64,000 nucleotides of DNA from Stappia indica. Lineage in GTDB: Bacteria > Pseudomonadota > Alphaproteobacteria > Rhizobiales > Stappiaceae. Position 1 is the stretch's first letter; each line of letters begins with the position of its first letter. The notes under the pieces are model-generated. The model ran no database searches. It had not been told where the DNA came from and worked only from the letters and a program-made list of their open reading frames with translations. Both the position numbers and the translations under genes were made by a program. This document shows positions 1-64,000 of this stretch, one piece after another. The stretch spans positions 1,054,001 through 1,118,000 of the forward strand of contig NZ_CP046908.1 of NCBI RefSeq assembly GCF_009789575.1, read 5' to 3'.

Positions 1-256
1 CCGCCACCTGGCCGCCGAGCGCCGCGGCGCCTTCCATGAACCCGGACCACTCCGGAAAGGCGGAAAGCTGCTCGTCGAAGCGGCCACGATCGGAGGCACG
101 GGCGTCGGAACTGGCATCGCGCACGGCGCCGGCCACCGTGTTGAGACGGTAGCCGGCCTCGAAGTTCAGCCGGAACCGCTCGGCAAGGCCGGGCGGCGGC
201 GCCTCGCGCAGGACATCGTCGTCCTCGCCGTCGAACTGGTCGAAAATGTTACTCAT
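1..256 (-). CDS. Phage internal virion (ejection) protein, N-terminal part
   Basis: This reading frame runs off the left edge. Its ATG (256-254) overlaps the stop of the upstream transglycosylase gene (TAA 251-249), the close coupling used throughout this late operon. The visible 85 residues begin MSNIFDQFDGEDDDVLREAP and are acidic, with no motif I recognise. Position after the other internal proteins, at the end of the tail module, suggests the large internal/ejection protein of a T7-like podovirus, but this is an inference from gene order only. Confidence 0.55.
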   Translation of the reverse strand, partial: MSNIFDQFDGEDDDVLREAPPPGLAERFRLNFEAGYRLNTVAGAVRDASSDARASDRGRFDEQLSAFPEWSGFMEGAAALGGQVA

Positions 257-2753
257 CGGGGATAAAACCCTCGCCCTCGTCGTCGACGAACTCCACGCCG
301 CCCTCGACGCGGCGCCGATACGGGTCTTCGCGCCGCTGGCTGAGGACGCGCTCGGAAGCGCCGGTCCCGTATTTGCGGTCGAACTGTTCGGCAAGCTCCG
401 GCTGGCTCAGCAGCAGCTGCACAGCCTTCTGGGGCGGCAGCGCCAGCGCTTCGGCCTTGCCTGTGCCGGCGCGCTCGGCCGCTGCCGTCTCGTCCAGCAC
501 CGCCCCTTGCCTTTGATCCGCCGGCCGAGGAGCATCGCCGCGGCTCATCCGCGAAAACAGGCTGGCGCCATAGGTGGCCATACGCTTGTCCACCCCCTGC
601 ACCTCCAGCACCTGGCGCAGCACCGCGTCGGCATGACGCCCATAGGCGCCCTGCACCTGGCCGACGAGGTCATGCATCGCCTTCGCCTGTGCCTTCGGAT
701 CGCCGGCACGGATCACGGCGGCAGCCAGGTTGCCGGCCTCGGCCAATGTCAGCGGCTGCCGTGCCATCTCCGGCATCTGCAGCGCTTCTTGCGCGGCCAG
801 CCGCGCATCCACCACGGCCAGCAGGCTTTCCGGGTTGTCGGGCGAGGCCTCGGCCGCCAGGTCGGCAACCGCCGGGAACGCTTGTTCCACGGCAAGCGCC
901 GGGTCGCGCTCGCGCAGCTTCAGGACCTCGCGGGCCCGCTTCTCGGCGGCAGCTTGTACCGCCTCCGCATCGACGAAACCGGGCGCGCCGGGTGCCGGCT
1001 CCAACGCCGCCAGGCGCCGTTCGATGTCCTCGGCCGGAAGTCCCTCAATGCCGGACACAGCATCGAATACCCACCCGGCCAGCTCGCGCTTGGCGGTCCA
1101 CGCCGCATGCTCTTCCGGAGTGAGCGCTGCCGCGATCGTATCGGGATCGGTGCCGGCGGAAGCGAAGTCGACAGGCTTGCCCGTCGCCTCGATCGACGAC
1201 ACGTCGTCCTCCAGCAGACGCCGGATACGCGCCTTTTCGATGCGCGCCGCCCCGTCCTTCGCATTGGCCTCGGCGCGAGCGTCCCGATACAGCGTCTGCG
1301 ACAGCGACTTCACCGTGGCGAAGGGCAGCTTCGCGAGCGGCCCCTCGCCGGTCTGCCAGTCCTCCAGCAGCGACAGGGCGAACTGCTCCTTCTCGCCCGG
1401 GGTCGCCAGATTGTCGAACACGCCCTGCACGCGCGCGGACGCGGCCACCCGCGCCATCCTTGCCTTGCGCTCGGACCCTTGTGCGGGCGTCAGCGTCCCC
1501 GCCTCCACCGCCGCGTCGACAGCGCGCGAAGATCGCTCCAGCTGGTCGGCAAGGATGCGGTCGCCTTCCGGATTGGCGCCGAGCGCATAGGCCTGCCGCT
1601 CCAGATCCAGCCCCCGCGCGGCCAGACCGTCGGAAACGGCCGCCTGCTCCTCCGCCTTGAGCCGCTGTTCGTGCTTGGCGGCCACGTTCATCGCATAGGC
1701 GCGCGAGCGGCCGGCAAAGGCGCGTTCGAAGGCTTCTCGCGCCTCCGGGTCGGCAAGGGAGCCGTCCTGCAGGTAGTAATCGTGGATCTCGCGCATCCGG
1801 CCGGCGAAGGCGGCCGGATCGTCGCCAAGCTCCTGGAACGCATTGGCAAGGTCGGTGGAAAGCCCCTCCTCGACACGCCAGGAATAGGCTCGCATCGCCG
1901 CCGCGTCGAAAGCCTCGCCGCGCATGGTTCCGTCGCGGCGCAGCTGCAGCGGCTGGTCGGACAGCTGCGGCAGGGTGGAGCGCACCGTCACGGCACCGCC
2001 GCCATTGGCGCGGGACAGCCATTTGCCGGCGAAGTCGCGCGCGAGCATCGTCTCGCTGCCGCCGTTCAGCAGCACCTTGTCCCGGCCGAGCACGTCCACC
2101 GCCCGCGCGTTCGGGTTGGCCAGCAGCTTCGCCGCCCCGCCCGCCCCCTGCTGGTGGGCAAGATACAGCTCGGCCGCGCTCGGCTCGCGCCCCAGCTCCT
2201 TGCGCAGATGCGCCGCGTTGTCGCGCGCCAGCCGCGCCGCCGCGTCGGAGGCTTGGGCCGGGTCGTAGCGGTCGGCCAGCCCGTATTGCGCCGCGGTGCC
2301 GTCGACGAACTGGAACAGCCCGCCGGCCGAGCTGCGCGGGTTCTTTGCGCCCGGCTGGAACGAGCTTTCGATCTCGGCGATCTTCAGCATCGCCGCCGGG
2401 TCGACGCCGTATTTCTGCGCTGCCGCGACGATCGTGTCGCGGATCGCGGCCGGCGCGTTGACCTGGGCGCGGCTCGGCGGCCCGCGCCGTTCCTCGGAAA
2501 TCGTTTCGGCCGCGCGCGCCTGCAGGTAACCGGCCGCACCGCGATCGCCGGCGGAAAGGCCGGCCATGGCGCCCTCGCGGACTGCGGCCTGGTCGGCCAG
2601 CGTCTTCAAGCGCGAGGACAGCGAGCCGGCCACACTGGCCAGCGCCCTCGCGCCGCCGCCGGTATCGACGGCAAAATCAGGCACGCCGCCGATCTGCGCA
2701 CGGCCGGTGAACTCGCCGAAGCGGCCCGGATCGCGGGAACTGCGGTTCGCCAT
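249..2753 (-). CDS. Phage internal virion protein with lytic transglycosylase domain
   Basis: An 834-residue protein. Residues about 105-215 form an SLT (lysozyme-like) domain: IAEIESSF with the probable catalytic Glu at 129, then a GLFQF segment and ELYLAHQQGAGGA, the usual family signatures. The remainder is long, Ala- and Glu-rich and mostly helical, as in podovirus internal core proteins that are ejected into the cell and open peptidoglycan for the DNA. The start follows the stop of the upstream gene after one base, so the two are translated together. It sits between a small internal protein and a further partial late gene. The role in DNA entry is inferred from domain and position; a purely lysis-related role is less likely at this place. 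Confidence 0.8.
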   Translation of the reverse strand: MANRSSRDPGRFGEFTGRAQIGGVPDFAVDTGGGARALASVAGSLSSRLKTLADQAAVREGAMAGLSAGDRGAAGYLQARAAETISEERRGPPSRAQVNAPAAIRDTIVAAAQKYGVDPAAMLKIAEIESSFQPGAKNPRSSAGGLFQFVDGTAAQYGLADRYDPAQASDAAARLARDNAAHLRKELGREPSAAELYLAHQQGAGGAAKLLANPNARAVDVLGRDKVLLNGGSETMLARDFAGKWLSRANGGGAVTVRSTLPQLSDQPLQLRRDGTMRGEAFDAAAMRAYSWRVEEGLSTDLANAFQELGDDPAAFAGRMREIHDYYLQDGSLADPEAREAFERAFAGRSRAYAMNVAAKHEQRLKAEEQAAVSDGLAARGLDLERQAYALGANPEGDRILADQLERSSRAVDAAVEAGTLTPAQGSERKARMARVAASARVQGVFDNLATPGEKEQFALSLLEDWQTGEGPLAKLPFATVKSLSQTLYRDARAEANAKDGAARIEKARIRRLLEDDVSSIEATGKPVDFASAGTDPDTIAAALTPEEHAAWTAKRELAGWVFDAVSGIEGLPAEDIERRLAALEPAPGAPGFVDAEAVQAAAEKRAREVLKLRERDPALAVEQAFPAVADLAAEASPDNPESLLAVVDARLAAQEALQMPEMARQPLTLAEAGNLAAAVIRAGDPKAQAKAMHDLVGQVQGAYGRHADAVLRQVLEVQGVDKRMATYGASLFSRMSRGDAPRPADQRQGAVLDETAAAERAGTGKAEALALPPQKAVQLLLSQPELAEQFDRKYGTGASERVLSQRREDPYRRRVEGGVEFVDDEGEGFIPDE

Positions 2754-2754
2754 G

Positions 2755-3297
2755 TTACCCCCTCGCCGCCAGGTCGATGCCGAACTGAGCCCCGGTGCCG
2801 AAGGCGCCGACGAGGCCGCCGAACCGCTCGCCCCGCGCCCGCGTGCGCAACCCGTTGGCGCGCAGGCGGTACAGGGCGGACTGCATGTCGGAATTTTCGC
2901 GGCTGATGGACAGCTCGCTGGCCGCCCGGCGCTTGGCCGTCTGGTTCGCCTGCTGGCCGATGCCGGCCGTGATGTCGATGCCGGCCGCCGCCGTCGCCAC
3001 CTGGTTCTCGCCGAGGATGCGCAGCAGCTCCTGCTTCATACGGGTTTCCGCCTGGGTGCCCTGCACCTTCTCCTGCCCGGCCTGGATGTCGGCCTGCAGC
3101 GCGGCGCTTTCCGATGCCCCGCCCAGCTGACCGAGAATGCCGGCCGCCGTGCCGACGCCCTGCAACACCGAAAGGGCGGTGGAGCCGAACCCGCTCGCCG
3201 CGCCCGTCGCAGCACCCGCCGTCGCCGCGGCGGTGCCGCTGGCGCCCAGCCCGAGCGCGCTTCCCACCTGTGCGATTGCGGCCACAGCCAGTTCCAT
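2755..3297 (-). CDS. Small phage internal virion protein
   Basis: A 180-residue protein with a hydrophobic Ala/Gly-rich first third (ASGTAAATAGAATG) followed by a charged, helical, Gln-rich part (QADIQAGQEKVQGTQAETR). This pattern, and the place between the tail nozzle gene and the transglycosylase internal protein, matches the small internal virion proteins of podoviruses (T7 gp14-like), which are thought to cross the outer membrane during ejection. No catalytic motif is seen. The assignment is by order and composition. Confidence 0.6.
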   Translation of the reverse strand: MELAVAAIAQVGSALGLGASGTAAATAGAATGAASGFGSTALSVLQGVGTAAGILGQLGGASESAALQADIQAGQEKVQGTQAETRMKQELLRILGENQVATAAAGIDITAGIGQQANQTAKRRAASELSISRENSDMQSALYRLRANGLRTRARGERFGGLVGAFGTGAQFGIDLAARG

Positions 3298-3322
3298 GAC
3301 GTCTCTCCCTGATAGGATCAGC

Positions 3323-5389
3323 CTACAGCGCGTATTCCAGCGTCACCGACCGGACGGTCAGGCGGCCCGGTCGCAGTTGCGAGATCGTCAGCTTCGGTTC
3401 CATGGAAAAACCGGTGAGCCCGCGCACGGTGATCGTGTCGGTGACGCCCTGCTGCAGCTCCGGCACATCGGCCGTCAGGCCGAACCGGAGCAACGGCACA
3501 TCGCGCAGCGGCCCGTCGTTTGCGGCGACGGCCAGGCTCGTGCTGTCGACGACGGAAATATGCGCCGAGTGCAGGCGCGCGCGGCGCTTGAGCACCACGT
3601 TAGGGCCCACGTCGCGCGGCGGCGGCAGCGTGCGCACCAGCGGCGCCGTCCAGGTGCCGGCATAGCCGCCGGAAACCTCGAACGGCAGCGTCACGCTGCC
3701 CGAGAGCGGCGTGAAGGGGCCGAGCACATGCCCGTCGGCGACGATCCAGATTTCCCGGCCGTTGAACCGCGACAGGCCAGTGATCGTGGCCGAGGCCGGC
3801 TCCAGCGTGAAAGCCGTCGCCTCGTCGAGCAGCAGAGCGTCTTCCAGCCGCTCCAGCCGCCGCCCGTCCGGACGGTCGGTCAGGAACATCAACTCGTTGC
3901 GACCGTTGACGGCCGTGGCGATGAACTCCGCCGCGCCCGAGGTCAGCCGGCCGAAGGCCATGATGTCCTGTTCGCGCAGGACGGTGGCGATCCGGGCGCG
4001 GCCGTCGTCCTGCACCATCGACTGGATGTTGCCGGACGTCGACTGCACCGCCCGGCGCACCGCCAGGTCGCGCACGCTGTCCACCAGGTGCGGCGCCAGC
4101 AGGCTCACGTCGCGCGACACGAAGTTGCCTTCCACGTCGGTGAAGCGGGCCTCGCCGATCACGCTTCCGGTCGCGGAAACGTAGTTCAGCGCGCCTTCGT
4201 TCTTGACCACCGGCACGCCCGGACGCACGCCGCGCTCGCCGAACGCCACATGGTTCGGCGGTTCCGATTGGGACAGCGCCCGCTCGGCGATCCAGTATTC
4301 CGCCTTGTTGGTGAAGATGGTCAGGTTGCGGCTGTCGGTGATCCGCTCGATGGCTTCGCCGCCGTCCGTGTCCATCGGCACCAGCGCGGGGCCGGCCGCG
4401 CCGACGAACCGCACGTCGAAGGAGAAATAATCCGCTTGGCGCGAGAACATCCAGGCATTCGGCAGGCCCTTGAAGCCGCCGACGATCAGGCGCTGATTGT
4501 AGAACGTGCCGCAACGCGGCCAGCCGCGATCGGCGGAGATGACGTCCTCGCCCGGCGAGACGCCGACCGTCGTCTTGCTGGCGAGGATCGCGGCATCCGC
4601 CTTGTTGATCACGGTGCCGGACAGCGCCCAGCCGTCGCCTTCGTTGCCCGCGCCGGTGAACTCCACGTCGATCTTGGTGCCGCCCGCGCCGCCGCTCACC
4701 GAGGTGACGGTGATGCCGGCCGAGACGTTGGGCAGATCCTCGATGGCGGCCTCGATCAGCCCGGCCAGCACGGTCATGTCGCTGTCGTAGGTGATCGAGG
4801 CGCTTTCCTGCTGGCTGACGGTCAGGTTGAAGATCGATGTGCCCGTGGACAGGCCGACGAATTCCAGCCGCCACTTTGCCGGCACGCCGTTCGTGTAGTC
4901 GCCGCCGCCGATCGGGCCGCCATAGTCGTAGGACGGCACGCCGACATAGGGCAGGTTGTCGACGCTCCAGCTCGTCGGGCCGGCATGCTTGATGCGCTTG
5001 GACTGCAGATCCGGGTGAAACAGCAGCATCGTGTCCAGCCGCTGCGCATCGGTCACCGCCGGCAGCATGCCGGCCGTCAGCCCGCTGATCGTGAAATCCG
5101 TCAGCTTGGCGGTGGCCGACCAGGCCGCGGCCTCGCCGGGGCGCAGGACGATGTCGTAGACGCTGCCGTCCGATGCCATGAACGGGAACAGCCGCGCGGC
5201 ATCGGCCGCCACGCCGCCGACATCGCGCAAGCCGCCGCGCCAGCGAAACCCGCCCTGCGGGATCGAGACCACATTTTCCATGTGGTCGGCGCCGGTGGTG
5301 AAATACTTGAGATTGGTCCGCTCGTGCAGCAGCTTGTCGAGCTCGCCGGCGGTGAAGGCGCTTTGCAGGCGACCGGGACGGGCGACCAT
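3323..5389 (-). CDS. Phage tail nozzle / tail tubular protein B-like
   Basis: A 688-residue protein with an N-terminus (AFTAGELDKLLHERTNLKY, then PQGGFRWRGG) typical of the long beta-rich tail proteins that follow the adaptor gene in podoviruses, where they form the distal part of the short tail tube. There is no signal peptide or enzyme motif. The gene starts 3 bases after the adaptor gene stops. The length fits the usual range of about 650-800 residues. The function is inferred from this N-terminal pattern and from the order adaptor, nozzle, internal proteins. Confidence 0.7.
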   Translation of the reverse strand: MVARPGRLQSAFTAGELDKLLHERTNLKYFTTGADHMENVVSIPQGGFRWRGGLRDVGGVAADAARLFPFMASDGSVYDIVLRPGEAAAWSATAKLTDFTISGLTAGMLPAVTDAQRLDTMLLFHPDLQSKRIKHAGPTSWSVDNLPYVGVPSYDYGGPIGGGDYTNGVPAKWRLEFVGLSTGTSIFNLTVSQQESASITYDSDMTVLAGLIEAAIEDLPNVSAGITVTSVSGGAGGTKIDVEFTGAGNEGDGWALSGTVINKADAAILASKTTVGVSPGEDVISADRGWPRCGTFYNQRLIVGGFKGLPNAWMFSRQADYFSFDVRFVGAAGPALVPMDTDGGEAIERITDSRNLTIFTNKAEYWIAERALSQSEPPNHVAFGERGVRPGVPVVKNEGALNYVSATGSVIGEARFTDVEGNFVSRDVSLLAPHLVDSVRDLAVRRAVQSTSGNIQSMVQDDGRARIATVLREQDIMAFGRLTSGAAEFIATAVNGRNELMFLTDRPDGRRLERLEDALLLDEATAFTLEPASATITGLSRFNGREIWIVADGHVLGPFTPLSGSVTLPFEVSGGYAGTWTAPLVRTLPPPRDVGPNVVLKRRARLHSAHISVVDSTSLAVAANDGPLRDVPLLRFGLTADVPELQQGVTDTITVRGLTGFSMEPKLTISQLRPGRLTVRSVTLEYAL

Positions 5390-5392
5390 GGA

Positions 5393-6016
5393 TCAGCCTC
5401 TCCAGGCGCGGGTGAGCGGGTTGTCGTCCCAGCCGGGACGGCGCGGCGGCGTCGACAGCGCATTCGTGGTGATTGCCGCGCGCATCTCGCCGCCCCGCTT
5501 CGCCTCCGTTGGCGTGCCGTAGGCGCGGGTGTGCAGGACTTCGTGCAGGTTGCGGTCGCTGGCGACCGACAGGGCGAACGAGGCTCCCACAGAGGTGATC
5601 GTCGCGGCGCGAAACGTCGCGGTCCAACGGTGCGGTTCGGGCCGGAACTGGCAAAACGCCCACAGCGCCGGAGCATCGGAATGGACCTGACCGTTGATCT
5701 GGGCAAAGCGCCAGAACCGGCGGTCCGGGTCGGTCGGATCGTCGGTGAGCCATAGCGGCGGGCTGAGCAGCGGTCCCGGCACGTTGAACACGGTGGCGAA
5801 GCCGGATGCCGGCGCCGGGCCGTCGACAGCCGACAGCTGGCGCAGCTCGTGCGCGAAGGAGAAGGGCTCCAGCCCCAGATTGAAATCCACCACCGCCTCG
5901 TAAAGCAGCGAGGCGGACTGCCCGCCGATCACTTCGTCGTCGAGATCCTGCAGCGGCTCGGCGCCGATCAGGGCGAACGCCGAATTGACGATGTCGAGAT
6001 GCGTAAGCAGCGCCAT
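5393..6016 (-). CDS. Phage tail adaptor / tail tubular protein A-like
   Basis: A 207-residue protein beginning with DIVNSAFALIGAEPLQDLDD and a following ASLLYEAVVDFNLGLEPFSFA. This N-terminus (helix with a GAEPI-like turn, then a segment on arrival of the tail) is characteristic of the adaptor ring that binds the portal and carries the nozzle in podoviruses. The length is normal. It lies directly upstream of the nozzle gene in transcription order and after the capsid genes. Confidence 0.75.
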   Translation of the reverse strand: MALLTHLDIVNSAFALIGAEPLQDLDDEVIGGQSASLLYEAVVDFNLGLEPFSFAHELRQLSAVDGPAPASGFATVFNVPGPLLSPPLWLTDDPTDPDRRFWRFAQINGQVHSDAPALWAFCQFRPEPHRWTATFRAATITSVGASFALSVASDRNLHEVLHTRAYGTPTEAKRGGEMRAAITTNALSTPPRRPGWDDNPLTRAWRG

Positions 6017-6083
6017 GACAACTCCCCGTCGATGGACGCCGCGGCGGACCGAGAACCGCCGCGGCCCCTTTCAGCCGCAAGCC

Positions 6084-6593
6084 TCAGGAGGCGGCGAGCA
6101 GGCCGGAAGCGACGAGCGCGGCGTGGATCGCCGCAATGTCCGCCGTGTTGCGGTCGACCGCCCGCGCCAGAGAGGCAAAGTTGCTGCGGATCGCGGCAAC
6201 GTCGGTGGCGTAGGTCGTGCCGTCGGCCAGGGCCGCGATCGTATCGGCCGGGGTGCCGGCGGAATTGTCCGTCAGATCGGCCCCGGTGAGGGTGACCGCC
6301 GTCTGGTCGCCGCTGACGGCGGCGGTGTCGCGCGAGATCGTCACCGTCGAGGAGGAGACGGCGTTGAAGACGTACATGCGCACCGTCGGCGTGGTCGCCT
6401 TGGCCATCGTGGCGATGAGCACGTCGCCGACCTTCAGCCGCTCGTTGAGCGACAGGAAATAGTCGGACGTCTCGACCTGAGCCGCCGTGTCGTCGGTGAC
6501 ATAGGCGTGCAGCGCACGGTTCGAGCCGGCGACCGAGGCGTTGGTGGTGCCGATGTGATCGAGGGTCCGGAAGCCGGACTTGGTGAGTGCCAT
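6084..6593 (-). CDS. Possible capsid cement/decoration protein
   Basis: A 169-residue protein rich in Thr, Ala, Ser and Val, with many short beta-type segments and a C-terminal helix (TDVAAIRSNFASLARAVDR). No enzymatic motif. It follows the major capsid gene immediately. In Bordetella phage BPP-1 the gene in this place codes for the jelly-roll cement protein that staples capsid subunits, so a cement or head-fibre role is the best guess. This rests on synteny and composition only. Confidence 0.5.
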   Translation of the reverse strand: MALTKSGFRTLDHIGTTNASVAGSNRALHAYVTDDTAAQVETSDYFLSLNERLKVGDVLIATMAKATTPTVRMYVFNAVSSSTVTISRDTAAVSGDQTAVTLTGADLTDNSAGTPADTIAALADGTTYATDVAAIRSNFASLARAVDRNTADIAAIHAALVASGLLAAS

Positions 6594-6657
6594 TGCAGGA
6601 GCTCCTTGGCTCGTGGCGGGAGGGATGCCGGCGGCCTGGCCGCCGGCGCCGATGTCG

Positions 6658-7530
6658 TCAGACGATGGCGATGGCGCCGTCGCTGGCGGTGCGGAACCGC
6701 TTCACGCCCTTGCCCTCCTGCAGGAGGGTGGCGGCGCCCTTCGCTTCCATGTTGATCGACCACCAGTCGTACTCGTTGTGCCACTGCTCGCGCATGGCGA
6801 GGTCGGTGTGAGTGGCCCAGCCGACGGCGGACTTGTGCCAGATGAACAGGTCCTGCTTGTTCGCCTCCGGCACCGGATAGAGGTCCTGCGCGTCCTCTTC
6901 CTCGAAGAGGAACCAGTTGACGCCGTTCCAGAACCGGGTGTCGGTCGCCTTGACGAAGGGCAGGTCCGGCCCGACATGTTCGGCCGAGTTCACCACCTTG
7001 TTGGCGAGCAGCTGGTTCCATTGCAAGGCGGGGAGGCCGCAATAGACGTTGCCGTCCCACGGCACCTTGTCCTGCTGCAGCGCCTTGCAGAGCGTCATGG
7101 CGTTGGCGGCATTGAAGGCGGCGGACGAGAAGTCGAGGCCCGTCACCGAGGTGACGCCGGCCGCCATCTTCTCGTAGATCTCGATATCGGTAGCGCGGCC
7201 GAGGGCCATTGCACCGCTCTCGTAGACGACTTCGCGTTCGTCGATCGACATGCGGTCGAGGTCCCACTCCTCGACCGTGTCGAAGCACTTCCAGGTGATC
7301 AGATCGACGGAGAACTTCTTGCGCTGCGCGTTCGACGGGATGTTCTTCTGGTTGCGATCCTTCTTGTGAGCCTTGGACTTGCCGGCCAGGTAGAAGATCG
7401 CCTTCTCGGAGCCCTCGAAGCGAACGGGCTGGGAGACGGTCGGACGCAGGCGGTTGCCGCGCTCCTGGTAGATGTGCATGGCGCGGGCCGGATACTGCGT
7501 CCGGAACCACTCGGGTGCCTGTGCGGTCAT
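6658..7530 (-). CDS. Phage major capsid protein
   Basis: A 290-residue protein if started at ATG 7530 (MTAQAPEWF), which has GAGG six bases upstream; the frame stays open to 7689, but that extension lies over the terminator and leader and looks non-coding. Features such as AMALGRATDIEIYEKM, FNAANAMTLCKALQQDKVP and a NVYCGLPALQWNQLL segment fit the capsid proteins found after scaffold genes in BPP-1-like and related podoviruses. It has its own leader: a strong terminator separates it from the scaffold gene, so it probably also has its own promoter or escapes termination by processing or antitermination. Confidence 0.75.
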   Translation of the reverse strand: MTAQAPEWFRTQYPARAMHIYQERGNRLRPTVSQPVRFEGSEKAIFYLAGKSKAHKKDRNQKNIPSNAQRKKFSVDLITWKCFDTVEEWDLDRMSIDEREVVYESGAMALGRATDIEIYEKMAAGVTSVTGLDFSSAAFNAANAMTLCKALQQDKVPWDGNVYCGLPALQWNQLLANKVVNSAEHVGPDLPFVKATDTRFWNGVNWFLFEEEDAQDLYPVPEANKQDLFIWHKSAVGWATHTDLAMREQWHNEYDWWSINMEAKGAATLLQEGKGVKRFRTASDGAIAIV

Positions 7531-7687
7531 GACAACCTCGATGTTGACGAAAGGGGAAACACCGGGGCCGGAGAGGCCGCAGGCCGCGCGCGGGTCCGCT
7601 GCCAGGGCGGAGAGGCCGCGCGCGCCGCAGGTCCGCTCGGTGCGCAAGGCCATCCTCGCGCTTTGCCGCTTGGGTAAACCGGGCAAC

Positions 7688-7713
7688 AAAAAACCCCGGC
7701 GGGTGGCCGGGGT
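7688..7713 (-). terminator. Intrinsic terminator between scaffold and capsid genes
   Basis: On the minus strand an 8-bp perfect stem (ACCCCGGC / GCCGGGGT) with a 5-base loop is followed by a run of Ts (7692-7688). It lies 26 bases after the scaffold stop and 158 bases before the capsid start. Confidence 0.8.
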
Positions 7714-7739
7714 CTCTTGTGGTCTCGCGGGTGGGCTGC

Positions 7740-8663
7740 TTACCGCTTCGGGCGGTTCGTCGCCTCGTCGTAGCGCCGCCGCAGATCCTCGTCGAAGCGC
7801 TTGTTCGGATCCGGATGGTTCCGGTTGCGCGGATCGATCTTCGGATCGGCGTGCAGCTTCTTCACGTCCTCGTCGGTAAGCTCGCCCTGGGTGACGCTTT
7901 CGCCGGCGATGCGGATGCCGTTCTCCGCCAGGCGGCCCGACAGCCCGCGCAGCAGGAAGTTGCCGGCCGCCGTGTCGGTCAGCGTCAGGAGCAGCGCCTC
8001 GACATCGGTTTTCATGGCCTCGGGCACGCCCTTGAGCTGCTTGGCCAGCCCCTTGGCGAAACCGTCAGCCTCCACCAGCGCATTCTGCGCACTCTTGGCG
8101 TCGAAACCGCCTGCCGTCGAGAAGGACTTGATTTCGGCGGCGGCATCGTAGGGAGCGCCCAACAGCCCGCCGTCCACCAGCGGCCCATAGACGCCCGAGA
8201 CGAACTTCTGCAGCTGCTCGTTCGACAGCCCGGCCTCCTTCGCCGCCTGCCGTGCGTTGGTCCAGACCGGGTTGTTTTCCAGGTCGCGGAAATACGGCGC
8301 CAGCTTCTCGTCCGGCTGGAACGTGTAGCCGTCGACCGTGTCCGGAGCCTTCGGCGCGGTCGACAGCTTTTCGCGCAGGCCCTCGGCACGCCGGCTGACG
8401 TCCGTATAGGCCGGCAGCATCTTGGCGATCGTCTCATCCGGAGTGGAGCCGACGAACTCGGCCGGCAGTCCCTCCGGGGGCGTCCAGGCACCAGCGCCCG
8501 CAGGCGGCGTTTTGCCGTCGCCGCCGCCGGGCTCGCCGCCCGCCCCCGCTCCAGACCCCGCTCCGGCCGCGCCGGCCAGACCGCCGCCACCGCCACCACC
8601 GGCCCCGCCGGCGCCATCCGGCGCCCGGCAGGGCGCAAACCGCTGCAAGTCGAAGAAGGTCAT
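7740..8663 (-). CDS. Phage capsid scaffolding protein
   Basis: A 307-residue protein with a very Gly/Ala/Pro-rich N-terminal region (about residues 15-60), then a helical, acidic middle part (QPDEKLAPYFRDLENNP, EAGLSNEQLQKFVSGVY) and a charged C-terminus (DLRRRYDEATNRPKR). This is the composition of podovirus scaffolds, and the gene lies between portal and capsid. The ATG (8663-8661) overlaps the stop of the preceding gene as ATGA. Confidence 0.7.
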   Translation of the reverse strand: MTFFDLQRFAPCRAPDGAGGAGGGGGGGLAGAAGAGSGAGAGGEPGGGDGKTPPAGAGAWTPPEGLPAEFVGSTPDETIAKMLPAYTDVSRRAEGLREKLSTAPKAPDTVDGYTFQPDEKLAPYFRDLENNPVWTNARQAAKEAGLSNEQLQKFVSGVYGPLVDGGLLGAPYDAAAEIKSFSTAGGFDAKSAQNALVEADGFAKGLAKQLKGVPEAMKTDVEALLLTLTDTAAGNFLLRGLSGRLAENGIRIAGESVTQGELTDEDVKKLHADPKIDPRNRNHPDPNKRFDEDLRRRYDEATNRPKR

Positions 8664-9028
8664 GTCACGTCTCTCGGTTTTGTGGGTTCGCCCTGGCCTT
8701 TCGCGATCTGCCGGGCGATTTCATGCGCGACGCTGTTCTGTCCTTCGCGAAAAGCGCCGTAAACGGCCATGGACTGGATATCCAGGCCAAGGCTCGAGAA
8801 AAACACGGTGCGCCGCAGCGTCGTGTCGAACAGCGCTTCCAGCGCCTTGAGACCGCCGGGCGTCCTGGCGAAGTCGGCCCAGGCGCGGGCGATGGCCTCC
8901 GCGTCTTCCTGCGCCCTTTCCTGCTCCAGCTTGAGGGCGGCGGCGACCTTCTCATCCAGCTGCTGGAACCAGTCCCAGCCGCCGTTCCGCGCCCCGGAAA
9001 CCACGTCCTGAAAGCTCATCGGGTTCAT
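8660..9028 (-). CDS. Bbp19-like phage protein
   Basis: A 122-residue protein (MNPMSFQDVVSG). The C-terminal part, LKALEALFDTTLRRTVFF followed by VYGAFREGQNSVAHEIARQI, is the signature of the Bbp19-like phage family: a small domain ending in a YREGQ-type helix, found next to the portal gene in BPP-1-like and several other tailed phages. Its function is unknown; a role at head assembly is guessed from position. Both ends overlap neighbours by ATGA, which fixes the start at 9028. Confidence 0.7.
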   Translation of the reverse strand: MNPMSFQDVVSGARNGGWDWFQQLDEKVAAALKLEQERAQEDAEAIARAWADFARTPGGLKALEALFDTTLRRTVFFSSLGLDIQSMAVYGAFREGQNSVAHEIARQIAKGQGEPTKPRDVT

Positions 9029-10602
9029 GCAGACGCTCCTGTGAGTGCGGCGGCCCCGGCGGCCGCCAGAGCCTTGGCCTCGTCCTCCGCTTTCAGCTTC
9101 TCGCGCTCGTCGGTGGTCACGATGAACTCTTGCGGAACGCCGAGATCCCGGCCTATGGCGGCGAGCGCATCCTCGATCTTGGCGACATACCGGGCCATCT
9201 GCGGCGCGCCGGCCGCCCCGGCCATCGCCACCACCATCTGCAGCCACTGGACGATCTTCTCGACGCGCTGCGCCTCGCGGGCGATGGCGAGCGGCGACTT
9301 CACGCGCACCCGCACAAGCAGCTGGTCGATGGGGATTTCCGTCGCGATCAGGCCCTTGTTGTAGGCGATCTCCAGCGCGCGCTTGACGGCCGGAATGACC
9401 ACCTCCTTGACCAGTCGGCCATAGGCGCCGAGGTGATCGGAGGCGAGCCGCTTGACGCGCTCCAGGATCTCCGTTGCCGAGCGCACGGCGGCGCCGTCTG
9501 CCGGCAGGGACTGGTCCATCATCGTCGCCTTGACGCCCATGCGCATCTCGTTCAGCACCAGATTGCTGAGATCGAGACGCGGATCGGGGAACCGGGAGAC
9601 GGAGGGGCCGAGCGGTCCGCCGTTGCGCGCCACCTTCCAGAACACGCCCGGCTCGTTCGGCGCGAGATCGGGGTTGAACACGCCGTCGTCGACGGCGGTG
9701 TAGATGCCGAGCATGGCGATGGCCGCCGCCTGCAGCTGCAAGCGCGCCGCCGTGTTCAGGGTCTTGATGGTTGGCATGGCCAGCATGACCGGCCCCCGGC
9801 CATAGGTCTCGCCGGGCACGCGGAAATAGCGCGGGATCAGCCAGGGGCAGGTGCGGCTTTCGCTTTCGAAAAGCGCGGTCTCCTGCTTGTCGCACCAGAC
9901 GATCATCCGCCAGCGGCGCCGGTTGCCGCCTTCCCAGATCGTATCCGTGTGGACCTCGATCTTGTGTTCCGGCTTGTCCTTCAGCAGCTTTTCGAGATCG
10001 GCGCCGAATTTCGCTTCCGGCCAGGTCTCGCGCAGGACCCGGACGCTCATCTTGCGGTCCCAGAACACGGCCGAGATCCGGTTCGCCGGCCCGTTTTCGA
10101 TCAACAGCTCCTCGATGGGCACCGAGATCGGATCCCAGAGGCGTTCGGGCTCGTCTGCCGGCGCCGGATTGAGCAGCATCGCCCCGGTGCCGGCCGACAG
10201 GTCGAGCGCCATCTCGTGAAAGGCCATGTCCCAGTCGCCATCATCGAAGAAGGCTTGCAGCACGCCCGAGATATCGGCCAGTTCGGTGGCCATCGTGTCG
10301 CGTTCGCCCTTGTCCCGGATGATCGGCCCCGGCTCCAGCGCGAAATTCTCCTGCCCCGTCGGCCAGAGATCCTGTTGCACCTTGCCCGCGAAGCGGAATG
10401 CGCTGTCGATGGCCGTGTGATCGAACACCTGGTCGACGCGCTTTTCGCCCTGCCCGGTCTTGCGCGTCGTCTTGCGGAAGGGGATGGCATACTGGTAGGC
10501 CTCGTCGAGAAGGTGCTGGATCGCATCTTTCTCGCGCCGCGCATCGTTGCGCCGGGCCTTGAGGCGGGGTGTCAGGCCGATGTCGGCCGCCGATGTCTCC
10601 AT
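9025..10602 (-). CDS. Phage portal (head-to-tail connector) protein
   Basis: A 525-residue protein. The N-terminus (LLDEAYQYAIPFR, then VFDHTAIDSAFRFAGKVQQ and LWPTGQENF) and the helical C-terminal half are those of the podovirus head-tail connector family, a dodecameric ring at the packaging vertex through which DNA enters and leaves. Length is usual for the family. The Ala-rich tail (AKALAAAGAAALTGASA) is typical of the barrel end. Confidence 0.88.
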   Translation of the reverse strand: METSAADIGLTPRLKARRNDARREKDAIQHLLDEAYQYAIPFRKTTRKTGQGEKRVDQVFDHTAIDSAFRFAGKVQQDLWPTGQENFALEPGPIIRDKGERDTMATELADISGVLQAFFDDGDWDMAFHEMALDLSAGTGAMLLNPAPADEPERLWDPISVPIEELLIENGPANRISAVFWDRKMSVRVLRETWPEAKFGADLEKLLKDKPEHKIEVHTDTIWEGGNRRRWRMIVWCDKQETALFESESRTCPWLIPRYFRVPGETYGRGPVMLAMPTIKTLNTAARLQLQAAAIAMLGIYTAVDDGVFNPDLAPNEPGVFWKVARNGGPLGPSVSRFPDPRLDLSNLVLNEMRMGVKATMMDQSLPADGAAVRSATEILERVKRLASDHLGAYGRLVKEVVIPAVKRALEIAYNKGLIATEIPIDQLLVRVRVKSPLAIAREAQRVEKIVQWLQMVVAMAGAAGAPQMARYVAKIEDALAAIGRDLGVPQEFIVTTDEREKLKAEDEAKALAAAGAAALTGASA

Positions 10603-10603
10603 G

Positions 10604-10807
10604 TCAGCCCAGCGTTTCCTGGCCGGAGCCCGACAGGAAGGTCAGAAGCTGCCCGCCCTGGCGGCGCCGGCCGCCGGGCGTGGAACTGCCCTGGTCGGCT
10701 TCCGCCTGCTGCGCGGCAAGCTGTGCCAGCGAACGCCGCTGGTTTGCGGCGGCCTGCTGCGCGGCAAGCTTTTCGCCGCGATTTCCTCCAAGGCCTAGGG
10801 CTTCCAT
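10604..10807 (-). CDS. Small phage structural-operon protein
   Basis: A 67-residue Gln/Ala/Gly-rich peptide (MEALGLGGNRGEKLAAQQAA). Start at 10807 is preferred because GGAG lies eight bases upstream; an in-frame ATG at 10822 is also possible. It overlaps the end of the upstream gene and stops one base before the portal start, so it belongs to the late operon. Small proteins of this kind commonly lie just before the portal gene in podoviruses; no function is known. Confidence 0.5.
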   Translation of the reverse strand: MEALGLGGNRGEKLAAQQAAANQRRSLAQLAAQQAEADQGSSTPGGRRRQGGQLLTFLSGSGQETLG

Positions 10808-11193
10808 CGCCACCACTCCCATTCAGGACGCGCCGCGACGGGCGCATGGAACGAAAAGCCTGCCGCGCGCGCGAAACGCGCGCCGGTCCGGGACCGGCAG
10901 CAGGCGACGATTTCACCGTAAGCAGCCGCAGAAAGCGTCAACCGCACCGCGCGGGCGATGGCCAGCATGTGCGGGCGGGCATCGGCGGAAAAGTTGAACC
11001 AGGCCTCGTAGCCGGCATCCTCGACGGGATAGAGCCCGCAGATTGCCAGGCGCCGGCCATCGAGGGACAGCGCCCAGGTCGGCCCGCTCGCCCACATGTG
11101 CCGAAGGATGCCCCACTGCACGCGCGTCATGGCGCCGCCGAGGGCGGCAAGGTCGAGGAGATCGGCCGGCGCCTTGATGTCGAGCCCCGTCAT
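10795..11193 (-). CDS. Phage gp13/GNAT-like protein
   Basis: A 132-residue protein (MTGLDIKAPADLL) with an acetyltransferase-like layout: WALSLDGRRLAICGLYPV, then HMLAIARAVRLTLSAA, then a RTGARFARAAGFSF segment resembling the last part of a GNAT fold, and a C-terminal WEWWRW. Genes of this type, related to T7 gp13 (DUF2833), occur near the terminase and portal genes of podoviruses. The acetyl-CoA loop is not clear, so catalysis is doubtful. The start at 11193 overlaps the terminase stop as ATGA. Confidence 0.5.
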   Translation of the reverse strand: MTGLDIKAPADLLDLAALGGAMTRVQWGILRHMWASGPTWALSLDGRRLAICGLYPVEDAGYEAWFNFSADARPHMLAIARAVRLTLSAAAYGEIVACCRSRTGARFARAAGFSFHAPVAARPEWEWWRWKP

Positions 11194-12824
11194 CGCCCGA
11201 CCTTGTGCACGTCGAAGCCGCCACGGCCGCCGCCGGGCGCATGTCGGGCCCTCCCCCATGGCCCGCCGCCCTGCCCCTTGCCCGGCAGGCCCGCCGCCGC
11301 GCGCATTGCCGCCGTCCGGCCGCGCACGCCGAGGATCAGGTATTGCAGCGCGTCGACGATGTCCGCCCAGGGGTGCGTTTTTTCGGGCGTTTCCTCGTAT
11401 TCGGTCGAGGCGCGCTCGTTCCGCCGCTTATAGCGGTACTTGCCCTCCATCCCCTCGACCAGCAGCGGGCAACGCCGCTGGCAAATGAGCAGCGTCGTGC
11501 CCGCCTCGAGATATCCGCGCAGCTCGGCCTTCACCGCGTCGAGCCGCAGACCCAGCTCGTTCGATCCGTTGCCGGGAATGAGCGTCGGCAGGCCGCAGAT
11601 CAGCGCGATCGTCTCCATGGCGGCCAGCTGGCCGCCCTCGCGGTCCGCACCGTATTCCGCCGCCGGGTCGACAAAGAGCCGGACATTGCGGGCGCCGGCA
11701 TAACGGTCCTGCAGGCGCTGGTTCAGGGCCTCGCCGAAGCGCGCGGCGCCGACGCCGTGCCCCAGATACAGCTCGTCGATTGCGGCGATGCGCCCCGGCG
11801 CCTGCACCTGGCCGAAAACGGCGGCCGGGTTCAGCGTGTTCATGGAAATATCGATCCCGACCAGCAGATCGTCCGACGAGCTGAACCCGATCTCGCGCAA
11901 GGAGACGTGAACCCGGCGGTTGAAGGTCTCGAAAACCGGCTTGCCGGCCCGCGAGTAGCCGAATTCGTTGTCCACCATGCGCCGGATGAAGGCCTCGTCC
12001 TGGTTCCGCACGATCCGGTCGTAATAATCCGGCTCCAGGTTGAAGCGGTTTTCGGCGTCCGGCGACCGGCCCGAGGGCTGCTGGTGAAAGGCCCGGTCCG
12101 GGCCGCGCTTCACGACGAGGACCTTGTAGGTCCAGTTGTCGAGCGTCGGCGCGTTCATGTCGCCGATGACGAATTTCAGCCGCCGGGCGTCCGGATCGAG
12201 CAGCAGATCCTTTTTCGGATAGCGGCCGACGCGCTGCTCCGCGTCGTCGAGGGCACCTTCCGCGTGCGTGTCCAGCTCATTGAGCCACACACCCGAATAT
12301 TCGCGGCCCTTCATCAGCGTTTCGATGTCGCTGTCGTTCAAGCCGGCGAATTCGGTGATCGCCTCGATGCGCACCCCGTCCCGTCCGATGAACCGGAGGG
12401 TGTGCGTCACGGGCCTGTCGTTACCGCCGGCCCAGCTGGAGCCGGGGAACCCCTTCGGGAACCACTGTTTCCAGCTTTCCAGCACCGTCTTTTCGGCCGA
12501 GCGGAACGTGTCGCGCAGCACGAGCCAGCGGCACATGCGCGTTGGGCGGCCGTCCTCGGGATGGCGCGCGATCGGCGCCAGCGTGGCCGCATAGATCCGC
12601 TTGAAGGCGCAGGCGGTGGTTTTGCCGCCGCCCAGCGGCCCCATGATGATGACCGTGGGCGTCTCGTCGAGGATGAACAGCTGCGCCACCGGGCCGGGCG
12701 GCACGTAGCCGAACGGGTCGAAGTCGCCCGCCAGGTCGTATTTGAGCGCCAGGCGCCGGATTTCCTCCTCACCGACGCGCCGGAACTCCTTGGCGCCGAC
12801 AAGATCGCTGACATGCTCGCTCAT
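11190..12824 (-). CDS. terL: Phage terminase large subunit
   Basis: A 544-residue packaging motor. Walker A is at residues 62-70 (GPLGGGKTT), a Walker B-like strand is GVWLNELD, and the RNase H-like nuclease domain starts at LLVGIDISMN with its first catalytic Asp. The start MSEHVSDL at 12824 has GAGG seven bases upstream; the frame is open further but without a good site. It cuts concatemers and drives DNA through the portal using ATP. The glycine-rich GPLGGGKTT loop is of the kind found in podovirus terminases. Confidence 0.9.
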   Translation of the reverse strand: MSEHVSDLVGAKEFRRVGEEEIRRLALKYDLAGDFDPFGYVPPGPVAQLFILDETPTVIIMGPLGGGKTTACAFKRIYAATLAPIARHPEDGRPTRMCRWLVLRDTFRSAEKTVLESWKQWFPKGFPGSSWAGGNDRPVTHTLRFIGRDGVRIEAITEFAGLNDSDIETLMKGREYSGVWLNELDTHAEGALDDAEQRVGRYPKKDLLLDPDARRLKFVIGDMNAPTLDNWTYKVLVVKRGPDRAFHQQPSGRSPDAENRFNLEPDYYDRIVRNQDEAFIRRMVDNEFGYSRAGKPVFETFNRRVHVSLREIGFSSSDDLLVGIDISMNTLNPAAVFGQVQAPGRIAAIDELYLGHGVGAARFGEALNQRLQDRYAGARNVRLFVDPAAEYGADREGGQLAAMETIALICGLPTLIPGNGSNELGLRLDAVKAELRGYLEAGTTLLICQRRCPLLVEGMEGKYRYKRRNERASTEYEETPEKTHPWADIVDALQYLILGVRGRTAAMRAAAGLPGKGQGGGPWGRARHAPGGGRGGFDVHKVGR

Positions 12825-13219
12825 GCCGCCACCTCGCTGGCTTCCCCGACCCTTGAACCCGCGAGAAAGGCCGCGCGGTGCCGCCCGATCCCCGACCCCA
12901 GGCTTCGCAAGGAAGTCCGGCCGATGGAAAATCCGGACCCGGTTTCCGAAAATCGCCATCGGCGTGCGTGGCGAAGCCCCTGGGGGGGTACCCGCCCCCC
13001 CCTTCCGGGGACCCCCGGCCCGCCCGCCGGCCTGCCTGCCCCCCCCACCAGGTGCACCGGCCTGCCGCCCTGGGCCATGGCCTGGAGGGATGCCGGAAAT
13101 GGCCTGTCCCCCTCCGGATCGGACATTCGGCCACCCTGATTTCGTATCAGGGGAGCCGCGCCGAATTCGAACGCGATATCAACGCTCTGCCGTCTCGTGA
13201 GACTTTCTCGCGCCATGTC
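12825..13219. other. Gap between terminase genes, one doubtful open frame
   Basis: This 395-base stretch contains long G and C runs near 13005-13020. A minus-strand frame of 131 codons (13216-12821) fills it exactly, with GGAGG before its ATG and an ATGA overlap with the large terminase. Against it being a gene, its codon use (many AGG, GGG, CGA) and protein composition are unlike the neighbours. I see no other gene. Confidence 0.4.
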
Positions 13220-13789
13220 TCACGCCTCCCCGTCGTCGCTGTCGTTGATTTCCTTGGCTTTTTCGCCCTCGGGCGCACCGAGCTGCTGGCCCACCGACAG
13301 CGCCCGCTGGCCCGCGATCGCGCGGCCCGCGTCGAGCTGGTTGGTGCCCAGGTTGACCACCAGCATGGGCAGTCGCTCGTCGATCACCTCCAGCTGGACC
13401 GGCTTCTTGCCGTGCAGGTAGGGCGCCAGCTGGCTCGCCACCGTGTGCTGCTCGCGCACGATGTCCCACAGCGTCGGGCAGTGCGGCCGCTTGTCCTTCC
13501 CGCGCCCTGTCCCGAGCTGCTCGTGCTGCGAGAACCACGCCTGCAACGCCACCGGATCGACCGTGAGGAACCGGGCCATTGCCGTCAGCGGGTCCGTGAA
13601 GCCCTTCTCCCGGTACCAGGCCTCGAAATCCGCCGTCTTGCGGTTCAGCGAGCCCTTCGGCCGGCCGCGCGGCCGCCTCGCCTCGGCCCGCTCGGCCTGG
13701 TCGGGCCGCTGCGCGGCCAGCGCCGCGCCCGCATCGGCGAACCAGTCACCCCCCTCGTCGTCGTCTTCGAAACTGCCGTTTTCCGCCAT
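13220..13789 (-). CDS. Possible terminase small subunit
   Basis: A 189-residue protein. An acidic N-terminus is followed by a basic AT-hook-like segment (RRPRGRPKGSLNRKTADFE, about residues 38-56), then a helical part (GFTDPLTAMARFLTVD). Small terminases recognise phage DNA and often begin with such basic or HTH segments. It is the first gene of the leftward late operon, with the large terminase downstream. The call is inferred from position and the DNA-binding motif; a late regulator is the alternative. Confidence 0.5.
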   Translation of the reverse strand: MAENGSFEDDDEGGDWFADAGAALAAQRPDQAERAEARRPRGRPKGSLNRKTADFEAWYREKGFTDPLTAMARFLTVDPVALQAWFSQHEQLGTGRGKDKRPHCPTLWDIVREQHTVASQLAPYLHGKKPVQLEVIDERLPMLVVNLGTNQLDAGRAIAGQRALSVGQQLGAPEGEKAKEINDSDDGEA

Positions 13790-14204
13790 TCCATCCGGCT
13801 CCGGATTATTTTAATCGGGACCGGCGGGCGCAGCTGTCTAGGTGCTGTCTAGGTGACTGTCTAGGAAATTCATCAATCAATTCAATTCACTAACTACAAT
13901 TTAGACACATTAGACAGTTTAGACACATATCCCCTTACACGGGCGCGCGTGTGCGCGTGTATGCGTATCCCTACGCTGTCTAAACTGTCTAACCCGTCTA
14001 TCGATTGATTTTTGTCTGTCGTATCAAGGGCTTGTAGCCTGCCCCGTCCTAGACAGCCGCTAGACGCTCCAGACAGTCTCGTCTGCCCGCCATCGGCCAT
14101 GACCCGACGATAGGAGCCCGCCAGACCGGTCAACCGGTCCTTTCCTTGATCCCCAACGGGTCGGGGTGCGGGATTGAGCGCAAAAATTCGACATCGCCGA
14201 CCAT
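13790..14204. promoter_or_regulatory. Phage control region with 12-copy TGTCTA repeat array
   Basis: A non-coding stretch between the leftward late operon and rightward small genes. It holds twelve copies (nine exact, three with one change) of the hexamer TGTCTA in four triplets: direct at 13835, 13846, 13858; inverted at 13902, 13911, 13920; direct at 13977, 13986, 13995; inverted at 14050, 14061, 14070. Spacing within triplets is 9-12 bases, about one helical turn. AT-rich DNA separates the first two triplets. Such arrays are binding sites for a replication initiator or a multimeric regulator; which one cannot be told from sequence. Confidence 0.75.
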
Positions 14205-14205
14205 A

Positions 14206-14228
14206 AAAATAAGCGTTGCGCTTATTTT
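14206..14228. promoter_or_regulatory. Operator palindrome
   Basis: A perfect 10-bp inverted repeat (AAAATAAGCG / CGCTTATTTT) with a 3-base centre, ending three bases before the -35 hexamer. A half-site-like copy (ACGCTTAT) recurs inside the promoter at 14250-14257. Probably bound by the XRE protein encoded at 14506. Confidence 0.65.
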
Positions 14229-14231
14229 GCA

Positions 14232-14260
14232 TTGACACGACTAAGTGTGACGCTTATAAA
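14232..14260 (+). promoter_or_regulatory. Sigma-70 type promoter
   Basis: TTGACA (14232-14237) and TATAAA (14255-14260) are separated by 17 bases, almost the consensus. It faces the two small genes at 14305 and 14506. Confidence 0.8.
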
Positions 14261-14304
14261 TAGCACTATCAGCAGCGGGCGATGCCCCAACAGGAGACGC
14301 ACCT

Positions 14305-14502
14305 ATGACCAAGATCACCAACCAGCACGGCGCAGAGTTCGACATGGATGCGGTCGCCAACCTGATGGACGACGACATCCGCGAGGCTCTGCACTCTCAG
14401 GGCTTCGACAGCGATCAGGCCTTCTTCGAAGCCTATTGCCGCGCCCATGCGGAGCTGTACGGCGAGGAGTTCACCTTCGCCACACGCAACCCGCAGGCCT
14501 GA
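14305..14502 (+). CDS. Small phage protein of unknown function
   Basis: A 65-residue acidic protein (MTKITNQHGAEFDMDAVANL). AGGAG lies eight bases before the ATG. No motif recognised. It is first in a two-gene unit with the XRE regulator (3-base gap), expressed from the strong promoter at 14232, which suggests an early role, perhaps anti-host or as a partner of the regulator. Confidence 0.7.
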   Translation: MTKITNQHGAEFDMDAVANLMDDDIREALHSQGFDSDQAFFEAYCRAHAELYGEEFTFATRNPQA

Positions 14503-14505
14503 CCA

Positions 14506-14694
14506 ATGACCCCCGTCGATCTCCGCGAGATCCGCAGCAAGCTCGGCCTCAATCAGGCCGGGCTTGCCGCCGTTCTCGGCCGGCACCCGCAGACGATCTC
14601 AAAGTGGGAGCGCGGCGCCGAGCCCATCCCCGAGACAGGCGAGCTGCGCCTCGCCCTGGCCGCCCTGCTGGCCGGCCTGGAGCCCGTCTCCTGA
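14506..14694 (+). CDS. XRE-family HTH regulator (phage)
   Basis: A 62-residue single-domain HTH protein: IRSKLGLNQAGLAAVLGRHP followed by the recognition helix QTISKWERGAEPIP and a closing helix. The form (LNQAxLA…TISKWERG) is close to antitoxin and phage regulators of the XRE class. The palindrome at 14206-14228 next to its own promoter suggests autorepression. Converges on the helicase gene. Confidence 0.75.
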   Translation: MTPVDLREIRSKLGLNQAGLAAVLGRHPQTISKWERGAEPIPETGELRLALAALLAGLEPVS

Positions 14695-14758
14695 TCCATC
14701 TTCACCATGTCAAAGAACCCGCCGGGCGCGCGCAATCGCCCGCCCGACGCACTGCAGC

Positions 14759-16726
14759 TCAGGCCCGTTCTTGGCGCTGGAAAGTCCTGAAATCGCTCAG
14801 GGAAATGAACATGCAGCGGCGCTGGTGGCCGGCTACGCTGTAGCGGTTTTCGAGCTTGACCGAGCCGTCCGGCTTACTGCCGACGACAAAACCCTTGGCC
14901 ACCACCGGTTCCGGCCCGCGCCGCAGCGCCCAGGACCAGCTGCCACTGCCGCCGCGATGGCCGTAGGGCGTGTTCTCCAGCATCCGGCCCAGCACCTTGG
15001 ACTGGTTCGGGATGGCCAGCGCGTAGGACTGGCCGAGCGTCCCCTTGGGCATCAGGCCGACATCGGCAGCGGCCAGGATCGAGCGCGCCTCGGTCTCCTC
15101 CATCAAGCTAAGTTCCAGCTTCTCCAGCACCTGCGCCGGGCTCAGCTTGACCCCGTGGTTGTAGTTGTCGATCGTCGTCGTGAGGATGTGATCCAGGCAG
15201 TCCAGCCAGGCCGGCTTCTTGTCGCCCAGCTCCGGCACCGCATCGGCCGCAAGCTGCTCGCCCCACCAGTCCAGCGTCTCGAACGGCAGGCCGAGCGCAT
15301 CCATGCCCTCGTCGCCGAGAAGCAGGTGCCCGCAGGCCAGGAACGTGCCGAAGGTCGATTGCCCGCGATTGTCGTGCCCCGCCTCGCGCAGCACGGCGCG
15401 ATACTGCTCGTAGATATCGGGCAGCCGGCTCCACCCGTCCGCCACCCGGCGCAACAGGCGCGGGCCGACGCTTTCCGGGTCCTTCAGCTGCGGCACCTTG
15501 CCGTCGCGGCTTTTCAGCGGGCCGAGCTGCAGCACGGCCAGGCGCGACATCGAGGCCGGCGGGATCGGCGGCGGATTGATCCCGGAGAAGGCAAAGCTCG
15601 ACCGCGCCTGAAACTCGACGCCCTTGTGATCGGCGCCGCCGCGGATACGCACGCTGCCGCTCGCCGCATCGCGGGCCATCTTGATGATCTTCTGGCTTTG
15701 CTCGATGCCGTCGTCGCCCTCCATCTCGTCGATGCCGATGGGCACGCTGTCGTGCCCGACCAGCTGATACAGGCCGGCCTCGCTGGCATTGGTGGTGGAA
15801 ACCATCGACCGGCCGAGCACGATCTTGTGCAGCTTCATCAGCTCGGACTTGCCGGCACCGGCATCGCCCACGGTGAAGATGGACGGGCGCCAGTCGAGCG
15901 CGGCGCCCATCATGGCGACCCCGTACCAGCCCAGCTGGATCATGCAGTCGACGTCGCCGCGCTCGAAATTCCAGCTGCGCAGCGCGCGGAACAGCTCCGG
16001 CGCCGGGTTGTCGCCGTCCACCGGGTGCGGCCATGGCACGATCCCGGCCGGCCGCCTCACGTAGAAATGCTGCCCCACCTCGCCCGTGTCGCGCAATTTC
16101 CCGTCGAGCCACAGATATTCGCCGCAATGCAGCAGCAGCCGGCCGTCGTCGGTGCGCCAGGCGCCGCGCCCGCGCACCAGGTCGGACATGGACCACGGCC
16201 CGCGCTCGCGGCAGGCGGCGAAGAGATCGCGGCGCACCTCCTCGCTCTTGAACCCGGCGATGGCGCCCTTCTTGTCGTAGGACGGCCAGGCCCAGCACAG
16301 GAAGTCCTCGGCACCGGCGAACAGGATCTGCAGCCGCTCCACGCCCATGGCCTTGCCGCCGGTGTTGAACACCTGGCCGCGGGTGTCGACGAAGAAGAAT
16401 TGCTCACCGTCATAGCCGAGCGGCTTCACCGGCGCGTCGGCGGGAATGTAGCCGGTCTCGTCCGTCTCGCCCGCCTTGCGCCACTGGCCGGGCTCGATCC
16501 CGGCGCGCGCCATGCTGGAGCGGGCGCCCTTGCGCTCCGCCTGCACTTCCAGCTTCTCGCGCGCCGCGCCGGTGACGGCCGCCACCTTGCGCTTGCCGCC
16601 CTCGGCCACCTTGCGCGCCGCATCCTCCTTCAACCCGGCCTCGGCACGCGCGGCAGCAGCCGCCACCCATTCCGGCGAGCCCTTTTTCCTTTCCTGTGGA
16701 TAACTTCCGGTTTCTTTTTCGCTCAT
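14759..16726 (-). CDS. Phage replicative helicase (D5/SF3-like ATPase)
   Basis: A 655-residue protein. The Walker A motif GDAGAGKSE (about residues 287-295) and a following acidic IGIDEMEGDD (Walker B, about 330-339) mark an ATPase; NASEAGLYQLVG and RIRGG segments follow as in D5-like phage helicases that work with a primase. The N-terminal 75 residues are basic, Ala-rich and probably flexible. It is the last gene of the leftward early operon, downstream of the toprim primase gene, which gives a primase plus helicase pair. The start ATG 16726 has a weak site; no better start is seen. Confidence 0.7.
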   Translation of the reverse strand: MSEKETGSYPQERKKGSPEWVAAAAARAEAGLKEDAARKVAEGGKRKVAAVTGAAREKLEVQAERKGARSSMARAGIEPGQWRKAGETDETGYIPADAPVKPLGYDGEQFFFVDTRGQVFNTGGKAMGVERLQILFAGAEDFLCWAWPSYDKKGAIAGFKSEEVRRDLFAACRERGPWSMSDLVRGRGAWRTDDGRLLLHCGEYLWLDGKLRDTGEVGQHFYVRRPAGIVPWPHPVDGDNPAPELFRALRSWNFERGDVDCMIQLGWYGVAMMGAALDWRPSIFTVGDAGAGKSELMKLHKIVLGRSMVSTTNASEAGLYQLVGHDSVPIGIDEMEGDDGIEQSQKIIKMARDAASGSVRIRGGADHKGVEFQARSSFAFSGINPPPIPPASMSRLAVLQLGPLKSRDGKVPQLKDPESVGPRLLRRVADGWSRLPDIYEQYRAVLREAGHDNRGQSTFGTFLACGHLLLGDEGMDALGLPFETLDWWGEQLAADAVPELGDKKPAWLDCLDHILTTTIDNYNHGVKLSPAQVLEKLELSLMEETEARSILAAADVGLMPKGTLGQSYALAIPNQSKVLGRMLENTPYGHRGGSGSWSWALRRGPEPVVAKGFVVGSKPDGSVKLENRYSVAGHQRRCMFISLSDFRTFQRQERA

Positions 16727-16753
16727 CGCCCCAGGCCGCCGTCAGGTTGACTT

Positions 16754-16765
16754 TTGACATGTCAA
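16754..16765. promoter_or_regulatory. Palindrome upstream of helicase gene
   Basis: A perfect 12-base palindrome TTGACATGTCAA lies 28 bases before the helicase start, just after the previous gene. It could be an operator for a helicase promoter; no clear -10 element is visible. Confidence 0.35.
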
Positions 16766-16776
16766 TTTCGCCGACA

Positions 16777-17466
16777 TCAGCCGGATGCAGGCGCCTTGCC
16801 GCGCGGCTTCTGCCGGTTCGGCACCTTGGGCAGTCCCTTGGGCTGGTCCTTCGCCGCGGGCTTCGGCGCCGCCTTTCCGGCGCTGAGCGTTGCCGCCCGC
16901 GCCGGCTTTGCCGCTTCCCGCTCGGCGGCCTCGGCCGCCTCGCGCGCGGCGATCTCGGCCTTGCGCTGCAGCTCCCGCTCGGCCTCCTGCGCCTGGTCGA
17001 ACCGCGCCATGCCGGCGACCGCCTCGGCCGCCCAGGGCTCCATCTCGCCCAGCGACCCGACCGGCTCGAAGATCGTGTCCTCGATGGCCGGCGCCGGGTT
17101 CGGCGGCGGCAGGCTGGCGCGCCGCTCGGCCTCGATCTGGCGGATGGCGAGCCGCTGGCGCAGCTCGCGCAACGTGACGGCGAACAGGTCGAGCGCAAAG
17201 CGCCGCTCCTCCGGCACGGCGGCCCAGGGCGCAAGGCCGCCCAGCCGCTCGTGCAGCCAGCGCCACACGGTCTCGCCCTTCTCCACGCCATGGGCGATGA
17301 CGAAGGCGCCGGTCTCTTCCACCAGCTGCTGCAGCGCGGCCTCGTCGGCGCAGGCGGGCATGAAGTGGCTGCCCTCCCCCTCGCTCAGCAGCGCATGGAG
17401 CTCAGCTGCCGCCACGAAGGCGACACGGGTGGCATAGCTGTCCACGTCGATCTCGGTGATGTTCAT
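16777..17466 (-). CDS. Phage protein of unknown function, replication operon
   Basis: A 229-residue protein. The first 110 residues look globular (VAFVAAAELHALLSEGEG, WRWLHERLGGLAPW); residues about 150-195 are an Ala/Glu/Arg coiled coil (EREAAKPARAA) and the end is basic and Pro/Lys-rich (KPAAKDQPKGLPKVPN), suggesting nucleic-acid binding. It begins directly at the stop of the primase gene. No family recognised. Confidence 0.65.
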   Translation of the reverse strand: MNITEIDVDSYATRVAFVAAAELHALLSEGEGSHFMPACADEAALQQLVEETGAFVIAHGVEKGETVWRWLHERLGGLAPWAAVPEERRFALDLFAVTLRELRQRLAIRQIEAERRASLPPPNPAPAIEDTIFEPVGSLGEMEPWAAEAVAGMARFDQAQEAERELQRKAEIAAREAAEAAEREAAKPARAATLSAGKAAPKPAAKDQPKGLPKVPNRQKPRGKAPASG

Positions 17467-18600
17467 TCACTCGCTCCTCAGCACGTCGTTGACGTCCTTG
17501 CCCCAGCTGGCCGGCATGGCCACCGGCTCCACCGGCTTGTCGAACCGGCGCATCCGCGCCAGCGCCTTGTCGAAGGTCGCCGCCGCCTGGGGGTTGTCCC
17601 AATCGTTGTCCCGAAACAGCAGGTAGCCGCTGGCCGCCGCGTGGTCGTAGAGCGACAGGTAGCCGGACAGGCTGCCGGCCGCCGACATGCGCAGCTCGCC
17701 GTCCGCCCAGGCGGCCGACAGACCGTCCTCGATGCCTTCGGTGATGCCCTCGATGCCGCTCACGCCCGCCTCGGCCGCCTGCTCCATGCCGAGGCCGCTC
17801 GGCCCCAGCGTGAGGCGGATGCGCAGGCCCTGCGTTTCCGGGAACATCATCTTCGCCTTTGCCACATCGTCACCGAACGGTATGGCCTGCGCCTTGTCGC
17901 GCCCGTCCGGGGCAAGGAAGGTGTAATGGCAGGCGCCGATGCGCCCCGCCCTGTCGACCATGGCGCCGATCATCGCGGGAAAGCGGGGCGCCTCGCCGCA
18001 GCGCTTGCCGTCGGCATCGCGCGGCGCGCCCAGCCAGTATTCGCAAGAGGGATGGAACCGCAGCGCATTGCCGACATTCGGCACGTCGCGCAGCTCGATG
18101 CCGCGCGCCTCGCGCAGGTAGGTCTCGACCAGCGTTCCCCGCCAGTCCTGGCAGGAAAAGAACATCTTCCGCGCCCGCGCGCGCATCGCCTCGCGCCGCT
18201 GTTCCTCCGCCGCCTCCACTGCCACCCGCCGCGTCCGCGCCTCGGCCGCCATCCGCTCGCGCGTGGCCTCGTCGAGCCGCGACAGATTGAACCGATCCTC
18301 GATCCAGGCGACCGCATCCACCCGGCTTTGCGAGGTGACGGCGCCGCTCTGCACCGCCGCCACCAGGTCGATCACGTCGCCCTTGTCGCCGGACACGAAA
18401 TCCGTCCAGCCACCGCGCCGCGCGCCGGACAGCCAGATGACGGTCTGCGAGGCCTTGGCCCGCGCGCGCCACGGCCAGACGACGTTCCACAGCCCGCCGC
18501 GCTTGTGGCGCGCGGCCGCGCCCGAGCCGAACAGCTCGGGGATCAACGTCTCCAGGTGGTCCAGGGCCACCTGCTTGGCGATGGCGAAGCGGGATGTCAT
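17467..18600 (-). CDS. Phage toprim primase
   Basis: A 377-residue protein (MTSRFAIAKQVALDH). The N-terminal half has a degenerate zinc-binding/primase region (GLWNVVWPWRARAKA, WTDFVSGDKGDVIDLVA), the pattern of phage and plasmid toprim primases. The toprim motifs are GITEGIEDGLSAA (catalytic Glu) and LFRDNDWDN (the DxD). It would make RNA primers for phage DNA synthesis. The start at 18600 overlaps the stop of the preceding gene as ATGA. Confidence 0.8.
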   Translation of the reverse strand: MTSRFAIAKQVALDHLETLIPELFGSGAAARHKRGGLWNVVWPWRARAKASQTVIWLSGARRGGWTDFVSGDKGDVIDLVAAVQSGAVTSQSRVDAVAWIEDRFNLSRLDEATRERMAAEARTRRVAVEAAEEQRREAMRARARKMFFSCQDWRGTLVETYLREARGIELRDVPNVGNALRFHPSCEYWLGAPRDADGKRCGEAPRFPAMIGAMVDRAGRIGACHYTFLAPDGRDKAQAIPFGDDVAKAKMMFPETQGLRIRLTLGPSGLGMEQAAEAGVSGIEGITEGIEDGLSAAWADGELRMSAAGSLSGYLSLYDHAAASGYLLFRDNDWDNPQAAATFDKALARMRRFDKPVEPVAMPASWGKDVNDVLRSE

Positions 18601-18971
18601 GCGCGCCGCCTGCTCTTGGGGCGGCGGCGGATCTCGGCGGCCGAATAGATCCGCGAGCGCCACTTCTCCTTGGCCAGCACGGTGATGACCATGCCGTTGT
18701 TGCACAGGCACACATGCCCCTTGCAGCGCACCCGCGCCGCGCCCTGGCGCAGGGCGAACAGCAGCTCCGGCGGCAGGATCTTCCGCCGCAGGTCCTCGAT
18801 GTCGATGCCGGTTTCCGCCTGGAAGGCGGCGAGCACCTGCGCGGGCGCGGCCGTGCGCCCCTCGCCGCCGCCGGCCAGCCGCTGGAACGGCCGCAGGTCG
18901 ACATGCATCACCCGCGCGAGGTAGCGCAGCACGGCATGTTGCGTGACCGGGTAGCGGGCGGGTGCGGTCAC
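18597..18971 (-). CDS. Phage protein of unknown function
   Basis: A 124-residue protein read from GTG 18971, which overlaps the stop of the ASCH gene as GTGA. The N-terminus PVTQHAVLRYLARVMHVDL looks like a short helical domain; the C-terminus is a small beta hairpin (VCLCNNGMVITVLAKEKW) and a very basic tail (RRRPKSRRRA). Operon position just before the primase suggests a part in replication. Confidence 0.6.
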   Translation of the reverse strand: MTAPARYPVTQHAVLRYLARVMHVDLRPFQRLAGGGEGRTAAPAQVLAAFQAETGIDIEDLRRKILPPELLFALRQGAARVRCKGHVCLCNNGMVITVLAKEKWRSRIYSAAEIRRRPKSRRRA

Positions 18972-19840
18972 AGCAAACCGCCTTGCTCTTGGCTGTTCGA
19001 GGCGGGCCGCATCCATTTGGCGGGAGCAGGAACAATCGAAGCGTCACCCGGCGACCACCGGAAGTAGCCGAGCGCACCGACCGCAGGGACGAACGGGACC
19101 GCCCGGGCACTTTCCAGGACAAGCCCGCGGGGTCCAAAAAACCACGGGCTCTCGTGCTGCTTCACGACATCGACGACATCGACGACATCGACGACACCGA
19201 TGATGCCACCTCGTAGGAGCTCCGCAGGAGGCGGGCATTCCACCCCGATGGACGCCATGAAATCGGCAGCGTCTTCATACTCGCTTCGGGTCATGCCCTT
19301 GGCAGCATGGACGCACACCCGGCCGCGCATGAGCAGGCCGCGATTTATGGCTTGCCACGAGCGATTTTCGATATCCTTGCCGGCATGGATAATTGCCCAT
19401 GCCCACGGTTGCCGGACGGAAAGTGCAAGATCCGGGAGCTGCATCCCCTCACCTCCCCCAATCGGCACTGTAGGGATTGCGCAGGCCGGCGCGGCCGGGC
19501 TGCCCTTGGTCTCGGCAAGGGCGGCGTTCGCCTCGTCGAGGATCTGGCCCAGGCTGATCGCATGCACCTTGGACGCTTCACCGCCCGGCTCCGGCACGCG
19601 GAACAGCGCGTCTTCGGACACGCCGGCATTTTGAGCGAGGCAGGCCAGCACGGAGGCCGAGCGCGCCAGCGCCAGCTGCAGCAGCCGCACCTGCCGCTCG
19701 TGCAGATAGGCCTGCCCCGGCTCATCCGGCCGGCTGTCGAACACGCCCTGCACATAGGGTTTGCCGGACGGGTAGGACGTTCCGGCGCCGCGCCCCTTGG
19801 CACGGATCCACATCGGCAATTCGGTCATGGGCAGGCTCAT
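18968..19840 (-). CDS. ASCH-domain phage protein
   Basis: A 290-residue protein. The C-terminal half is an ASCH domain: ALSVRQPWAWAIIHAGKD then IENRSW at the start, and GGIIGVVDVVDVV, SPWFFGPRG and GALGYF at the end. ASCH domains bind RNA or act on modified nucleosides; phage copies are common and uncharacterised. The N-terminal half is a separate region (YLHERQVRLLQLALARSA) without a known fold. A 9-base tandem repeat (19163-19207) encodes the VVD repeats inside the domain. Confidence 0.75.
   Translation of the reverse strand: MSLPMTELPMWIRAKGRGAGTSYPSGKPYVQGVFDSRPDEPGQAYLHERQVRLLQLALARSASVLACLAQNAGVSEDALFRVPEPGGEASKVHAISLGQILDEANAALAETKGSPAAPACAIPTVPIGGGEGMQLPDLALSVRQPWAWAIIHAGKDIENRSWQAINRGLLMRGRVCVHAAKGMTRSEYEDAADFMASIGVECPPPAELLRGGIIGVVDVVDVVDVVKQHESPWFFGPRGLVLESARAVPFVPAVGALGYFRWSPGDASIVPAPAKWMRPASNSQEQGGLL
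19163..19207. repeat. 9-bp tandem repeat inside the ASCH gene
   Basis: Four near-identical units of GACGACATC (the first and fourth with one change) plus a degenerate fifth. They encode repeated Val-Val-Asp on the minus strand. Confidence 0.85.
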
Positions 19841-19844
19841 CGCT

Positions 19845-20129
19845 TCACTCCTCCGGAAACAGCTGCAGCTCGATCGCGTCGAAGGCCGCCTCGATCGCCG
19901 GCTCCATCACCCGGCGCGCCTCCACCTGGGCGACGGCCTTGGACACGTACTGCTTGGACACGCCGAGCACCCGGGCGGCCGAGGCCCCCGGCACACCGGC
20001 CGAATTGACAAGAAGATGGATGGCCCCGGCATGGCGCAGCGCGCGCGGCACCGCCGACACCTCGACGAGGGCGCGGATGCCGGTGAGCGCCAGCTTCGCG
20101 CCCTTCTCCAGCGGCGTCAGCGGGGTCAT
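19845..20129 (-). CDS. Small phage HTH-like protein
   Basis: A 94-residue protein (MTPLTPLEKGAKLALTG). The segment ASAARVLGVSKQYVSKAVAQ is a clear helix-turn-helix: the protein is probably a DNA-binding regulator or accessory. The start at 20129 overlaps the preceding stop as ATGA. It lies in the leftward early operon before the ASCH gene. Confidence 0.65.
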   Translation of the reverse strand: MTPLTPLEKGAKLALTGIRALVEVSAVPRALRHAGAIHLLVNSAGVPGASAARVLGVSKQYVSKAVAQVEARRVMEPAIEAAFDAIELQLFPEE

Positions 20130-20482
20130 GACAGCCACCCGCACACCAGCGCGAAAAGGCTTTGCGCCGGGCCGACGACGAACATGCCGTAGATCATCCA
20201 GAACACATGGGCGTTCTTCGCCTGCCGCTCCTGCGCCTTGCGCAGCGGCATCATGGCCAGCGCCGCGCGGCGCATTGCCTCGGCCTCCTGCAAAGCGGCG
20301 CCCGCCGCCTTGCCCAGATCGACGGCGCGTTGATCGCGCTCCAGCACGTCGATCAGGCCCTGGCAGTAGGCTTTCGACATGTCGAGCGTGAGCCTCTGTC
20401 CTTCCGGGCAGAGGGAAAGGTGAAGGCGCAGTCTCCTGGCCTGCTCGGCCGGGTCGAAGCGGGCGAACGCAGTCAGGGCCAT
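20126..20482 (-). CDS. Phage protein with C-terminal membrane segment
   Basis: A 118-residue protein. The first 85 residues are helical and charged; residues about 93-116 (HVFWMIYGMFVVGPAQSLF) are hydrophobic and may anchor it in the membrane. No family recognised. Three bases separate it from the upstream gene. Confidence 0.6.
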   Translation of the reverse strand: MALTAFARFDPAEQARRLRLHLSLCPEGQRLTLDMSKAYCQGLIDVLERDQRAVDLGKAAGAALQEAEAMRRAALAMMPLRKAQERQAKNAHVFWMIYGMFVVGPAQSLFALVCGWLS

Positions 20483-20485
20483 CGC

Positions 20486-20941
20486 TCAGCCCTCCCGTGC
20501 GCTGCGCAGGGCGCGGCCGGCGGCAGGGTCCCAGACCGGCTTCGGCAGGTCGATGAACAGCGCCTTCTGGTTGCCGCGAAAGTCGGCGACGGAATGGCCG
20601 ACCGCCATGGTCGCCATCTCGACCTCGGCCCAGCTGTCCACCGGCGGCAGAAACAGCCGATAGACCCCGCCGCCCTTGGCCTTGCCCACTTCCTGCAGCT
20701 CGAACCGCCCGTCGCTCGCCGGCACGATGGCCAGCCGGTGGCGGTTGCCGCCCTTGCCGATGCGCACAGAGAACCGCCAGTGCGTTGCCCGCAGCTTCTC
20801 CAGCACCTCCTTGCGGATCAGCACCGTGGCGCGCCAGGCGCCGCCACGCCCCTGTTTCAGCGAGAAGCGCACGGGAGCCGTCGCGGCGGCCGCCTTGGGC
20901 GCGGGCTGCAGATCGTCCCATTCGTCGGTGTTCAGGTTCAT
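20486..20941 (-). CDS. Phage protein of unknown function
   Basis: A 151-residue protein (MNLNTDEWDDLQPAP) with a basic, beta-rich core (WRATVLIRKEVLEKLRATHW, RFSVRIGKGGNRHRLAIV), which may bind nucleic acid. The ATG overlaps the stop of the upstream HTH gene as ATGA. No family recognised. Confidence 0.65.
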   Translation of the reverse strand: MNLNTDEWDDLQPAPKAAAATAPVRFSLKQGRGGAWRATVLIRKEVLEKLRATHWRFSVRIGKGGNRHRLAIVPASDGRFELQEVGKAKGGGVYRLFLPPVDSWAEVEMATMAVGHSVADFRGNQKALFIDLPKPVWDPAAGRALRSAREG

Positions 20942-21189
20942 GATCCCAGCGCCTCCTGTTCGGCCGCGCGCTCGCGCTCGATGGCGCGAAGGGCAAAGCG
21001 CAGCGCCTTGATGTCGCGTGCGAAGGCCCGCCCTTCCGAGCGGATCCGGCACAGGCGGCGCAGGCGCACGCCCGAGCGGGCGGCAAGATCTTCGAGGGAG
21101 ACGCCCAGCCGCTGCCGCCGCCGCTCCAGGCGGGCGATGGCCTGTTGCTGGTCGGGCCGGTACGGGCCGCGCTGTCGCAGGTCTGACAT
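20938..21189 (-). CDS. Small XRE-like HTH protein (phage)
   Basis: An 83-residue basic protein (MSDLRQRGPYRPDQQQAI). LERRRQRLGVSLEDLAARSG is followed by a recognition helix VRLRRLCRIRSEGRAF, the XRE pattern, though the turn is degenerate. It is preceded by an unusual 158-base untranslated gap. Likely a regulator of the downstream replication genes. Confidence 0.6.
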   Translation of the reverse strand: MSDLRQRGPYRPDQQQAIARLERRRQRLGVSLEDLAARSGVRLRRLCRIRSEGRAFARDIKALRFALRAIERERAAEQEALGS

Positions 21190-21259
21190 GGGTCGCCTCG
21201 TGAGGTGAGAAGTCGGGCGCCGGACACGAGACACACCGGCGGATAAGCGAACAAAGGAC

Positions 21260-21341
21260 GGGGCGGCGTTCCAGGCTTCGATGTTTCGAGCTGCGGAAGT
21301 CAGCGCATGGGCTTTCACTTCACCGCAACGAACGCCGCCCC
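21260..21341. repeat. Long-range inverted repeat in an intergenic gap
   Basis: Two perfectly complementary 12-base arms, GGGGCGGCGTTC (21260-21271) and GAACGCCGCCCC (21330-21341), enclose 58 bases. The pair lies in the only long gap of the leftward early operon, so the transcript would carry a closed stem in this leader. Confidence 0.7.
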
Positions 21342-21347
21342 GAGGGC

Positions 21348-21629
21348 TTAGAAGTCCGGATCGCCGTCGCAGCGGCTGACCACCATGTCCGAGCGCAAGG
21401 TGGCGGCCGTCACCGGAACAGCGACGGCCTTCCATTCCGGCTCCGGCGCCGGAATGACCGTCTGGGCCTCCAGCACGACAAAGGCTGCCTTGTGCAGCCG
21501 CGACAGCCGGTAGGCCTCGGCGCAGGCCGCCTGGTAGGTCGAGTGGCGGAAGCTCGTCCTATCGCTGCCGAAGCCGTCATGCCGGATCACCATCCAAAAC
21601 CGGATGACGATTTGGGTGTCACTCTCCAT
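21348..21629 (-). CDS. Phage protein of unknown function
   Basis: A 93-residue protein (MESDTQIVIRFWMVIRHDG). The pattern STYQAACAEAYRLSRLHKAAFVVLEA (split here: STYQAACAEAYRLSR, then AAFVVLEA) suggests a small alpha/beta fold. It begins one base after the stop of the preceding gene. No family recognised. Confidence 0.6.
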   Translation of the reverse strand: MESDTQIVIRFWMVIRHDGFGSDRTSFRHSTYQAACAEAYRLSRLHKAAFVVLEAQTVIPAPEPEWKAVAVPVTAATLRSDMVVSRCDGDPDF

Positions 21630-21630
21630 C

Positions 21631-21915
21631 TCACTTCCCTTCCTTGCGATGCCGCGAGCGGCAGTTGCGATACTTCATCGGCAGCGGCTTGCCCTGCTGC
21701 GCCTTCAGCCGCTCCCGATTGAGGGCGCGCATCTCAGCCTTGTGCGCGGCGCGCTGTGCCGAGGGCGGCTTCGCCGGCACGCGGAACCCCTTTCCCCCGG
21801 TCATTTCCGCGAAGTGGTTCAGCCGGAAATCGATGTTCCCGGCCGGGCAGCCGAGCCGATAATCCGTGCCGAGTTTCGGGCGGATGATCTTCCGCCATGA
21901 GGGAAAGAGGCTCAT
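21631..21915 (-). CDS. Small basic phage protein
   Basis: A 94-residue, very basic protein (MSLFPSWRKIIRPKLGTDYR) with a charged helical C-terminus (AHKAEMRALNRERLKAQQG). Probably binds nucleic acid. Its ATG overlaps the preceding stop as ATGA. Confidence 0.6.
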   Translation of the reverse strand: MSLFPSWRKIIRPKLGTDYRLGCPAGNIDFRLNHFAEMTGGKGFRVPAKPPSAQRAAHKAEMRALNRERLKAQQGKPLPMKYRNCRSRHRKEGK

Positions 21916-22247
21916 TCGCCGGTCTCCTGGTTGGGGTTTGCCGGCGGGTGCAGGCCGCGCACGGCCGCCTCCACCGCGATCAGCGCGGCGCCGAGAACCA
22001 TCGGCGTGCGCGCATGGGTGATGTGCCGCGGGCTGCCGGCCAGCACCTGCTCGGCCAGCTCCAGCGCCTGCGGCAGGGTGAAGGGCCCGGCCCGCACGTC
22101 GGGGGCATCGCGCCCGCCGCCGGTCTCCAGAACGACGATCTCGCCGTCGTCCGTCTCGGCGATGTGGCGCTGGCGGCTCGCCTGCCCGTGCAGGGCCAGC
22201 GTGGCGATCTGGGTGCAGCCGACGGGCTCGCGCTTTTTGCGGGTCAT
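21912..22247 (-). CDS. Phage protein of unknown function
   Basis: A 111-residue protein (MTRKKREPVGCTQIATLA) with a short beta-rich part (DDGEIVVLETGG) and a helical end (MVLGAALIAVEAAVRGL). No family recognised. It overlaps both neighbours in the leftward operon by ATGA junctions. Confidence 0.6.
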   Translation of the reverse strand: MTRKKREPVGCTQIATLALHGQASRQRHIAETDDGEIVVLETGGGRDAPDVRAGPFTLPQALELAEQVLAGSPRHITHARTPMVLGAALIAVEAAVRGLHPPANPNQETGE

Positions 22248-22453
22248 GGCTCCGCTCCGGCGCGCGCCGCGTTCTCGCGCTCCGCCTCGTCCAGCACCTG
22301 TTCACAGACCGTGCGGACGGTGTTACGAGGGCTGATCTTCCGCTTCAGCCCCTTGGTGATCGTGCTTTCGGAAAGGCCTGCGCGCCGGCTCAGCTCGGCG
22401 CGGGAAATGCCGGCGGCAAGGCGTCGGCGTTCGATGTCATGCCAGCTCGTCAC
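22244..22453 (-). CDS. Cro-like HTH repressor
   Basis: A 69-residue HTH protein: RLAAGISRAELSRRAGLSES followed by TITKGLKRKISP. The GTG start at 22453 is chosen because AGGAGG lies seven bases upstream. It is the first gene of the leftward early operon and faces away from the CI-type repressor gene, which is the Cro position in lambda-like immunity regions. Confidence 0.75.
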   Translation of the reverse strand: MTSWHDIERRRLAAGISRAELSRRAGLSESTITKGLKRKISPRNTVRTVCEQVLDEAERENAARAGAEP

Positions 22454-22473
22454 AGCATGTCCTCCTTTGCATA

Positions 22474-22506
22474 TGTGAAAAAATGTGATTTGCTTCACGG
22501 AGTCAA
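22474..22506. promoter_or_regulatory. Left immunity operator and leftward promoter
   Basis: Between the divergent Cro-like and CI-type genes are ATGTGAA (22473-22479), ATGTGATTT (22483-22491) and an inverted CTTCAC (22493-22498). A TTGACT on the minus strand (22506-22501) could be the -35 of the leftward promoter, with its spacer formed by these sites. Binding of CI here would block the early operon. Confidence 0.6.
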
Positions 22507-22546
22507 GGGGACATTCACCGGATTTGTATTGGAGTACCGCTGAGGC

Positions 22547-23170
22547 ATGCTCGCCCTTGTGGAAAACACTCGGCGAAAACAGTTGGCCTGGATCGAGGCG
22601 ATCCTCGAACACAAGGGCTGGAACAGATCGCGGCTTGCGAAAGAGGCCGGCGTCGATCCCTCGACGCTGTCCAAATTCCTGGCCGACCCGCTGAACAAGG
22701 CTCAGCTCCAGACCAACTCGATCGAGAAGATCGCCGACGCCAGCGGCTTTCGCCCGTATCTCACGCACCCGCCGGTCCGTCCGGCCGGCCTTACCGACAT
22801 CGAGGCCGAGCCCTTCGACGATGCCGCCGCCACTACGGTGGTTGACGTTGCGGTCTCCGCGATGAAGGCGGGGCGCAACGGGCTCGATCCGTGGGTGATG
22901 CGGTCGCGCGCGCTGGAGCACGAGGGCTATCTGCCCGGCGACATATTGATGGTCGATCTCAACATGCAGCCCCGTTCGGGCGATGCCGTCTGCGCCCAGG
23001 TCTATGACCGCCAGGGCAAGGCGGAAACTATCATGCGGATCTACGAACACCCCTTCCTCATCGCCGCTTCGTCCGATCCGGCGGCCCGCCGCCCGCTCCT
23101 GGTGGACGATGAAAAGGTGATAATTCGCGGCGTGATCGTCGCGTCTTTCCGTCCGCGCCGGGCCGCCTAA
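22547..23170 (+). CDS. CI-type phage repressor (S24-like fold, catalytic dyad lost)
   Basis: A 207-residue repressor. Residues about 10-50 are an HTH (GWNRSRLAKEAGVDPSTLSK). Residues 115-200 have the LexA/CI C-terminal fold (EHEGYLPGDILMVDLN, SGDAVCAQVYD, IIRGVIVAS). Aligned by eye with LexA, the catalytic Ser (SMKDIG) corresponds to Ala122 (ALEHEG) and the Lys (TVKRL) to Met163 (TIMRI). If so, the protein cannot cleave itself. It faces right, opposite the Cro-like gene, and operators flank it on both sides. It should maintain lysogeny. Confidence 0.8.
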   Translation: MLALVENTRRKQLAWIEAILEHKGWNRSRLAKEAGVDPSTLSKFLADPLNKAQLQTNSIEKIADASGFRPYLTHPPVRPAGLTDIEAEPFDDAAATTVVDVAVSAMKAGRNGLDPWVMRSRALEHEGYLPGDILMVDLNMQPRSGDAVCAQVYDRQGKAETIMRIYEHPFLIAASSDPAARRPLLVDDEKVIIRGVIVASFRPRRAA

Positions 23171-23190
23171 GTCCAGAATTCTCCACCGAT

Positions 23191-23275
23191 TTTTCACTTA
23201 TCGTGATTTTTCGCCATATCCTTTTCACGACTTTTCACGTGAATTTTGTTGACGCGATGTGAATTTCTTCACATC
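23191..23275. promoter_or_regulatory. Right immunity operators
   Basis: Four repeats of the same half-site family: TTTTCAC/GTGATTTT pair (23191-23210), TTTTCACG (23222-23229), the palindrome TTCACGTGAA (23234-23243), and GATGTGAA/TTCACATC (23256-23275, 4-base centre). They lie between the repressor stop and the excisionase-like gene. A TTGACG at 23249 may be the -35 of the rightward promoter. Confidence 0.65.
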
Positions 23276-23305
23276 CTCGCTCGTGTTCACAGCGAGGGAA
23301 CCGAC

Positions 23306-23668
23306 ATGGAACGACCCCGAACCACACCCGAAACCGCCCGAAAGGCGCAGGGCGCACCGCCCCGCCCGTCTTCGCCCAAGCTCACCGCCACGGCGGCCGA
23401 GGTGGCGGCGATGCTCGGAATTGCCGAGGGCACCTTCCGCGAAAAGCGAGCACGGTTGGAGGCCGCGCACGGCTTTCCGCCGCGCCTGCCGGGCTGCAAC
23501 GCCTGGTCCCTGCCGGCGGTGCGCCGGTGGATCGCCACCAATGGCGGCACCTACCTGCCGTCCGACATGCACCCGCTGCACACGGTCGATGCCGGCCCTC
23601 TCTCCCTCGACACCCTCAGCCCCGACGCCAGCCAGCTGCTGGCCGACTACGGAAGGAAGTCCGCATGA
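23306..23668 (+). CDS. Excisionase-like / winged-helix DNA-binding protein
   Basis: A 120-residue protein (MERPRTTPETARKAQG). ATAAEVAAMLGIAEGTFREK is an AlpA/MerR-type HTH, and FPPRLPGCNAWSLPAVRRWI is the wing plus helix of excisionase-like proteins. GAGG is eight bases upstream of the ATG. First gene of the rightward early operon that ends in the integrase, so an excision or Cox-like regulatory role is probable. Confidence 0.65.
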   Translation: MERPRTTPETARKAQGAPPRPSSPKLTATAAEVAAMLGIAEGTFREKRARLEAAHGFPPRLPGCNAWSLPAVRRWIATNGGTYLPSDMHPLHTVDAGPLSLDTLSPDASQLLADYGRKSA

Positions 23669-24051
23669 CCGCCCATGTGCATTTCGATGTAGAAGCCGCG
23701 GTGGCTCGGCTGATCGCCGAAACCGAGAATGTGGGGCAGGAGGCGCTGGCGCAGGTCGGCGACACGGACGGCCGCGCGTTCGTCATGGCTCAGACCGCGC
23801 TGCGCCTTGCCTTCATCTCGGTCGACAAGGCGGTGATGGAGTTGGCGAACAAGGGCGCCTCGCGCGCCACGGTCGAGAGCGCCATGTGCGCGATGCTGGC
23901 CAACGTCGTCGCCGGCAAGCTCGACGAGGGCGGCAACGTCGGCAGGCTCTGGACCAACAACTTCCTCGACTACGTGAAGATGTGCCGCGAAGGCATCGAC
24001 ACGGTGCAGCGCACCGTCACCACCACTCCGATGCAGGGAGGCCAGGCATGA
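23665..24051 (+). CDS. Phage accessory protein, paralogue A
   Basis: A 128-residue mostly helical protein starting MTAHVHFDVEAAVARLIAE and ending TTTPMQGGQA. The next gene starts MTAHVHYDVE and ends TATPVKGGRA, so the two are a diverged tandem duplication. Function unknown. ATGA overlaps on both sides. Confidence 0.65.
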   Translation: MTAHVHFDVEAAVARLIAETENVGQEALAQVGDTDGRAFVMAQTALRLAFISVDKAVMELANKGASRATVESAMCAMLANVVAGKLDEGGNVGRLWTNNFLDYVKMCREGIDTVQRTVTTTPMQGGQA

Positions 24052-24425
24052 CCGCCCATGTGCATTACGATGTCGAGGACATCACCCGGCGCGTGCATGC
24101 GGAGGTCGAGCGCGGCTGCGCCAAAGCGCTGGAGACCGTTGCAGACGACGAGGCTCGCCAGCTGGTGGAGGCACAGCGCCGTATCCATCTCGCAGCGCAC
24201 ATCATGACGCGGGAAATGCTCGCCCTTCTCAATGAAGGCATGGATGAGACCGTGATCATGAACGCGGTCTGCGTCGTCCTATCCGGTCATGTGATGTCCC
24301 TGTCGCAGGGCTTTGGGCCTGCGTTCCAGGAAACGCTTGCGCGGGCCATGCTGAAAACCGCAACCAGAACCAACGCCTTTGACGGACAGGTCACCGCCAC
24401 TCCCGTCAAGGGAGGCCGGGCATGA
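24048..24425 (+). CDS. Phage accessory protein, paralogue B
   Basis: A 125-residue helical protein (MTAHVHYDVEDITRRVHAEV) with the same ends as its upstream neighbour, differing in the middle (ETVIMNAVCVVLSGHVMSL). A pair that acts as a heterodimer, or one inhibiting the other, is possible. The ATG overlaps the preceding stop. Confidence 0.65.
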   Translation: MTAHVHYDVEDITRRVHAEVERGCAKALETVADDEARQLVEAQRRIHLAAHIMTREMLALLNEGMDETVIMNAVCVVLSGHVMSLSQGFGPAFQETLARAMLKTATRTNAFDGQVTATPVKGGRA

Positions 24426-24703
24426 ACCCGCGCGAGGCGGCCGAGCAGATGCCCAGGCTCGGCAAGCGAGAGGCGGCCATGTTGCGCCGCCTGCGCAAAC
24501 AGGGCGTCGCCTTCAAGCAACCGCGCGGCTGGCGCTTCCGGGGCGACCGGGAAGGCACCCCGTTCAAGGTGGCGGACGAACTCGTCGGCCGCGGCCTCGC
24601 CTTCGAGGAAGGCGGCGCGCCGGCCCGGCTCAAGCTGACGCCGCGCGGCGTGCTGCTTAGCGCCCGCCTGTGCGGCGAGACGAAGGAGCGGCCCGATGCT
24701 TGA
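24422..24703 (+). CDS. Small winged-helix-like phage protein
   Basis: A 93-residue protein (MNPREAAEQMPRLGKREAAM). The order of helices and the closing beta segment (VADELVGRGLAFEEGGA, RLKLTPRGVLL) is like a winged-helix of the 'restriction of transcription' type (…LTPRGR). Probably DNA-binding. Overlaps both neighbours. Confidence 0.55.
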   Translation: MNPREAAEQMPRLGKREAAMLRRLRKQGVAFKQPRGWRFRGDREGTPFKVADELVGRGLAFEEGGAPARLKLTPRGVLLSARLCGETKERPDA

Positions 24704-24992
24704 GCATCCGGAAGGCTGCCCCGACTGCGGCTGCACCGACGGGCAAAGCTGGATCCATGACGATCAGGTCTGTCTCGCCTGCGGATACGGCAGGAGTGCA
24801 ACGCAGACTTTTGCCTTCATCCGCGGGCCCTGGAGGCCCGAAGGCCTGCCGCGTGCGCTCGCCGACAAGACCTCCGCCGTGGTGCTGATCGAAGCGGCCG
24901 AGCGCGAGCTGCGCGAGGCCAAATCCCACATCGACAGCCTTACGGTGCTGTTGGCGGCCGCCACCCTGCGGCTGAGCGAGGGCGCGAAATGA
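24696..24992 (+). CDS. Small zinc-ribbon phage protein
   Basis: A 98-residue protein. The N-terminal part has CPDCGC and VCLACGYGR, four Cys spaced as a zinc ribbon (residues 8-31). The rest is a helix (LIEAAERELREAKSHIDS) that may form a coiled coil. It overlaps the preceding gene by eight bases. Confidence 0.65.
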   Translation: MLEHPEGCPDCGCTDGQSWIHDDQVCLACGYGRSATQTFAFIRGPWRPEGLPRALADKTSAVVLIEAAERELREAKSHIDSLTVLLAAATLRLSEGAK

Positions 24993-25174
24993 TGGAGATC
25001 TTCGGCCCCTGGTCGGCGGCGCGCGTCGTCGTCGCCGGCCTCCTCCTGCTGACCATCGGCCTTGGCGTCCTCTGCCTGTGGGCGGCGCATCAGCTGGAAA
25101 GGGCCGTCGAGCGGCGGCGCCGGCGGCGCCTGCTGCAGAAGATCCAGGCCGTCGCCCGCCGCCGGCTGCCGTGA
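24989..25174 (+). CDS. Small membrane protein
   Basis: A 61-residue protein with one hydrophobic segment (VVVAGLLLLTIGLGVLCLWA) and a basic Arg-rich C-terminus. ATGA overlap with the gene before; followed by another one-TM protein. Confidence 0.6.
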   Translation: MMEIFGPWSAARVVVAGLLLLTIGLGVLCLWAAHQLERAVERRRRRRLLQKIQAVARRRLP

Positions 25175-25368
25175 GCGCCCACGCCATGACGCCGCACCTC
25201 CTCGAGCTGATCGAGATCGTCGCATGGATCGTCGCGGCCGGCGCCGCGGTTCTCGTCGTCGCCGGCCTCGCCGCCCTGCGCCGCATCTCGCGGGCGCTGG
25301 CCCGGATCGACGAGGAAGAAGACCAGATCCGCGCCATCGAGGCGCGCCGCAAGGAGCAAGAGAGATGA
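25171..25368 (+). CDS. Small membrane protein
   Basis: A 65-residue protein, GTG start at 25171 overlapping the preceding stop (GTGA); ATG 25186 is an alternative. One hydrophobic segment (IVAWIVAAGAAVLVVAGLAA) then a charged helix (RIDEEEDQIRAIEARRKEQ). The two adjacent one-TM proteins may work as a pair, in the manner of small spanin- or holin-like sets, but nothing proves this. Confidence 0.55.
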   Translation: MSAHAMTPHLLELIEIVAWIVAAGAAVLVVAGLAALRRISRALARIDEEEDQIRAIEARRKEQER

Positions 25369-25634
25369 ACAGGGAACGACGCAAGCGGATCCAGGCGGCG
25401 GCCCAGATGATCGCCGATGCACACGCCGCCATGGAGGCCGCGAGGGATATCGTCGAGGGGGTTCGTGACGAGGAAGAAACGGCCCGCGATAACCTGCCGG
25501 AGAGCCTGCAGGAGGGCAATCGGGGCATGGCTATACAAGACGCGATCGACGCCTTGGAGGCGGCCCTCGGGGAGTTCGACACTTTCGATTTTTCCGAGCT
25601 GACCGACCAGCTCGAAAGAGCGGCACGAGGCTGA
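25365..25634 (+). CDS. Acidic helical phage protein
   Basis: An 89-residue protein (MNRERRKRIQAAAQMIADAH), almost wholly helical and acidic, probably a coiled coil. ATGA overlap with the preceding gene. No family recognised. Confidence 0.6.
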   Translation: MNRERRKRIQAAAQMIADAHAAMEAARDIVEGVRDEEETARDNLPESLQEGNRGMAIQDAIDALEAALGEFDTFDFSELTDQLERAARG

Positions 25635-25637
25635 GCC

Positions 25638-25913
25638 ATGCCCATGAAAACCACAGCCGCCATCGCCGCCGTTCTCGTCTTCGCCACGCTGCAACACGCC
25701 GCGGCGGACGAGCCGCAGCTCGGCCAGCGCATCGCCGTCGACGGCGCCATCGCCACCGTCGCGGCCGTCTCCTCGGCCGGCCGGCTCGGGATCGTCACGG
25801 ACGATTGCCGCTACATCGTCACCGGCGCCCCGGTGCCGGGCGAAACCTGGACCGGCGACCTCGAAGACGAGACGCCCCTCCTCGACGATTGCCGGCCGGC
25901 AGCGGCCGAGTGA
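25638..25913 (+). CDS. Small exported phage protein
   Basis: A 91-residue protein with a signal peptide (MKTTAAIAAVLVFATLQHAA, likely cut near AAA-DEP). The mature part is beta-rich with two Cys and ends DCRPAAAE, the same end as the 26-residue peptide at 26139. ATG 25638 or 25644 could start it. Periplasmic protein made from a prophage early operon; role unknown. Confidence 0.6.
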   Translation: MPMKTTAAIAAVLVFATLQHAAADEPQLGQRIAVDGAIATVAAVSSAGRLGIVTDDCRYIVTGAPVPGETWTGDLEDETPLLDDCRPAAAE

Positions 25914-25919
25914 AAGGAG
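25887..25919. repeat. 33-base direct repeat, copy 1
   Basis: Matches 26193-26225 with two mismatches. It covers the end of one gene (DCRPAAAE), its stop and the following ribosome-binding site. Confidence 0.85.
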
Positions 25920-25926
25920 GCGGGCT

Positions 25927-26142
25927 GTGAGCGATCTTCGTTTTTTCCGAGACACAATGCACCATCTGATCGCCGTCGAACGCAGGCTTGCGGAGGTCGA
26001 GGCGAACGCCAGGACTTACGCGCAGAAGTGCGATGAGGAGCGACGTCACCACCTCACGCATAGCGGAGCGCGCGGCCCCGGCTTCTACGCAGCGGCGGAA
26101 GGGCTCTGCGCCGTCCGCACTATCATTAGGCGCGCGAAATGA
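25927..26142 (+). CDS. Small helical phage protein
   Basis: A 71-residue protein from GTG 25927, which has AGGAGG eight bases upstream. Helical N-terminal half (HHLIAVERRLAEVEANARTY). No family recognised. Its stop overlaps the next start as ATGA. Confidence 0.55.
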   Translation: MSDLRFFRDTMHHLIAVERRLAEVEANARTYAQKCDEERRHHLTHSGARGPGFYAAAEGLCAVRTIIRRAK

Positions 26143-26219
26143 CCGACCGCGAACTCTGCCCGGCGTGCGACGGGCGCGGCTATTTCCACTGCGACTGCCG
26201 GCCGGCAACGGCCGAGTGA
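26139..26219 (+). CDS. 26-residue zinc-knuckle peptide
   Basis: The start overlaps the preceding stop as ATGA. The peptide contains CPACDGRGYFHCDC, a DnaJ-type CxxCxGxG half plus a second Cys pair, enough for one zinc. It ends DCRPATAE, nearly the same as the exported protein upstream, because of the 33-base repeat. Too short for most gene callers. Confidence 0.5.
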   Translation: MTDRELCPACDGRGYFHCDCRPATAE

Positions 26220-26225
26220 AAGGAG
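26193..26225. repeat. 33-base direct repeat, copy 2
   Basis: Second copy of the repeat at 25887-25919. Recombination between copies would remove 306 bases holding the two genes between them without breaking the reading frame of either end. Confidence 0.85.
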
Positions 26226-26233
26226 CAAGAAAG

Positions 26234-26677
26234 ATGAAAGACGACACGAACCACGTTGATGTGACCACCCCGCCGCGCTTCCTCGTTTGCGAGGGTGCCG
26301 AGACCAGGGCCCTAATCGATGGGCCGGGCGACACGCAAGCGCATGCGGTCTCCGTCGCCAGGAAACTGCAGCAGGAAACGACACTCGGGATCACTCTCTG
26401 GCGGGAAGCCGGCCGCTTCCCTGCGCCGTCGCAGCAGCAGACGGACGCGCCACCGCCCAGAGAACCGCAGACCTGTGCCGAGGCGGCCGCACGAAACCCG
26501 TTCAAGTATGGCGACGTGGTGCGCCTGAAATCCGAAGACCGCTGGATGACGGTGGTCTGCCCGTCCTGCTTGGACGTGGAATGCGGCTGGTTTGACAGCA
26601 GCGGCGCGTTCCACTGCGAGAGCTTCCACATCGACACGCTCACAAAGGCCGAGCGCGACGACGAGCTGCCGTTCTAA
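26234..26677 (+). CDS. Phage protein with YodC-like (DUF2158) domain
   Basis: A 147-residue protein (MKDDTNHVDVTTPPRFLV). Residues about 90-140 read FKYGDVVRLKSEDRWMTV, VECGWFDSSGAFHCESF and HIDTL, the pattern of the DUF2158/YodC family (GDxVxLKSGGxxMTV…C.WF). Function of the family is unknown. AGGAG lies eight bases upstream of the ATG. The N-terminal half is separate and not recognised. Confidence 0.65.
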   Translation: MKDDTNHVDVTTPPRFLVCEGAETRALIDGPGDTQAHAVSVARKLQQETTLGITLWREAGRFPAPSQQQTDAPPPREPQTCAEAAARNPFKYGDVVRLKSEDRWMTVVCPSCLDVECGWFDSSGAFHCESFHIDTLTKAERDDELPF

Positions 26678-26773
26678 CCCTCCCCGGTTCGCGCCCTCCC
26701 TGGCGGACCGCACCTCGGGCGGCGGCCTGTGTCTCTCGTAGCCGCCGCCCGTTTTCTCTTGAAAGGATACCGC

Positions 26774-27046
26774 ATGGCCGAATTCGCACGCCTGGAAGTG
26801 ATCGACGGAACGCAGCTGCTTTGCTTCATCGACATGGAGCAGCAGGAAGACGGCGAGTATGTCGTCCGCCTGGTCGCGATGTGCCATCTTGAGGTGATCA
26901 TCACGGTTCGCAAGGGACCATGGCCCGACGACGACGACGGCTGGCAGGTGGCGCAACGGGCCTTGGCCGCGTTCGACATGCCGGCCTTTCTGCTGTCCTC
27001 GCGAGAGCTTTCCAATCGGTTCAAGCCCGACGACGCGGCAGAGTGA
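26774..27046 (+). CDS. Phage protein of unknown function
   Basis: A 90-residue protein (MAEFARLEVIDGTQLLCFID) with a beta-rich first half and an acidic WPDDDDGWQ loop. AAAGG lies seven bases upstream of the ATG. No family recognised. Confidence 0.55.
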   Translation: MAEFARLEVIDGTQLLCFIDMEQQEDGEYVVRLVAMCHLEVIITVRKGPWPDDDDGWQVAQRALAAFDMPAFLLSSRELSNRFKPDDAAE

Positions 27047-27061
27047 GCGGAGATTGCCCCG

Positions 27062-27289
27062 ATGGCACGCAAGCTGTTCCGTATCGCAATGGCATCGCTG
27101 GGCGTACTGGCGGTTCCAACCGTCGTTGCTATCGGTCTGGTCGCTGTCGTTGCCGAGATCAAACACGTTGACCGGCGCATTGCAGCAGCACGGCAATGCG
27201 TGATGGATGCCATCGCCACGCTGCCGGCGGCGTATCCGCTGGACAAGATCGAGTACCATTGCCACCAGCAGGCGAGGAACACACCATGA
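27062..27289 (+). CDS. Small membrane protein
   Basis: A 75-residue protein with one membrane segment (LGVLAVPTVVAIGLVAVVAE) after a basic start. Its stop overlaps the integrase start as ATGA, so it is translated with the integrase. Confidence 0.55.
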   Translation: MARKLFRIAMASLGVLAVPTVVAIGLVAVVAEIKHVDRRIAAARQCVMDAIATLPAAYPLDKIEYHCHQQARNTP

Positions 27290-28707
27290 AGAAATCGAAA
27301 GGCCCGCGCATTCCCCTCGTCGCTTGGCGCGACGGCCGGCCGCGCTACGTGCCCTCCGCCACCGCCCGCGCGCGGGGCGAGAAGGGCCAGGACCTGAAAC
27401 ACCCCTCGGGCAGCTGGTTCACCTACGAGCAGGCGTTTGAATGGTCGCAGGAGAAGCGCGCAGCCCTTTCGGCCTCATCGCACGCGGGAGGGGCCGAACG
27501 CGCGCCAGCGGCGCCCGCTGGCCCGGCACGGGGCACTTTGCCCGCCGCCCCTCGCCGGCCGGCCACGGGCCGCAGCGGCCGCACGCTCGCCCACATCGTC
27601 ACCGATTTCACCGACAGAAGCCCGCGCATGCTCGGCAAGGACATCGTCGAGGGCCGCAAGGTGCGCCCGGCGCTGGCGCCCAAGACCGCGCAATATTACC
27701 GCGATGCCGCCAGCCTGGTGCGCCGGCTGGACGGCGGCGACTTCTGGGCGCGCCCGGCCGAGGCCTGGCACCCGGAAACCATCTCCCTGCTGCTGGACCG
27801 GGCCGAAGTCTGCCACGGGCTGGCGCAGGCCCGCGCCGTGCGTGCCATGCTGTCCCAGGCCTTCGCCAACGAGGTGAAGCTGCGCCACCGGAAAAACAAC
27901 CCGATGCGATTTCTGGAGGAGCGGCTGCCGGTCCTGCCGCCCCGCGTGCGCTACGGATCGGTAGAGGAAATTCGCCATCTGGTGGCGGCGGCCGATCTCG
28001 TCGGCCGGCCGGAAGTCGGCGACATGGTGCTCCAGGGCGTGTGGACCGGCCAGCGCCAGGCCGACCGCCTGTCGCTCACCCATGCGCAGCTCCGCGACCT
28101 GACGCTTGCCTTTCGCCAGGCGAAGAAGGGCGGCCAGCCGCTGGAGATCCCCGTCGCCCGCCTGCTGGAAAAGCGCCTCGCCGCCACCGCCCGCCGCCGG
28201 CAGCAGCGTGAAGACGCCCTGCGAGAGGGCGGCACGCCCGTCGTCGTCTGGCCGCATGTGAACCTCGACGAGAAGGCCGGCCGCCCGTTCAAGAGCAAGC
28301 ACTACCAACACGTCTTTCGCGAGGTGGCCAATGCCGCCGCCTGGGGCCTGTGGCGCGTGCCGGCCGAAGACGGCGGCCCGCCGGCGCTGGCGACCGTCGT
28401 GCCCTCCGGGCGCCCCGCCCCGCGCCATATCGGCACGCTGGCGCTGGCGCGCCTGCCGGCCCGTGGCGCGGTGGAGGTGCTGCCGCCGATGCCCTCGCTG
28501 CTCGACCTGCGCGACCAGGACCTGCGCGACACGGCGGTGACATGGCTTGCCCGTGCCGGCGCCGACAAGATGGAGATCGCCTCCATCACCGGCCACTCCT
28601 TGAAAACCATCGACCAGATCCTGCAGCACTATTTCGGGCTGCACCCGGACCTGGCCAAACGCGCCATCGGCAAGCTGGAAGATTGGTACATGGGAGCAGA
28701 AGGGTGA
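27286..28707 (+). CDS. int: Phage tyrosine integrase
   Basis: A 473-residue site-specific recombinase. The core-binding region is about residues 100-215. In the catalytic domain the residues are: first Arg at 257 (WTGQRQADRLSL), second Arg at 414 (QDLRDTAVTWLARAG, with the usual HxxR His changed), His at 437 (ITGHS) and the Tyr nucleophile at 449 (LQHYF). It lies 0.9 kb from the attachment site at tRNA-Thr and should integrate and, with the excisionase-like protein, excise the phage. A changed box II His occurs in active members. Confidence 0.88.
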   Translation: MKKSKGPRIPLVAWRDGRPRYVPSATARARGEKGQDLKHPSGSWFTYEQAFEWSQEKRAALSASSHAGGAERAPAAPAGPARGTLPAAPRRPATGRSGRTLAHIVTDFTDRSPRMLGKDIVEGRKVRPALAPKTAQYYRDAASLVRRLDGGDFWARPAEAWHPETISLLLDRAEVCHGLAQARAVRAMLSQAFANEVKLRHRKNNPMRFLEERLPVLPPRVRYGSVEEIRHLVAAADLVGRPEVGDMVLQGVWTGQRQADRLSLTHAQLRDLTLAFRQAKKGGQPLEIPVARLLEKRLAATARRRQQREDALREGGTPVVVWPHVNLDEKAGRPFKSKHYQHVFREVANAAAWGLWRVPAEDGGPPALATVVPSGRPAPRHIGTLALARLPARGAVEVLPPMPSLLDLRDQDLRDTAVTWLARAGADKMEIASITGHSLKTIDQILQHYFGLHPDLAKRAIGKLEDWYMGAEG

Positions 28708-28961
28708 TGGACCCCGAGCGTGAAAAGCTGATCCGCCACACCTGGGACCGGACGCGCGCGGCCGTGATGTTTCAGGAAGGCATCATCCTTTGTGCGCGGG
28801 CCGATCTATTTGAGCGCCCGAAGGTGATGCAGCGCCGCGTTCCGGCTCAGCCTGAGCCCATCGAAATTCTGGAATACCGCTGCGAGTTCTATGGCAGGGA
28901 AGGCCGCAAGGCCTATCGCGTCGTCTGCGAGGGCATCGTGGTCGAAGACGGCTGGAGGTAG
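28707..28961 (+). CDS. Phage protein of unknown function
   Basis: An 84-residue protein (MDPEREKLIRHTWDRTRAAV), starting on the last base of the integrase stop. A beta-rich second half (EILEYRCEFYGREGRKAY). No family recognised. Confidence 0.6.
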   Translation: MDPEREKLIRHTWDRTRAAVMFQEGIILCARADLFERPKVMQRRVPAQPEPIEILEYRCEFYGREGRKAYRVVCEGIVVEDGWR

Positions 28962-28966
28962 ATCCG

Positions 28967-29179
28967 ATGAAGACCAGATACGACAGCAGGACGGGAAGCT
29001 ATCACCTCGACTACTCGGACGAGCTGCAGCCCTTCGAACAGATCATTGAGAAGGTCCGCACCGCCATCGCCGAGGACACGGAAGGCAAGCTCCGCCGCGC
29101 GCTGATCGAGCTGGACTGGACGCCGCCGTGCGGCGCCGAGCCGCCGCCGCTCCCGCCTTCGGAAAGTCTCCGCGGCTAA
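28967..29179 (+). CDS. Small phage protein of unknown function
   Basis: A 70-residue protein (MKTRYDSRTGSYHLDYSDEL), the last rightward gene of the prophage. GGAG-type site (tggaggtagatccg) before the ATG. Ends in a Pro-rich tail. It converges with the next gene, overlapping it by a few bases. Confidence 0.5.
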   Translation: MKTRYDSRTGSYHLDYSDELQPFEQIIEKVRTAIAEDTEGKLRRALIELDWTPPCGAEPPPLPPSESLRG

Positions 29180-29427
29180 CGCGCATTCTCCAGAACCGGC
29201 TCGCCGTCGAACTTATCAAAGATGTTCGGCGGCGTTTTCTTTGCGAACGTCGCGTCTTCGGTCGGAGTGCACAGGTCGAATTGGCAGTGCCGCACCTCGC
29301 CCGTCCAGCGATCGAGAATGTAGACGCCACCCGCGCCGCCGACGGCGCGCATGTCGAAGCGCATCCACCAGCCGGCAGCCAGAACGATGGCGAGAAGTGT
29401 GAGGGCAAAGACGCTTCGTGAAATCAC
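29176..29427 (-). CDS. Putative prophage membrane protein (possible moron)
   Basis: An 83-residue protein from GTG 29427; a TTG at 29445 would add six residues. One membrane segment (VFALTLLAIVLAAGWW) is followed by an outward domain (VYILDRWTGEVRHCQFDLC) with two Cys. It is the only minus-strand gene at this end of the prophage and stands alone between integrase and attachment site, the usual place of genes expressed from the lysogen. Confidence 0.5.
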   Translation of the reverse strand: MISRSVFALTLLAIVLAAGWWMRFDMRAVGGAGGVYILDRWTGEVRHCQFDLCTPTEDATFAKKTPPNIFDKFDGEPVLENAR

Positions 29428-29582
29428 TGCTGCAAACCTTGACAAGCCGTCGACGGCGGCACTATGCCACGCGCGCCGCAGGCACGAAAGGAACCATGGC
29501 GCTTTCCACGCAGCGACATGAGACTTTCACAAGAATTCGCGAAATGGAAAATGCTAAGCGATTGAAAACATTGGGTAGGTGA

Positions 29583-29631
29583 CTGATTTGTAATCAGGGG
29601 GTCACGGGTTCGAATCCTGTTGCCGGCACCA
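29583..29631 (+). other. Prophage attachment site (3' fragment of tRNA-Thr)
   Basis: These bases are the 3' part of a tRNA-Thr(TGT) gene: anticodon arm with TTTGTAA loop, variable loop, T arm with GGGTTCGAATCC, acceptor strand TGCCGGC and ACCA. The 5' half (expected to begin GCCGGCA) is missing, and the bases before do not fold as a D arm. So this is the remnant left at the integrase end; the intact tRNA gene should be at the other prophage end, left of the window. Confidence 0.8.
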
Positions 29632-29759
29632 CTACCTCCCCGATGTTTTCCAGTCCGAACACGGCACGGTCCGCATCGCGGGTCGAACGGTTTCGCCCGG
29701 CTGCGCAACAGCCGGGCCGAAGGCGCAACACGGCGCATACAGCAGCGAGAGGACAGCAC

Positions 29760-30455
29760 ATGAACCCGATCGGTTTCCCGGATCCCGCCTTCGTGTCACG
29801 CCAGACGGCCAGGATGCTGCTCGAGGTCAAGGCGGTCCACTTCCGCGCAGACGAGCCCTACAAGCTGACCTCCGGCCTTGCCAGCCCGGTCTATATCGAC
29901 TGCCGCAAGCTGATTTCCTTCCCGCGCCTGCGCGCCACGCTGATGGATTTCGCCACCGCCACGATCCTGCGCAATGTCGGCTTCGAATCGCTCGACGCGG
30001 TCGCCGGCGGCGAGACGGCCGGCATCCCCTTCTCCGCCTGGATCGCCGAGCGCCTCGGCCTGCCCATGCAGTATGTGCGCAAAAAGCCGAAGGGCTTCGG
30101 CCGGGACGCGCAGATCGAAGGCGTTCTGAAGGAGGGCGACCGGGTGCTGCTGGTCGAGGACCTGACCACCGACGGCGGCAGCAAGGTCCGTTTCGCCGAA
30201 GCGCTGCGCAAGGCCGGTGCCCAGGTCGACCACGCCATCGTGCTCTTCTTCTACGACATCTTCCCGCAGACCTATGAGGCGATGGCCCGCAACGGCCTGA
30301 CGCTGCACTATCTCGCCACCTGGCGCGACGTGCTGGCGGTCGCCCGCGACGAGAACCACTTCGACGAGAAGACGCTGGCCTCGGTCGAGTCGTTCCTCAA
30401 CGAGCCGCTGAAGTGGTCGGCCGCCCATGGCGGCATCTCCGAATTCTCGGTCTGA
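29760..30455 (+). CDS. pyrE: Orotate phosphoribosyltransferase
   Basis: A 231-residue enzyme joining orotate to PRPP to make orotidine 5'-phosphate in pyrimidine synthesis. The PRPP-binding loop is [26 protein letters not shown] and [17 protein letters not shown] are the substrate-binding parts. It is the first host gene beyond the prophage end, 128 bases after the attachment site, so any promoter upstream of that site is now phage DNA. Converges on the desaturase gene with a 12-base gap. Confidence 0.93.
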
Positions 30456-30467
30456 GCCGGCACGTCC

Positions 30468-31508
30468 TCACTCTGCCGACTGCAATTTCTCGCGCTCCAG
30501 CCGCCGCGCCAGGACCGGATGTTCCACCGGCTCCTTGGCGCGGAAGGCATGGCGGCGCGCGATCTCCAGATACGAGCGGTAGACATAGCCGCCGTTTTCG
30601 GCCCGGAACGCATCGCGGTGGCGGCGATAGAGCCTCGGCAACCGGTACCAGGGCACGGCCGGAAAGCGGTGATGCACCGCATGCAGCGAGTTGAAGAGGA
30701 ACAGGACGGCAAGCGGCCCCCTGTCCTCAATGATCACCGTCCGGTGTCCGACCGCCTCTTCCGCCCGGTGCTCCAGGAACGTGCGCACGCTCAAGAGCGA
30801 CCAGGCGCCGTAGCAGACCGCCAGATAGGCCGGCAGCGAGAAGCCCGGCAATAGCCCCAGCAGCCCCAGCAGAACGCCGGCGAGCACCAGATGCTCGCCC
30901 CAGGCGCGCAGCACGTCGTTGCGCCCGCCCCGCACCAGCCGCCATTCGGCAGCGACGAAGCCCGCCATGCCGATGGCAGGTCCCACCAGCATCCGTCCGA
31001 ACAGCGTGTTGTTGAAGGCAAGCAGGGCGCGCCTCCCCCGCCCCGCCGCCTGCCAGTCGCGCGGATGCAGGTACCAGCTCTCGGGATCCTCGTAAGGATC
31101 GGTCAGGCGCGGGTCGTCGTGATGGGCGATATGCAGGGCGCGGAACCGCCAGTAGGGCACGAACAGCCCGAGCGGCAATCCGGCGAGCAGCGCGTTCAGC
31201 CGCGGATTGCGGAACGGATGGCCGTGCAGCAGTTCATGCTGCAACGACGAATGCAGCGTCACCACCGGCACCAGGCAGAGCCAGAGCAGCGCCGACCAGC
31301 CGGTCCCCTGCAGCGCAGACGCCGACGCCGCCAGTCCGGCGAATGCCAGATAGACCGCAGCGACAAGCGCCAGCGTGGGCCAGTCGAACGCCGCCCGCGA
31401 GAGCAGCTCCCGCTCGACACCGGCAAGCGAGCCCGCTCCGGCGTCCTCTTGCAAGGGAGGGAGTTCGAAGGGGGAGCCGGCGGCTGGCAAGGCTTGCGAG
31501 TGCTGCAT
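30468..31508 (-). CDS. Membrane fatty acid desaturase family protein
   Basis: A 346-residue membrane protein with the three His boxes of the di-iron desaturase/hydroxylase family: HELLH (about residue 91), HIAHH (about 126) and HAVHH (about 280). Membrane segments are at VAAVYLAFAG, ALLWLCLVPVVTLH, VLLGLLGLLPGF. Substrate cannot be read; acyl lipids or carotenoids are both possible. ATG 31508 chosen; a GTG at 31514 would add two residues. Confidence 0.8.
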   Translation of the reverse strand: MQHSQALPAAGSPFELPPLQEDAGAGSLAGVERELLSRAAFDWPTLALVAAVYLAFAGLAASASALQGTGWSALLWLCLVPVVTLHSSLQHELLHGHPFRNPRLNALLAGLPLGLFVPYWRFRALHIAHHDDPRLTDPYEDPESWYLHPRDWQAAGRGRRALLAFNNTLFGRMLVGPAIGMAGFVAAEWRLVRGGRNDVLRAWGEHLVLAGVLLGLLGLLPGFSLPAYLAVCYGAWSLLSVRTFLEHRAEEAVGHRTVIIEDRGPLAVLFLFNSLHAVHHRFPAVPWYRLPRLYRRHRDAFRAENGGYVYRSYLEIARRHAFRAKEPVEHPVLARRLEREKLQSAE

Positions 31509-31563
31509 CCGCACAGAGTGCCGGAACCGGCACGCGGAACAATGTGTCGATATCCAAAGACAA

Positions 31564-31633
31564 ATGTGATTTCATTGAGGACATGTAGATTTGATGTGAT
31601 TTCGCAAATTTCGTGCGAATCAGAAAATCACAT
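31564..31633. promoter_or_regulatory. Operator repeats of the host XRE regulator
   Basis: ATGTGATTTC occurs at 31564 and 31594 in direct orientation and inverted at 31624-31633 (GAAAATCACAT). Between them is TTCGCA/TGCGAA around 31601-31619. The group ends 23 bases before the regulator start and is probably its own operator. Confidence 0.6.
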
Positions 31634-31656
31634 CCGAGCGACGAGGAGCGGCCGAC

Positions 31657-32505
31657 ATGACCGGCACCGACAAGCGCGAACTCGCAGCGCTTTTCCGAGA
31701 GCGGCTCGGCATCCTGATGGCGCGGCGCGGCGAGCCGCCCGGCCGCTTTGCCGCCCGTGTCGGCCTCGACCGGTCGGCGCTGAGCCATTTTCTCGATGCT
31801 GCTTCCACGCGCATGCCGCGGGCCGAGGCGCTGTGCGATATTGCCCGCTCGGAGGGTGTCACCACCGACTGGCTGCTCGGGCTGACCCAGAGCGCGTCGG
31901 ATGCGGCAGCCATTGCGCCGGCCATCGAGATCGAACAGGCGGAAAACGGCCGCGGCGACACGCTGCTGGCCAGCTGGCACCAGCAGGCGGTCGGCTACAA
32001 GATCCGCTATGTGCCGGGCACGATTCCCGACCTTCTGCGCACCGAGGCGGTGCTCGCCTACGAATTCGGCGCGCCGGAAACCGTCAAGGCGGCGGCCAAG
32101 GCCGATCAGGGGCGGCGCCTGCTCGCCTATACGCGCCGTCCCGAGACGGACATGGAAGTCTGCATGCCGCTGCAGACGCTGGAGCAGTTGGCCGGCGGAA
32201 CAGGCATCTGGACGGGCCTGAGCGAAGGCGACCGGCGCGAGCTGCTCGAGCATATGGCCCGGCTGGTGGAGGAGCTCTATCCGACGTTCCGCCTGTTCCT
32301 CTATGACGGCCGCACCCGGTTTTCCCCGCCCTATACCGTCTTCGGGCCGCAGCGCGCCGCCCTCTTCCTTGGCTCGTTCTATCTGGTGGTGAATTCGGTC
32401 GAGCACATCCGCGCGCTTACCCGGCATTTCGACATGCTGATCCGCGCCGCATGCATCGGCCCCGACCGCGCGGCCGGACACTTGCGCGACCTGGCGCGGC
32501 ACTAG
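31657..32505 (+). CDS. XRE-family transcriptional regulator
   Basis: A 282-residue protein: N-terminal HTH (PPGRFAARVGLDRSALSHFL, then LCDIARSEGVTTDWLLGL) and a C-terminal part of about 190 residues that begins SWHQQAVGYKIRYVPGTIP and ends with RALTRHFDMLIRAA. Regulators of this layout are common in Hyphomicrobiales; the ligand is unknown. AGGAG lies eight bases upstream. Divergent from the desaturase gene, so it may regulate that gene as well as itself. Confidence 0.8.
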   Translation: MTGTDKRELAALFRERLGILMARRGEPPGRFAARVGLDRSALSHFLDAASTRMPRAEALCDIARSEGVTTDWLLGLTQSASDAAAIAPAIEIEQAENGRGDTLLASWHQQAVGYKIRYVPGTIPDLLRTEAVLAYEFGAPETVKAAAKADQGRRLLAYTRRPETDMEVCMPLQTLEQLAGGTGIWTGLSEGDRRELLEHMARLVEELYPTFRLFLYDGRTRFSPPYTVFGPQRAALFLGSFYLVVNSVEHIRALTRHFDMLIRAACIGPDRAAGHLRDLARH

Positions 32506-32623
32506 GTCGCGAACGCGACTGCTCTCACGCCTTCGTGAAATGCGGCATCTTGAGCAATGAGGGGTAATGCGTGGACACTCCTCTCGGGCGGCGTGTCGTG
32601 CCGCACCTGAGGGAGACACACAT

Positions 32624-33067
32624 ATGCTCAAGTCCTGCCTGCGCACGGCAGCCGTGCTCGTGGCCTTTGCGACGACTGCGTCGCTCGCCAATGCCGACCC
32701 CATCGAGATCCGCCAGAACATGATGAAGTCCGTGGGCGCGGCCACGGGCACGCTCGGCAAGATGGTGAAAGGCGAAATCCCGTACAATCCGGAGCTGGCC
32801 GGACTGGCCATGCGCATCCTCTTCACCACGCCCTCGGGATTCGTTGCCCAGTTTCCGGACGGGGCCGATTCGCCGACCAGCGAGGCCGGTCCGAAGATCT
32901 GGGAAGACCGCGCCGGCTTCGAGAAGGTCGCCCTCGACATGCAGAACGCCGCCATGGCCGCAATCCCGGCGGCCGGCGAAAGCCTCGACGCGCTGAAGGC
33001 CTCGTTCGGTTCGGTCGCGCAGAACTGCCGCGCCTGCCACGAGACCTACCGCGTCAAGAAGAACTGA
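32624..33067 (+). CDS. Cytochrome c'
   Basis: A 147-residue periplasmic cytochrome. Signal peptide 1-24 (AAVLVAFATTASLANA), four-helix bundle and a C-terminal haem site CRACH near residue 138, the hallmark of cytochrome c'. The family binds NO and other gases and helps in tolerance to nitrosative stress. The start ATG at 32624 has GGGAG upstream. The next gene codes for a diheme cytochrome c, probably its electron partner. Confidence 0.88.
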   Translation: MLKSCLRTAAVLVAFATTASLANADPIEIRQNMMKSVGAATGTLGKMVKGEIPYNPELAGLAMRILFTTPSGFVAQFPDGADSPTSEAGPKIWEDRAGFEKVALDMQNAAMAAIPAAGESLDALKASFGSVAQNCRACHETYRVKKN

Positions 33068-33090
33068 TCTAACAAGGGCGCTTGAACATG

Positions 33091-33132
33091 CCGCACCGCG
33101 CGCTGGAGCAGGTCTCCTGGCGCGCGGTGCGG
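33091..33132 (+). terminator. Strong hairpin between two cytochrome genes
   Basis: A 13-bp perfect stem (33091-33103 with 33120-33132) has an inner GGAG/CTCC pair and no T run behind it. More likely an RNA-stability or partial-termination element than a full terminator. Confidence 0.5.
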
Positions 33133-33179
33133 TTCTGCCGGTCGGCAGGCATTTCGCACGACGTGTCCCGGAGTAGCAC

Positions 33180-34094
33180 ATGACCCGCCGCACCTTCCGC
33201 CGTCTCCTCGGCGTGTTCCTGCTGCTGATCGCCGCGGGGCTGTATTTCACGCGGCCCGAGCGGGTGGACCCCGCCACGATCCCGGCGCATCAGGCGGACC
33301 TGGCAAACGGCGAGCGGATGTTCTGGGCAGGCGGCTGCGCCTCGTGCCATGCCGCTCCGGGAGCCACCGGCGACGCCAAGCTGGTGCTTGCCGGCGGGGT
33401 GGAACTGAACACGCCCTTCGGCCTTTTCCGCGTGCCCAACATCTCGCCGTCGCAGGCCGGCATCGGCGGGTGGTCGGTCAACGACTTCCTGAACGCGATG
33501 AGCCACGGCACCTCGCCGCAGGGCCTGCACTACTATCCGGCCTTCCCCTATGGCTCCTACCGCAACATGAAGGCGGAGGACCTGATCGACATGAAGGCCT
33601 ATCTCGACACGCTTCCTGCCTCGGACAACCAGGTGGCCGACCACGAGCTGGCCTTCCCGTTCTCCTGGCGCAGCGCGCTCGGCATGTGGAAACTCCTGTT
33701 CCTCGACACCAGCGCCCCCGCCCTTGCCGCGAATGCCGGAGCCGAAGCCGAACGCGGCGCCTATCTCGTGACGGGCGCCGGACACTGCGCGGAATGCCAT
33801 ACGCCGCGCAATGTTCTCGGCGGTCTCGATACCTCGCAGTGGCTGGCGGGCGGCCCCAATCCCGATGGCGAGGGCACCATTCCCAACATCACGCCCTCTC
33901 CGCAGGGGATCGGCTCCTGGTCGGCGACCGACATCGCCTATTACCTGGAAAGCGGCTTCACGCCGGACTTCGACAGCGTCGGCGGCAGCATGGCGTCGGT
34001 TCAGGCGAACTGGGCAAAGGTGCCTGCGGAGGACCGCGCGGCCGTCGCCGCCTATCTCAAGGCCATCGCCCCGGTCCCGGCGCAGGGCAACTGA
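33180..34094 (+). CDS. Membrane-anchored diheme cytochrome c
   Basis: A 304-residue protein: N-terminal membrane anchor (RRLLGVFLLLIAAGLYF), haem site CASCH at about 53-57 and CAECH at about 202-206, with Met ligand candidates downstream (PFGLFRVPNISP, NITPSPQGIGSW). This is the diheme c family that often passes electrons from periplasmic dehydrogenases. It lies after the cytochrome c' gene, separated by 112 bases with the hairpin. Confidence 0.85.
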   Translation: MTRRTFRRLLGVFLLLIAAGLYFTRPERVDPATIPAHQADLANGERMFWAGGCASCHAAPGATGDAKLVLAGGVELNTPFGLFRVPNISPSQAGIGGWSVNDFLNAMSHGTSPQGLHYYPAFPYGSYRNMKAEDLIDMKAYLDTLPASDNQVADHELAFPFSWRSALGMWKLLFLDTSAPALAANAGAEAERGAYLVTGAGHCAECHTPRNVLGGLDTSQWLAGGPNPDGEGTIPNITPSPQGIGSWSATDIAYYLESGFTPDFDSVGGSMASVQANWAKVPAEDRAAVAAYLKAIAPVPAQGN

Positions 34095-34118
34095 TCCGAT
34101 CCGCCAAGGTGCCGGAGA

Positions 34119-34454
34119 TCAGCTGCCCTCGAAGGCCTCGCTGCCCGTCTGCCGGCGGATCCAGTCGAGGAACGAGGCGCTGCCTCCCTCCACCGGCAAC
34201 AGCATGACCGCCGGCTCGTCGTAAGGGTGCGCCTGGACGACGGCCTCGATCGCCTCCCGTGCCCGCGACCTCGTGGTCTTGGCCAGGAACACCACCTCCT
34301 GGCTTTCCTCCAGCGCCCCGTCCCACTGGTAGATCGACGTCATTCCCGGCCACATGTTGACGCAGGCCGCCAGCCCCTCGCCAACCAGCCGTCCGGCCGC
34401 CGCACGGGCGCTCTGCGTGTCGGGAAAAGTCGCGTAGATCAAACGGATATCCAT
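34119..34454 (-). CDS. cutA: Divalent ion tolerance protein CutA
   Basis: A 111-residue protein ([14 protein letters not shown]) with the CutA signature: [28 protein letters not shown] and [13 protein letters not shown]. Trimeric, linked to copper and other divalent ion tolerance. Start ATG 34454 follows the family length; upstream in-frame codons look non-coding. Divergent from nadK with a 58-base gap. Confidence 0.92.
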
Positions 34455-34512
34455 CTCGCCCTGCATCAAAAGACGGGTCCCCAAATTTCCCGGCCCGTGC
34501 TACGTGAAAGAC

Positions 34513-35295
34513 ATGGACCGTCTGCCGCAGACTATCGAAAAACTGGCCTTCGTCTCAAGCGAGACGGACGAGGCGGAGCGTGCCCGCATCCAGCTGGAGG
34601 GCCTCTACGGCGCCAACGACCCCAAGCAGGCCGATGTGATCGTCGCCCTCGGCGGCGACGGCCTGATGCTCCAGACCCTGCACCGGTTCATGAATACCGG
34701 CAAGCCGATCTACGGCCTCAACCGCGGTTCGGTCGGCTTCCTGATGAACGAGTATGGCGAAGAGGGACTGCCCGAGCGGATCGCGCGGGCCGTGGTCAGC
34801 CGCATTCATCCGCTCGTGATGGAGGCGACGGACACGTTCGGCCATATCCATTCGGCTCTTGCGATCAACGAGGTGTCGCTGCTGCGCCAGACGCACCAGG
34901 CCGCCAAGCTGCGCATCTCGGTCGACGAGCGCGTGCGGATGGAGGAACTGGCCTGCGACGGCGTCCTCGTCGCCACCCCGGCCGGCAGCACCGCCTACAA
35001 CCTTTCGGCCCATGGCCCGATCCTGCCCATCGACGCACAATTGCTGGCGCTGACGCCGATCAGCGCATTCCGCCCGCGGCGCTGGCGCGGTGCCTTGCTT
35101 CCGAACTACGTCAACGTTCGCATCAGCGTTCTGGAAGCAGACAAGCGCCCGGTAAGCGCGGCAGCGGACTATACCGAGATCCGCAACGTCATCGAGGTGC
35201 GCGTGCGCGAAGAGAAGAACTCTTCCAGCCTTGCCCTGTTCGACGCGGACCACAATTGGGACGAACGGATCCTGTCCGAGATGTTCCGCTACTGA
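34513..35295 (+). CDS. nadK: NAD kinase
   Basis: A 260-residue enzyme making NADP from NAD and [15 protein letters not shown] holds the GGDG loop, followed by [12 protein letters not shown] and [20 protein letters not shown] is the second signature. A GTG at 34504 would add three residues. Normal length for an alphaproteobacterial NAD kinase. Confidence 0.92.
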
Positions 35296-35396
35296 CCGCA
35301 ATAAGTAGCTTGCCTTATTTCGCAAATAATTAAGCTTTGGCCGCGATCTTTCCGCTAGGCTCTTTTGAAGACAAGAGCGTGCAGGACTGACGCAGG

Positions 35397-35975
35397 ATGC
35401 AACTGCCCCATCTCGACCTCGGCGGAATACGAGTACTGATCGTCGACGACAACACCAACATGCGCAGGATCCTGCGGACGATGGTTGCCGGCTTCGGCGT
35501 CAAATCCATCTACGAGGCCGAGGATGGAGCCGATGCGCTGGAAGAGATCTCCCGCAACGATCCCGACCTGATCATCATCGACTGGCTGATGCCTCTGGTG
35601 AACGGCAACGAACTGACCCGCCGCATTCGCACCTCGCACGCGCCCGCCTGCTTCGTGCCGATCATCGCGGTGACGGCACATACCCAGAAGCGCCGCGTGA
35701 TGCAGGCAAGGGACAGCGGCGTAACGGAGGTGATGTGCAAGCCGGTTTCCGCCCGCGCCCTCTACCTGCGCATCGCCAATTGCATTCTCAACCAGCGCGA
35801 CTTCGTCCGCACAAAGGGCTTTTTCGGACCCGACCGGCGCCGCTTCCAGAACCCGAATTTCTCGGGAGACGAACGTCGGGGACAGCCGGTCGACGATGGA
35901 TATACTCTGGACGGTCCATCGGAACTCCCGCAAAGTCACTCCTCACGGGCTGGCAGGGAATCGGCGACAGGATGA
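35397..35975 (+). CDS. CheY-like response regulator with C-terminal tail
   Basis: A 192-residue protein: receiver domain (residues 10-130) with the acidic pair VDDN, phospho-acceptor Asp62 (IIIDWLMP), Thr93 (AVTAH) and Lys115 (CKP). After it is a disordered tail of about 60 residues rich in Arg, Ser and Gly. No output domain, so it probably acts by binding a partner. The following HPt gene suggests a phosphorelay. Confidence 0.85.
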   Translation: MQLPHLDLGGIRVLIVDDNTNMRRILRTMVAGFGVKSIYEAEDGADALEEISRNDPDLIIIDWLMPLVNGNELTRRIRTSHAPACFVPIIAVTAHTQKRRVMQARDSGVTEVMCKPVSARALYLRIANCILNQRDFVRTKGFFGPDRRRFQNPNFSGDERRGQPVDDGYTLDGPSELPQSHSSRAGRESATG

Positions 35976-36060
35976 GACCGCATTCCTTTGGCAACCTGAG
36001 CAGCATGTCGTTCGACGGCGAGATTGTCGGGAACGGCGCGCAGCGGGAGCGAAAGAACAG

Positions 36061-36588
36061 ATGAGCAGCGACCCGACCAAGCAGAATGCCGGCTACGAAC
36101 TCGTGAAGCCACCACGCGATCTTCGCGCGAAGGTCCGGGTCATGAGCGAGCGCGAGGCTGCGCGGTTCGACCCGATCAAGTCGGCGGAAGCAGCGCTCGA
36201 GCGCCTTTCCCACGATTTCGACGACTGGATGGCCAGCGAGGCGCAAACCCTGTCGCAGGCCTGGACCGACATCCAGGAGAACGGCATCGGCGATACCGAG
36301 CGGCGCGAGACGCTGTTCCGCGCGGCCCACGACATCAAGGGCCAGGCGAGCACCTTCGGCTATCCGCGGGTCGGCGCCGTCGCCGGCAGCCTCTGCCATC
36401 TGATGGAGCATGTGGCGGCGGAAAAGCTGCCCTTGAAGCTTATCGCCCAGCATGTCGAGGCGATCCGCGCCATGGTCGCCGAGACCGGGCAGCAGGAAGA
36501 AAACGCCACCGCCAAGGCGCTGGTCGACAGGCTTGCCGACGTCACCAACGACTACGTGTCGCGGCATGGAGACGGCGAGGAGGAGTGA
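36061..36588 (+). CDS. HPt (histidine phosphotransfer) domain protein
   Basis: A 175-residue protein with the HPt helix LFRAAHDIKGQASTFG, His90 being the phospho-acceptor. The N-terminal 40 residues are basic and precede the helical bundle. It lies just after the response regulator gene, and both are candidates for a single-domain phosphorelay of the kind common in this order. It converges on the DUF2336 gene. Confidence 0.8.
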   Translation: MSSDPTKQNAGYELVKPPRDLRAKVRVMSEREAARFDPIKSAEAALERLSHDFDDWMASEAQTLSQAWTDIQENGIGDTERRETLFRAAHDIKGQASTFGYPRVGAVAGSLCHLMEHVAAEKLPLKLIAQHVEAIRAMVAETGQQEENATAKALVDRLADVTNDYVSRHGDGEEE

Positions 36589-36622
36589 TCCCCTCGCCCT
36601 CCGTCGACAAGCCGCAAACCGG

Positions 36623-37777
36623 TCAGGCGGCGGCCAGCGTCCGGCCGACATAGGCGCGCGCTGCCTCGCGCGCGATCTCGGCCGAGAAGCGGCGCAGCAT
36701 GACCACCAGATCGTCCGCCTCGACCCCATCCTGCGACTGGTAGCGCTCGAGCACCTCGGCGATCATCAGCCGTGCCACGGCCGGGTTCGACGGAATGACG
36801 AGATCGGGAGAGATCTCGCGCGCCAGATCCCGCCACACGCCCACCGCAACCTGGATCAGCGCATGGGTGCGCGGCGGCAGACCGGCGCGTGCCAGCAGCG
36901 CCCGCACGGCAAGTCCCCTGCCCGTCTCGAGCACCGCGTGCACGCGATCTCCGCGCATGCCCGACAGGCGCGCCAGCGCTGCATTGAACAGGCGGATATT
37001 GCCCGTGCACAGCGCCCGCAACAGCAGGCCGGCCGTCAACTGTCCCGATTCCACGAGATGCCCGACCAACGCATCCGTTTCCTGCGGCCCCGCCTGGCTG
37101 GCAAGGCTCACCGTCGCCCGCTCGCGCGCTTCCGTCACCACCGTTCGGGCGCGCTCTTCCTTGAGCCCCCGGCGGACGAGAGGGTGATCGCTCAACAGGT
37201 CGCCAACCTGCTTCAGCAGCATCTGGCGGATCTCGATGGGAATGCCGGGCCGCGCCATCAAGGCCTCGCGCAAGGCCGCATCCTTGCCGTGCCGCTCGAC
37301 GAGCCGCACCAGGCTGAAGCGCGGGATCTCCGCCGTGTCGTTTTCGGCAAGCGCCACGCATGCCTGCAGCGACCCGACCTCCGCGATCGCAGCCGCCACC
37401 TGAACCGACAGGTGGAACCGGCGCGCCACCGCCGCCGGCAGCGGGTCCGCGAAGCCGCCGATTGCATCGACCAGTTCCGCATCCAACAGCACGGGAGACC
37501 GCTCCAGAACGGGCAGCGCCACCTCCGGCAGATCGCTCACCAGCGCCAGCACCACCTCGCGCGGGGCCTTGTCGCTGCGCGACAGGGCCTCGGCCAGGGC
37601 GCGGCGCACCTGCAAGGCCGGGTCGTCGAGAAGGATGATCATCGCCGCTTCCGCCGCATCGCGGTCGTCGGCGGACATTTCGGAATAAAGATAGGCCTTG
37701 GCGAGCGCGCTCGTTGCCTCCGCCCGCCGGGCCACCGGCGCATCTGCCATCCAACGCAAAAACTGATGCACGATCAT
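36623..37777 (-). CDS. DUF2336 family protein
   Basis: A 384-residue, Ala/Leu/Arg-rich, all-helical protein of the DUF2336 family, found almost only in Alphaproteobacteria. MIILLDDPALQVRRALAEAL and the repeated ALVSDLPEVALPVLE segments resemble HEAT-type repeats. Function unknown; members have been linked to signalling. It lies next to the phosphorelay pair. Confidence 0.8.
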   Translation of the reverse strand: MIVHQFLRWMADAPVARRAEATSALAKAYLYSEMSADDRDAAEAAMIILLDDPALQVRRALAEALSRSDKAPREVVLALVSDLPEVALPVLERSPVLLDAELVDAIGGFADPLPAAVARRFHLSVQVAAAIAEVGSLQACVALAENDTAEIPRFSLVRLVERHGKDAALREALMARPGIPIEIRQMLLKQVGDLLSDHPLVRRGLKEERARTVVTEARERATVSLASQAGPQETDALVGHLVESGQLTAGLLLRALCTGNIRLFNAALARLSGMRGDRVHAVLETGRGLAVRALLARAGLPPRTHALIQVAVGVWRDLAREISPDLVIPSNPAVARLMIAEVLERYQSQDGVEADDLVVMLRRFSAEIAREAARAYVGRTLAAA

Positions 37778-37844
37778 GATGCGTAGTCCCCTGGGTCGCG
37801 CCGCGTAACGCTGCGCAGGTCACCAGTCTGGGGCCAAAACGCTT

Positions 37845-37879
37845 AAAGCTTCGTTCACCATAAAGCCTTCGTTCACCAT
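37845..37879. repeat. Tandem 17-base repeat
   Basis: AAAGCTTCGTTCACCAT (37845-37861) is followed directly by a second copy with one inserted base (37862-37879). It lies between the DUF2336 start and the transglycosylase terminator and may be part of the DUF2336 promoter. Confidence 0.6.
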
Positions 37880-37891
37880 GACCGGCCGGGA

Positions 37892-37929
37892 CAAAAAGAA
37901 AGACGCGCGAACCGCCTGGTCCGCGCGTC
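37892..37929 (-). terminator. Terminator of the lytic transglycosylase gene
   Basis: GACGCGCG (37902-37909) pairs with CGCGCGTC (37922-37929), with an inner ACC/GGT pair. On the minus strand it is followed by a T-rich run (TTTCTTTTTG). Confidence 0.85.
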
Positions 37930-37956
37930 GCTGTCCATCCTTGCTGGTGCCGCGGC

Positions 37957-39036
37957 TCACACCGGCGGCAGCAATTCCCTCTGGGCGAAGGTCGGCTGGT
38001 AGTTGAGGAAGCCGGTGAGATCCATCGGCTGGCTGCGCACAAGGCTCGCAGTTCGCTGCCCGCCGCTTGCCTCGACGAGAACCCGCGACCGCCGCTCGGC
38101 ATAGGCATCGCTGCTCGAAGCCGCCTCCAGACGCGCCGCAGCCCGCTCAAGCGCCTCGGCCTGCCCGGCTTCCTGGGCGGCAAAGGCGGAGGTGAAGCGC
38201 GAATCGAACGACACGCGCCGCGCCTCCATGCCATTGCGGAACAGCGCATGGAACGGCGAGGAAATGTCGTCGGTGGCGGACCAGGCGGTCAGCACCCGGC
38301 TGGTGGGGGCGTCGCTGGCGGACCGCTCGCCGCCGGCATTGTAGGCAAGCTCGGAGCCCGCGGCCGGCTTCGTCTCCGGGCGCGCTGCCACCATCGTGCC
38401 GCCGGCGCCGGGCAGCGCCGGCATGGGGCCGGAATGCTTGGAAATCAGGTTGGCATAGACCTCGGAAACGCTGCGCGCGCCGCTCCGGTCATAGAAGATC
38501 GGCTTGTTCGCCTTCGCCTGGCGGGAAAAGACCTGATCCGCAGCAAGGTCCGGCTGGCTCTGGGCCAGCGAGATCAGCTTGTGGGCACCGCCCGCCCCCA
38601 AGAAATGCGCGATGTAGAGTTCGCCCTCGCTGGGCGGCCTGCCGAGCTTGTCCGTGAGATACGAGGCGTTCTTCTGCGTCAGCTCGCCGGCCATCATCGA
38701 TGCGATGTTGGCATCGTTGCGCAGATCGAGAATCGTCTCGCGCATGGCCGGATCGGCCACGCGATACTTGCCGTTCGCGGTCCGCTCGATCTGATCGGCA
38801 TACTGCCCCAGGCCGTGGCGACCGCCCGATTCCTTGAGCGTCTCCAGCCAGGTGCTCTCGATGAACTGGAAAAGTCCGGTTGCGCTGGAGGTCCGTGCGC
38901 GGGCCGTTTCGACGAAGTTGGATTCCCGCTTCGCCGTCTTCACCAGATACTCGAAGGAGGTGCCGGTCGTCGTGCTGGCCGACTGGAACGCCTGCTCGAT
39001 CCTGGATGCGATCGAGATCGGTTCGCCGACTTTCAT
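37957..39036 (-). CDS. Lytic transglycosylase-like protein (host)
   Basis: A 359-residue protein (MKVGEPISIASRIEQAF). The N-terminal domain is SLT-like: catalytic Glu38 (VKTAKRESNF), TGLFQFIESTWLE and GELYIAHFLGAGGAHKL. The C-terminal half is low-complexity and ends QPMDLTGFLNYQPTFAQREL. It has no signal peptide, as in transglycosylases exported by other routes such as flagellar rod enzymes. GGAG lies eight bases before the ATG. A CtrA box lies 60 bases upstream. Confidence 0.8.
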   Translation of the reverse strand: MKVGEPISIASRIEQAFQSASTTTGTSFEYLVKTAKRESNFVETARARTSSATGLFQFIESTWLETLKESGGRHGLGQYADQIERTANGKYRVADPAMRETILDLRNDANIASMMAGELTQKNASYLTDKLGRPPSEGELYIAHFLGAGGAHKLISLAQSQPDLAADQVFSRQAKANKPIFYDRSGARSVSEVYANLISKHSGPMPALPGAGGTMVAARPETKPAAGSELAYNAGGERSASDAPTSRVLTAWSATDDISSPFHALFRNGMEARRVSFDSRFTSAFAAQEAGQAEALERAAARLEAASSSDAYAERRSRVLVEASGGQRTASLVRSQPMDLTGFLNYQPTFAQRELLPPV

Positions 39037-39095
39037 GCTCCGCTCTCCTGCGTAACGCATGTCTTAGGATTTGATTAAGAGTCACGGCCATTTGG

Positions 39096-39111
39096 TTAAC
39101 GAGTGGTTAAC
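39096..39111. promoter_or_regulatory. CtrA box
   Basis: TTAA at 39096 and TTAAC at 39107 are seven bases apart, the full CtrA consensus. It lies 60 bases from the transglycosylase start, in the intergenic stretch shared with the MaoC gene. Confidence 0.7.
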
Positions 39112-39222
39112 GCCCGCTAAGGTCCGTTGCGAATTGCACTTTATCTCTTTAATCGAGAGACTCGATTCGTCCGGAAAGCGGATTTGCCGGCCCTATGCCG
39201 GCCCACATGCAGGGAGGAACGC

Positions 39223-39675
39223 ATGCCGGGACTGTATTACGAGGAGTTCGAGATCGGCCACGTCTTTGCCCATTCGCTGACCCGCACGGTCACCGAGATG
39301 GACAACATGCTGTTCTCCAACATGACGCTGAACCCGCAGCCGCTGCATATCGACCGGCATTTCTGCGAGACGCAGACCGAATGGGGCCAGCCGCTGGTGA
39401 ACAGCATCTTCACGCTCGGCCTGATGATCGGCATCTCGGTCAACGACACCACCGTCGGCACCACCATCGGCAATCTCGGCATGACCGATGTCCGCTTCCC
39501 CCACCCCCTGTTCCAGGGCGACAGCGTCCATTGCACCACCGAGGTGGTCGCCAAGCGCGAGTCGAAGTCCCGCCCCGATGCCGGCATCGTCGAGTTCGAG
39601 CACAAGGCCTACAACCAGAACGACATCCTGGTCGCCAGCTGCCGCCGTCAGGCCTTCATGAAGAAGAAGGGCTGA
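39223..39675 (+). CDS. MaoC-like hot-dog dehydratase
   Basis: A 150-residue MaoC family protein: EEFEIGHVFAHSLTRTVTE, NPQPLHID (catalytic region of the hot-dog hydratases) and NLGMTDVRFPHPLFQGDS. Acts on CoA or ACP thioesters. The start ATG follows AGGAGG. It overlaps functionally with the next gene, a CitE-like lyase two bases downstream, as in the methylmalyl/mesaconyl-CoA type gene pairs of Alphaproteobacteria. Confidence 0.85.
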   Translation: MPGLYYEEFEIGHVFAHSLTRTVTEMDNMLFSNMTLNPQPLHIDRHFCETQTEWGQPLVNSIFTLGLMIGISVNDTTVGTTIGNLGMTDVRFPHPLFQGDSVHCTTEVVAKRESKSRPDAGIVEFEHKAYNQNDILVASCRRQAFMKKKG

Positions 39676-39677
39676 GC

Positions 39678-40559
39678 ATGCGCTCGCTCCTCTTCGTTCC
39701 CGGCGACAGCGAGCGCAAGCTGGAGAAGTCGCTGACGAGCGGCGCCGATGTGCTCCTGATCGACCTGGAGGATTCCGTCGCGCTCGAGGCCAAGCCGAAG
39801 GCACGCGAGACGGCCACCGCCTTTCTTGCAGCGAACCGCAGGCTCGATGCACGCCCCCGTCTCTATGTCCGCGTCAACGCGCTCGACACCGGCGAGACGG
39901 ACGCCGATCTCGATGCGGTGATGCGGGCAGCGCCCGACGGCATCATGCTGCCCAAGTCCATCTCGGGCCGCGATGTCCAGCATCTTGCCGCCAAGCTGGC
40001 GGTGCACGAGGCCGAGCAGGGCCTTGCCGACGGCGCGACCCGGGTGATCGTCGTCGCGACCGAGACCGCCGCCTCCGTCTTCAACCTCGGCACCTATGCG
40101 GGAGCGAGCCCGCGCCTTGCCGGCCTCACCTGGGGCGCGGAAGACTTGTCGGCCGATCTCGGCTCGCTCGGCAACAGGACGGCAGACGGGCGCTATTCGG
40201 GACCCTTCTGGCTCGCCCGCAATCTGTGCCTCTTCGGCGCGGTCGCGGCCGAGACCGCGCCGATCGACACCGTCTTCACCAACTTCCGGGACATGGACGG
40301 CCTGCGGGCCGAGGCGCTGGAAGCTCTGAACGACGGTTTCACCGGCAAGATGGCGATCCACCCGGCCCAGGTTCCGGTGATCAACGAGGTCTTCACCCCC
40401 TCGAGCGAAGAGATCGCCAAGGCCAAGCGAGTGTTCGAGGCCTTCGCGGCCGCCGGCAACCCCGGCGTCGTCGGCCTCGACGGCGAGATGCTCGACCGCC
40501 CGCACCTGCGGCGGGCCGAGAAGATCCTGGCGCGCGCCGGCATCGCCGCCACCGCCTGA
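39678..40559 (+). CDS. CitE-like CoA ester lyase (HpcH/HpaI family)
   Basis: A 293-residue protein: LLFVPGDSERKLEKSL, VLLIDLEDSVAL and GKMAIHPAQVPVINEVF are the family motifs. Members split or hydrolyse malyl-type CoA esters. Close to the (3S)-malyl-CoA lyase/thioesterase group, paired here with a MaoC hydratase. The exact substrate cannot be read. Confidence 0.85.
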   Translation: MRSLLFVPGDSERKLEKSLTSGADVLLIDLEDSVALEAKPKARETATAFLAANRRLDARPRLYVRVNALDTGETDADLDAVMRAAPDGIMLPKSISGRDVQHLAAKLAVHEAEQGLADGATRVIVVATETAASVFNLGTYAGASPRLAGLTWGAEDLSADLGSLGNRTADGRYSGPFWLARNLCLFGAVAAETAPIDTVFTNFRDMDGLRAEALEALNDGFTGKMAIHPAQVPVINEVFTPSSEEIAKAKRVFEAFAAAGNPGVVGLDGEMLDRPHLRRAEKILARAGIAATA

Positions 40560-40563
40560 CACG

Positions 40564-40596
40564 AAAAAAGGCCGGAGGGACACGCCCTCCGGCCTT
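40564..40596. terminator. Bidirectional terminator between convergent genes
   Basis: A perfect 12-bp stem (40568-40579 with 40585-40596) with a 5-base loop. On the minus strand six Ts follow; on the plus strand only CTTCTC. It best serves the flavin reductase gene but stands between both genes. Confidence 0.85.
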
Positions 40597-40624
40597 CTCA
40601 ATCGCGCCCAAAAGCGGCAGATGC

Positions 40625-41233
40625 TCAGGCCGTGGGACGGCGCATCTGAAAGACGCTGTCCACCACCGCATAGTCCATGTAGCCGAGGCGCGAGAGCGGC
40701 CGCGCCTTCGTCACGTCGAACAGCCCGTCGACCAGCATGGCCTCGGCGATATGCACGGCGACAACCTCGCCCAGCACCATCCAGTTGTTTGTCGGCGTGC
40801 CGTCATGGGCCGTCAGGCGGATCGTCTGCAGATGCTTGCATTCGAGCGCGGCCTTCGCCTCGGCAACGCGCGGCGCGCCGACGAGGAGCGAGTCCTGCGC
40901 CGTCAGGCCGGCCTTTTCGAACTCCGACACGCCCTTGTCGAACGGCGCCGAGGACGTGTTCATGGCGTCCTTCAGGTCTTCCGTTGCAAGGTTGAAGACG
41001 AAATCGCCGGTCTCGTCGACATTGGCGACCGAGTCCTTGTAGCCGGACGAGGCGAACACCACGATCGGCGGCGTATCGCAGACCGCGTTGAAGAAGCTGT
41101 AGGGGGCAAGGTTCACCGACCCGTCGGCAGCCCGGCTGGAAATCCAGCCGATCGGCCGCGGCGCCACCAGCGCCTTGAACGGGTTGTGCGGCAGGCCGTG
41201 CCCCTTGGCGACCTCGTAGCTGTACATGCTCAT
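40625..41233 (-). CDS. Flavin reductase-like (FMN-binding) protein
   Basis: A 202-residue protein of the flavin reductase/DIM6-NTAB family: RPIGWISSRAADGSVNLAPY, SFFNAVCDTPPIVVFASSG and ETGDFVFNLATE mark the FMN-binding split barrel. ATG 41233 overlaps the nitroreductase stop as ATGA. Together the pair may form a two-component flavin system. The physiological substrate is not known. Confidence 0.85.
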   Translation of the reverse strand: MSMYSYEVAKGHGLPHNPFKALVAPRPIGWISSRAADGSVNLAPYSFFNAVCDTPPIVVFASSGYKDSVANVDETGDFVFNLATEDLKDAMNTSSAPFDKGVSEFEKAGLTAQDSLLVGAPRVAEAKAALECKHLQTIRLTAHDGTPTNNWMVLGEVVAVHIAEAMLVDGLFDVTKARPLSRLGYMDYAVVDSVFQMRRPTA

Positions 41234-41814
41234 GCGGCACTCCATTCGCTGATCAGGTCGTCGAGGTCCGGGCGGGGGCGTTCGCTCGGCTGCTGCGAGG
41301 GCGTACCGAGATGAATGAAGCCCGCGATGCGCTCGGCCTCGGCAAGGCCCAGCAGCGACGACACGTCGTCGTCGAAGGCCATCCATTCGGTCAGCCACTG
41401 CGCCGCGAAGCCGCTGGCATTTGCCGCCATCACCAGGTTCATGCAGACCGCGCCGACACACAGCTGCTGCTCCCAGACCGGAATCTTGGGATGCACGGCG
41501 GCCCGGCTCACCACGGCGACCACCAGCGGCGCACGGGTGAAGCGCGTCAGTTCCTGATCGCGCCGCTCTGCGGAAAGCGCGCCTTCGCGCGCCTCGGCCA
41601 AGGGCAGCAGCTTCTTGCCGAGGTCCGCCCGCGCCTCGTCGCGGATCAGGATGAAGCGCCAGGGTACCAGCTTGCCGTGGTCGGGCACGCGCGAGGCGGC
41701 CTGCAGGATGGTGCGCAGGGCCTCGCCTTCCGGCGCCGGCTCGACCATGGACATGGCCGGATGCGAGCGCCGCGTGAGCATCAGGCGCAGGGTTTCGGAT
41801 TGCTCCGTCGTCAT
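41230..41814 (-). CDS. Nitroreductase family protein
   Basis: A 194-residue FMN enzyme: RRSHPAMSMVEPAPEGE, PDHGKLVPWRFILI and LVMAANASGFAAQWLTEW are the nitroreductase signatures, of the YdjA-like short type. Start ATG 41814 (MTTEQ) is the usual length; the frame is open further upstream. Co-transcribed with the flavin reductase. Confidence 0.88.
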   Translation of the reverse strand: MTTEQSETLRLMLTRRSHPAMSMVEPAPEGEALRTILQAASRVPDHGKLVPWRFILIRDEARADLGKKLLPLAEAREGALSAERRDQELTRFTRAPLVVAVVSRAAVHPKIPVWEQQLCVGAVCMNLVMAANASGFAAQWLTEWMAFDDDVSSLLGLAEAERIAGFIHLGTPSQQPSERPRPDLDDLISEWSAA

Positions 41815-42038
41815 TTTCAGCCTTTTTGTCGGCGCCGGCCGCAAACGGGTCGGCACAAGATGGAAGGGGCGCGAAACGCGCTGTCGCCTTCATGACCTAG
41901 ACGGGTTTTCGCGCCTGTCAATCTTGCCGAGACCGCAGGCGACAGATGACTTGAAATTGCCCCAGTTTTGGAGTGGAACCCAGGGGCGGGATTTCTTCCA
42001 CGCGCTTTCGTTTCAAGACAGGGGCAGGCAGCCGGCCA

Positions 42039-43088
42039 ATGCAGGTGTTCAGGGCTTTCGCAATCGCGCTTTGCGCCGTCGGTCTGGCGATCTCCCCGCT
42101 CCAGGCGCAGGAGGTGGTGACGCCCCCGGCCAAGCCCGGCGAGCTGGAGGCCGCACCGACGGAGGGCGCGGATACGCAGGCCGCCCCCGAAGAGCCGGCG
42201 GCACCGCCCCTCGGCGACCTGTTCGGCGGCAACGCGGTGCCCGGCTCGTCGACGCCGGTCGTGCCCTACGCGCCCGCCATCACGCCGGACACCGGCATGC
42301 CCGACCAGGGCACGGAATCTCCAGTTTACATGGTCGCGCGCCTCGCCGAGGACGGCCCCGCCCTGACGCAGGGCGTCACCTGGCGCGTCTACCGGCCGAC
42401 GCTGGACGACACCGGCCGGCTCGAGCTGGTGGCAACTGCAACCGGCGGCGATGCCGACTTCCGCCTGGCTCCGGGCGACTATTTCGTCCACACCGCCTTC
42501 GGCTATGCCGGCCGCACCAGCCGCATCTCCGTGCGCAACGGCCTCACCAGCCAGACGGTCGTGCTCAATGCCGGCGGCATCAAGCTCGACGCGCAATTCT
42601 CCGGCAATCAGCCGATCCGCACCGGCCGGCTGGTGTTCGACATCTACGAGCGCGACTTCAACAATCGCGGCGAGCGCAAGATCGTGGCGAGCAACGTCAA
42701 GCCGGGCGACATCGTGCGGCTGAACGCCGACACCTACCACATCGTCAGCCGCTACGGCGCCGTCAACGCCACGGTGCGCGCCGACATCCGCGTCGAGCCG
42801 GGCAAGCTGACCGAGGCGACGGTCTATCACAACGCGGCCCGCGTCACGCTGAAGCTGGTCAACCAGCCGGGCGGCGAGGCCATCGCCAACACCAACTGGT
42901 CGGTGCTGACCCCCGGTGGCGATACGGTGGTGGAAGGCACGGGCGCCTTCCCGGCCTTCGTGCTGGCATCGGGAGAATATCAGGTGATCGCGCGCAACGA
43001 GGACAAGCTCTACTCGCGCGACTTCGAGGTGAAGACCGCCGCCCATGGCGAGGTCGAGGTCCTGACGAGTTCGCTTCTCAAGCAGTAG
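42039..43088 (+). CDS. Secreted protein of unknown function
   Basis: A 349-residue protein with a signal peptide (AFAIALCAVGLAISPLQAQ, cut near QAQ), then about 75 residues of Pro/Ala/Glu-rich linker, then three or so beta-sandwich repeats (WRVYRPTLDDTGRLELV, ADFRLAPGDYFVHTAFGY, PAFVLASGEYQVIARNE). The repeat type (…LxxGxYxVxxxxG…) is that of carboxypeptidase regulatory-like domains. Periplasmic; common in the Hyphomicrobiales, role unknown. Confidence 0.8.
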   Translation: MQVFRAFAIALCAVGLAISPLQAQEVVTPPAKPGELEAAPTEGADTQAAPEEPAAPPLGDLFGGNAVPGSSTPVVPYAPAITPDTGMPDQGTESPVYMVARLAEDGPALTQGVTWRVYRPTLDDTGRLELVATATGGDADFRLAPGDYFVHTAFGYAGRTSRISVRNGLTSQTVVLNAGGIKLDAQFSGNQPIRTGRLVFDIYERDFNNRGERKIVASNVKPGDIVRLNADTYHIVSRYGAVNATVRADIRVEPGKLTEATVYHNAARVTLKLVNQPGGEAIANTNWSVLTPGGDTVVEGTGAFPAFVLASGEYQVIARNEDKLYSRDFEVKTAAHGEVEVLTSSLLKQ

Positions 43089-43101
43089 TCCCGAGCAGGC
43101 C

Positions 43102-43974
43102 TCAGGCAGCGATCCGACGCAGCCGGCGCCGGTCAGGCCTGCCTCGCGGCCTGGGCACCGCCGGCGCCATCGCGACCACCCGCGCCAGCAGATGCTCGGT
43201 CATCGCCTTCTGGTCTCCGAAGGCCGCGAGTTCCTCATACGGGATCGGCGCGCCAACCCGCACGGGCAGGTCGCAGCCCATGATCCGGCGGAACTCGCGG
43301 ATATACATCGACAGGCGCAGCGTCAGCGAAACGCGCGAGACCATGTGAAAGAGCGGCGAGTTCTGGCCGTCGAAATAGAGCGGGATGACCGTGGCACGGG
43401 CCGCGCGGATCATCTTGGCCGTGAAGGTTTTCCACGGCAGCTCACGCGCGCGGCCGAAGGGTCGGTCGGCCGTTGCGACCCCGCCCCCGGGAAACACGAT
43501 GATCGTGACGCCTTCGGCGAGCAGGCGCAGGGCCTCCTGCCGGGTCCGCATATTGGTCCGTAGCGCGTCCGCCGTCTCCTCGAAGTCGATGGGCAGCGCG
43601 TAGGGACGGATCTCCGGCGCCTTCAGGAGTTCGTTGTTGATGAGGATGCGGTAGGGACGCCCCAACCGTTCGGCGAGCGACAGGATCGCCAGCCCGTCGC
43701 CGAGCCCATAAGGGTGGTTGGCGATCATCACCAGCGGTCCGTCGGGCAGGTTCTCCGGCGGCCAGCTGCCCTCTTCCACCACCACGTCGACGCCGATCAG
43801 CGCCAGCAGGTCGCTCCATTTGGTGGTCGAGGTCGCAGCGACGGCATCGCGCCAGTAGCGATAGTAGCCGAGCAGGTAATTGCGTCCCGACAGCGTCTCT
43901 ATCCAGCGGATCACGACACGCTTGGTCCACGAATGCGCCTCGTTGGCGTAGCTGAGTTCCGTTTCCTTCACCAC
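43102..43974 (-). CDS. Lysophospholipid acyltransferase family protein
   Basis: A 290-residue protein: NHPYGLGDG is the NHxxxxD catalytic motif, and IIVFPGGGVATADRPFG follows as the second conserved block. It should transfer an acyl chain to a lyso-lipid at the membrane. OlsA-type ornithine lipid acyltransferase is one possibility. The frame starts with a GTG at 43974; no ATG is in a suitable place. Confidence 0.85.
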   Translation of the reverse strand: MVKETELSYANEAHSWTKRVVIRWIETLSGRNYLLGYYRYWRDAVAATSTTKWSDLLALIGVDVVVEEGSWPPENLPDGPLVMIANHPYGLGDGLAILSLAERLGRPYRILINNELLKAPEIRPYALPIDFEETADALRTNMRTRQEALRLLAEGVTIIVFPGGGVATADRPFGRARELPWKTFTAKMIRAARATVIPLYFDGQNSPLFHMVSRVSLTLRLSMYIREFRRIMGCDLPVRVGAPIPYEELAAFGDQKAMTEHLLARVVAMAPAVPRPRGRPDRRRLRRIAA

Positions 43975-44062
43975 CCGGCCCCTGAATTCGCCTGCGCGGA
44001 AGAAACCCCGATCTAGCCCGCGTTGCGTGACAGGATCGCGACAGTCCGACAGCCCTCTTACG

Positions 44063-44094
44063 AAAAGAGCCGGCCGGGAGATCCCGACCGGCTC
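44063..44094 (-). terminator. Terminator of thrS
   Basis: GAGCCGG (44067-44073) pairs with CCGGCTC (44088-44094) with an inner CGGGA/TCCCG pair. On the minus strand four Ts follow. Confidence 0.8.
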
Positions 44095-44120
44095 ATTCTG
44101 GATTTGGGCATATGCCGTTT

Positions 44121-46076
44121 TCAGCTCCGACGCAGGTCCGGCGCCACCGCCTCTTCGACGAGCGCGGCAATCGCCTCGTCGAGCCCGGTGACGGACTGCT
44201 GCTGCGAGCCCAGCCGGCGGATGTTGACGGTGCGCTCTTCCGCCTCGCGCTTGCCGCAGACCACGATGACCGGAACCTTGGCCAGCGAGTGCTCGCGGAC
44301 CTTGTAGTTGATCTTCTCGTTGCGCAGGTCGAGTTCGGCCCGCAGACCGGCCTTCTTCATCGCCGCCTGCACCTCGCTCGCGTACTCATCCGCATCGGAG
44401 GTGATGGTGGTGACGACCACCTGCTGCGGCGCCAGCCACAGCGGGAAATGGCCCGCGAAGTTCTCGATCAGGATGCCGAGGAAGCGCTCCATCGAACCGC
44501 AGATGGCGCGGTGGATCATAACCGGCGTCTTCTTCTCGCCGTCCTTGTCGACATAGAAGGCGCCGAAGCGCTCCGGCAGGTTGAAGTCCACCTGGGTGGT
44601 GCCGCACTGCCACTCGCGCCCGATGGCATCCTTGAGCGTATACTCGAACTTCGGTCCGTAGAACGCGCCCTCGCCCGGCAGGATGTCGGTCTTGATGCGC
44701 CCGCCCGACTGGTCGGCGATCTGCTTCAGGACCTTTTCCATCACCGCTTCGGCATGATCCCAGAGCTCGTCGGAGCCGACGCGCTTCTCCGGCCGGGTCG
44801 ACAGCTTCACGACGATCTCGTTGAAGCCGAAGTCCTCGTAGACCGAGAGGATCAGATCGTTGATCTTCAGGCACTCCGCCGCCATCTGCTCCTCGGTGCA
44901 GAAGATATGGGCGTCGTCCTGGGTGAAGCCGCGCACGCGCATGAGGCCGTGCATGGCGCCCGAAGGCTCGTAGCGGTGCACCGCGCCGAACTCGGCCAGC
45001 CGCAGCGGCAGGTCGCGGTAGCTCTTCAGCCCGTGCTTGAAGATCTGGACGTGTCCCGGGCAGTTCATCGGCTTCAGGGCGAAGAGACGCGTGTCCTCGG
45101 CTTCCGGGTCGGCGCACTGCACGGAGAACATGTTCTCCTTGTACCAGCCCCAGTGACCCGAGGTCTCCCACAGCGAAGTGTCGAGGATCTGCGGCGCGTT
45201 GACCTCGTCATAATCCTCGTCGAGGCGCCGACGCATATAGGCGACCAGGCTCTGGAACAGGCTCCAGCCCTTGGCATGCCAGAACACGACGCCCGGCCCC
45301 TCTTCCTGGAAATGGAACAGGTCCATCTCCCGGCCGAGCTTGCGGTGGTCGCGCTTCTCCGCCTCCTCCAGCATGTGGAGATAGGCCTTGAGCTCGGCCT
45401 CGTTCGCCCAGGCGGTGCCGTAGATGCGGGTCAGCATCTCGTTGTTGCTGTCGCCGCGCCAATAGGCGCCGGCCACCTTCATCAGCTTGAAGGCATCGCC
45501 CACCTGGCGGGTGGAGGCCATGTGCGGCCCACGGCACAGGTCGAGCCACGCGCCCTGGCGATAGATCTTCACGTCCTGGTCGGCCGGAATCGCATCGACC
45601 AGCTCGACCTTGTAGGTCTCGCCCTTTTCCAGGAAGTGGCGCTTCGCCTCGTCGCGCGACCACACCTCGCGGGTGAAGGCATCGCCCCGCTGGATGATCT
45701 CGCGCATCTTCTTCTCGATGACCGGCAGGTCGTCGGGCGTGAAGGGCTCATCGCGCTTGAAGTCGTAGTAGAAACCGTTCTCGATCACCGGACCGATGGT
45801 CACCTGCGTCCCCGGCCAAAGTTCCTGCACCGCCTCGGCCATCACATGGGCGGCGTCGTGGCGGATCAGCTCCAGCGCCCGCGGGTCCTCGCGGGTGACG
45901 ATTTCCAGCCGGGCGTCGCGCTCGATCGGCAGCGACAGGTCCGCGAGCTCTCCGTCGAGCGTCACGGCGACCGCCTTCTTGGCCAGCGACTTGGAAATGC
46001 CGGCAGCGATCTCGGCGCCGGTCACGCCGGGCGAAAAATCACGAACCGAATTGTCGGGGAAGGTCAGATGGATCAT
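44121..46076 (-). CDS. thrS: Threonyl-tRNA synthetase
   Basis: A 651-residue class II synthetase. TGS domain (residues 1-60), editing domain with [17 protein letters not shown], then the catalytic core: RHEPSG-like [15 protein letters not shown] and motif 3 [13 protein letters not shown], and the C-terminal anticodon domain. GGAG lies seven bases before the ATG 46076; upstream in-frame codons are not needed. Normal length. Note that the prophage is integrated in a tRNA-Thr gene in the same region, by chance. Confidence 0.95.
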
Positions 46077-46260
46077 GTCTGTCTCCGGCTCACTCCTGCA
46101 AACAGGGCAGGTAAGCGTTGTGTTTTTGGACCGCGGTTGAATAGAGGATTTGGGCAAGGGCGGCAACCGTTACAACCCGGACGAAGGCCAAGTCCTTCTC
46201 TCGGGGGCCTGGCAGGGACCGGCCTCACGCACCGCCGCGACCGACAAATCCATTGCGCCA

Positions 46261-46296
46261 AAAAGCAGCGGGCCGGACCATGTGGTCCAGCCCGCT
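46261..46296 (-). terminator. Terminator of the chemoreceptor gene
   Basis: AGCGGGC (46267-46273) pairs with GCCCGCT (46290-46296), with GGACCA/TGGTCC inside. On the minus strand a short TTTT run follows. Confidence 0.8.
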
Positions 46297-46326
46297 CTCA
46301 TGATTGCCTCAGGGAAGGATGACGGC

Positions 46327-48000
46327 TCAGGCGGCCCTGAGAGTGCGGAGGAACTGGCTGACCTCCTCCTCCAGCGTACGGGACTGCCCCGAGAGCGCGC
46401 CGGACAGGCTCATGAGCTGCGTCGAGGCAGCGCCGGTCATTTCCGCTGCCGTGCCCACGCCGGCAATGTTCTGCGTCACCTCGTTCGCGCCCGAGGACGC
46501 ACGATTGATGTTCGTGGCAATTTCGTTGGTTGCCGCGCCCTGCTGCTCCACTGCAATGGAGATTGCCTGGGATGCGTCCTGGATCGTGTTGATGGTGTGG
46601 ACGATCTGCGAGATCGAGTCGACGGTCGTGCGGGTCGCTGCCTGGATCTCCGTGATCTTGCCGGAGATTTCCTCGGTAGCCTTGGCCGTCTGGCTTGCCA
46701 GCCCCTTGACCTCGGCCGCGACCACGGCGAAGCCCTTGCCCGCCTCCCCGGCTCGTGCAGCCTCGATCGTCGCATTCAGCGCCAGCAGGTTGGTTTGCTC
46801 GGCAATCGTCGTGATCAGCTCGACCACTTCCCCGATCTTCTGGGCAGCCTCAGACAGAGAGTTGACGTGACGGCTCGTCTTTTCGGCGGTTGTTGCGGCA
46901 TCCTTCGAAATGGTCACCGAGCGCTCGACCTGCGAGGTGATCTCGCTGATGGATGCCGACAGCTCCTCCGCTCCAACGGCAACCGTCTGCACGTTGGTCG
47001 AGGCCTCCTCCGCAGCTCCCGAAACCGCCTGCGCCTGGCGCGAGGTTTCTTCTGCGTTCGCGGACAGGCCTTCGGCCGCGCTGGCGACTTCGCCGGAGGC
47101 ACGCACCAGCGACTGGACCAGTTGTCCCATCGTCGCCTCGAACTGATCGGCCAAGGCGCGGCGCTGGCTCAGAGCCTGCTCGGCGTTGCGTGCCTCTGTT
47201 GCGATCTGCTCCGCACGCAAATTCTCGTTTTCCCGCAGGCTGTCGCGGAATGTCTGCAGCGTGTTCGCCATGTCGCCGAGCTCATTCTTGCGCCCTGCGC
47301 AAGGAATGTGGGCGTCGAAGTCGCCGCCGGCAATCTGGCTCATAGCGCCGGAAATACCGACGATGTTCCGGGTCACGTTGGCGACGATGTAATAGATGTA
47401 AACGAGACCGATCACCCCCGCGATCGAGGCGGCAACCGTGAAGATCCAGAAGATACTGGAATACTCTTCTTCGGAGTGCGTCACGGATGCACGGGAACCT
47501 TGCTCGTTGAGATTTATCAGGTTTGCAAGATCGTGGGACAGGCTGTCGAATTCGGGGCGAATCTCATCCCGAAGAATAACCGTCGCTTCTGCGTTCTTGT
47601 TCTGACGCGACAGCTCGACGACATCGTCGCTGCGCTTCAGATAGTCGGCCCACTTGGCCTTGAACCCGTCATAGACGCCCTGCTCTTCCGGCGACGAAAT
47701 GAGCTTTTCATATTTTTGAGAGCTTGCGACGATGGCAGCCTGGATATCTGCCAGTTTCTTTTCCGCATTACGCATGGCCGCGTCATCGGCCGAGAGAATG
47801 TGCTCGGCCTGGTAGATTCGGAAGTCGGACGTTGCTGTGTTGATGGCATTCACCACGCTGACGCTTGGCAGCCAATTGTTGCCCAGCTCCTCGGCGCTGC
47901 TGTTCATCGTCGCCAAACCCGAGAGACCAACCCACGCGAGAGACGCCACTGCGGTCAGCAGCGCTACAGTGAATGAAATCAGAAGTGCCCTCAAACTCAT
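46327..48000 (-). CDS. Methyl-accepting chemotaxis protein
   Basis: A 557-residue receptor: first membrane segment ([18 protein letters not shown]), a four-helix periplasmic sensor (residues 40-190), second membrane segment ([19 protein letters not shown]), a HAMP region ([20 protein letters not shown]) and a signalling tip with [20 protein letters not shown]. The C-terminus FLRTLRAA has no pentapeptide tether for methylation enzymes. Ligand unknown. Confidence 0.93.
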
Positions 48001-48325
48001 TTCCGTCGCGCCTCCAAAAGCGGATTACTTGCGACAGCTACCAAAAAACAATTAAAGAACATTGAATTACATAGAGTTGAAATATTTTAAAAATCACAAT
48101 CCAGGATCGCGCAGGTTCTATTTCCAATTGTATTGAAGGTGTTTCTACGTAATATAATATCCGGACCGATGGCCTTTGCGTCAGGCCGGCAGGCGGCAAG
48201 TCGGGCAGTCACCCGCCTCCGCACGTCTGGAGGTTACGCAAGGTCCGGAAGAACCGTCGGCCCGAGCACTCCGTGCCCCAAAGGGCGGGCAACAGGGGGC
48301 GCACGCCCGAGCTGATGCAAATGCG
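48001..48325. other. Intergenic region upstream of chemoreceptor gene
   Basis: The first 160 bases next to the chemoreceptor start are AT-rich and should hold its promoter; no clear hexamers with proper spacing are seen. The rest is GC-rich and without a recognisable gene. Confidence 0.5.
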
Positions 48326-49780
48326 CTACCGCGCCTCGATCCGGCGGACGAACCAGCGCACCAACCTCTCCCAGACCGCGTCCTTCTCCATCGAGTCCTC
48401 CACCCCGTGATCGAGGTTGGGATTGTCGTTGACCTCGATGACGACGACCCGGTCGCCGAAGGACTTGAGGTCGACGCCGTAGAGCCCGTCGCCGATCAGG
48501 CGGGCGGCACGAACGGCGGTTTCCACCACGGCAGGCGGCGTCTCGGCGAGCGAGATGGAGCGGAAACTGCCCTCCTTCGCCTGCTTGCCGTCCTCGTGCT
48601 TGACGATCTGCCAGTGCTTCTTGGCCATCAGGTACTGCACGGCGAACAGGGGCTCGCCGTCCAGCACACCGATGCGCCAGTCGAACTCGGTCGGGCAGTA
48701 TTCCTGCGCGATGATGATGTCGCTGTCTTCCAGAAGCTCCTTCACCTTGTCGGCGATGGCAGCCTCGCCCGCGACGCGGAACACGCCGCGGCTGAACGAG
48801 CCGTCCGGGATCTTCAGCACCACCGGCGAGCCGAGCCGCGCCTCCAGCCCCGCCGCTTCCTTGACGCTCGACAGGATCGCCGTCTTCGGGATCGGAATGC
48901 CGTGCGTTTCCATCAGCTCGGCGAGATAGACCTTGTTGGTGCAACGGATCATCGACACCGGATCGTCGATCACCGGCATGCGTTCCTGCACCGCCCGGCG
49001 GGCGAAGCGATAGGTGTGGTTGTCGATATTCGTGGTCTCGCGGATGAACAGCGCGTCGTATTGCGCCAGCCGGTCGAGATCCCCCTTGCCGATCGGCACG
49101 ATCTCGACGCCCTGGCGTCCGGCGACCTTGGCCAGATGGCGCAGCGAGGCCTGGCTCGACGGCGGCAGGTCCTCCTTCGGGTTGGCGAGCACGGCGAGCG
49201 AGTATTTCATCGGCATGCGCTGCTTCGGCGCCCGCCAGGCGCGGTGCGTGTAGCTTTCCAGGCTGGCGCTCAGGAAGCCGCGCGAGGCCTCGTCGAGATC
49301 GGAGATCGGCACGACGCGGATGCGGGTGATCGCCCGCCAGCTGTCCTTGCCAAGACTCACCTCCAGGATCGGCGCCCGGTACCAGTCGAACAGCAGGCGC
49401 GCAAACGGTTCGAGGGCGGCGATCTCCGTCTGGCCGAGGCAGACCAGCAGCTTGTCGCCGACGCCGTCCGTCTTTGCCAGGCACCGGTTGAGACTGTCCT
49501 CCAGCTCGGGCAGCGCGTGCCGGTACAGCCCCTTGCGCGACAGCTCGATCATCGTCTCGACGTTCGGCAGCACCCGGTGCTGCCGTGCTTCGGCCAGCAG
49601 CGAGGCGTAATAGCCCGCCCCCTGGTAGGCGAAGGACCGCGACAGGTTGATGATGTTCGGGTTGGTGCCGGTGAAGAGCTTGGGGCGCAGCATGTAGTCG
49701 CGCACGCTCATCACCTTGTGGGGCGTGTCGGCGTTGGAAAAATCCTTCGGATTGTCGACGAGAACGACCCATGTAGCCAT
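48326..49780 (-). CDS. RimK-like ATP-grasp ligase with RLAN domain
   Basis: A 484-residue protein. The first 170 residues form the RLAN domain (MATWVVLVDNPKDFSN) that precedes some RimK-type ligases. The ATP-grasp part runs from about 200 to the end: RYDALF-like QYDALFIRETTNIDNHTY, LKIPDGSFSRGVFRV (ATP loop) and VVVIEVNDNPNLDHG (metal-binding Glu and Asn). RimK-type enzymes ligate amino acids or short peptides to a carboxyl end. The start lies five bases after the stop of the GNAT-C39 gene, so the two form an operon. Target unknown. Confidence 0.85.
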   Translation of the reverse strand: MATWVVLVDNPKDFSNADTPHKVMSVRDYMLRPKLFTGTNPNIINLSRSFAYQGAGYYASLLAEARQHRVLPNVETMIELSRKGLYRHALPELEDSLNRCLAKTDGVGDKLLVCLGQTEIAALEPFARLLFDWYRAPILEVSLGKDSWRAITRIRVVPISDLDEASRGFLSASLESYTHRAWRAPKQRMPMKYSLAVLANPKEDLPPSSQASLRHLAKVAGRQGVEIVPIGKGDLDRLAQYDALFIRETTNIDNHTYRFARRAVQERMPVIDDPVSMIRCTNKVYLAELMETHGIPIPKTAILSSVKEAAGLEARLGSPVVLKIPDGSFSRGVFRVAGEAAIADKVKELLEDSDIIIAQEYCPTEFDWRIGVLDGEPLFAVQYLMAKKHWQIVKHEDGKQAKEGSFRSISLAETPPAVVETAVRAARLIGDGLYGVDLKSFGDRVVVIEVNDNPNLDHGVEDSMEKDAVWERLVRWFVRRIEAR

Positions 49781-49785
49781 CGGTC

Positions 49786-51009
49786 TCAGCCCTTTCTCAA
49801 GATGATCTGCGCGCGCACCGGCGGCTTGCCCCAACGGGCCATGCGGTCGAATTCGGCATCCGGCACCGGCAGGTTCGAGGCGTCCTGCGGCGTCTCGTAT
49901 CCCTCGTAGCCGAGCCAGGGGTCGTGAATGAACAGATGGCGGGCGTCCTCGCCCTGTACCAGCACCCAGTGCGGGCCGCGCCGGCCGAGCATGCGGTATT
50001 CGGAGATCAGCACGATGGCGAGTGCGCCCGCCCGCACCTCCGCTGCCAGCGCCCGGGCGGGCAGTTGCTCCTCCATCACGGGAACACCAAGCCGCCGCGC
50101 CTCGGCGCGATAGTCGTCCTGCACGGTCTGCATCACCCGCTGCTTGTCGGGATCGCGCACGGAGGAGATGAACAGGTGCCCCGGCGGCGACAGCCGCACC
50201 TCGGCGGAAAGCCCGCGGCTCGCGGCCGCGACGGCAAGGCCGAACGGCCCGCAGCCGCCATGGCCGGAGGCGAGGTAGATGGTCGTCGATTCCCGCCAGA
50301 GCCGCAGCTCAAGCCTTTCGCCCAGGTCGGTGGCCGGGTCGAAATGCTTGAGCGCCATCATCAGGCAGGCCGGCCCGCAGGTGAACTCGGTCGTCTGCGC
50401 GTGGTACGGCACGGTGGAAGGACGTGCGGCCTCATCGTGCAGCAGCTTCTCCATCCGCAGCGCGGCGGTGCCGTCCTCATAGTAGTCGGCAACCCGCCCA
50501 TGCACCCGATATCCGGCCTTCTTGTAAAGGCCGCGGGCCGTCGTGTTGTCCTCGCGCACTTCCAGTCGCAAGACGATCCTGTCGCGGGCGAAGGCGTCGG
50601 CCTCGGCCGCTGCGAGCAGCACCCGGCCGTATCCCTGCCCGCGCATCTCCTCGCGCAGGGCAAAGGAGTAAAGCCGCGCAAGCGCCGTCCCGGAACGGAA
50701 CAGCAGCAGGGCATAGCCGATGATCCTGCCCGCCTTCTCGGCAATGACGAAGGAGGCACCGGGGCTTTCAAGGAAGCGGCGGAAGGACCGCCGGGAGATC
50801 CGGTCCTGCGTGAAGCAGGCTTCCTCGACCTCGACAAGCGCGGAAAGGTCCTCCGGTCTGGCGACGCGCAGGGTGGGCCTGTCGCCGCCGGGTCGAGGTT
50901 CCGGGTCGGTTTCCGGCGCGTTTTCGCGGCCGGCTTCAGGTGCCGGGGCCGGCCCTGTCTCGAGAGTGTTCAAGTCCGGATCTCCGGGGGAATCTGCTGG
51001 GTCGATCAC
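49786..51009 (-). CDS. GNAT acetyltransferase fused to C39-like peptidase
   Basis: A 407-residue fusion. After a Pro/Glu-rich leader of 45 residues, residues 46-190 are GNAT (MRGQGYGRVLLAAAEADAF holds the acetyl-CoA loop). Residues 198-400 are a papain/C39-like peptidase (DUF3335-type): Cys211 (TEFTCGPACLMMAL), His347 (GPHWVLV) and Asp363 (IHDPW) are the likely triad. With the ATP-grasp ligase it makes a two-gene set that could ligate, acetylate and cut peptides. The partnership is inferred from the operon. Confidence 0.85.
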   Translation of the reverse strand: MIDPADSPGDPDLNTLETGPAPAPEAGRENAPETDPEPRPGGDRPTLRVARPEDLSALVEVEEACFTQDRISRRSFRRFLESPGASFVIAEKAGRIIGYALLLFRSGTALARLYSFALREEMRGQGYGRVLLAAAEADAFARDRIVLRLEVREDNTTARGLYKKAGYRVHGRVADYYEDGTAALRMEKLLHDEAARPSTVPYHAQTTEFTCGPACLMMALKHFDPATDLGERLELRLWRESTTIYLASGHGGCGPFGLAVAAASRGLSAEVRLSPPGHLFISSVRDPDKQRVMQTVQDDYRAEARRLGVPVMEEQLPARALAAEVRAGALAIVLISEYRMLGRRGPHWVLVQGEDARHLFIHDPWLGYEGYETPQDASNLPVPDAEFDRMARWGKPPVRAQIILRKG

Positions 51010-51140
51010 CGGTCGCCGCCTGTTCGCTCATGGCGCTTTCCCGATGATGACCTGAAAGGCCTCTATCTCCAAATTCGCCTTGCGTCTTCAACGGGTTTCG
51101 CATGGCTCCAACGGAATTCGCATGGCCGCGGGAAACACCC

Positions 51141-51494
51141 TCAATCGAGCCGCGTCGCAGGGTCGATATGGTCCGCCGTCCACTGCCCGTAGCGCCACGG
51201 CAGATACCATCTGGCCCTCTCCGGCAGGTGCTCGGGAATCGGGTCGAAACCGCTGCCGCCGCCGGGCCGGCAGCGCTGCAGGCGCGCAAAACCCATCCAG
51301 CTTCCGGCCCACAATCCGTAGCGGGTGATGGCATCGGCCGTGTATCCCGAGCAACTCGGCGCATAGCGGCAGGAGCGGCCGATAAAGGCCGACAGGGTCA
51401 GCTGGTAGATGCGGATCAGCAGCAGACCGATGCGCGCGGGCACGCCGGGTGCGTCCTTGCCCGTGCTGTCGTGGGCGGGCCGACCAGTACACAT
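51141..51494 (-). CDS. yidD: Membrane protein insertion factor YidD
   Basis: A 117-residue protein: LIRIYQLTLSAFIGRSCRYA, PSCSGYTADAITRYG and RLQRCRPGGGSGFDPIPE are the YidD motifs. Small amphipathic protein that helps YidC. The start ATG 51494 (MCTGRPAH) is 12 bases after the Fe-S scaffold gene, so they may be co-transcribed. Confidence 0.92.
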   Translation of the reverse strand: MCTGRPAHDSTGKDAPGVPARIGLLLIRIYQLTLSAFIGRSCRYAPSCSGYTADAITRYGLWAGSWMGFARLQRCRPGGGSGFDPIPEHLPERARWYLPWRYGQWTADHIDPATRLD

Positions 51495-51505
51495 GCCCCG
51501 ATCCT

Positions 51506-51943
51506 TCAGGCCGCGCGCCGCGCCTCGATCTGCTCGGCGGCTTCCACCACCGCCTCGAAGGCCAGCATTGTGGAGGCGTGGCGAGCCTTGAAGTCGCGCA
51601 CCGGCTGCAGCACGGCCGCCTCGGCAAAACGTCCGCTCGGCGGCGGCCCGTTTTCCTTCAGCATGGCCAGCACCGCATCGCGCGCCTCGCGCAACTCGTC
51701 CAGCGTCGCGCCCTTGATATGCCGCGCCACGATGGCAGCGGACGCCTGACCGAGCGCGCAGGCTTTGACGTCCTGCGCGAAATCGGTCACAACTCCTTCT
51801 TGCATTTTCAGGTCGACAACCACCGTCGAGCCGCACAACTTGGAATGCGCCTTCGCGGAGGCATCGGGTGCGTCGAGACGGCCAAGGCAGGGGATGTTGC
51901 CGGCGAGTTCGAGGATCTTCGAGTTGTAGATGTCGTCGAGCAT
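51506..51943 (-). CDS. SufU/IscU-like iron-sulfur scaffold protein
   Basis: A 145-residue protein (MLDDIYNSKILELAGNIP). Three Cys in the scaffold arrangement: CLGRLDAP, KLCGSTVVVDLKMQ and VKACALGQASAAIV. This type in Alphaproteobacteria lies by folE and hisI as here. Builds or carries Fe-S clusters. Divergent from folE with a 271-base gap. Confidence 0.85.
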   Translation of the reverse strand: MLDDIYNSKILELAGNIPCLGRLDAPDASAKAHSKLCGSTVVVDLKMQEGVVTDFAQDVKACALGQASAAIVARHIKGATLDELREARDAVLAMLKENGPPPSGRFAEAAVLQPVRDFKARHASTMLAFEAVVEAAEQIEARRAA

Positions 51944-52214
51944 GGGCGCCTCATCAAGACAGCGTGACGCCGGAGCAACCGGCTTCACAGCCATTTGGCA
52001 TTTCTTATATAGGGTGGAACGCGGGAAAGAAATGGACACACAGGTCTCAGGTCGCGACCGGGCCGGACAGGTCGCGAAGAATTGCCGTAATTCAAACAAC
52101 ATGGCATGCGACCCCTCCGCCGCCCGGGGCCAGCACTTTGAGAAACTCCAGTGGTCCGAAATCACGGGGGCGGCGTAAGGGATGCGGAATACAGTACAAT
52201 CGGGAGATCCCGCA

Positions 52215-52850
52215 ATGGATGCCATCTTGAAGCCGGTCACGACCCGCGACGACACTGCGGCGGCAACCCGCCCCCGCCCGTCCCGCGAGGAAGTGGAAGC
52301 GGCCGTGCGCACACTGCTTGCCTGGACCGGAGACGATCCCGAGCGCGAGGGGCTGCTCGACACGCCCAAGCGCGTCGCCAAGGCGTATGAAGAAATTTTC
52401 TCCGGCTACTTCCAGGACCCGGCAGAACACCTGAAGCGCACCTTCGAGGATGTCGGCGGCTATGACGACATCGTGCTCGTGCGCGGCATCCCGTTCTTCT
52501 CGCATTGCGAGCATCACATGCTGCCCTTCGTCGGCGAGGCGCATGTCGCCTACTATCCGTCGGAAGGCGTCGTCGGCCTGTCGAAGATCGCGCGCGTGAT
52601 CGACATCTTCGCCAAGCGCCTGCAGACGCAGGAGAACCTGACGGCCCAGGTCGTCGATGCGATCGATACGCATCTTGCTCCGCGCGGCATCGCCGTGATG
52701 ATCGAGGCCGAGCACCAGTGCATGACCATGCGCGGCGTGCAGAAGCAGGGCGTTACGACCATCACCACCCAGTTCACCGGCGTGTTCCGGGACGATCCCA
52801 GCGAGCAGGTCCGCTTCATGAGCCTGGTTCGCGGCGGCCGTCGCGACTGA
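52215..52850 (+). CDS. folE: GTP cyclohydrolase I
   Basis: A 211-residue enzyme: [36 protein letters not shown] (zinc Cys and His) and [17 protein letters not shown]-like segment, ending MSLVRGG. First step of folate synthesis from GTP. GGAG lies eight bases before ATG 52215; an upstream ATG at 52182 would add 11 residues. Zinc Cys at HCEHH and EHQCM. Confidence 0.95.
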
Positions 52851-52896
52851 TCGGGCACGCAAGGACAAGGCGCCGCCCGGCGTCGACGGAAGACAC

Positions 52897-53349
52897 ATGA
52901 CGGACATTCGCTTCGCCGGGCGCGGCGACAAGAACGAGCTGGAAAACGGTACCGTTTTCCAGCCGAAGTTCGATGCCGACGGGCTCATCGCCTGTGTCGT
53001 CACCGATGCCGACGACGGCACGGTGCTGATGGTCGGATACATGAATGCCGAGGCTCTCGCCCGCACCATCGAGACGGGCGAGGCCTGGTACTGGAGCCGG
53101 TCCCGCCAGGAATACTGGAAGAAGGGCGGCACCTCCGGCCAGGTCCAGCAGGTCGTCGAACTCCTCACCGACTGCGACCAGGATGCCCTGGTCATGAAGG
53201 TGCGCGTTGCCGGCAATGGCGCCACCTGCCATGTCGGCTACCGGTCGTGCTTCTATCGCCGCATCGTCTCGGGCAGGGACGGCAGCGTCGGTCTGGAACA
53301 GGCCGGCGGCGAGCGGGTCTACGATCCCAAGGACGTCTACGGCGGCTGA
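52897..53349 (+). CDS. hisI: Phosphoribosyl-AMP cyclohydrolase
   Basis: A 150-residue enzyme of histidine synthesis: [48 protein letters not shown] and [13 protein letters not shown] hold the zinc- and magnesium-binding residues. Stands alone 46 bases after folE, likely in one transcript. Confidence 0.95.
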
Positions 53350-53376
53350 CCGCCGCCGTCTCCCCGCACTCCCTCA

Positions 53377-53778
53377 CTACCGCAACAGCGGCAACCTGCC
53401 GCAGATCCGGTCGACCGCCTTGCGCGGCCCGGCCAGCAGGATCGCCTGCGGCGTGTGGCCGGCAAGCGGTGCGGCTGCGATGCGGTGCGAATAGTCCTCG
53501 TAGTCTCTCGCCTCGAAGGCCGCGCGCATATAGGCAAGGCGAACCGGCAGGCCCTCGGCCTCCGTGAAGAGGACGGGCAGTTCTTCTTGCGGGGCACCGA
53601 GCACCGGCAGCGCCACCCTCGTGATTCCGGCAAGAACGACACCGTCATTCGTTGGCGTGTCCGCTCCAACGAGAGCAGGCTCGAACCGGCCGAGGCTCAT
53701 CCCCAGCACAGCAGCGAAATTGGCCTTCAGCCCGACCGGCAGGCTGTCGGACAGAATGATTACAGGCTTGATCGACAT
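53377..53778 (-). CDS. DUF2000 family protein
   Basis: A 133-residue protein: LPVGLKANFAAVLGMSLGR, DGVVLAGITRVALPVL and LPVRLAYMRAAFEARDYEDY fit DUF2000, a peptidyl-tRNA hydrolase-like fold of unknown function. Its neighbour on the same strand is an AraC-type regulator, a pairing that occurs in other proteobacteria. Confidence 0.8.
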   Translation of the reverse strand: MSIKPVIILSDSLPVGLKANFAAVLGMSLGRFEPALVGADTPTNDGVVLAGITRVALPVLGAPQEELPVLFTEAEGLPVRLAYMRAAFEARDYEDYSHRIAAAPLAGHTPQAILLAGPRKAVDRICGRLPLLR

Positions 53779-53846
53779 GGCATTCCCCTGTTGTCAGGGG
53801 CTTGCCCTTGCCATGCCTGATCTGGCGCGGATTGGACGAAATTGAC

Positions 53847-54656
53847 CTAGCAGTGACGGATCAGGGCGCCCGGCGTGACCCCGTAGTGCCGCCGGAACTG
53901 CCGGATCATGTGGCCCTGGTCGCAAAAGCCGGCGGCCACCGCCGCTTCTGCCGCACGCATACCATCCAGCAACAGCTGCCGAGCGAAATCGACACGGCGC
54001 TGCAAGACATGCGCGTGCGGTGTCATGCCGGTCACTTTCGCGACGCTGCGCACCAGATAGGACGGCGCAAGACCGGCTTCGGCCGACAGTTCCTGAAGCG
54101 TCAGGCTCTCCCCCGCCTCCACGCCGGCCGCGATGCGCTCCCTGAGCCTGCGGATCGCCGCAGTCTCCCGCCCTGCAGGTCGCAGCTCGGTCCGCCCGTG
54201 CAGGGAAAAGGCACAGGCGAGCACCTGGTGGATTGCTTCTTCTGCCGCCAATCGCCAGTCGGGCCCCTTGGCCGCGTTCAGCCTTGCGGCCAGCACGCCC
54301 AGCGCCTGCGTCAGAACCTGGGCCCGGTCGCGCGGCGCAATCTCCGCAAAGCCGCGCAGTTGCGACAGACCCAGGATCTCGCGAACCGCATCCTCGCTCG
54401 CATAGAGCATGTTGTAGCGGACGCGCCCGGCCGCGGCATGGCCGGTATGAGGCTCTTCCGGGTTCATCAAGGACAGCGTGCCTGCAGGAAGGATCATGCT
54501 CTCGCCGCGACAGACATATCCACCCGCGCCCTCGGCGATGGCGCCGATGGCAAAGCCGGCATGGGCGTGCCGCGCGAACGTCTGGGTACTGAAGGCGGCC
54601 TCGAACAGTTCGATTCCGTGATGCCAGCCGAGATGATGGTAGCGGTTTGCCCGCAT
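53847..54656 (-). CDS. AraC-family transcriptional regulator
   Basis: A 269-residue protein: N-terminal cupin sensor (HAHAGFAIGAIAEGAGGYVC, LMNPEEPHTGHA) and C-terminal double HTH (LTLQELSAEAGLAPSYLVRS; AAVAAGFCDQGHMIRQFRRH) ending VTPGALIRH. Probably regulates the adjacent DUF2000 gene 68 bases downstream. Confidence 0.9.
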   Translation of the reverse strand: MRANRYHHLGWHHGIELFEAAFSTQTFARHAHAGFAIGAIAEGAGGYVCRGESMILPAGTLSLMNPEEPHTGHAAAGRVRYNMLYASEDAVREILGLSQLRGFAEIAPRDRAQVLTQALGVLAARLNAAKGPDWRLAAEEAIHQVLACAFSLHGRTELRPAGRETAAIRRLRERIAAGVEAGESLTLQELSAEAGLAPSYLVRSVAKVTGMTPHAHVLQRRVDFARQLLLDGMRAAEAAVAAGFCDQGHMIRQFRRHYGVTPGALIRHC

Positions 54657-54730
54657 GATGCCGCGTCTTCTCCGCTCGCCAGGCCGGCCCCGCCGCGTGG
54701 CGGCTCAAGCCGGCCCGCCACGCGCCCCTG

Positions 54731-55162
54731 TCACGTCATGGCGATATAGTTGCGCATGTCCTCCGCCTCGCGCTCGATCTGCGCGATGCGATGCTTGACC
54801 ACGTCGCCGATGGAGATCAATCCGTCCAGCTTGCCGTCCTTGACCACGGGTACGTGACGGAAGCGCCCTCCGGTCATGCGCGCCATGACGGTGTTCACGG
54901 TTTCCGTAGCCTGGCAGGTCACGACTTTGGCGGTCATGTAAGCCGAGGCCGGCTTGTCGAGCGCATCGGTCCCGTCCTGCGAGATCGCGCGGACCACATC
55001 GCGCTCGGAAATGATCCCGCGAATGGCACCCTTGCCGTCGGTGATGACGATGGCGCCGATGCGCTTGGCTCCGAGAATCGCGCAAATCTCGCGCATCGTC
55101 GTCTCGGCATGCTCCGTCACCACGTCCCGCCCCTTCTCGTTGAGAATTGATGCGACCGTCAT
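54731..55162 (-). CDS. CBS-domain protein
   Basis: A 143-residue protein with two CBS domains (ILGAKRIGAIVITDGKGAIR; GGRFRHVPVVKDGKLDGL) and a helical C-terminus. Proteins of this size bind adenine nucleotides and may regulate partners. Start MTVASILNEKG at 55162; upstream codons are not needed. Confidence 0.88.
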   Translation of the reverse strand: MTVASILNEKGRDVVTEHAETTMREICAILGAKRIGAIVITDGKGAIRGIISERDVVRAISQDGTDALDKPASAYMTAKVVTCQATETVNTVMARMTGGRFRHVPVVKDGKLDGLISIGDVVKHRIAQIEREAEDMRNYIAMT

Positions 55163-55284
55163 GTCCGACCTCCCCGGTGGCTTGTCCTGGCTGCGGGCCG
55201 GGAGCATCACAGCTCCCGATTCCGCTTCCATCATGACAAATCCCTGTCGCCGCGCAATCGGCAACACTGCGGGGGAGAGACGCC

Positions 55285-56046
55285 CTACCGGCGGCGCGGC
55301 ACCGGATCGAACAGGGAAAACAACAGAAAACCGGCGACGAACCCGCCGATATGGGCTTCCCAGGCGACGCTACCGCCCTCCCCGGCGATCGGCAGGGAGA
55401 TGATGCCGAACAGGAAGTTGATGCCGAACCAGACCAGCAGGAACATCATCGCCCGGGGGTTGGCGAGCGTCGCGGCCATGCCGGAGGCAGGGATACGGTA
55501 AGCGAACTCATCCGTCCGCCGCATCGCGCCGAGCGGCCCGCCCATGTCGAAGACGAAGCGCGTCGCAGCCGCCATCTGGCCGGAGATCGCGGCCGAAGCC
55601 CCGATCATCGGCACCGTCTCGCCGAAGTGCAGCGCCAGGTGCAGCGCAGCGCCGGCCACGGCGCAGACGGCGGAGAGCACCAGGAACCGCGCCGTACCGA
55701 AGCGCCGGGCGACCGCAGACCCGAAGACCGCCATCCACATCACATTGACGAAGAGGTGCCCCCATCCCCCATGCAGGAAGGCATAGGTGAGAAAGGTCCA
55801 GGCCTTTGCCGGTTCGCCGCCCGGCAACTGATACAGGGCGACCGCGTCCGGCAGGTAGCGTGCCGGCAGGAACGAGAAGGCGAGCAGGACTTCGTATCGC
55901 AGGTCTCTCGACAACAGATACGTGTCCGCCAGATGCACGCCGATCAGCACCAGCGACAGCCAGGTCACCACTTTCGGCAGGTTGAAGACCGGCTCCGACG
56001 GCGGCGGGCCCTGATCGTAAATCTCTAAAGGTCTGGGTTCGTGCAT
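55285..56046 (-). CDS. Rhomboid-family intramembrane serine protease
   Basis: A 253-residue membrane protein with about six helices. WTFLTYAFLHGGWGHLFVNV is the H/G-rich second helix, IGASAAISG holds the catalytic Ser, and EAHIGGFVAGFLLF the catalytic His. Cleaves membrane proteins; substrate unknown. Full length for the bacterial type. Confidence 0.88.
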   Translation of the reverse strand: MHEPRPLEIYDQGPPPSEPVFNLPKVVTWLSLVLIGVHLADTYLLSRDLRYEVLLAFSFLPARYLPDAVALYQLPGGEPAKAWTFLTYAFLHGGWGHLFVNVMWMAVFGSAVARRFGTARFLVLSAVCAVAGAALHLALHFGETVPMIGASAAISGQMAAATRFVFDMGGPLGAMRRTDEFAYRIPASGMAATLANPRAMMFLLVWFGINFLFGIISLPIAGEGGSVAWEAHIGGFVAGFLLFSLFDPVPRRR

Positions 56047-56575
56047 TGTCTCGCGCCTGGCGGTGATCGTCAGTCACCAGATCGGCCGCCGGGGACGATC
56101 CGTCAAGCCGCCTGCCGGCAGTCGGGGCAAAACGAACGACAAAGAAAAGCCGCCCGCCGCGCTTGCACGCGATCCGGGCGGCCAGGAAGTGGCGGAAATC
56201 GGCGCTTGGGCCGGTTTCTCGCAAACGAAGTCAGTCGTCGCGCGGTGCAGATAAGCTCGATTTACCAACTGCCTGATCCTGCACATCAAACCGACGCAGC
56301 GGCAACCGCCACCCTTCGTTAACCTTAACAAGAGGTAAAGCCAACCGTTCAACTGCTTGGCATGCGCCCTGCTTCGTAACCGTCAACGCGTGGCACAGGT
56401 GGGAAAACCGTCCCGAAACCGGACAGTTTTCCGCTTCTGCCGACAAGAAAGCGCAAGGCGTTCCACGTTCCGGCACACCTGCCGGTTCCGATGGCCGGCC
56501 TTGCGCGAAAACAGGACACACGCTCCCACCGGGCCCGCCGGGGAGGAGCGGAAACCGGGGGCAAGGTTGGTCGAC
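56047..56575. other. Intergenic region
   Basis: A 529-base stretch between the divergent rhomboid and PAS genes. Contains TTAACCTTAAC near 56326-56336, not a full CtrA box. No gene, RNA or clear promoter found. Confidence 0.5.
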
Positions 56576-57232
56576 ATGAAACATCCGGTGACGCAGCAGC
56601 TCTACGAGTACTGGGACAGTCTGCGCGGCGATCGGCCCGCGCCGGACCGCGGCGAAATCGAGCCAGGCCGGATCCGCGCCGTGCTCGGCGACACCTTCAT
56701 CCTGGAACTCGTCGACCGGGACACCTATCGCTACCGGTTGGCAGGCACCCGGCTTTGCGCCCTGCATTGCCGCGAGCTGAAGAACCGCAACATCCTGCGC
56801 GGCTGGTCGGACGAGGACCGCGAGGCGCTGTCGACGCTGCTCGCCGCGGTCAACGAGGACGCGGCCGCTGCAGTGATCGGGATCACCGGCTATACGGAGC
56901 GCAAGCAGACGGTCGACATGGAGATGCTGCTGCTGCCGCTTCACATTCCCGGCGAAGGCTGCAGCCGCGTGCTTGGCGCGTGTGTCGCATTGGAACAGCC
57001 CTACTGGGCCGGCATGCATCCGATCCTGTCGCAGACGATCAAGAGCGTGCGGCTGATCTGGCCGGACGAGCGTCCTGCCTTCCTGCGCCCGCAGCCGCGC
57101 GGCTCCGTCAGCACCGTTCCGCGGTTCGGGCGGCAGCCGTCCCTGCTGCAGGCCGCCCCTCCCCCCATGCAGGTGCTGGCCGAAGCGCGGCGGGTACAGC
57201 ATCTGATGGTCATCGAGGGCGGCAAGAGCTGA
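56576..57232 (+). CDS. PAS_5 domain protein
   Basis: A 218-residue protein (MKHPVTQQLYEYWDSLRGD). PGRIRAVLGDTFILELVDRD and YRYRLAGTRLCALHCREL are the start of the PAS_5 domain, which stretches over the first 160 residues; the end is Pro/Arg-rich and disordered. This alphaproteobacterial family has unknown signals. The PilZ gene lies downstream. Confidence 0.85.
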   Translation: MKHPVTQQLYEYWDSLRGDRPAPDRGEIEPGRIRAVLGDTFILELVDRDTYRYRLAGTRLCALHCRELKNRNILRGWSDEDREALSTLLAAVNEDAAAAVIGITGYTERKQTVDMEMLLLPLHIPGEGCSRVLGACVALEQPYWAGMHPILSQTIKSVRLIWPDERPAFLRPQPRGSVSTVPRFGRQPSLLQAAPPPMQVLAEARRVQHLMVIEGGKS

Positions 57233-57371
57233 GGTGGCCCTGCCGCAAGTATTGACATCCGCAGCCCTGCGCAGGCCGTTGCTTACCAACTGTTAACTGC
57301 CGCAACATATCTTCGACCGGCAGTGTTCGCGCGGCCTCCATGCCGTGCGCTCCAGGGAAGGTCGACGACGC

Positions 57372-57992
57372 ATGGCGCACGCCACGGCACTCACGTACAC
57401 GACAGCTGCCGCAGCCAAGAATGTCGACCGTCGGCGCCATTCCCGCGTTCCGGTGAATATCCTCGGCCGCTTCATGCTGGAGGATCGCCAGGAGTATCCC
57501 TGCCAGATCGTCGACATGTCTCCCGGGGGCGCCGCCATAATCGCCCCGGTGCCGGCGCGCGTCGGCGAGCGCATCATCGCCTATATCGACCATATCGGCC
57601 GGATCGAGGGCGAGGTGGTGCGCGAGATCGAGGGTGGGTTCGCCATCCGCATCAACGCGCCGATGCGCAAGCGCGACAAGCTCGCCAACGTCCTGACCTG
57701 GCTTGCCAATCGCGACGTGCTCAGCCTGCCGGAAGATCGGCGCCACGACCGCTTCACGCCGAAAAACCCGATCACCCAGATCGTCCTGCCGGACGGGCGC
57801 AGCTACAAGTCGCGGATCATCGACGTGTCGCTGTCGGGCGCCTCGCTCAAGACCGAGGTGAAGCCGGAGATCGGCATGGCGATCGGCATCGGCAAGATGC
57901 GCGCCCGCGTGGTGCGCCACACCGAGGACGGCATCGCCGTCGAGTTCGCGAACATCCAGAACCGCGACCTGCTCGAGAAGCACATTTCCTGA
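57372..57992 (+). CDS. Tandem PilZ-domain protein
   Basis: A 206-residue protein with two PilZ domains. The first has RRRHSR and DMSPGGAA, both c-di-GMP motifs intact (RxxxR and D/NxSxxG). The second has DRRHDR and DVSLSGAS. Two complete sites suggest a true c-di-GMP receptor. Start ATG 57372. Confidence 0.9.
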   Translation: MAHATALTYTTAAAAKNVDRRRHSRVPVNILGRFMLEDRQEYPCQIVDMSPGGAAIIAPVPARVGERIIAYIDHIGRIEGEVVREIEGGFAIRINAPMRKRDKLANVLTWLANRDVLSLPEDRRHDRFTPKNPITQIVLPDGRSYKSRIIDVSLSGASLKTEVKPEIGMAIGIGKMRARVVRHTEDGIAVEFANIQNRDLLEKHIS

Positions 57993-58315
57993 TCCTGACG
58001 GCCTAGAGACCGCAGCACAGGCTCGCCCGGACGCCATGTCCGTGCGGGCCTGATCGCGTTTTCGCGCCGTTCTCTCCCCTCTTCCGATCGCTCGCTTTGC
58101 CGACCCGCACTCGCCCATGCGCTTGCGGGGAAAGGCGTTTTCGCGCCCGTTTCACGGCCCTTCCCCGGGGACGTTCGATCCCTACAATTTTAATCAAAAC
58201 AAGTATAAATTATCGTATAAATCTCTTATATTTCAAATAAACTTCCGATATCGACCTTAGATGCAAATAAAAACGAGCGTGCCATTGTCTAGTCAGCCTT
58301 GGGGAGGGCGAAGAC
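57993..58315. other. Intergenic region, AT-rich near the proteinase gene
   Basis: The 3' part, 58180-58280, is strongly AT-rich (TATAAATTATC, TATAAATCTC) and probably holds the promoter of the BTLCP gene. No gene seen in the rest. Confidence 0.5.
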
Positions 58316-58933
58316 ATGACAATGAACGCAAAACCTCTGAAGTATACTCTTCTCGCACTGGCGCTGATCGCGGCCGGCGCAAGCCAGGCCAATGCACAGG
58401 CCGGGCGCTTCATGGAAACCGGCACAACGGCGAAGGCCCCTGTCGGCCATGTCGGCTTCTGTCAGGAAAATCCTGCGGAGTGCGAACCGGACGGCAAGGG
58501 CGCCGTGGTCGTCAAGCTCGACCGCGAGCGTTGGAACGAGCTCATCGCCATCAATACGGAAGTGAATGATCGCATCCGTCCGGTGACCGACATCGAGCTT
58601 TTCGGCGTCGAGGAATATTGGACCTATCCGGTCGACGGTTCCGGCGATTGCGAGGAATACGTGCTGGAGAAGAAGCGCGTGCTCCTGAACCGGGGCTGGC
58701 CGGCCAGCGCCCTGCTGATCACCGTCGTCAAGGACACCAACAACGCGGGCCATGCCGTTCTCACGGTCCGCACCGATCAGGGCGACGTCATCCTCGACAA
58801 CCAGATCGAGGCCGTTCTGCCCTGGTATTCGGCCCCTTATCGGTTCGTGAAGCGGCAGTCGGTGTCGCATCCGGCGAAGTGGGCCGCCATCTCCGACCTG
58901 CGGACCAGCACGCTGGCCAGCATCGGAAACTGA
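58316..58933 (+). CDS. BTLCP-family (transglutaminase-like) cysteine proteinase
   Basis: A 205-residue exported protein: signal peptide (TLLALALIAAGASQANA), then the catalytic triad Cys112 (SGDCEEYVL), His146 (NAGHAVLTV) and Asp161 (VILDNQ) of the BTLCP/LapG-like family. In other bacteria LapG, under c-di-GMP control, releases surface adhesins. Here there is no LapD next to it, but the PilZ gene is close. Substrate unknown. Confidence 0.88.
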   Translation: MTMNAKPLKYTLLALALIAAGASQANAQAGRFMETGTTAKAPVGHVGFCQENPAECEPDGKGAVVVKLDRERWNELIAINTEVNDRIRPVTDIELFGVEEYWTYPVDGSGDCEEYVLEKKRVLLNRGWPASALLITVVKDTNNAGHAVLTVRTDQGDVILDNQIEAVLPWYSAPYRFVKRQSVSHPAKWAAISDLRTSTLASIGN

Positions 58934-59054
58934 CGCCTGGTCGGCGGGACCGAAAACCCGCCACCCGCGCGGGTTGGCAATACACGAAGCATTGCGCCGT
59001 CACTGATGGCAACCAGGCCCATCCCCCTCCCCCATACCCCGGGGTCGGGTTGCC

Positions 59055-59092
59055 GGCCGGTCTCCGCTGATGCGGAGGCCGGCCTTTTTTTT
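59055..59092 (+). terminator. Terminator after BTLCP gene
   Basis: GGCCGG-CTCCGC pairs with GCGGAG-CCGGCC over a TGAT loop (59055-59084), followed by eight Ts (59085-59092). Confidence 0.9.
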
Positions 59093-59094
59093 GC

Positions 59095-59655
59095 TCAGCT
59101 CTCGGCAACCGGCGACAGGCCGGCGATATAGCGGCGCCACTTGCCGACATAGCCTTCGGCAGAGGCGGCGTTGCGCGCCTCGGCGGCCTCGTCGAGCTGT
59201 CGCACCACACGCCCCGGCATGCCGACCACCAGCGAATTGTCCGGGATCTCCTTGCCCTCGGCGATCAACGCGTTGGCGCCGATGATGCAATTGCGGCCGA
59301 TGCGGGCGCCGTTCAGCACGGTCGCGCCCATGCCCACCAGCGTGTTGTCGCCGATGCTGCAGCCATGCAGGATCGCCTTGTGTCCGATCGTGCAGCCCCG
59401 GCCGATGTCCAGCGGAAAGCCCATGTCCGTATGCAGCACGCAACCGTCCTGCACATTGGAGCCCTCGCCCACGGTGATCGTTTCATTGTCGCCGCGCAGC
59501 ACCGCGCCGAACCAGACGCTGGCTCCTCGCATCAGGACGATACGCCCGATCACCGCCGCATCCGGGGCGACCCAATAGGTTCCGGGCTCGGGCGTGACGG
59601 GGCTGTGATCGTCGAGGCGGTAAAGCGGCATCTGAAACTCCGGCGGGGCTGTCAT
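59095..59655 (-). CDS. Gamma-class carbonic anhydrase family protein
   Basis: A 186-residue left-handed beta-helix protein with hexapeptide repeats: [55 protein letters not shown] and [13 protein letters not shown]. His ligands are HTDMG and GHKAILHG. Carbonic anhydrase or a related acetyltransferase-like enzyme. Convergent with the BTLCP gene. Confidence 0.88.
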
Positions 59656-59712
59656 GCGGGACAGGAGGAGGGATCAAGGCAGCAAGGGGCAGCACCCGGC
59701 AGGCGCTGCGCC

Positions 59713-60030
59713 TTACAGAAGGACGGTCAACGCAGCATGCACGACCATGATGCCGGAGCAAAGGCTCCACATTCCCGCGATCGTGGAGGACGCAACCAGC
59801 CATCCGAGCGGCCGCTGTTCGATCCTGCGGCCGCGAATCGCGTTACGCATGATGATGAAGGGGCCCGCGAAGACGCACAGCACGCAGGACATGAGCCCCT
59901 TTATCCAGGTCTCTACCGAGATGGCAAACCGCAGGGGTTCTCCCGTCACAAGCTGATAGAAACTGCCGACAATTCCCGAAATGACGAAGCCCGCGCAGCC
60001 GAGATAGGCCGCCAGTGCCAGTTCACTCAT
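59713..60030 (-). CDS. Small membrane protein
   Basis: A 105-residue protein with three membrane segments (LAAYLGCAGFVISGIVGSFY; GLMSCVLCVFAGPFIIM; STIAGMWSLCSGIMVVHA). Belongs to a family of small membrane proteins found in Alphaproteobacteria (DUF6949-like). A CtrA box lies eight bases before the start. Function unknown. Confidence 0.8.
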   Translation of the reverse strand: MSELALAAYLGCAGFVISGIVGSFYQLVTGEPLRFAISVETWIKGLMSCVLCVFAGPFIIMRNAIRGRRIEQRPLGWLVASSTIAGMWSLCSGIMVVHAALTVLL

Positions 60031-60037
60031 GATGCCG

Positions 60038-60053
60038 TTAACCCCTCGTTAAC
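60038..60053. promoter_or_regulatory. CtrA box
   Basis: TTAA (60038) and TTAAC (60049) seven bases apart, between the small membrane protein (minus) and the hypothetical protein (plus). The closest start is 8 bases away on the minus strand. Confidence 0.65.
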
Positions 60054-60269
60054 CAATTCTCTGGGACCTTAACCGGAAACTCGGGTTTCCTTCCAGCAAA
60101 TAGCATGCCGTTTGCGCGGCCCCATTAACGGACTGGTAACCATAAAGATGGCGAACGGAGCGCCCCGCGTCCCGGCACAGATCGGGACACCCGTCCCGCA
60201 TCGGGACAGCCCGACGGGCGCCCTGCCCTGCCCCGGCGCGCCCTTGCGGGCGGCAACGGGAGCCCGCGG

Positions 60270-60995
60270 ATGATGCCGCTCACCCTTCCCGGCGGAACGG
60301 GCATCGAGGCCCGCCACTTCACATCGATGGTCTTTGCGCTGGCCCTCGCCGGCACCGCGCTGGTGGCCCACACGGTCGGCAGCTGGCTGACCTATACCCG
60401 CGGCCCCACGGGGTGGAGCGACAGCCGCGAACGCGTTCCCGTCACCCTAGGCGCCACCGTGCTGAAAGTGCCGGCCAACATGATGCGCAGGGTCGAGGAG
60501 CGGATTGCCGGCGGCCCTGTCGACCGGCTGAGCCTGGCGGTCCTTTGGCCTTCCATGGACGGCTACAGCGAGCTCAACGCCCGCGCCTTCGCCGACCCGA
60601 GCGATACGTCCGCTGTCATTCTCGTGGCACTGGAGCCGACGCTGACGGCCGACATCATGGACACAAGCGAACGCCTGACCCAGGTCTGGCTGTCGCTCGC
60701 CGCGGGCGATCCCCTGCCCGGTCCGGCAGGCCTTGCCCTTCTGCCCCTGCCCGGCGATCCGGCCAGCGGCACCGATTTCGTCGCGCATCGCGCCGACGCG
60801 GGCCGCCTCTTTGCCGCCCGCTGCTTCACGCCGCGGGACAAGGCGCTGGCCGCCACCTGCGAGCGCAGCATCCGCCTCGGCCACGGCCTCTTCGCCACCT
60901 ACCGCTTCCGCCAGGCCCAGCTGGAGCATTGGCAGAAGCTGGATGACGGCATCGCAGCCCTGGTCGCCGGCCTGTCGCCCGGCCCCACCTCCTGA
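60270..60995 (+). CDS. Membrane-anchored protein of unknown function
   Basis: A 241-residue protein with one N-terminal membrane segment (TSMVFALALAGTALVAHTV) and a periplasmic domain of mixed fold (LGATVLKVPANMMRRVEERI, LSLAVLWPSMDGYSELNAR). No known motif. ATG 60270 or 60273. Alphaproteobacterial proteins of this kind are uncharacterised. Confidence 0.75.
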   Translation: MMPLTLPGGTGIEARHFTSMVFALALAGTALVAHTVGSWLTYTRGPTGWSDSRERVPVTLGATVLKVPANMMRRVEERIAGGPVDRLSLAVLWPSMDGYSELNARAFADPSDTSAVILVALEPTLTADIMDTSERLTQVWLSLAAGDPLPGPAGLALLPLPGDPASGTDFVAHRADAGRLFAARCFTPRDKALAATCERSIRLGHGLFATYRFRQAQLEHWQKLDDGIAALVAGLSPGPTS

Positions 60996-61018
60996 AGCGC
61001 ATCCTTGCTGCCGATACG

Positions 61019-61053
61019 AAAAACGGGCGCCCGCCAAGCGGTGCGCCCGTTTT
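61019..61053. terminator. Bidirectional terminator
   Basis: ACGGGCGC (61023-61030) pairs with GCGCCCGT (61043-61050), with AAAA before and TTTT behind, so it works both ways. It separates the convergent plus- and minus-strand genes. Confidence 0.85.
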
Positions 61054-61105
61054 CTTCAAGCCCCGGCCGGATGCCGGAGCCCGGTGGTTATACGTGCCGT
61101 CCGGC

Positions 61106-61324
61106 TCAGGCTTCGTCGAGATCGTACGACAGGATCGCCATCTGGAAGTTCCAGCTCAGGTCGTCGTCATCGTCGTCGTCGCGATAGATCACGCCGATGA
61201 ACTCCTCGCCGATATAGACCTCGGCGGAATCGTCCTTCTTCGGGCGCGCACGGACGACAAGCTTCGGAAGCTCGAACTTCTTCTGGAGGTAGGCCTCGAG
61301 CTTGCGGATCTCGTCTGGCTTCAC
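61106..61324 (-). CDS. DUF3126 family protein
   Basis: A 72-residue acidic protein: RKLEAYLQKKFELPKLVV, VYIGEEFIGVIYRDDDDD and NFQMAILSYDL. DUF3126 is a small alphaproteobacterial family without known function. The GTG start at 61324 has AGGAG six bases upstream. Confidence 0.85.
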   Translation of the reverse strand: MKPDEIRKLEAYLQKKFELPKLVVRARPKKDDSAEVYIGEEFIGVIYRDDDDDDDLSWNFQMAILSYDLDEA

Positions 61325-61426
61325 GAAAGGCTCCTTTCTGGGGCGTCGGACAGTGCATCCGCGCCCAAACGGGTTGCCGGCCATGCCGGAATGCGCCCGA
61401 ACCTACACATTCGGCCGCTCGAACCA

Positions 61427-61466
61427 AGAAAAAAGCGCGCCTTTCCCCCAGTTGGGGGCGGCGCGC
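61427..61466 (-). terminator. Terminator of cysE
   Basis: GCGCGCC (61435-61441) pairs with GGCGCGC (61460-61466), with CCCCC/GGGGG inside. On the minus strand six Ts follow. Confidence 0.85.
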
Positions 61467-61506
61467 CCTGCTTTCGCGCGGCCTGAAGCGTCCCGCCTCG
61501 GCAGCG

Positions 61507-62340
61507 TCAGCCCTTCTCGCTGTCCGCCGAAAGAAGCTGGTCCATGGTGCGCGACGGTTCGGCGCAGCCGGCCGCCCCCACCACCCGTGCCGGCACGCCG
61601 GCAACCGTAGAGTTCGGCGGCACGTCCATCAGCACCACCGAGCCGGATGCCACCTTCGAGCAATGGCCGATCTCGATATTGCCCAGCACCTTGGCACCGG
61701 CGCCGAGCAGCACGCCATTTCGGATCTTCGGATGGCGGTCGCCCTCCTCCTTGCCCGTGCCGCCCAGCGTCACGTTCTGCAGGATCGAGACATTATCGCC
61801 GATCTGTGCCGTGGCGCCCACGACGATGCCGGTGGCATGGTCGACGAAGACGCCGACACCGACCGGGACGGCCGGATGGATGTCCACCTGGAAGGCTTCC
61901 GAGCATCGGCTCTGCAGGTAGAGCGCGAAGTCCTTGCGCCCGCGCTTCCAGAGCCAGTTGGCCAGACGATGCGTCTGCAGGGCGTGGAACCCCTTGAAGT
62001 AGAGCAGCGGCTCGAGCAGCCGGGTGCAGGCCGGATCGCGGTCGTAGACGGCAACCAGGTCGACGCGGAAGGCCTCGGCCAGCGCACGGGAATCCTGCAG
62101 CGCCTCCAGGTAGGTCTGGCGGATCAGCGAGGGCGAGACCACCACATGACCGAGCCGGTCGGCCAGGCGGTGGACGACGGCCTCTTCCAGCCGGTCATGG
62201 TTGAGCACGGTCTCGTAGGCGAAGGATGCCAGCGCCGGCTCGCAGCGCACCATCGCTTCGGCCTCTTCGCGGAGCTGGCTCCACACGGGATCGTGGCGCG
62301 GCAGGGCCGGCGCCTCGGCAAGGGGGTTGGTTTGCGGCAT
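61507..62340 (-). CDS. cysE: Serine O-acetyltransferase
   Basis: A 277-residue enzyme that makes O-acetylserine for cysteine synthesis: VDIHPAVPVGVGVFVDHATG, VSILQNVTLGGTGK and HPKIRNGVLLGAGAKVLGN are the hexapeptide-repeat catalytic domain with the catalytic His and Asp; VVLMDVPPNSTVAGVPAR ends it. The N-terminal helical domain is complete. Confidence 0.94.
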   Translation of the reverse strand: MPQTNPLAEAPALPRHDPVWSQLREEAEAMVRCEPALASFAYETVLNHDRLEEAVVHRLADRLGHVVVSPSLIRQTYLEALQDSRALAEAFRVDLVAVYDRDPACTRLLEPLLYFKGFHALQTHRLANWLWKRGRKDFALYLQSRCSEAFQVDIHPAVPVGVGVFVDHATGIVVGATAQIGDNVSILQNVTLGGTGKEEGDRHPKIRNGVLLGAGAKVLGNIEIGHCSKVASGSVVLMDVPPNSTVAGVPARVVGAAGCAEPSRTMDQLLSADSEKG

Positions 62341-62593
62341 GTCCGCCTCCTTATGGAGCCCCCGCCGGACGGGCAGGACAGGCTCCCTTCAAGCACAGGT
62401 CGTTGGTGCCATCCTACTGCGATGTGTGCAGGCAAGGCCATAGGTCAAGCTTGCCGTAACGGTCATTTCACGCTGCTCTGGGTACACGGCATGCTCTCTG
62501 GCACGCATCCAACGCCCTCCTCGAATGGACTGTGTCGCCGCACCTTGCGATAACCATGCGCAACCCGCCCCTTCTCGAAGCTTCGGACCCGAC

Positions 62594-63403
62594 ATGACCG
62601 ACAGTCCCGCCGACACCCGCCCCGCCCGTATCGCCACCCGGATCGAGGGTCGCATCGGCTGGCTGGAGGTGGACAACCCCGCCCGCAAGAACGCCATCAC
62701 GCTCGCCATGTGGCAGGCCATCCCGCAGGCGGTCGCAGAGCTTGCCGCAGCCCCCGGCGTGCGCGTCATCGTGCTGCGCGGCGCCGGCGAGGAGACCTTC
62801 ATCGCCGGCGCCGACATTTCCGAGTTCGCCACCTTGCGCAAGGACGCGGCCTCGGCCCGCGCCTACGAGGCCTCGAACGCCGCCGCCTTCGATGCCTTGC
62901 GCAATGCACCCTTGCCGACCCTGGCGATGATCCGCGGCTTCTGTCTCGGCGGCGGCTTCGGGCTTGCGGCCGCCTGCGACCTGCGCATCGCCGAGGACGG
63001 CGCCAGCTTCGGCATTCCCGCGGCGCGGCTCGGCGTCGGCTACCCGCCGACGGCGATTGCCGATGTCGTGCGCCTGCTCGGCCCCTCGCGCGCCAAGCTC
63101 CTGTTCATTACGGCGCGGCGCATCGGCGTACAGGAGGCCGAGCGGTTCGGCTTCCTCGACATCGTCGCCTCCGCAGGCACCCTGGAGGCAGAGGCACGGC
63201 GCCTTGCCGGCGAGATCGCGTCCGGTGCGCCCCTCACCCTTCGCGCGGCCCGCGTCGGCATCGACGCGCTCACCGCGCGCCTGTCGGGCGAGGACCTCGA
63301 TGCCTGCCAGGCGCTGGCCGATGCCTGCTTCGACAGCCGCGATTTCGTGGAAGGGCGAACCGCCTTCATGGAGAAGCGGGCGCCGGAATTCACCGGCGGT
63401 TAA
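62594..63403 (+). CDS. Enoyl-CoA hydratase/isomerase family protein
   Basis: A 269-residue crotonase-fold protein: GWLEVDNPARKNAITLAMW, AGADISEFATLRKD, GFCLGGGFGLAAACDLRIA (oxyanion hole Gly) and FGIPAARLGVGYPP. The usual catalytic Glu near 'A.RLGVG.P' is not obvious, so the reaction is not certain. Divergent from cysE. Confidence 0.85.
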   Translation: MTDSPADTRPARIATRIEGRIGWLEVDNPARKNAITLAMWQAIPQAVAELAAAPGVRVIVLRGAGEETFIAGADISEFATLRKDAASARAYEASNAAAFDALRNAPLPTLAMIRGFCLGGGFGLAAACDLRIAEDGASFGIPAARLGVGYPPTAIADVVRLLGPSRAKLLFITARRIGVQEAERFGFLDIVASAGTLEAEARRLAGEIASGAPLTLRAARVGIDALTARLSGEDLDACQALADACFDSRDFVEGRTAFMEKRAPEFTGG

Positions 63404-63959
63404 CCATGACGCGCGATACCCGCCTTCGTCAGAGCAATCCCGCCGCGCGAAGGGCAACGGCGGGCGACGCAGAGTCATTTTGTTAACCGACTCCTTGCAG
63501 CGTCGAAAAAGAGCCGAGCACCCACCGACTTTGCGGACCGGCCACTTGACCGGCGGAATCCGGGATGATTCTCTGGCGCTCGATCCAGCTTGATTCTGCC
63601 TGCGAAGACCTTAAATCGGATCCTCAGCAGAAAGCTGACGCACCACTTTAAGACAGACTGAAAATTCATTCCCAATCAGCAGCTTGAGGAAAAATCCTCA
63701 AGCTATGCTTTTGAGTGAACCCATTTTCTGCATTAACTTTCAATTAACCATACAAGCCTTTGTACTCATTGAGAAAGCCCGAAGGCCATCCCAACACGCC
63801 AACTTGAATCGGCAGGTGAGAACCGCGGCCGCTCGGAGCGCGCGAGAGCATGCCCCGACCGCCACGCGCACGGCAGCGCTCCGGGCACCTCAAAGGCACC
63901 CGGCACGCCGGCTCAGACGCTGGAAAGATCGTTTCAAAAGCCGTGGGCGACTGACCTGC
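63404..63959. other. Intergenic region with CtrA box
   Basis: A 556-base stretch, the AT-rich middle part of which holds a full CtrA box at 63733-63748. No gene is seen. The nearest genes are the hydratase upstream and a gene ending at 63960 on the minus strand, so the box is not placed for either. Confidence 0.6.
63733..63748. promoter_or_regulatory. CtrA box
   Basis: TTAA (63733) and TTAAC (63744) seven bases apart. No gene starts near in the window. Confidence 0.6.
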
Positions 63960-64000
63960 TCAGGCGGCGCGCAACCGGTCGAGGAAGGTAACCACCGCGC
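63960..64000 (-). CDS. C-terminal end of a gene, perhaps a chemoreceptor
   Basis: A minus-strand frame ending TGA at 63962-63960 gives AVVTFLDRLRAA. This resembles the end of the chemoreceptor in this window (FLRTLRAA). Only 12 residues are visible, so the family is a guess. Confidence 0.3.
   Translation of the reverse strand, partial: AVVTFLDRLRAA

Follow-up and report, generated by a model that had tools for sequence, protein, structure and literature searches.

A four-triplet hexamer array as the probable replication origin of many phages and prophages, mostly alphaproteobacterial

Iteron sequences differ from one PICI or SaPI element to the next. In these replicons short iterons lie behind the helicase gene, and several E. 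coli PICIs carry two sets flanking a centre, according to PMC6092414 and PMC7581432. PMC6092414 also describes two iteron sets flanking an AT-rich region as a constant feature of E. coli PICIs, with origin function tested for EcCICFT073. For SCCmec, PMC7581432 describes only three iterons at the Cch/Cch2 origins and reports that Cch2 binds repeats directly behind its own operon through its C-terminal domain. For SV40 T antigen and SaPI Rep, loading as a double hexamer has been proposed (PMC9894130). In P4, ori1 is annotated as three direct type-1 repeats, one inverted repeat and, after a 43-bp step that holds a stretch of 83% AT, two more.

Here we analysed a 64,000-nucleotide stretch of the Stappia indica genome (the window), in which an array at 13835-14075 comprises 12 TGTCTA-type sites in four triplets of alternating direction. 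Outer triplet 1 (13835-13863, plus strand) holds direct TGTCTA at 13835, 13846 and 13858 and is kept in relatives L001, L002 and L004; inner triplet 2 (13902-13925, minus strand) is inverted, with TAGACA at 13902, 13911 and 13920; inner triplet 3 (13977-14000, plus strand) has TGTCTA at 13977 and 13986 and CGTCTA at 13995; and outer triplet 4 (14050-14075, minus strand) has TAGACA at 14050, TAGACG at 14061 and CAGACA at 14070. A preliminary description had counted 12 copies of TGTCTA. All 12 positions and the alternation of four triplets stand, but only nine sites are exact; the other three carry one mismatch each (CGTCTA at 13995 and, read on the minus strand, CGTCTA at 14061 and TGTCTG at 14070). 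An extra one-mismatch copy lies at 14013. Spacings within triplets 1 to 4 are 11/12, 9/9, 9/9 and 11/9 bp. The spacer between triplets 1 and 2 (13864-13901) is 74% AT and is a candidate opening element, that between triplets 3 and 4 (14001-14049) is 49% AT, and the centre contains an alternating purine-pyrimidine tract of 26 nt (13943-13968; run length from the sequence).

Exact TGTCTA occurs 11 times on the two strands of the window, with nine copies packed into 221 bp; in 100 shuffles of the whole window, all 64 kb held 4.06 copies on average and never more than 10. No hexamer of the window is more densely clustered within 250 bp than TGTCTA/TAGACA (nine copies); next come CGCCGC elsewhere and the overlapping AGACAG (eight each).

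The gene order recalls the PICI/SaPI pri-rep-ori module, in which primase, initiator helicase and then iterons likewise follow one another; in the window an anti-CRISPR/HTH gene pair lies in between. The differences are in the layout. Here there are four alternating triplets with about 12 sites, against the iteron sets of PICI/SaPI and the three iterons of the Cch/Cch2 origins. Two iteron sets are present as in PICIs, but the AT-rich centre is not: across 62 arrays the centre is an alternating purine-pyrimidine tract with a mean AT content of 34%, and the AT-rich parts are inside the halves. PICIs are moreover satellites without virion genes, whereas the window element has terminase and portal genes.

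The six sites of P4 ori1 form the same unit as one half of the array in L024, and L116 has the P4 ori1 site order with a longer step of 63 bp; the window array is built of plain triplets, with no clear single inverted site as in the P4 unit. The P4 iteron core GGTGAAC resembles the motif of L069. P4 differs in carrying ten more type-1 repeats in crr, in two sets of five at least 4.5 kb from ori1, and its alpha protein is a fused primase-helicase, unlike the helicase of the window (hel). An hhalign comparison of hel with P4 alpha gave a probability of 6.6%, in the P-loop region, and no convincing profile similarity. In layout the arrays resemble a P4-type unit doubled in mirror image, a likeness that may reflect either common descent or convergence.

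On one side of the array lies the packaging module. The gene for a terS-like protein (13220-13789, minus strand) starts 46 bp from the array, which is upstream of it; the protein is named by its position before terL, shows a GRPKG AT-hook-like stretch in the alignment, matches among PHROGs only phrog_15261, of unknown function (E 5e-5), and gave no match in a Pfam search. The terminase large subunit gene terL follows (11190-12959, minus strand; phrog_2, E 4e-18), and the element also has head-tail connector/portal genes. On the other side, an AcrIC5-family anti-CRISPR gene (Pfam E 3.8e-19) and then a gene for a 62-aa HTH protein (together 14305-14694, plus strand) resemble an acr/aca pair. Beyond them, 704 bp from the last exact site to its 3' end, is the gene for hel (14759-16726, minus strand), a 655-aa initiator helicase (phrog_21086/35358) and the proposed binder of the array. 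It is preceded by a gene for a 229-aa protein (16777-17466, minus strand) with no Pfam or PHROG match at E 0.001 and by a primase gene in the same direction (17467-19137, minus strand; DUF7146 and a sub-threshold Toprim match). An integrase gene lies at 27196-28707. The order array, acr/HTH pair, hel, primase recurs in L010, L012, L016 and L017. In L010 (12994-14807) the helicase homologue is split into two overlapping frames (358 and 248 aa), which may be separate genes or the result of a frameshift.

The position of the array, between helicase and terS at the early/late boundary and directly upstream of terS, would suit a regulatory site controlling the late operon (terS onwards), with DNA looping brought about by a repressor or activator bound to the triplets. 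The preliminary description had proposed a looping operator of the XRE (HTH) protein. That proposal fails, because relatives keep the array without the gene and the gene has inverted repeats of its own: a tblastn search of L002 for the acr and HTH genes found neither, with the array present; in L019 the 187 bp between helicase and array leave no room for an HTH gene; and two copies of TAAGNG-NNN-CGCTTA (14210-14224 and 14242-14256) upstream of the acr/HTH pair are likely the HTH protein's own operator. A scan with the sigma-70 consensus found no sigma-70-like promoter at 13700-14400, and an operator would not predict the pile-up of sites at 12 described below. We regard a purely regulatory role as very improbable.

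Foldseek searches with an AlphaFold2 model of hel (pLDDT 87.6) returned SCCmec Cch as the best fold match (E 1e-7), followed among others by NrS-1, poxvirus E5/D5 and SaPI5 Rep; E was 1e-7 to 5dgk and 7e-7 to 7ola, with low whole-chain TM-scores of 0.41 and 0.29 by query. A sequence-profile search of the PDB gave weak matches only (SaPI5 Rep, E 0.48), and a fold search with the modelled C-terminal domain gave no significant solved match (best E 0.64). By its predicted structure, hel has the fold of the hexameric self-loading Rep/D5/Cch initiator helicases.

We then turn to conservation. The close relatives L001, L002 and L004 carry the same TGTCTA array in nearly identical DNA, as the check set out in advance, a search of related prophages, had called for; L001 and L004 are counted as one because their array regions are identical letter for letter. 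Five relatives at a greater distance again have their strongest repeat cluster (within 20 kb) directly upstream of terS, with the motifs GGGACAC, GGGTACAC, CGGTTAG (twice) and TGGAACA. A helicase profile search extended the set to 31 genome loci (apparently mostly Alphaproteobacteria) and 60 viral loci, partly the same elements. The 92 loci examined (the window and L018-L108) include near-duplicates, as genome and viral contigs overlap. Four of them have no terS match (L029, L042, L100 and L107), leaving 88. In the 1.5 kb upstream of terS, 82 of the 88 have a hexamer present in at least seven copies, and 66 have one in at least nine; in 76 of the 82 arrays the copy count exceeds that of any cluster elsewhere in the same locus. 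Five of the six loci below seven have six copies and are indistinguishable from chance by count, because 29 of 179 control windows also have six.

Chance clustering of a hexamer was considered for the arrays and ruled out: in 100 Markov surrogates from 25 loci the best cluster of any hexamer had 4-8 copies, and only 6 of the 179 control windows reach seven, one of these being the L100 array itself. An independent terS-profile search retrieved 37 loci, some overlapping the helicase-found set, with a helicase match in 32 and, by top-hexamer scan, an array in 34 (none in L142, L144 and L157). The five loci without a helicase match (L142, L144, L148, L149 and L150) begin within about 2 kb of terS.

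Across these relatives the layout of the array survives while the hexamer itself changes. The 85 selected arrays use 41 different hexamers, a figure inflated by register-shifted hexamers since the most frequent one was taken per locus. Typically an inverted triplet followed by a direct one precedes the centre, and another such pair comes after it; L022 and L057 show this order with 12 exact copies. Many arrays have a fourth, opposite site on an outer triplet and only two sites in an inner one. Steps of 8, 9, 11 and 12 bp predominate between same-direction sites, and 10 bp is less frequent. The preliminary description knew of no such four-by-three layout in phages. Many related phages carry it. 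Among the titles and abstract openings listed in literature searches, none described the array; a paper on a Sinorhizobium podovirus (PMC13299392) gives a software-predicted origin, and its text contains neither 'iteron' nor 'direct repeat'.

Copy numbers rarely pass 12. Among the 85 arrays (those of the 82 loci with a usable cluster, reduced as described below, plus L100, L107 and 21 hand-chosen arrays from the 37 terS-retrieved loci), exact copies number 6 in 1, 7 in 2, 8 in 5, 9 in 14, 10 in 17, 11 in 22, 12 in 23 and 13 in 1. Only the upper edge of this distribution is informative, because the arrays were selected, with few exceptions, at seven or more copies. A pile-up at 9-12, rarely exceeded, is as expected for two hexamers.

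A usable cluster was kept in 82 loci, 80 of which have both hel and terS; 67 are nonredundant, and 62 of these entered the statistics on centre and distance, the others being L096 (an unrelated tandem repeat), L105 (weak) and L055, L065 and L072 (central gap out of register). The 62 arrays span a median of 243 bp (quartiles 234-252). An alternating purine-pyrimidine run of at least 20 nt lies at the centre of 37 and one of at least 14 nt at that of 53, compared with three runs of at least 20 nt in 1.24 Mb outside the arrays of the same loci. The tract has a mean relative position of 0.512 (SD 0.047) in the array. Shorter runs occur in nine arrays: four with the AGAACC motif (8 nt), L036 (10), L043 and L097 (11), and L051 and L077 (12). 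The most AT-rich parts, about 60-80 bp from the centre in both directions, fall between the inner and the outer triplets.

The array is also close to terS. Across the 62 arrays the median gap is 36.5 bp to terS and 731.5 bp to the helicase gene; the array lies within 200 bp of terS in 56 and 231-573 bp from it in the remaining 6, and in 36 its distance from the helicase gene exceeds 600 bp. In lambda, the cosB/terminase sites are repeated protein sites upstream of the terminase genes. The array could be a packaging site (cos or pac) and nothing else, with TerS binding the triplets and TerL cutting at or near the central tract, upstream of their own genes; the AT-hook-like stretch of TerS would agree with this, as would the symmetry of the array about its central element, a fitting design for a cutting site. 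We consider this unlikely, given the company that the array keeps with the helicase in the loci below.

In L100, an array of 12 CCTTAC lies 69 bp past the helicase gene, but the terminase is GpA-type and the portal lambda-type. This sets the array apart from lambda cosB: its helicase neighbour stays the same although the terminase is unrelated. The locus (L100:11755-20779) is a hybrid phage in which helicase and array are joined to GpA terminase, lambda-type portal, S49 peptidase and capsid protein E. L047 and L108 have the motif and the helicase in common (bit-score ratio 0.66), whereas their terS (0.24) and terL (0.21) differ. Among 10 phage records with distant helicase homologues, hand-chosen from 23 and 26-32% identical in the matched part, clusters of 10-12 copies occur in five, 6-7 copies (within chance) in three and no distinct cluster in two. 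In these records the distance between cluster and helicase gene ranges from about 10 bp to 4.6 kb, and in Acjo_20 the cluster is upstream of that gene; in Bdellovibrio phi1422 it is directly behind the primase gene, with a group of three plus one and then a pair on one side of the centre and their mirror image on the other, giving 12 sites of which one is mismatched. Conversely, six terL-related records, hand-chosen from 23 for other replication genes nearby, have no helicase match in the retrieved stretch and no comparable array beside terS. The array thus goes with the helicase across different packaging modules, and L100, the distant helicase homologues and the L047/L108 pair together disfavour packaging as its sole role.

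One of the six terL-related records, Vibrio phage VA-RY-3 (L124:4867-5114), nevertheless has nine AGGATA about 1.9 kb upstream of terL with no helicase match nearby, possibly another kind of repeat-based control site. In L107 (1-5350), a short and possibly misassembled contig, the array is about 4 kb upstream of the helicase match, with a GP7-type capsid gene between.

Covariation of motif and protein gives a more graded picture. On trees of 57 phages with 22 motif classes, the number of motif changes is 23 (helicase tree), 24 (primase), 25 (terL) and 26 (terS), between a minimum of 21 and about 42 for shuffled classes; parsimony gives the helicase only a slight lead over the other proteins. 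Rank correlations of motif similarity, an ad hoc score, with hel, terS, terL and primase similarity are alike at 0.28-0.34 (1770 pairs from 60 loci; L066, L096, L105 and loci without terL or primase dropped). Partial correlations depend on the identity cut and favour the helicase C-terminus among closer pairs only. Where core identity of the helicases exceeds 0.3, values for the helicase C-terminus (0.09) and the middle part of terS (0.10) are level; above 0.45 they give 0.15 and -0.01, with 0.26 for the helicase N-part; and above 0.55 (279 pairs) they give 0.25 and -0.05. In one trio, the motif of L022 is unlike that of L023 and L059 despite 92-93% identical helicase cores; identity in the helicase C-terminus is 68% between L022 and the other two and 88% within that pair, which has a common motif. 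The trio cannot separate helicase from terS as the binder, because the terS middle part differs too (82% for L022 versus 98% between L023 and L059).

Taken with the kept layout, the copy numbers and the helicase fold, this company with the helicase gives good support to one of the options in the preliminary description, a replication origin. We conclude that the array is very probably a phage replication origin of the iteron/self-loading-helicase (SaPI/P4) kind, its sites serving as iterons for the adjacent hel.

A second, terS-linked role may accompany it, as the array stays near terS while the helicase distance varies. The helicase-array stretch ranges from 34 to 6471 bp across the 62 loci. 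In L033 (11917-17922) it holds a type III restriction-modification pair as cargo, and the same slot holds a 5-hmdU DNA kinase helical-domain protein in L097 (11730-12647) and a Rha-type regulator in L103 (12694-14040). An origin that doubles as packaging start or late promoter would draw on all the evidence for an origin together with the short array-terS distance and the variable helicase-array content, and would account for the placement of extra genes, which are found towards the helicase and seldom separate array from terS. Against it stand the six arrays at 231-573 bp from terS and two loci with about 1.0 kb (L143) and 0.7 kb (L152) between array and terS. Such a dual role, which overlaps with the origin reading, is conceivable, though we hold it to be rather doubtful.

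For the replication origin itself, we propose the following sequence of events. After induction, hel would bind the hexamers, with its C-terminal domain as the probable point of contact. Each half-array, an outer plus an inner triplet with six sites, would seat one hexameric ring, so that probably two hexamers are loaded on the array, and the mirrored halves would set the two rings face to face across the central alternating tract. The AT-rich spacers between triplets, or the centre, may then open, and priming would fall to the primase encoded in the same cluster.

The iteron/self-loading-helicase kind of origin is known; the four-by-three layout of 12 sites, the alternating centre and the variety of motifs are new. 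As a tentative rule for the class, in which we place somewhat less than even confidence, such origins may have 12 initiator sites, six per ring, in mirrored halves round a Z-DNA-prone tract kept for its alternation and not its sequence, with the hexamer diversified into dozens of different specificities so that related phages avoid firing each other's origins.

Read as an origin, the array makes the start of replication recognisable from sequence alone in a large set of phages and prophages, most of them alphaproteobacterial. The number of sites would link origin layout to the double-hexamer loading model (PMC9894130), and the kept alternating centre raises the question of an unusual DNA structure at a bacterial virus origin. 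The natural pairs of helicase and site, spread over 22 motif classes in 57 phages, could yield a recognition code of self-loading helicases.
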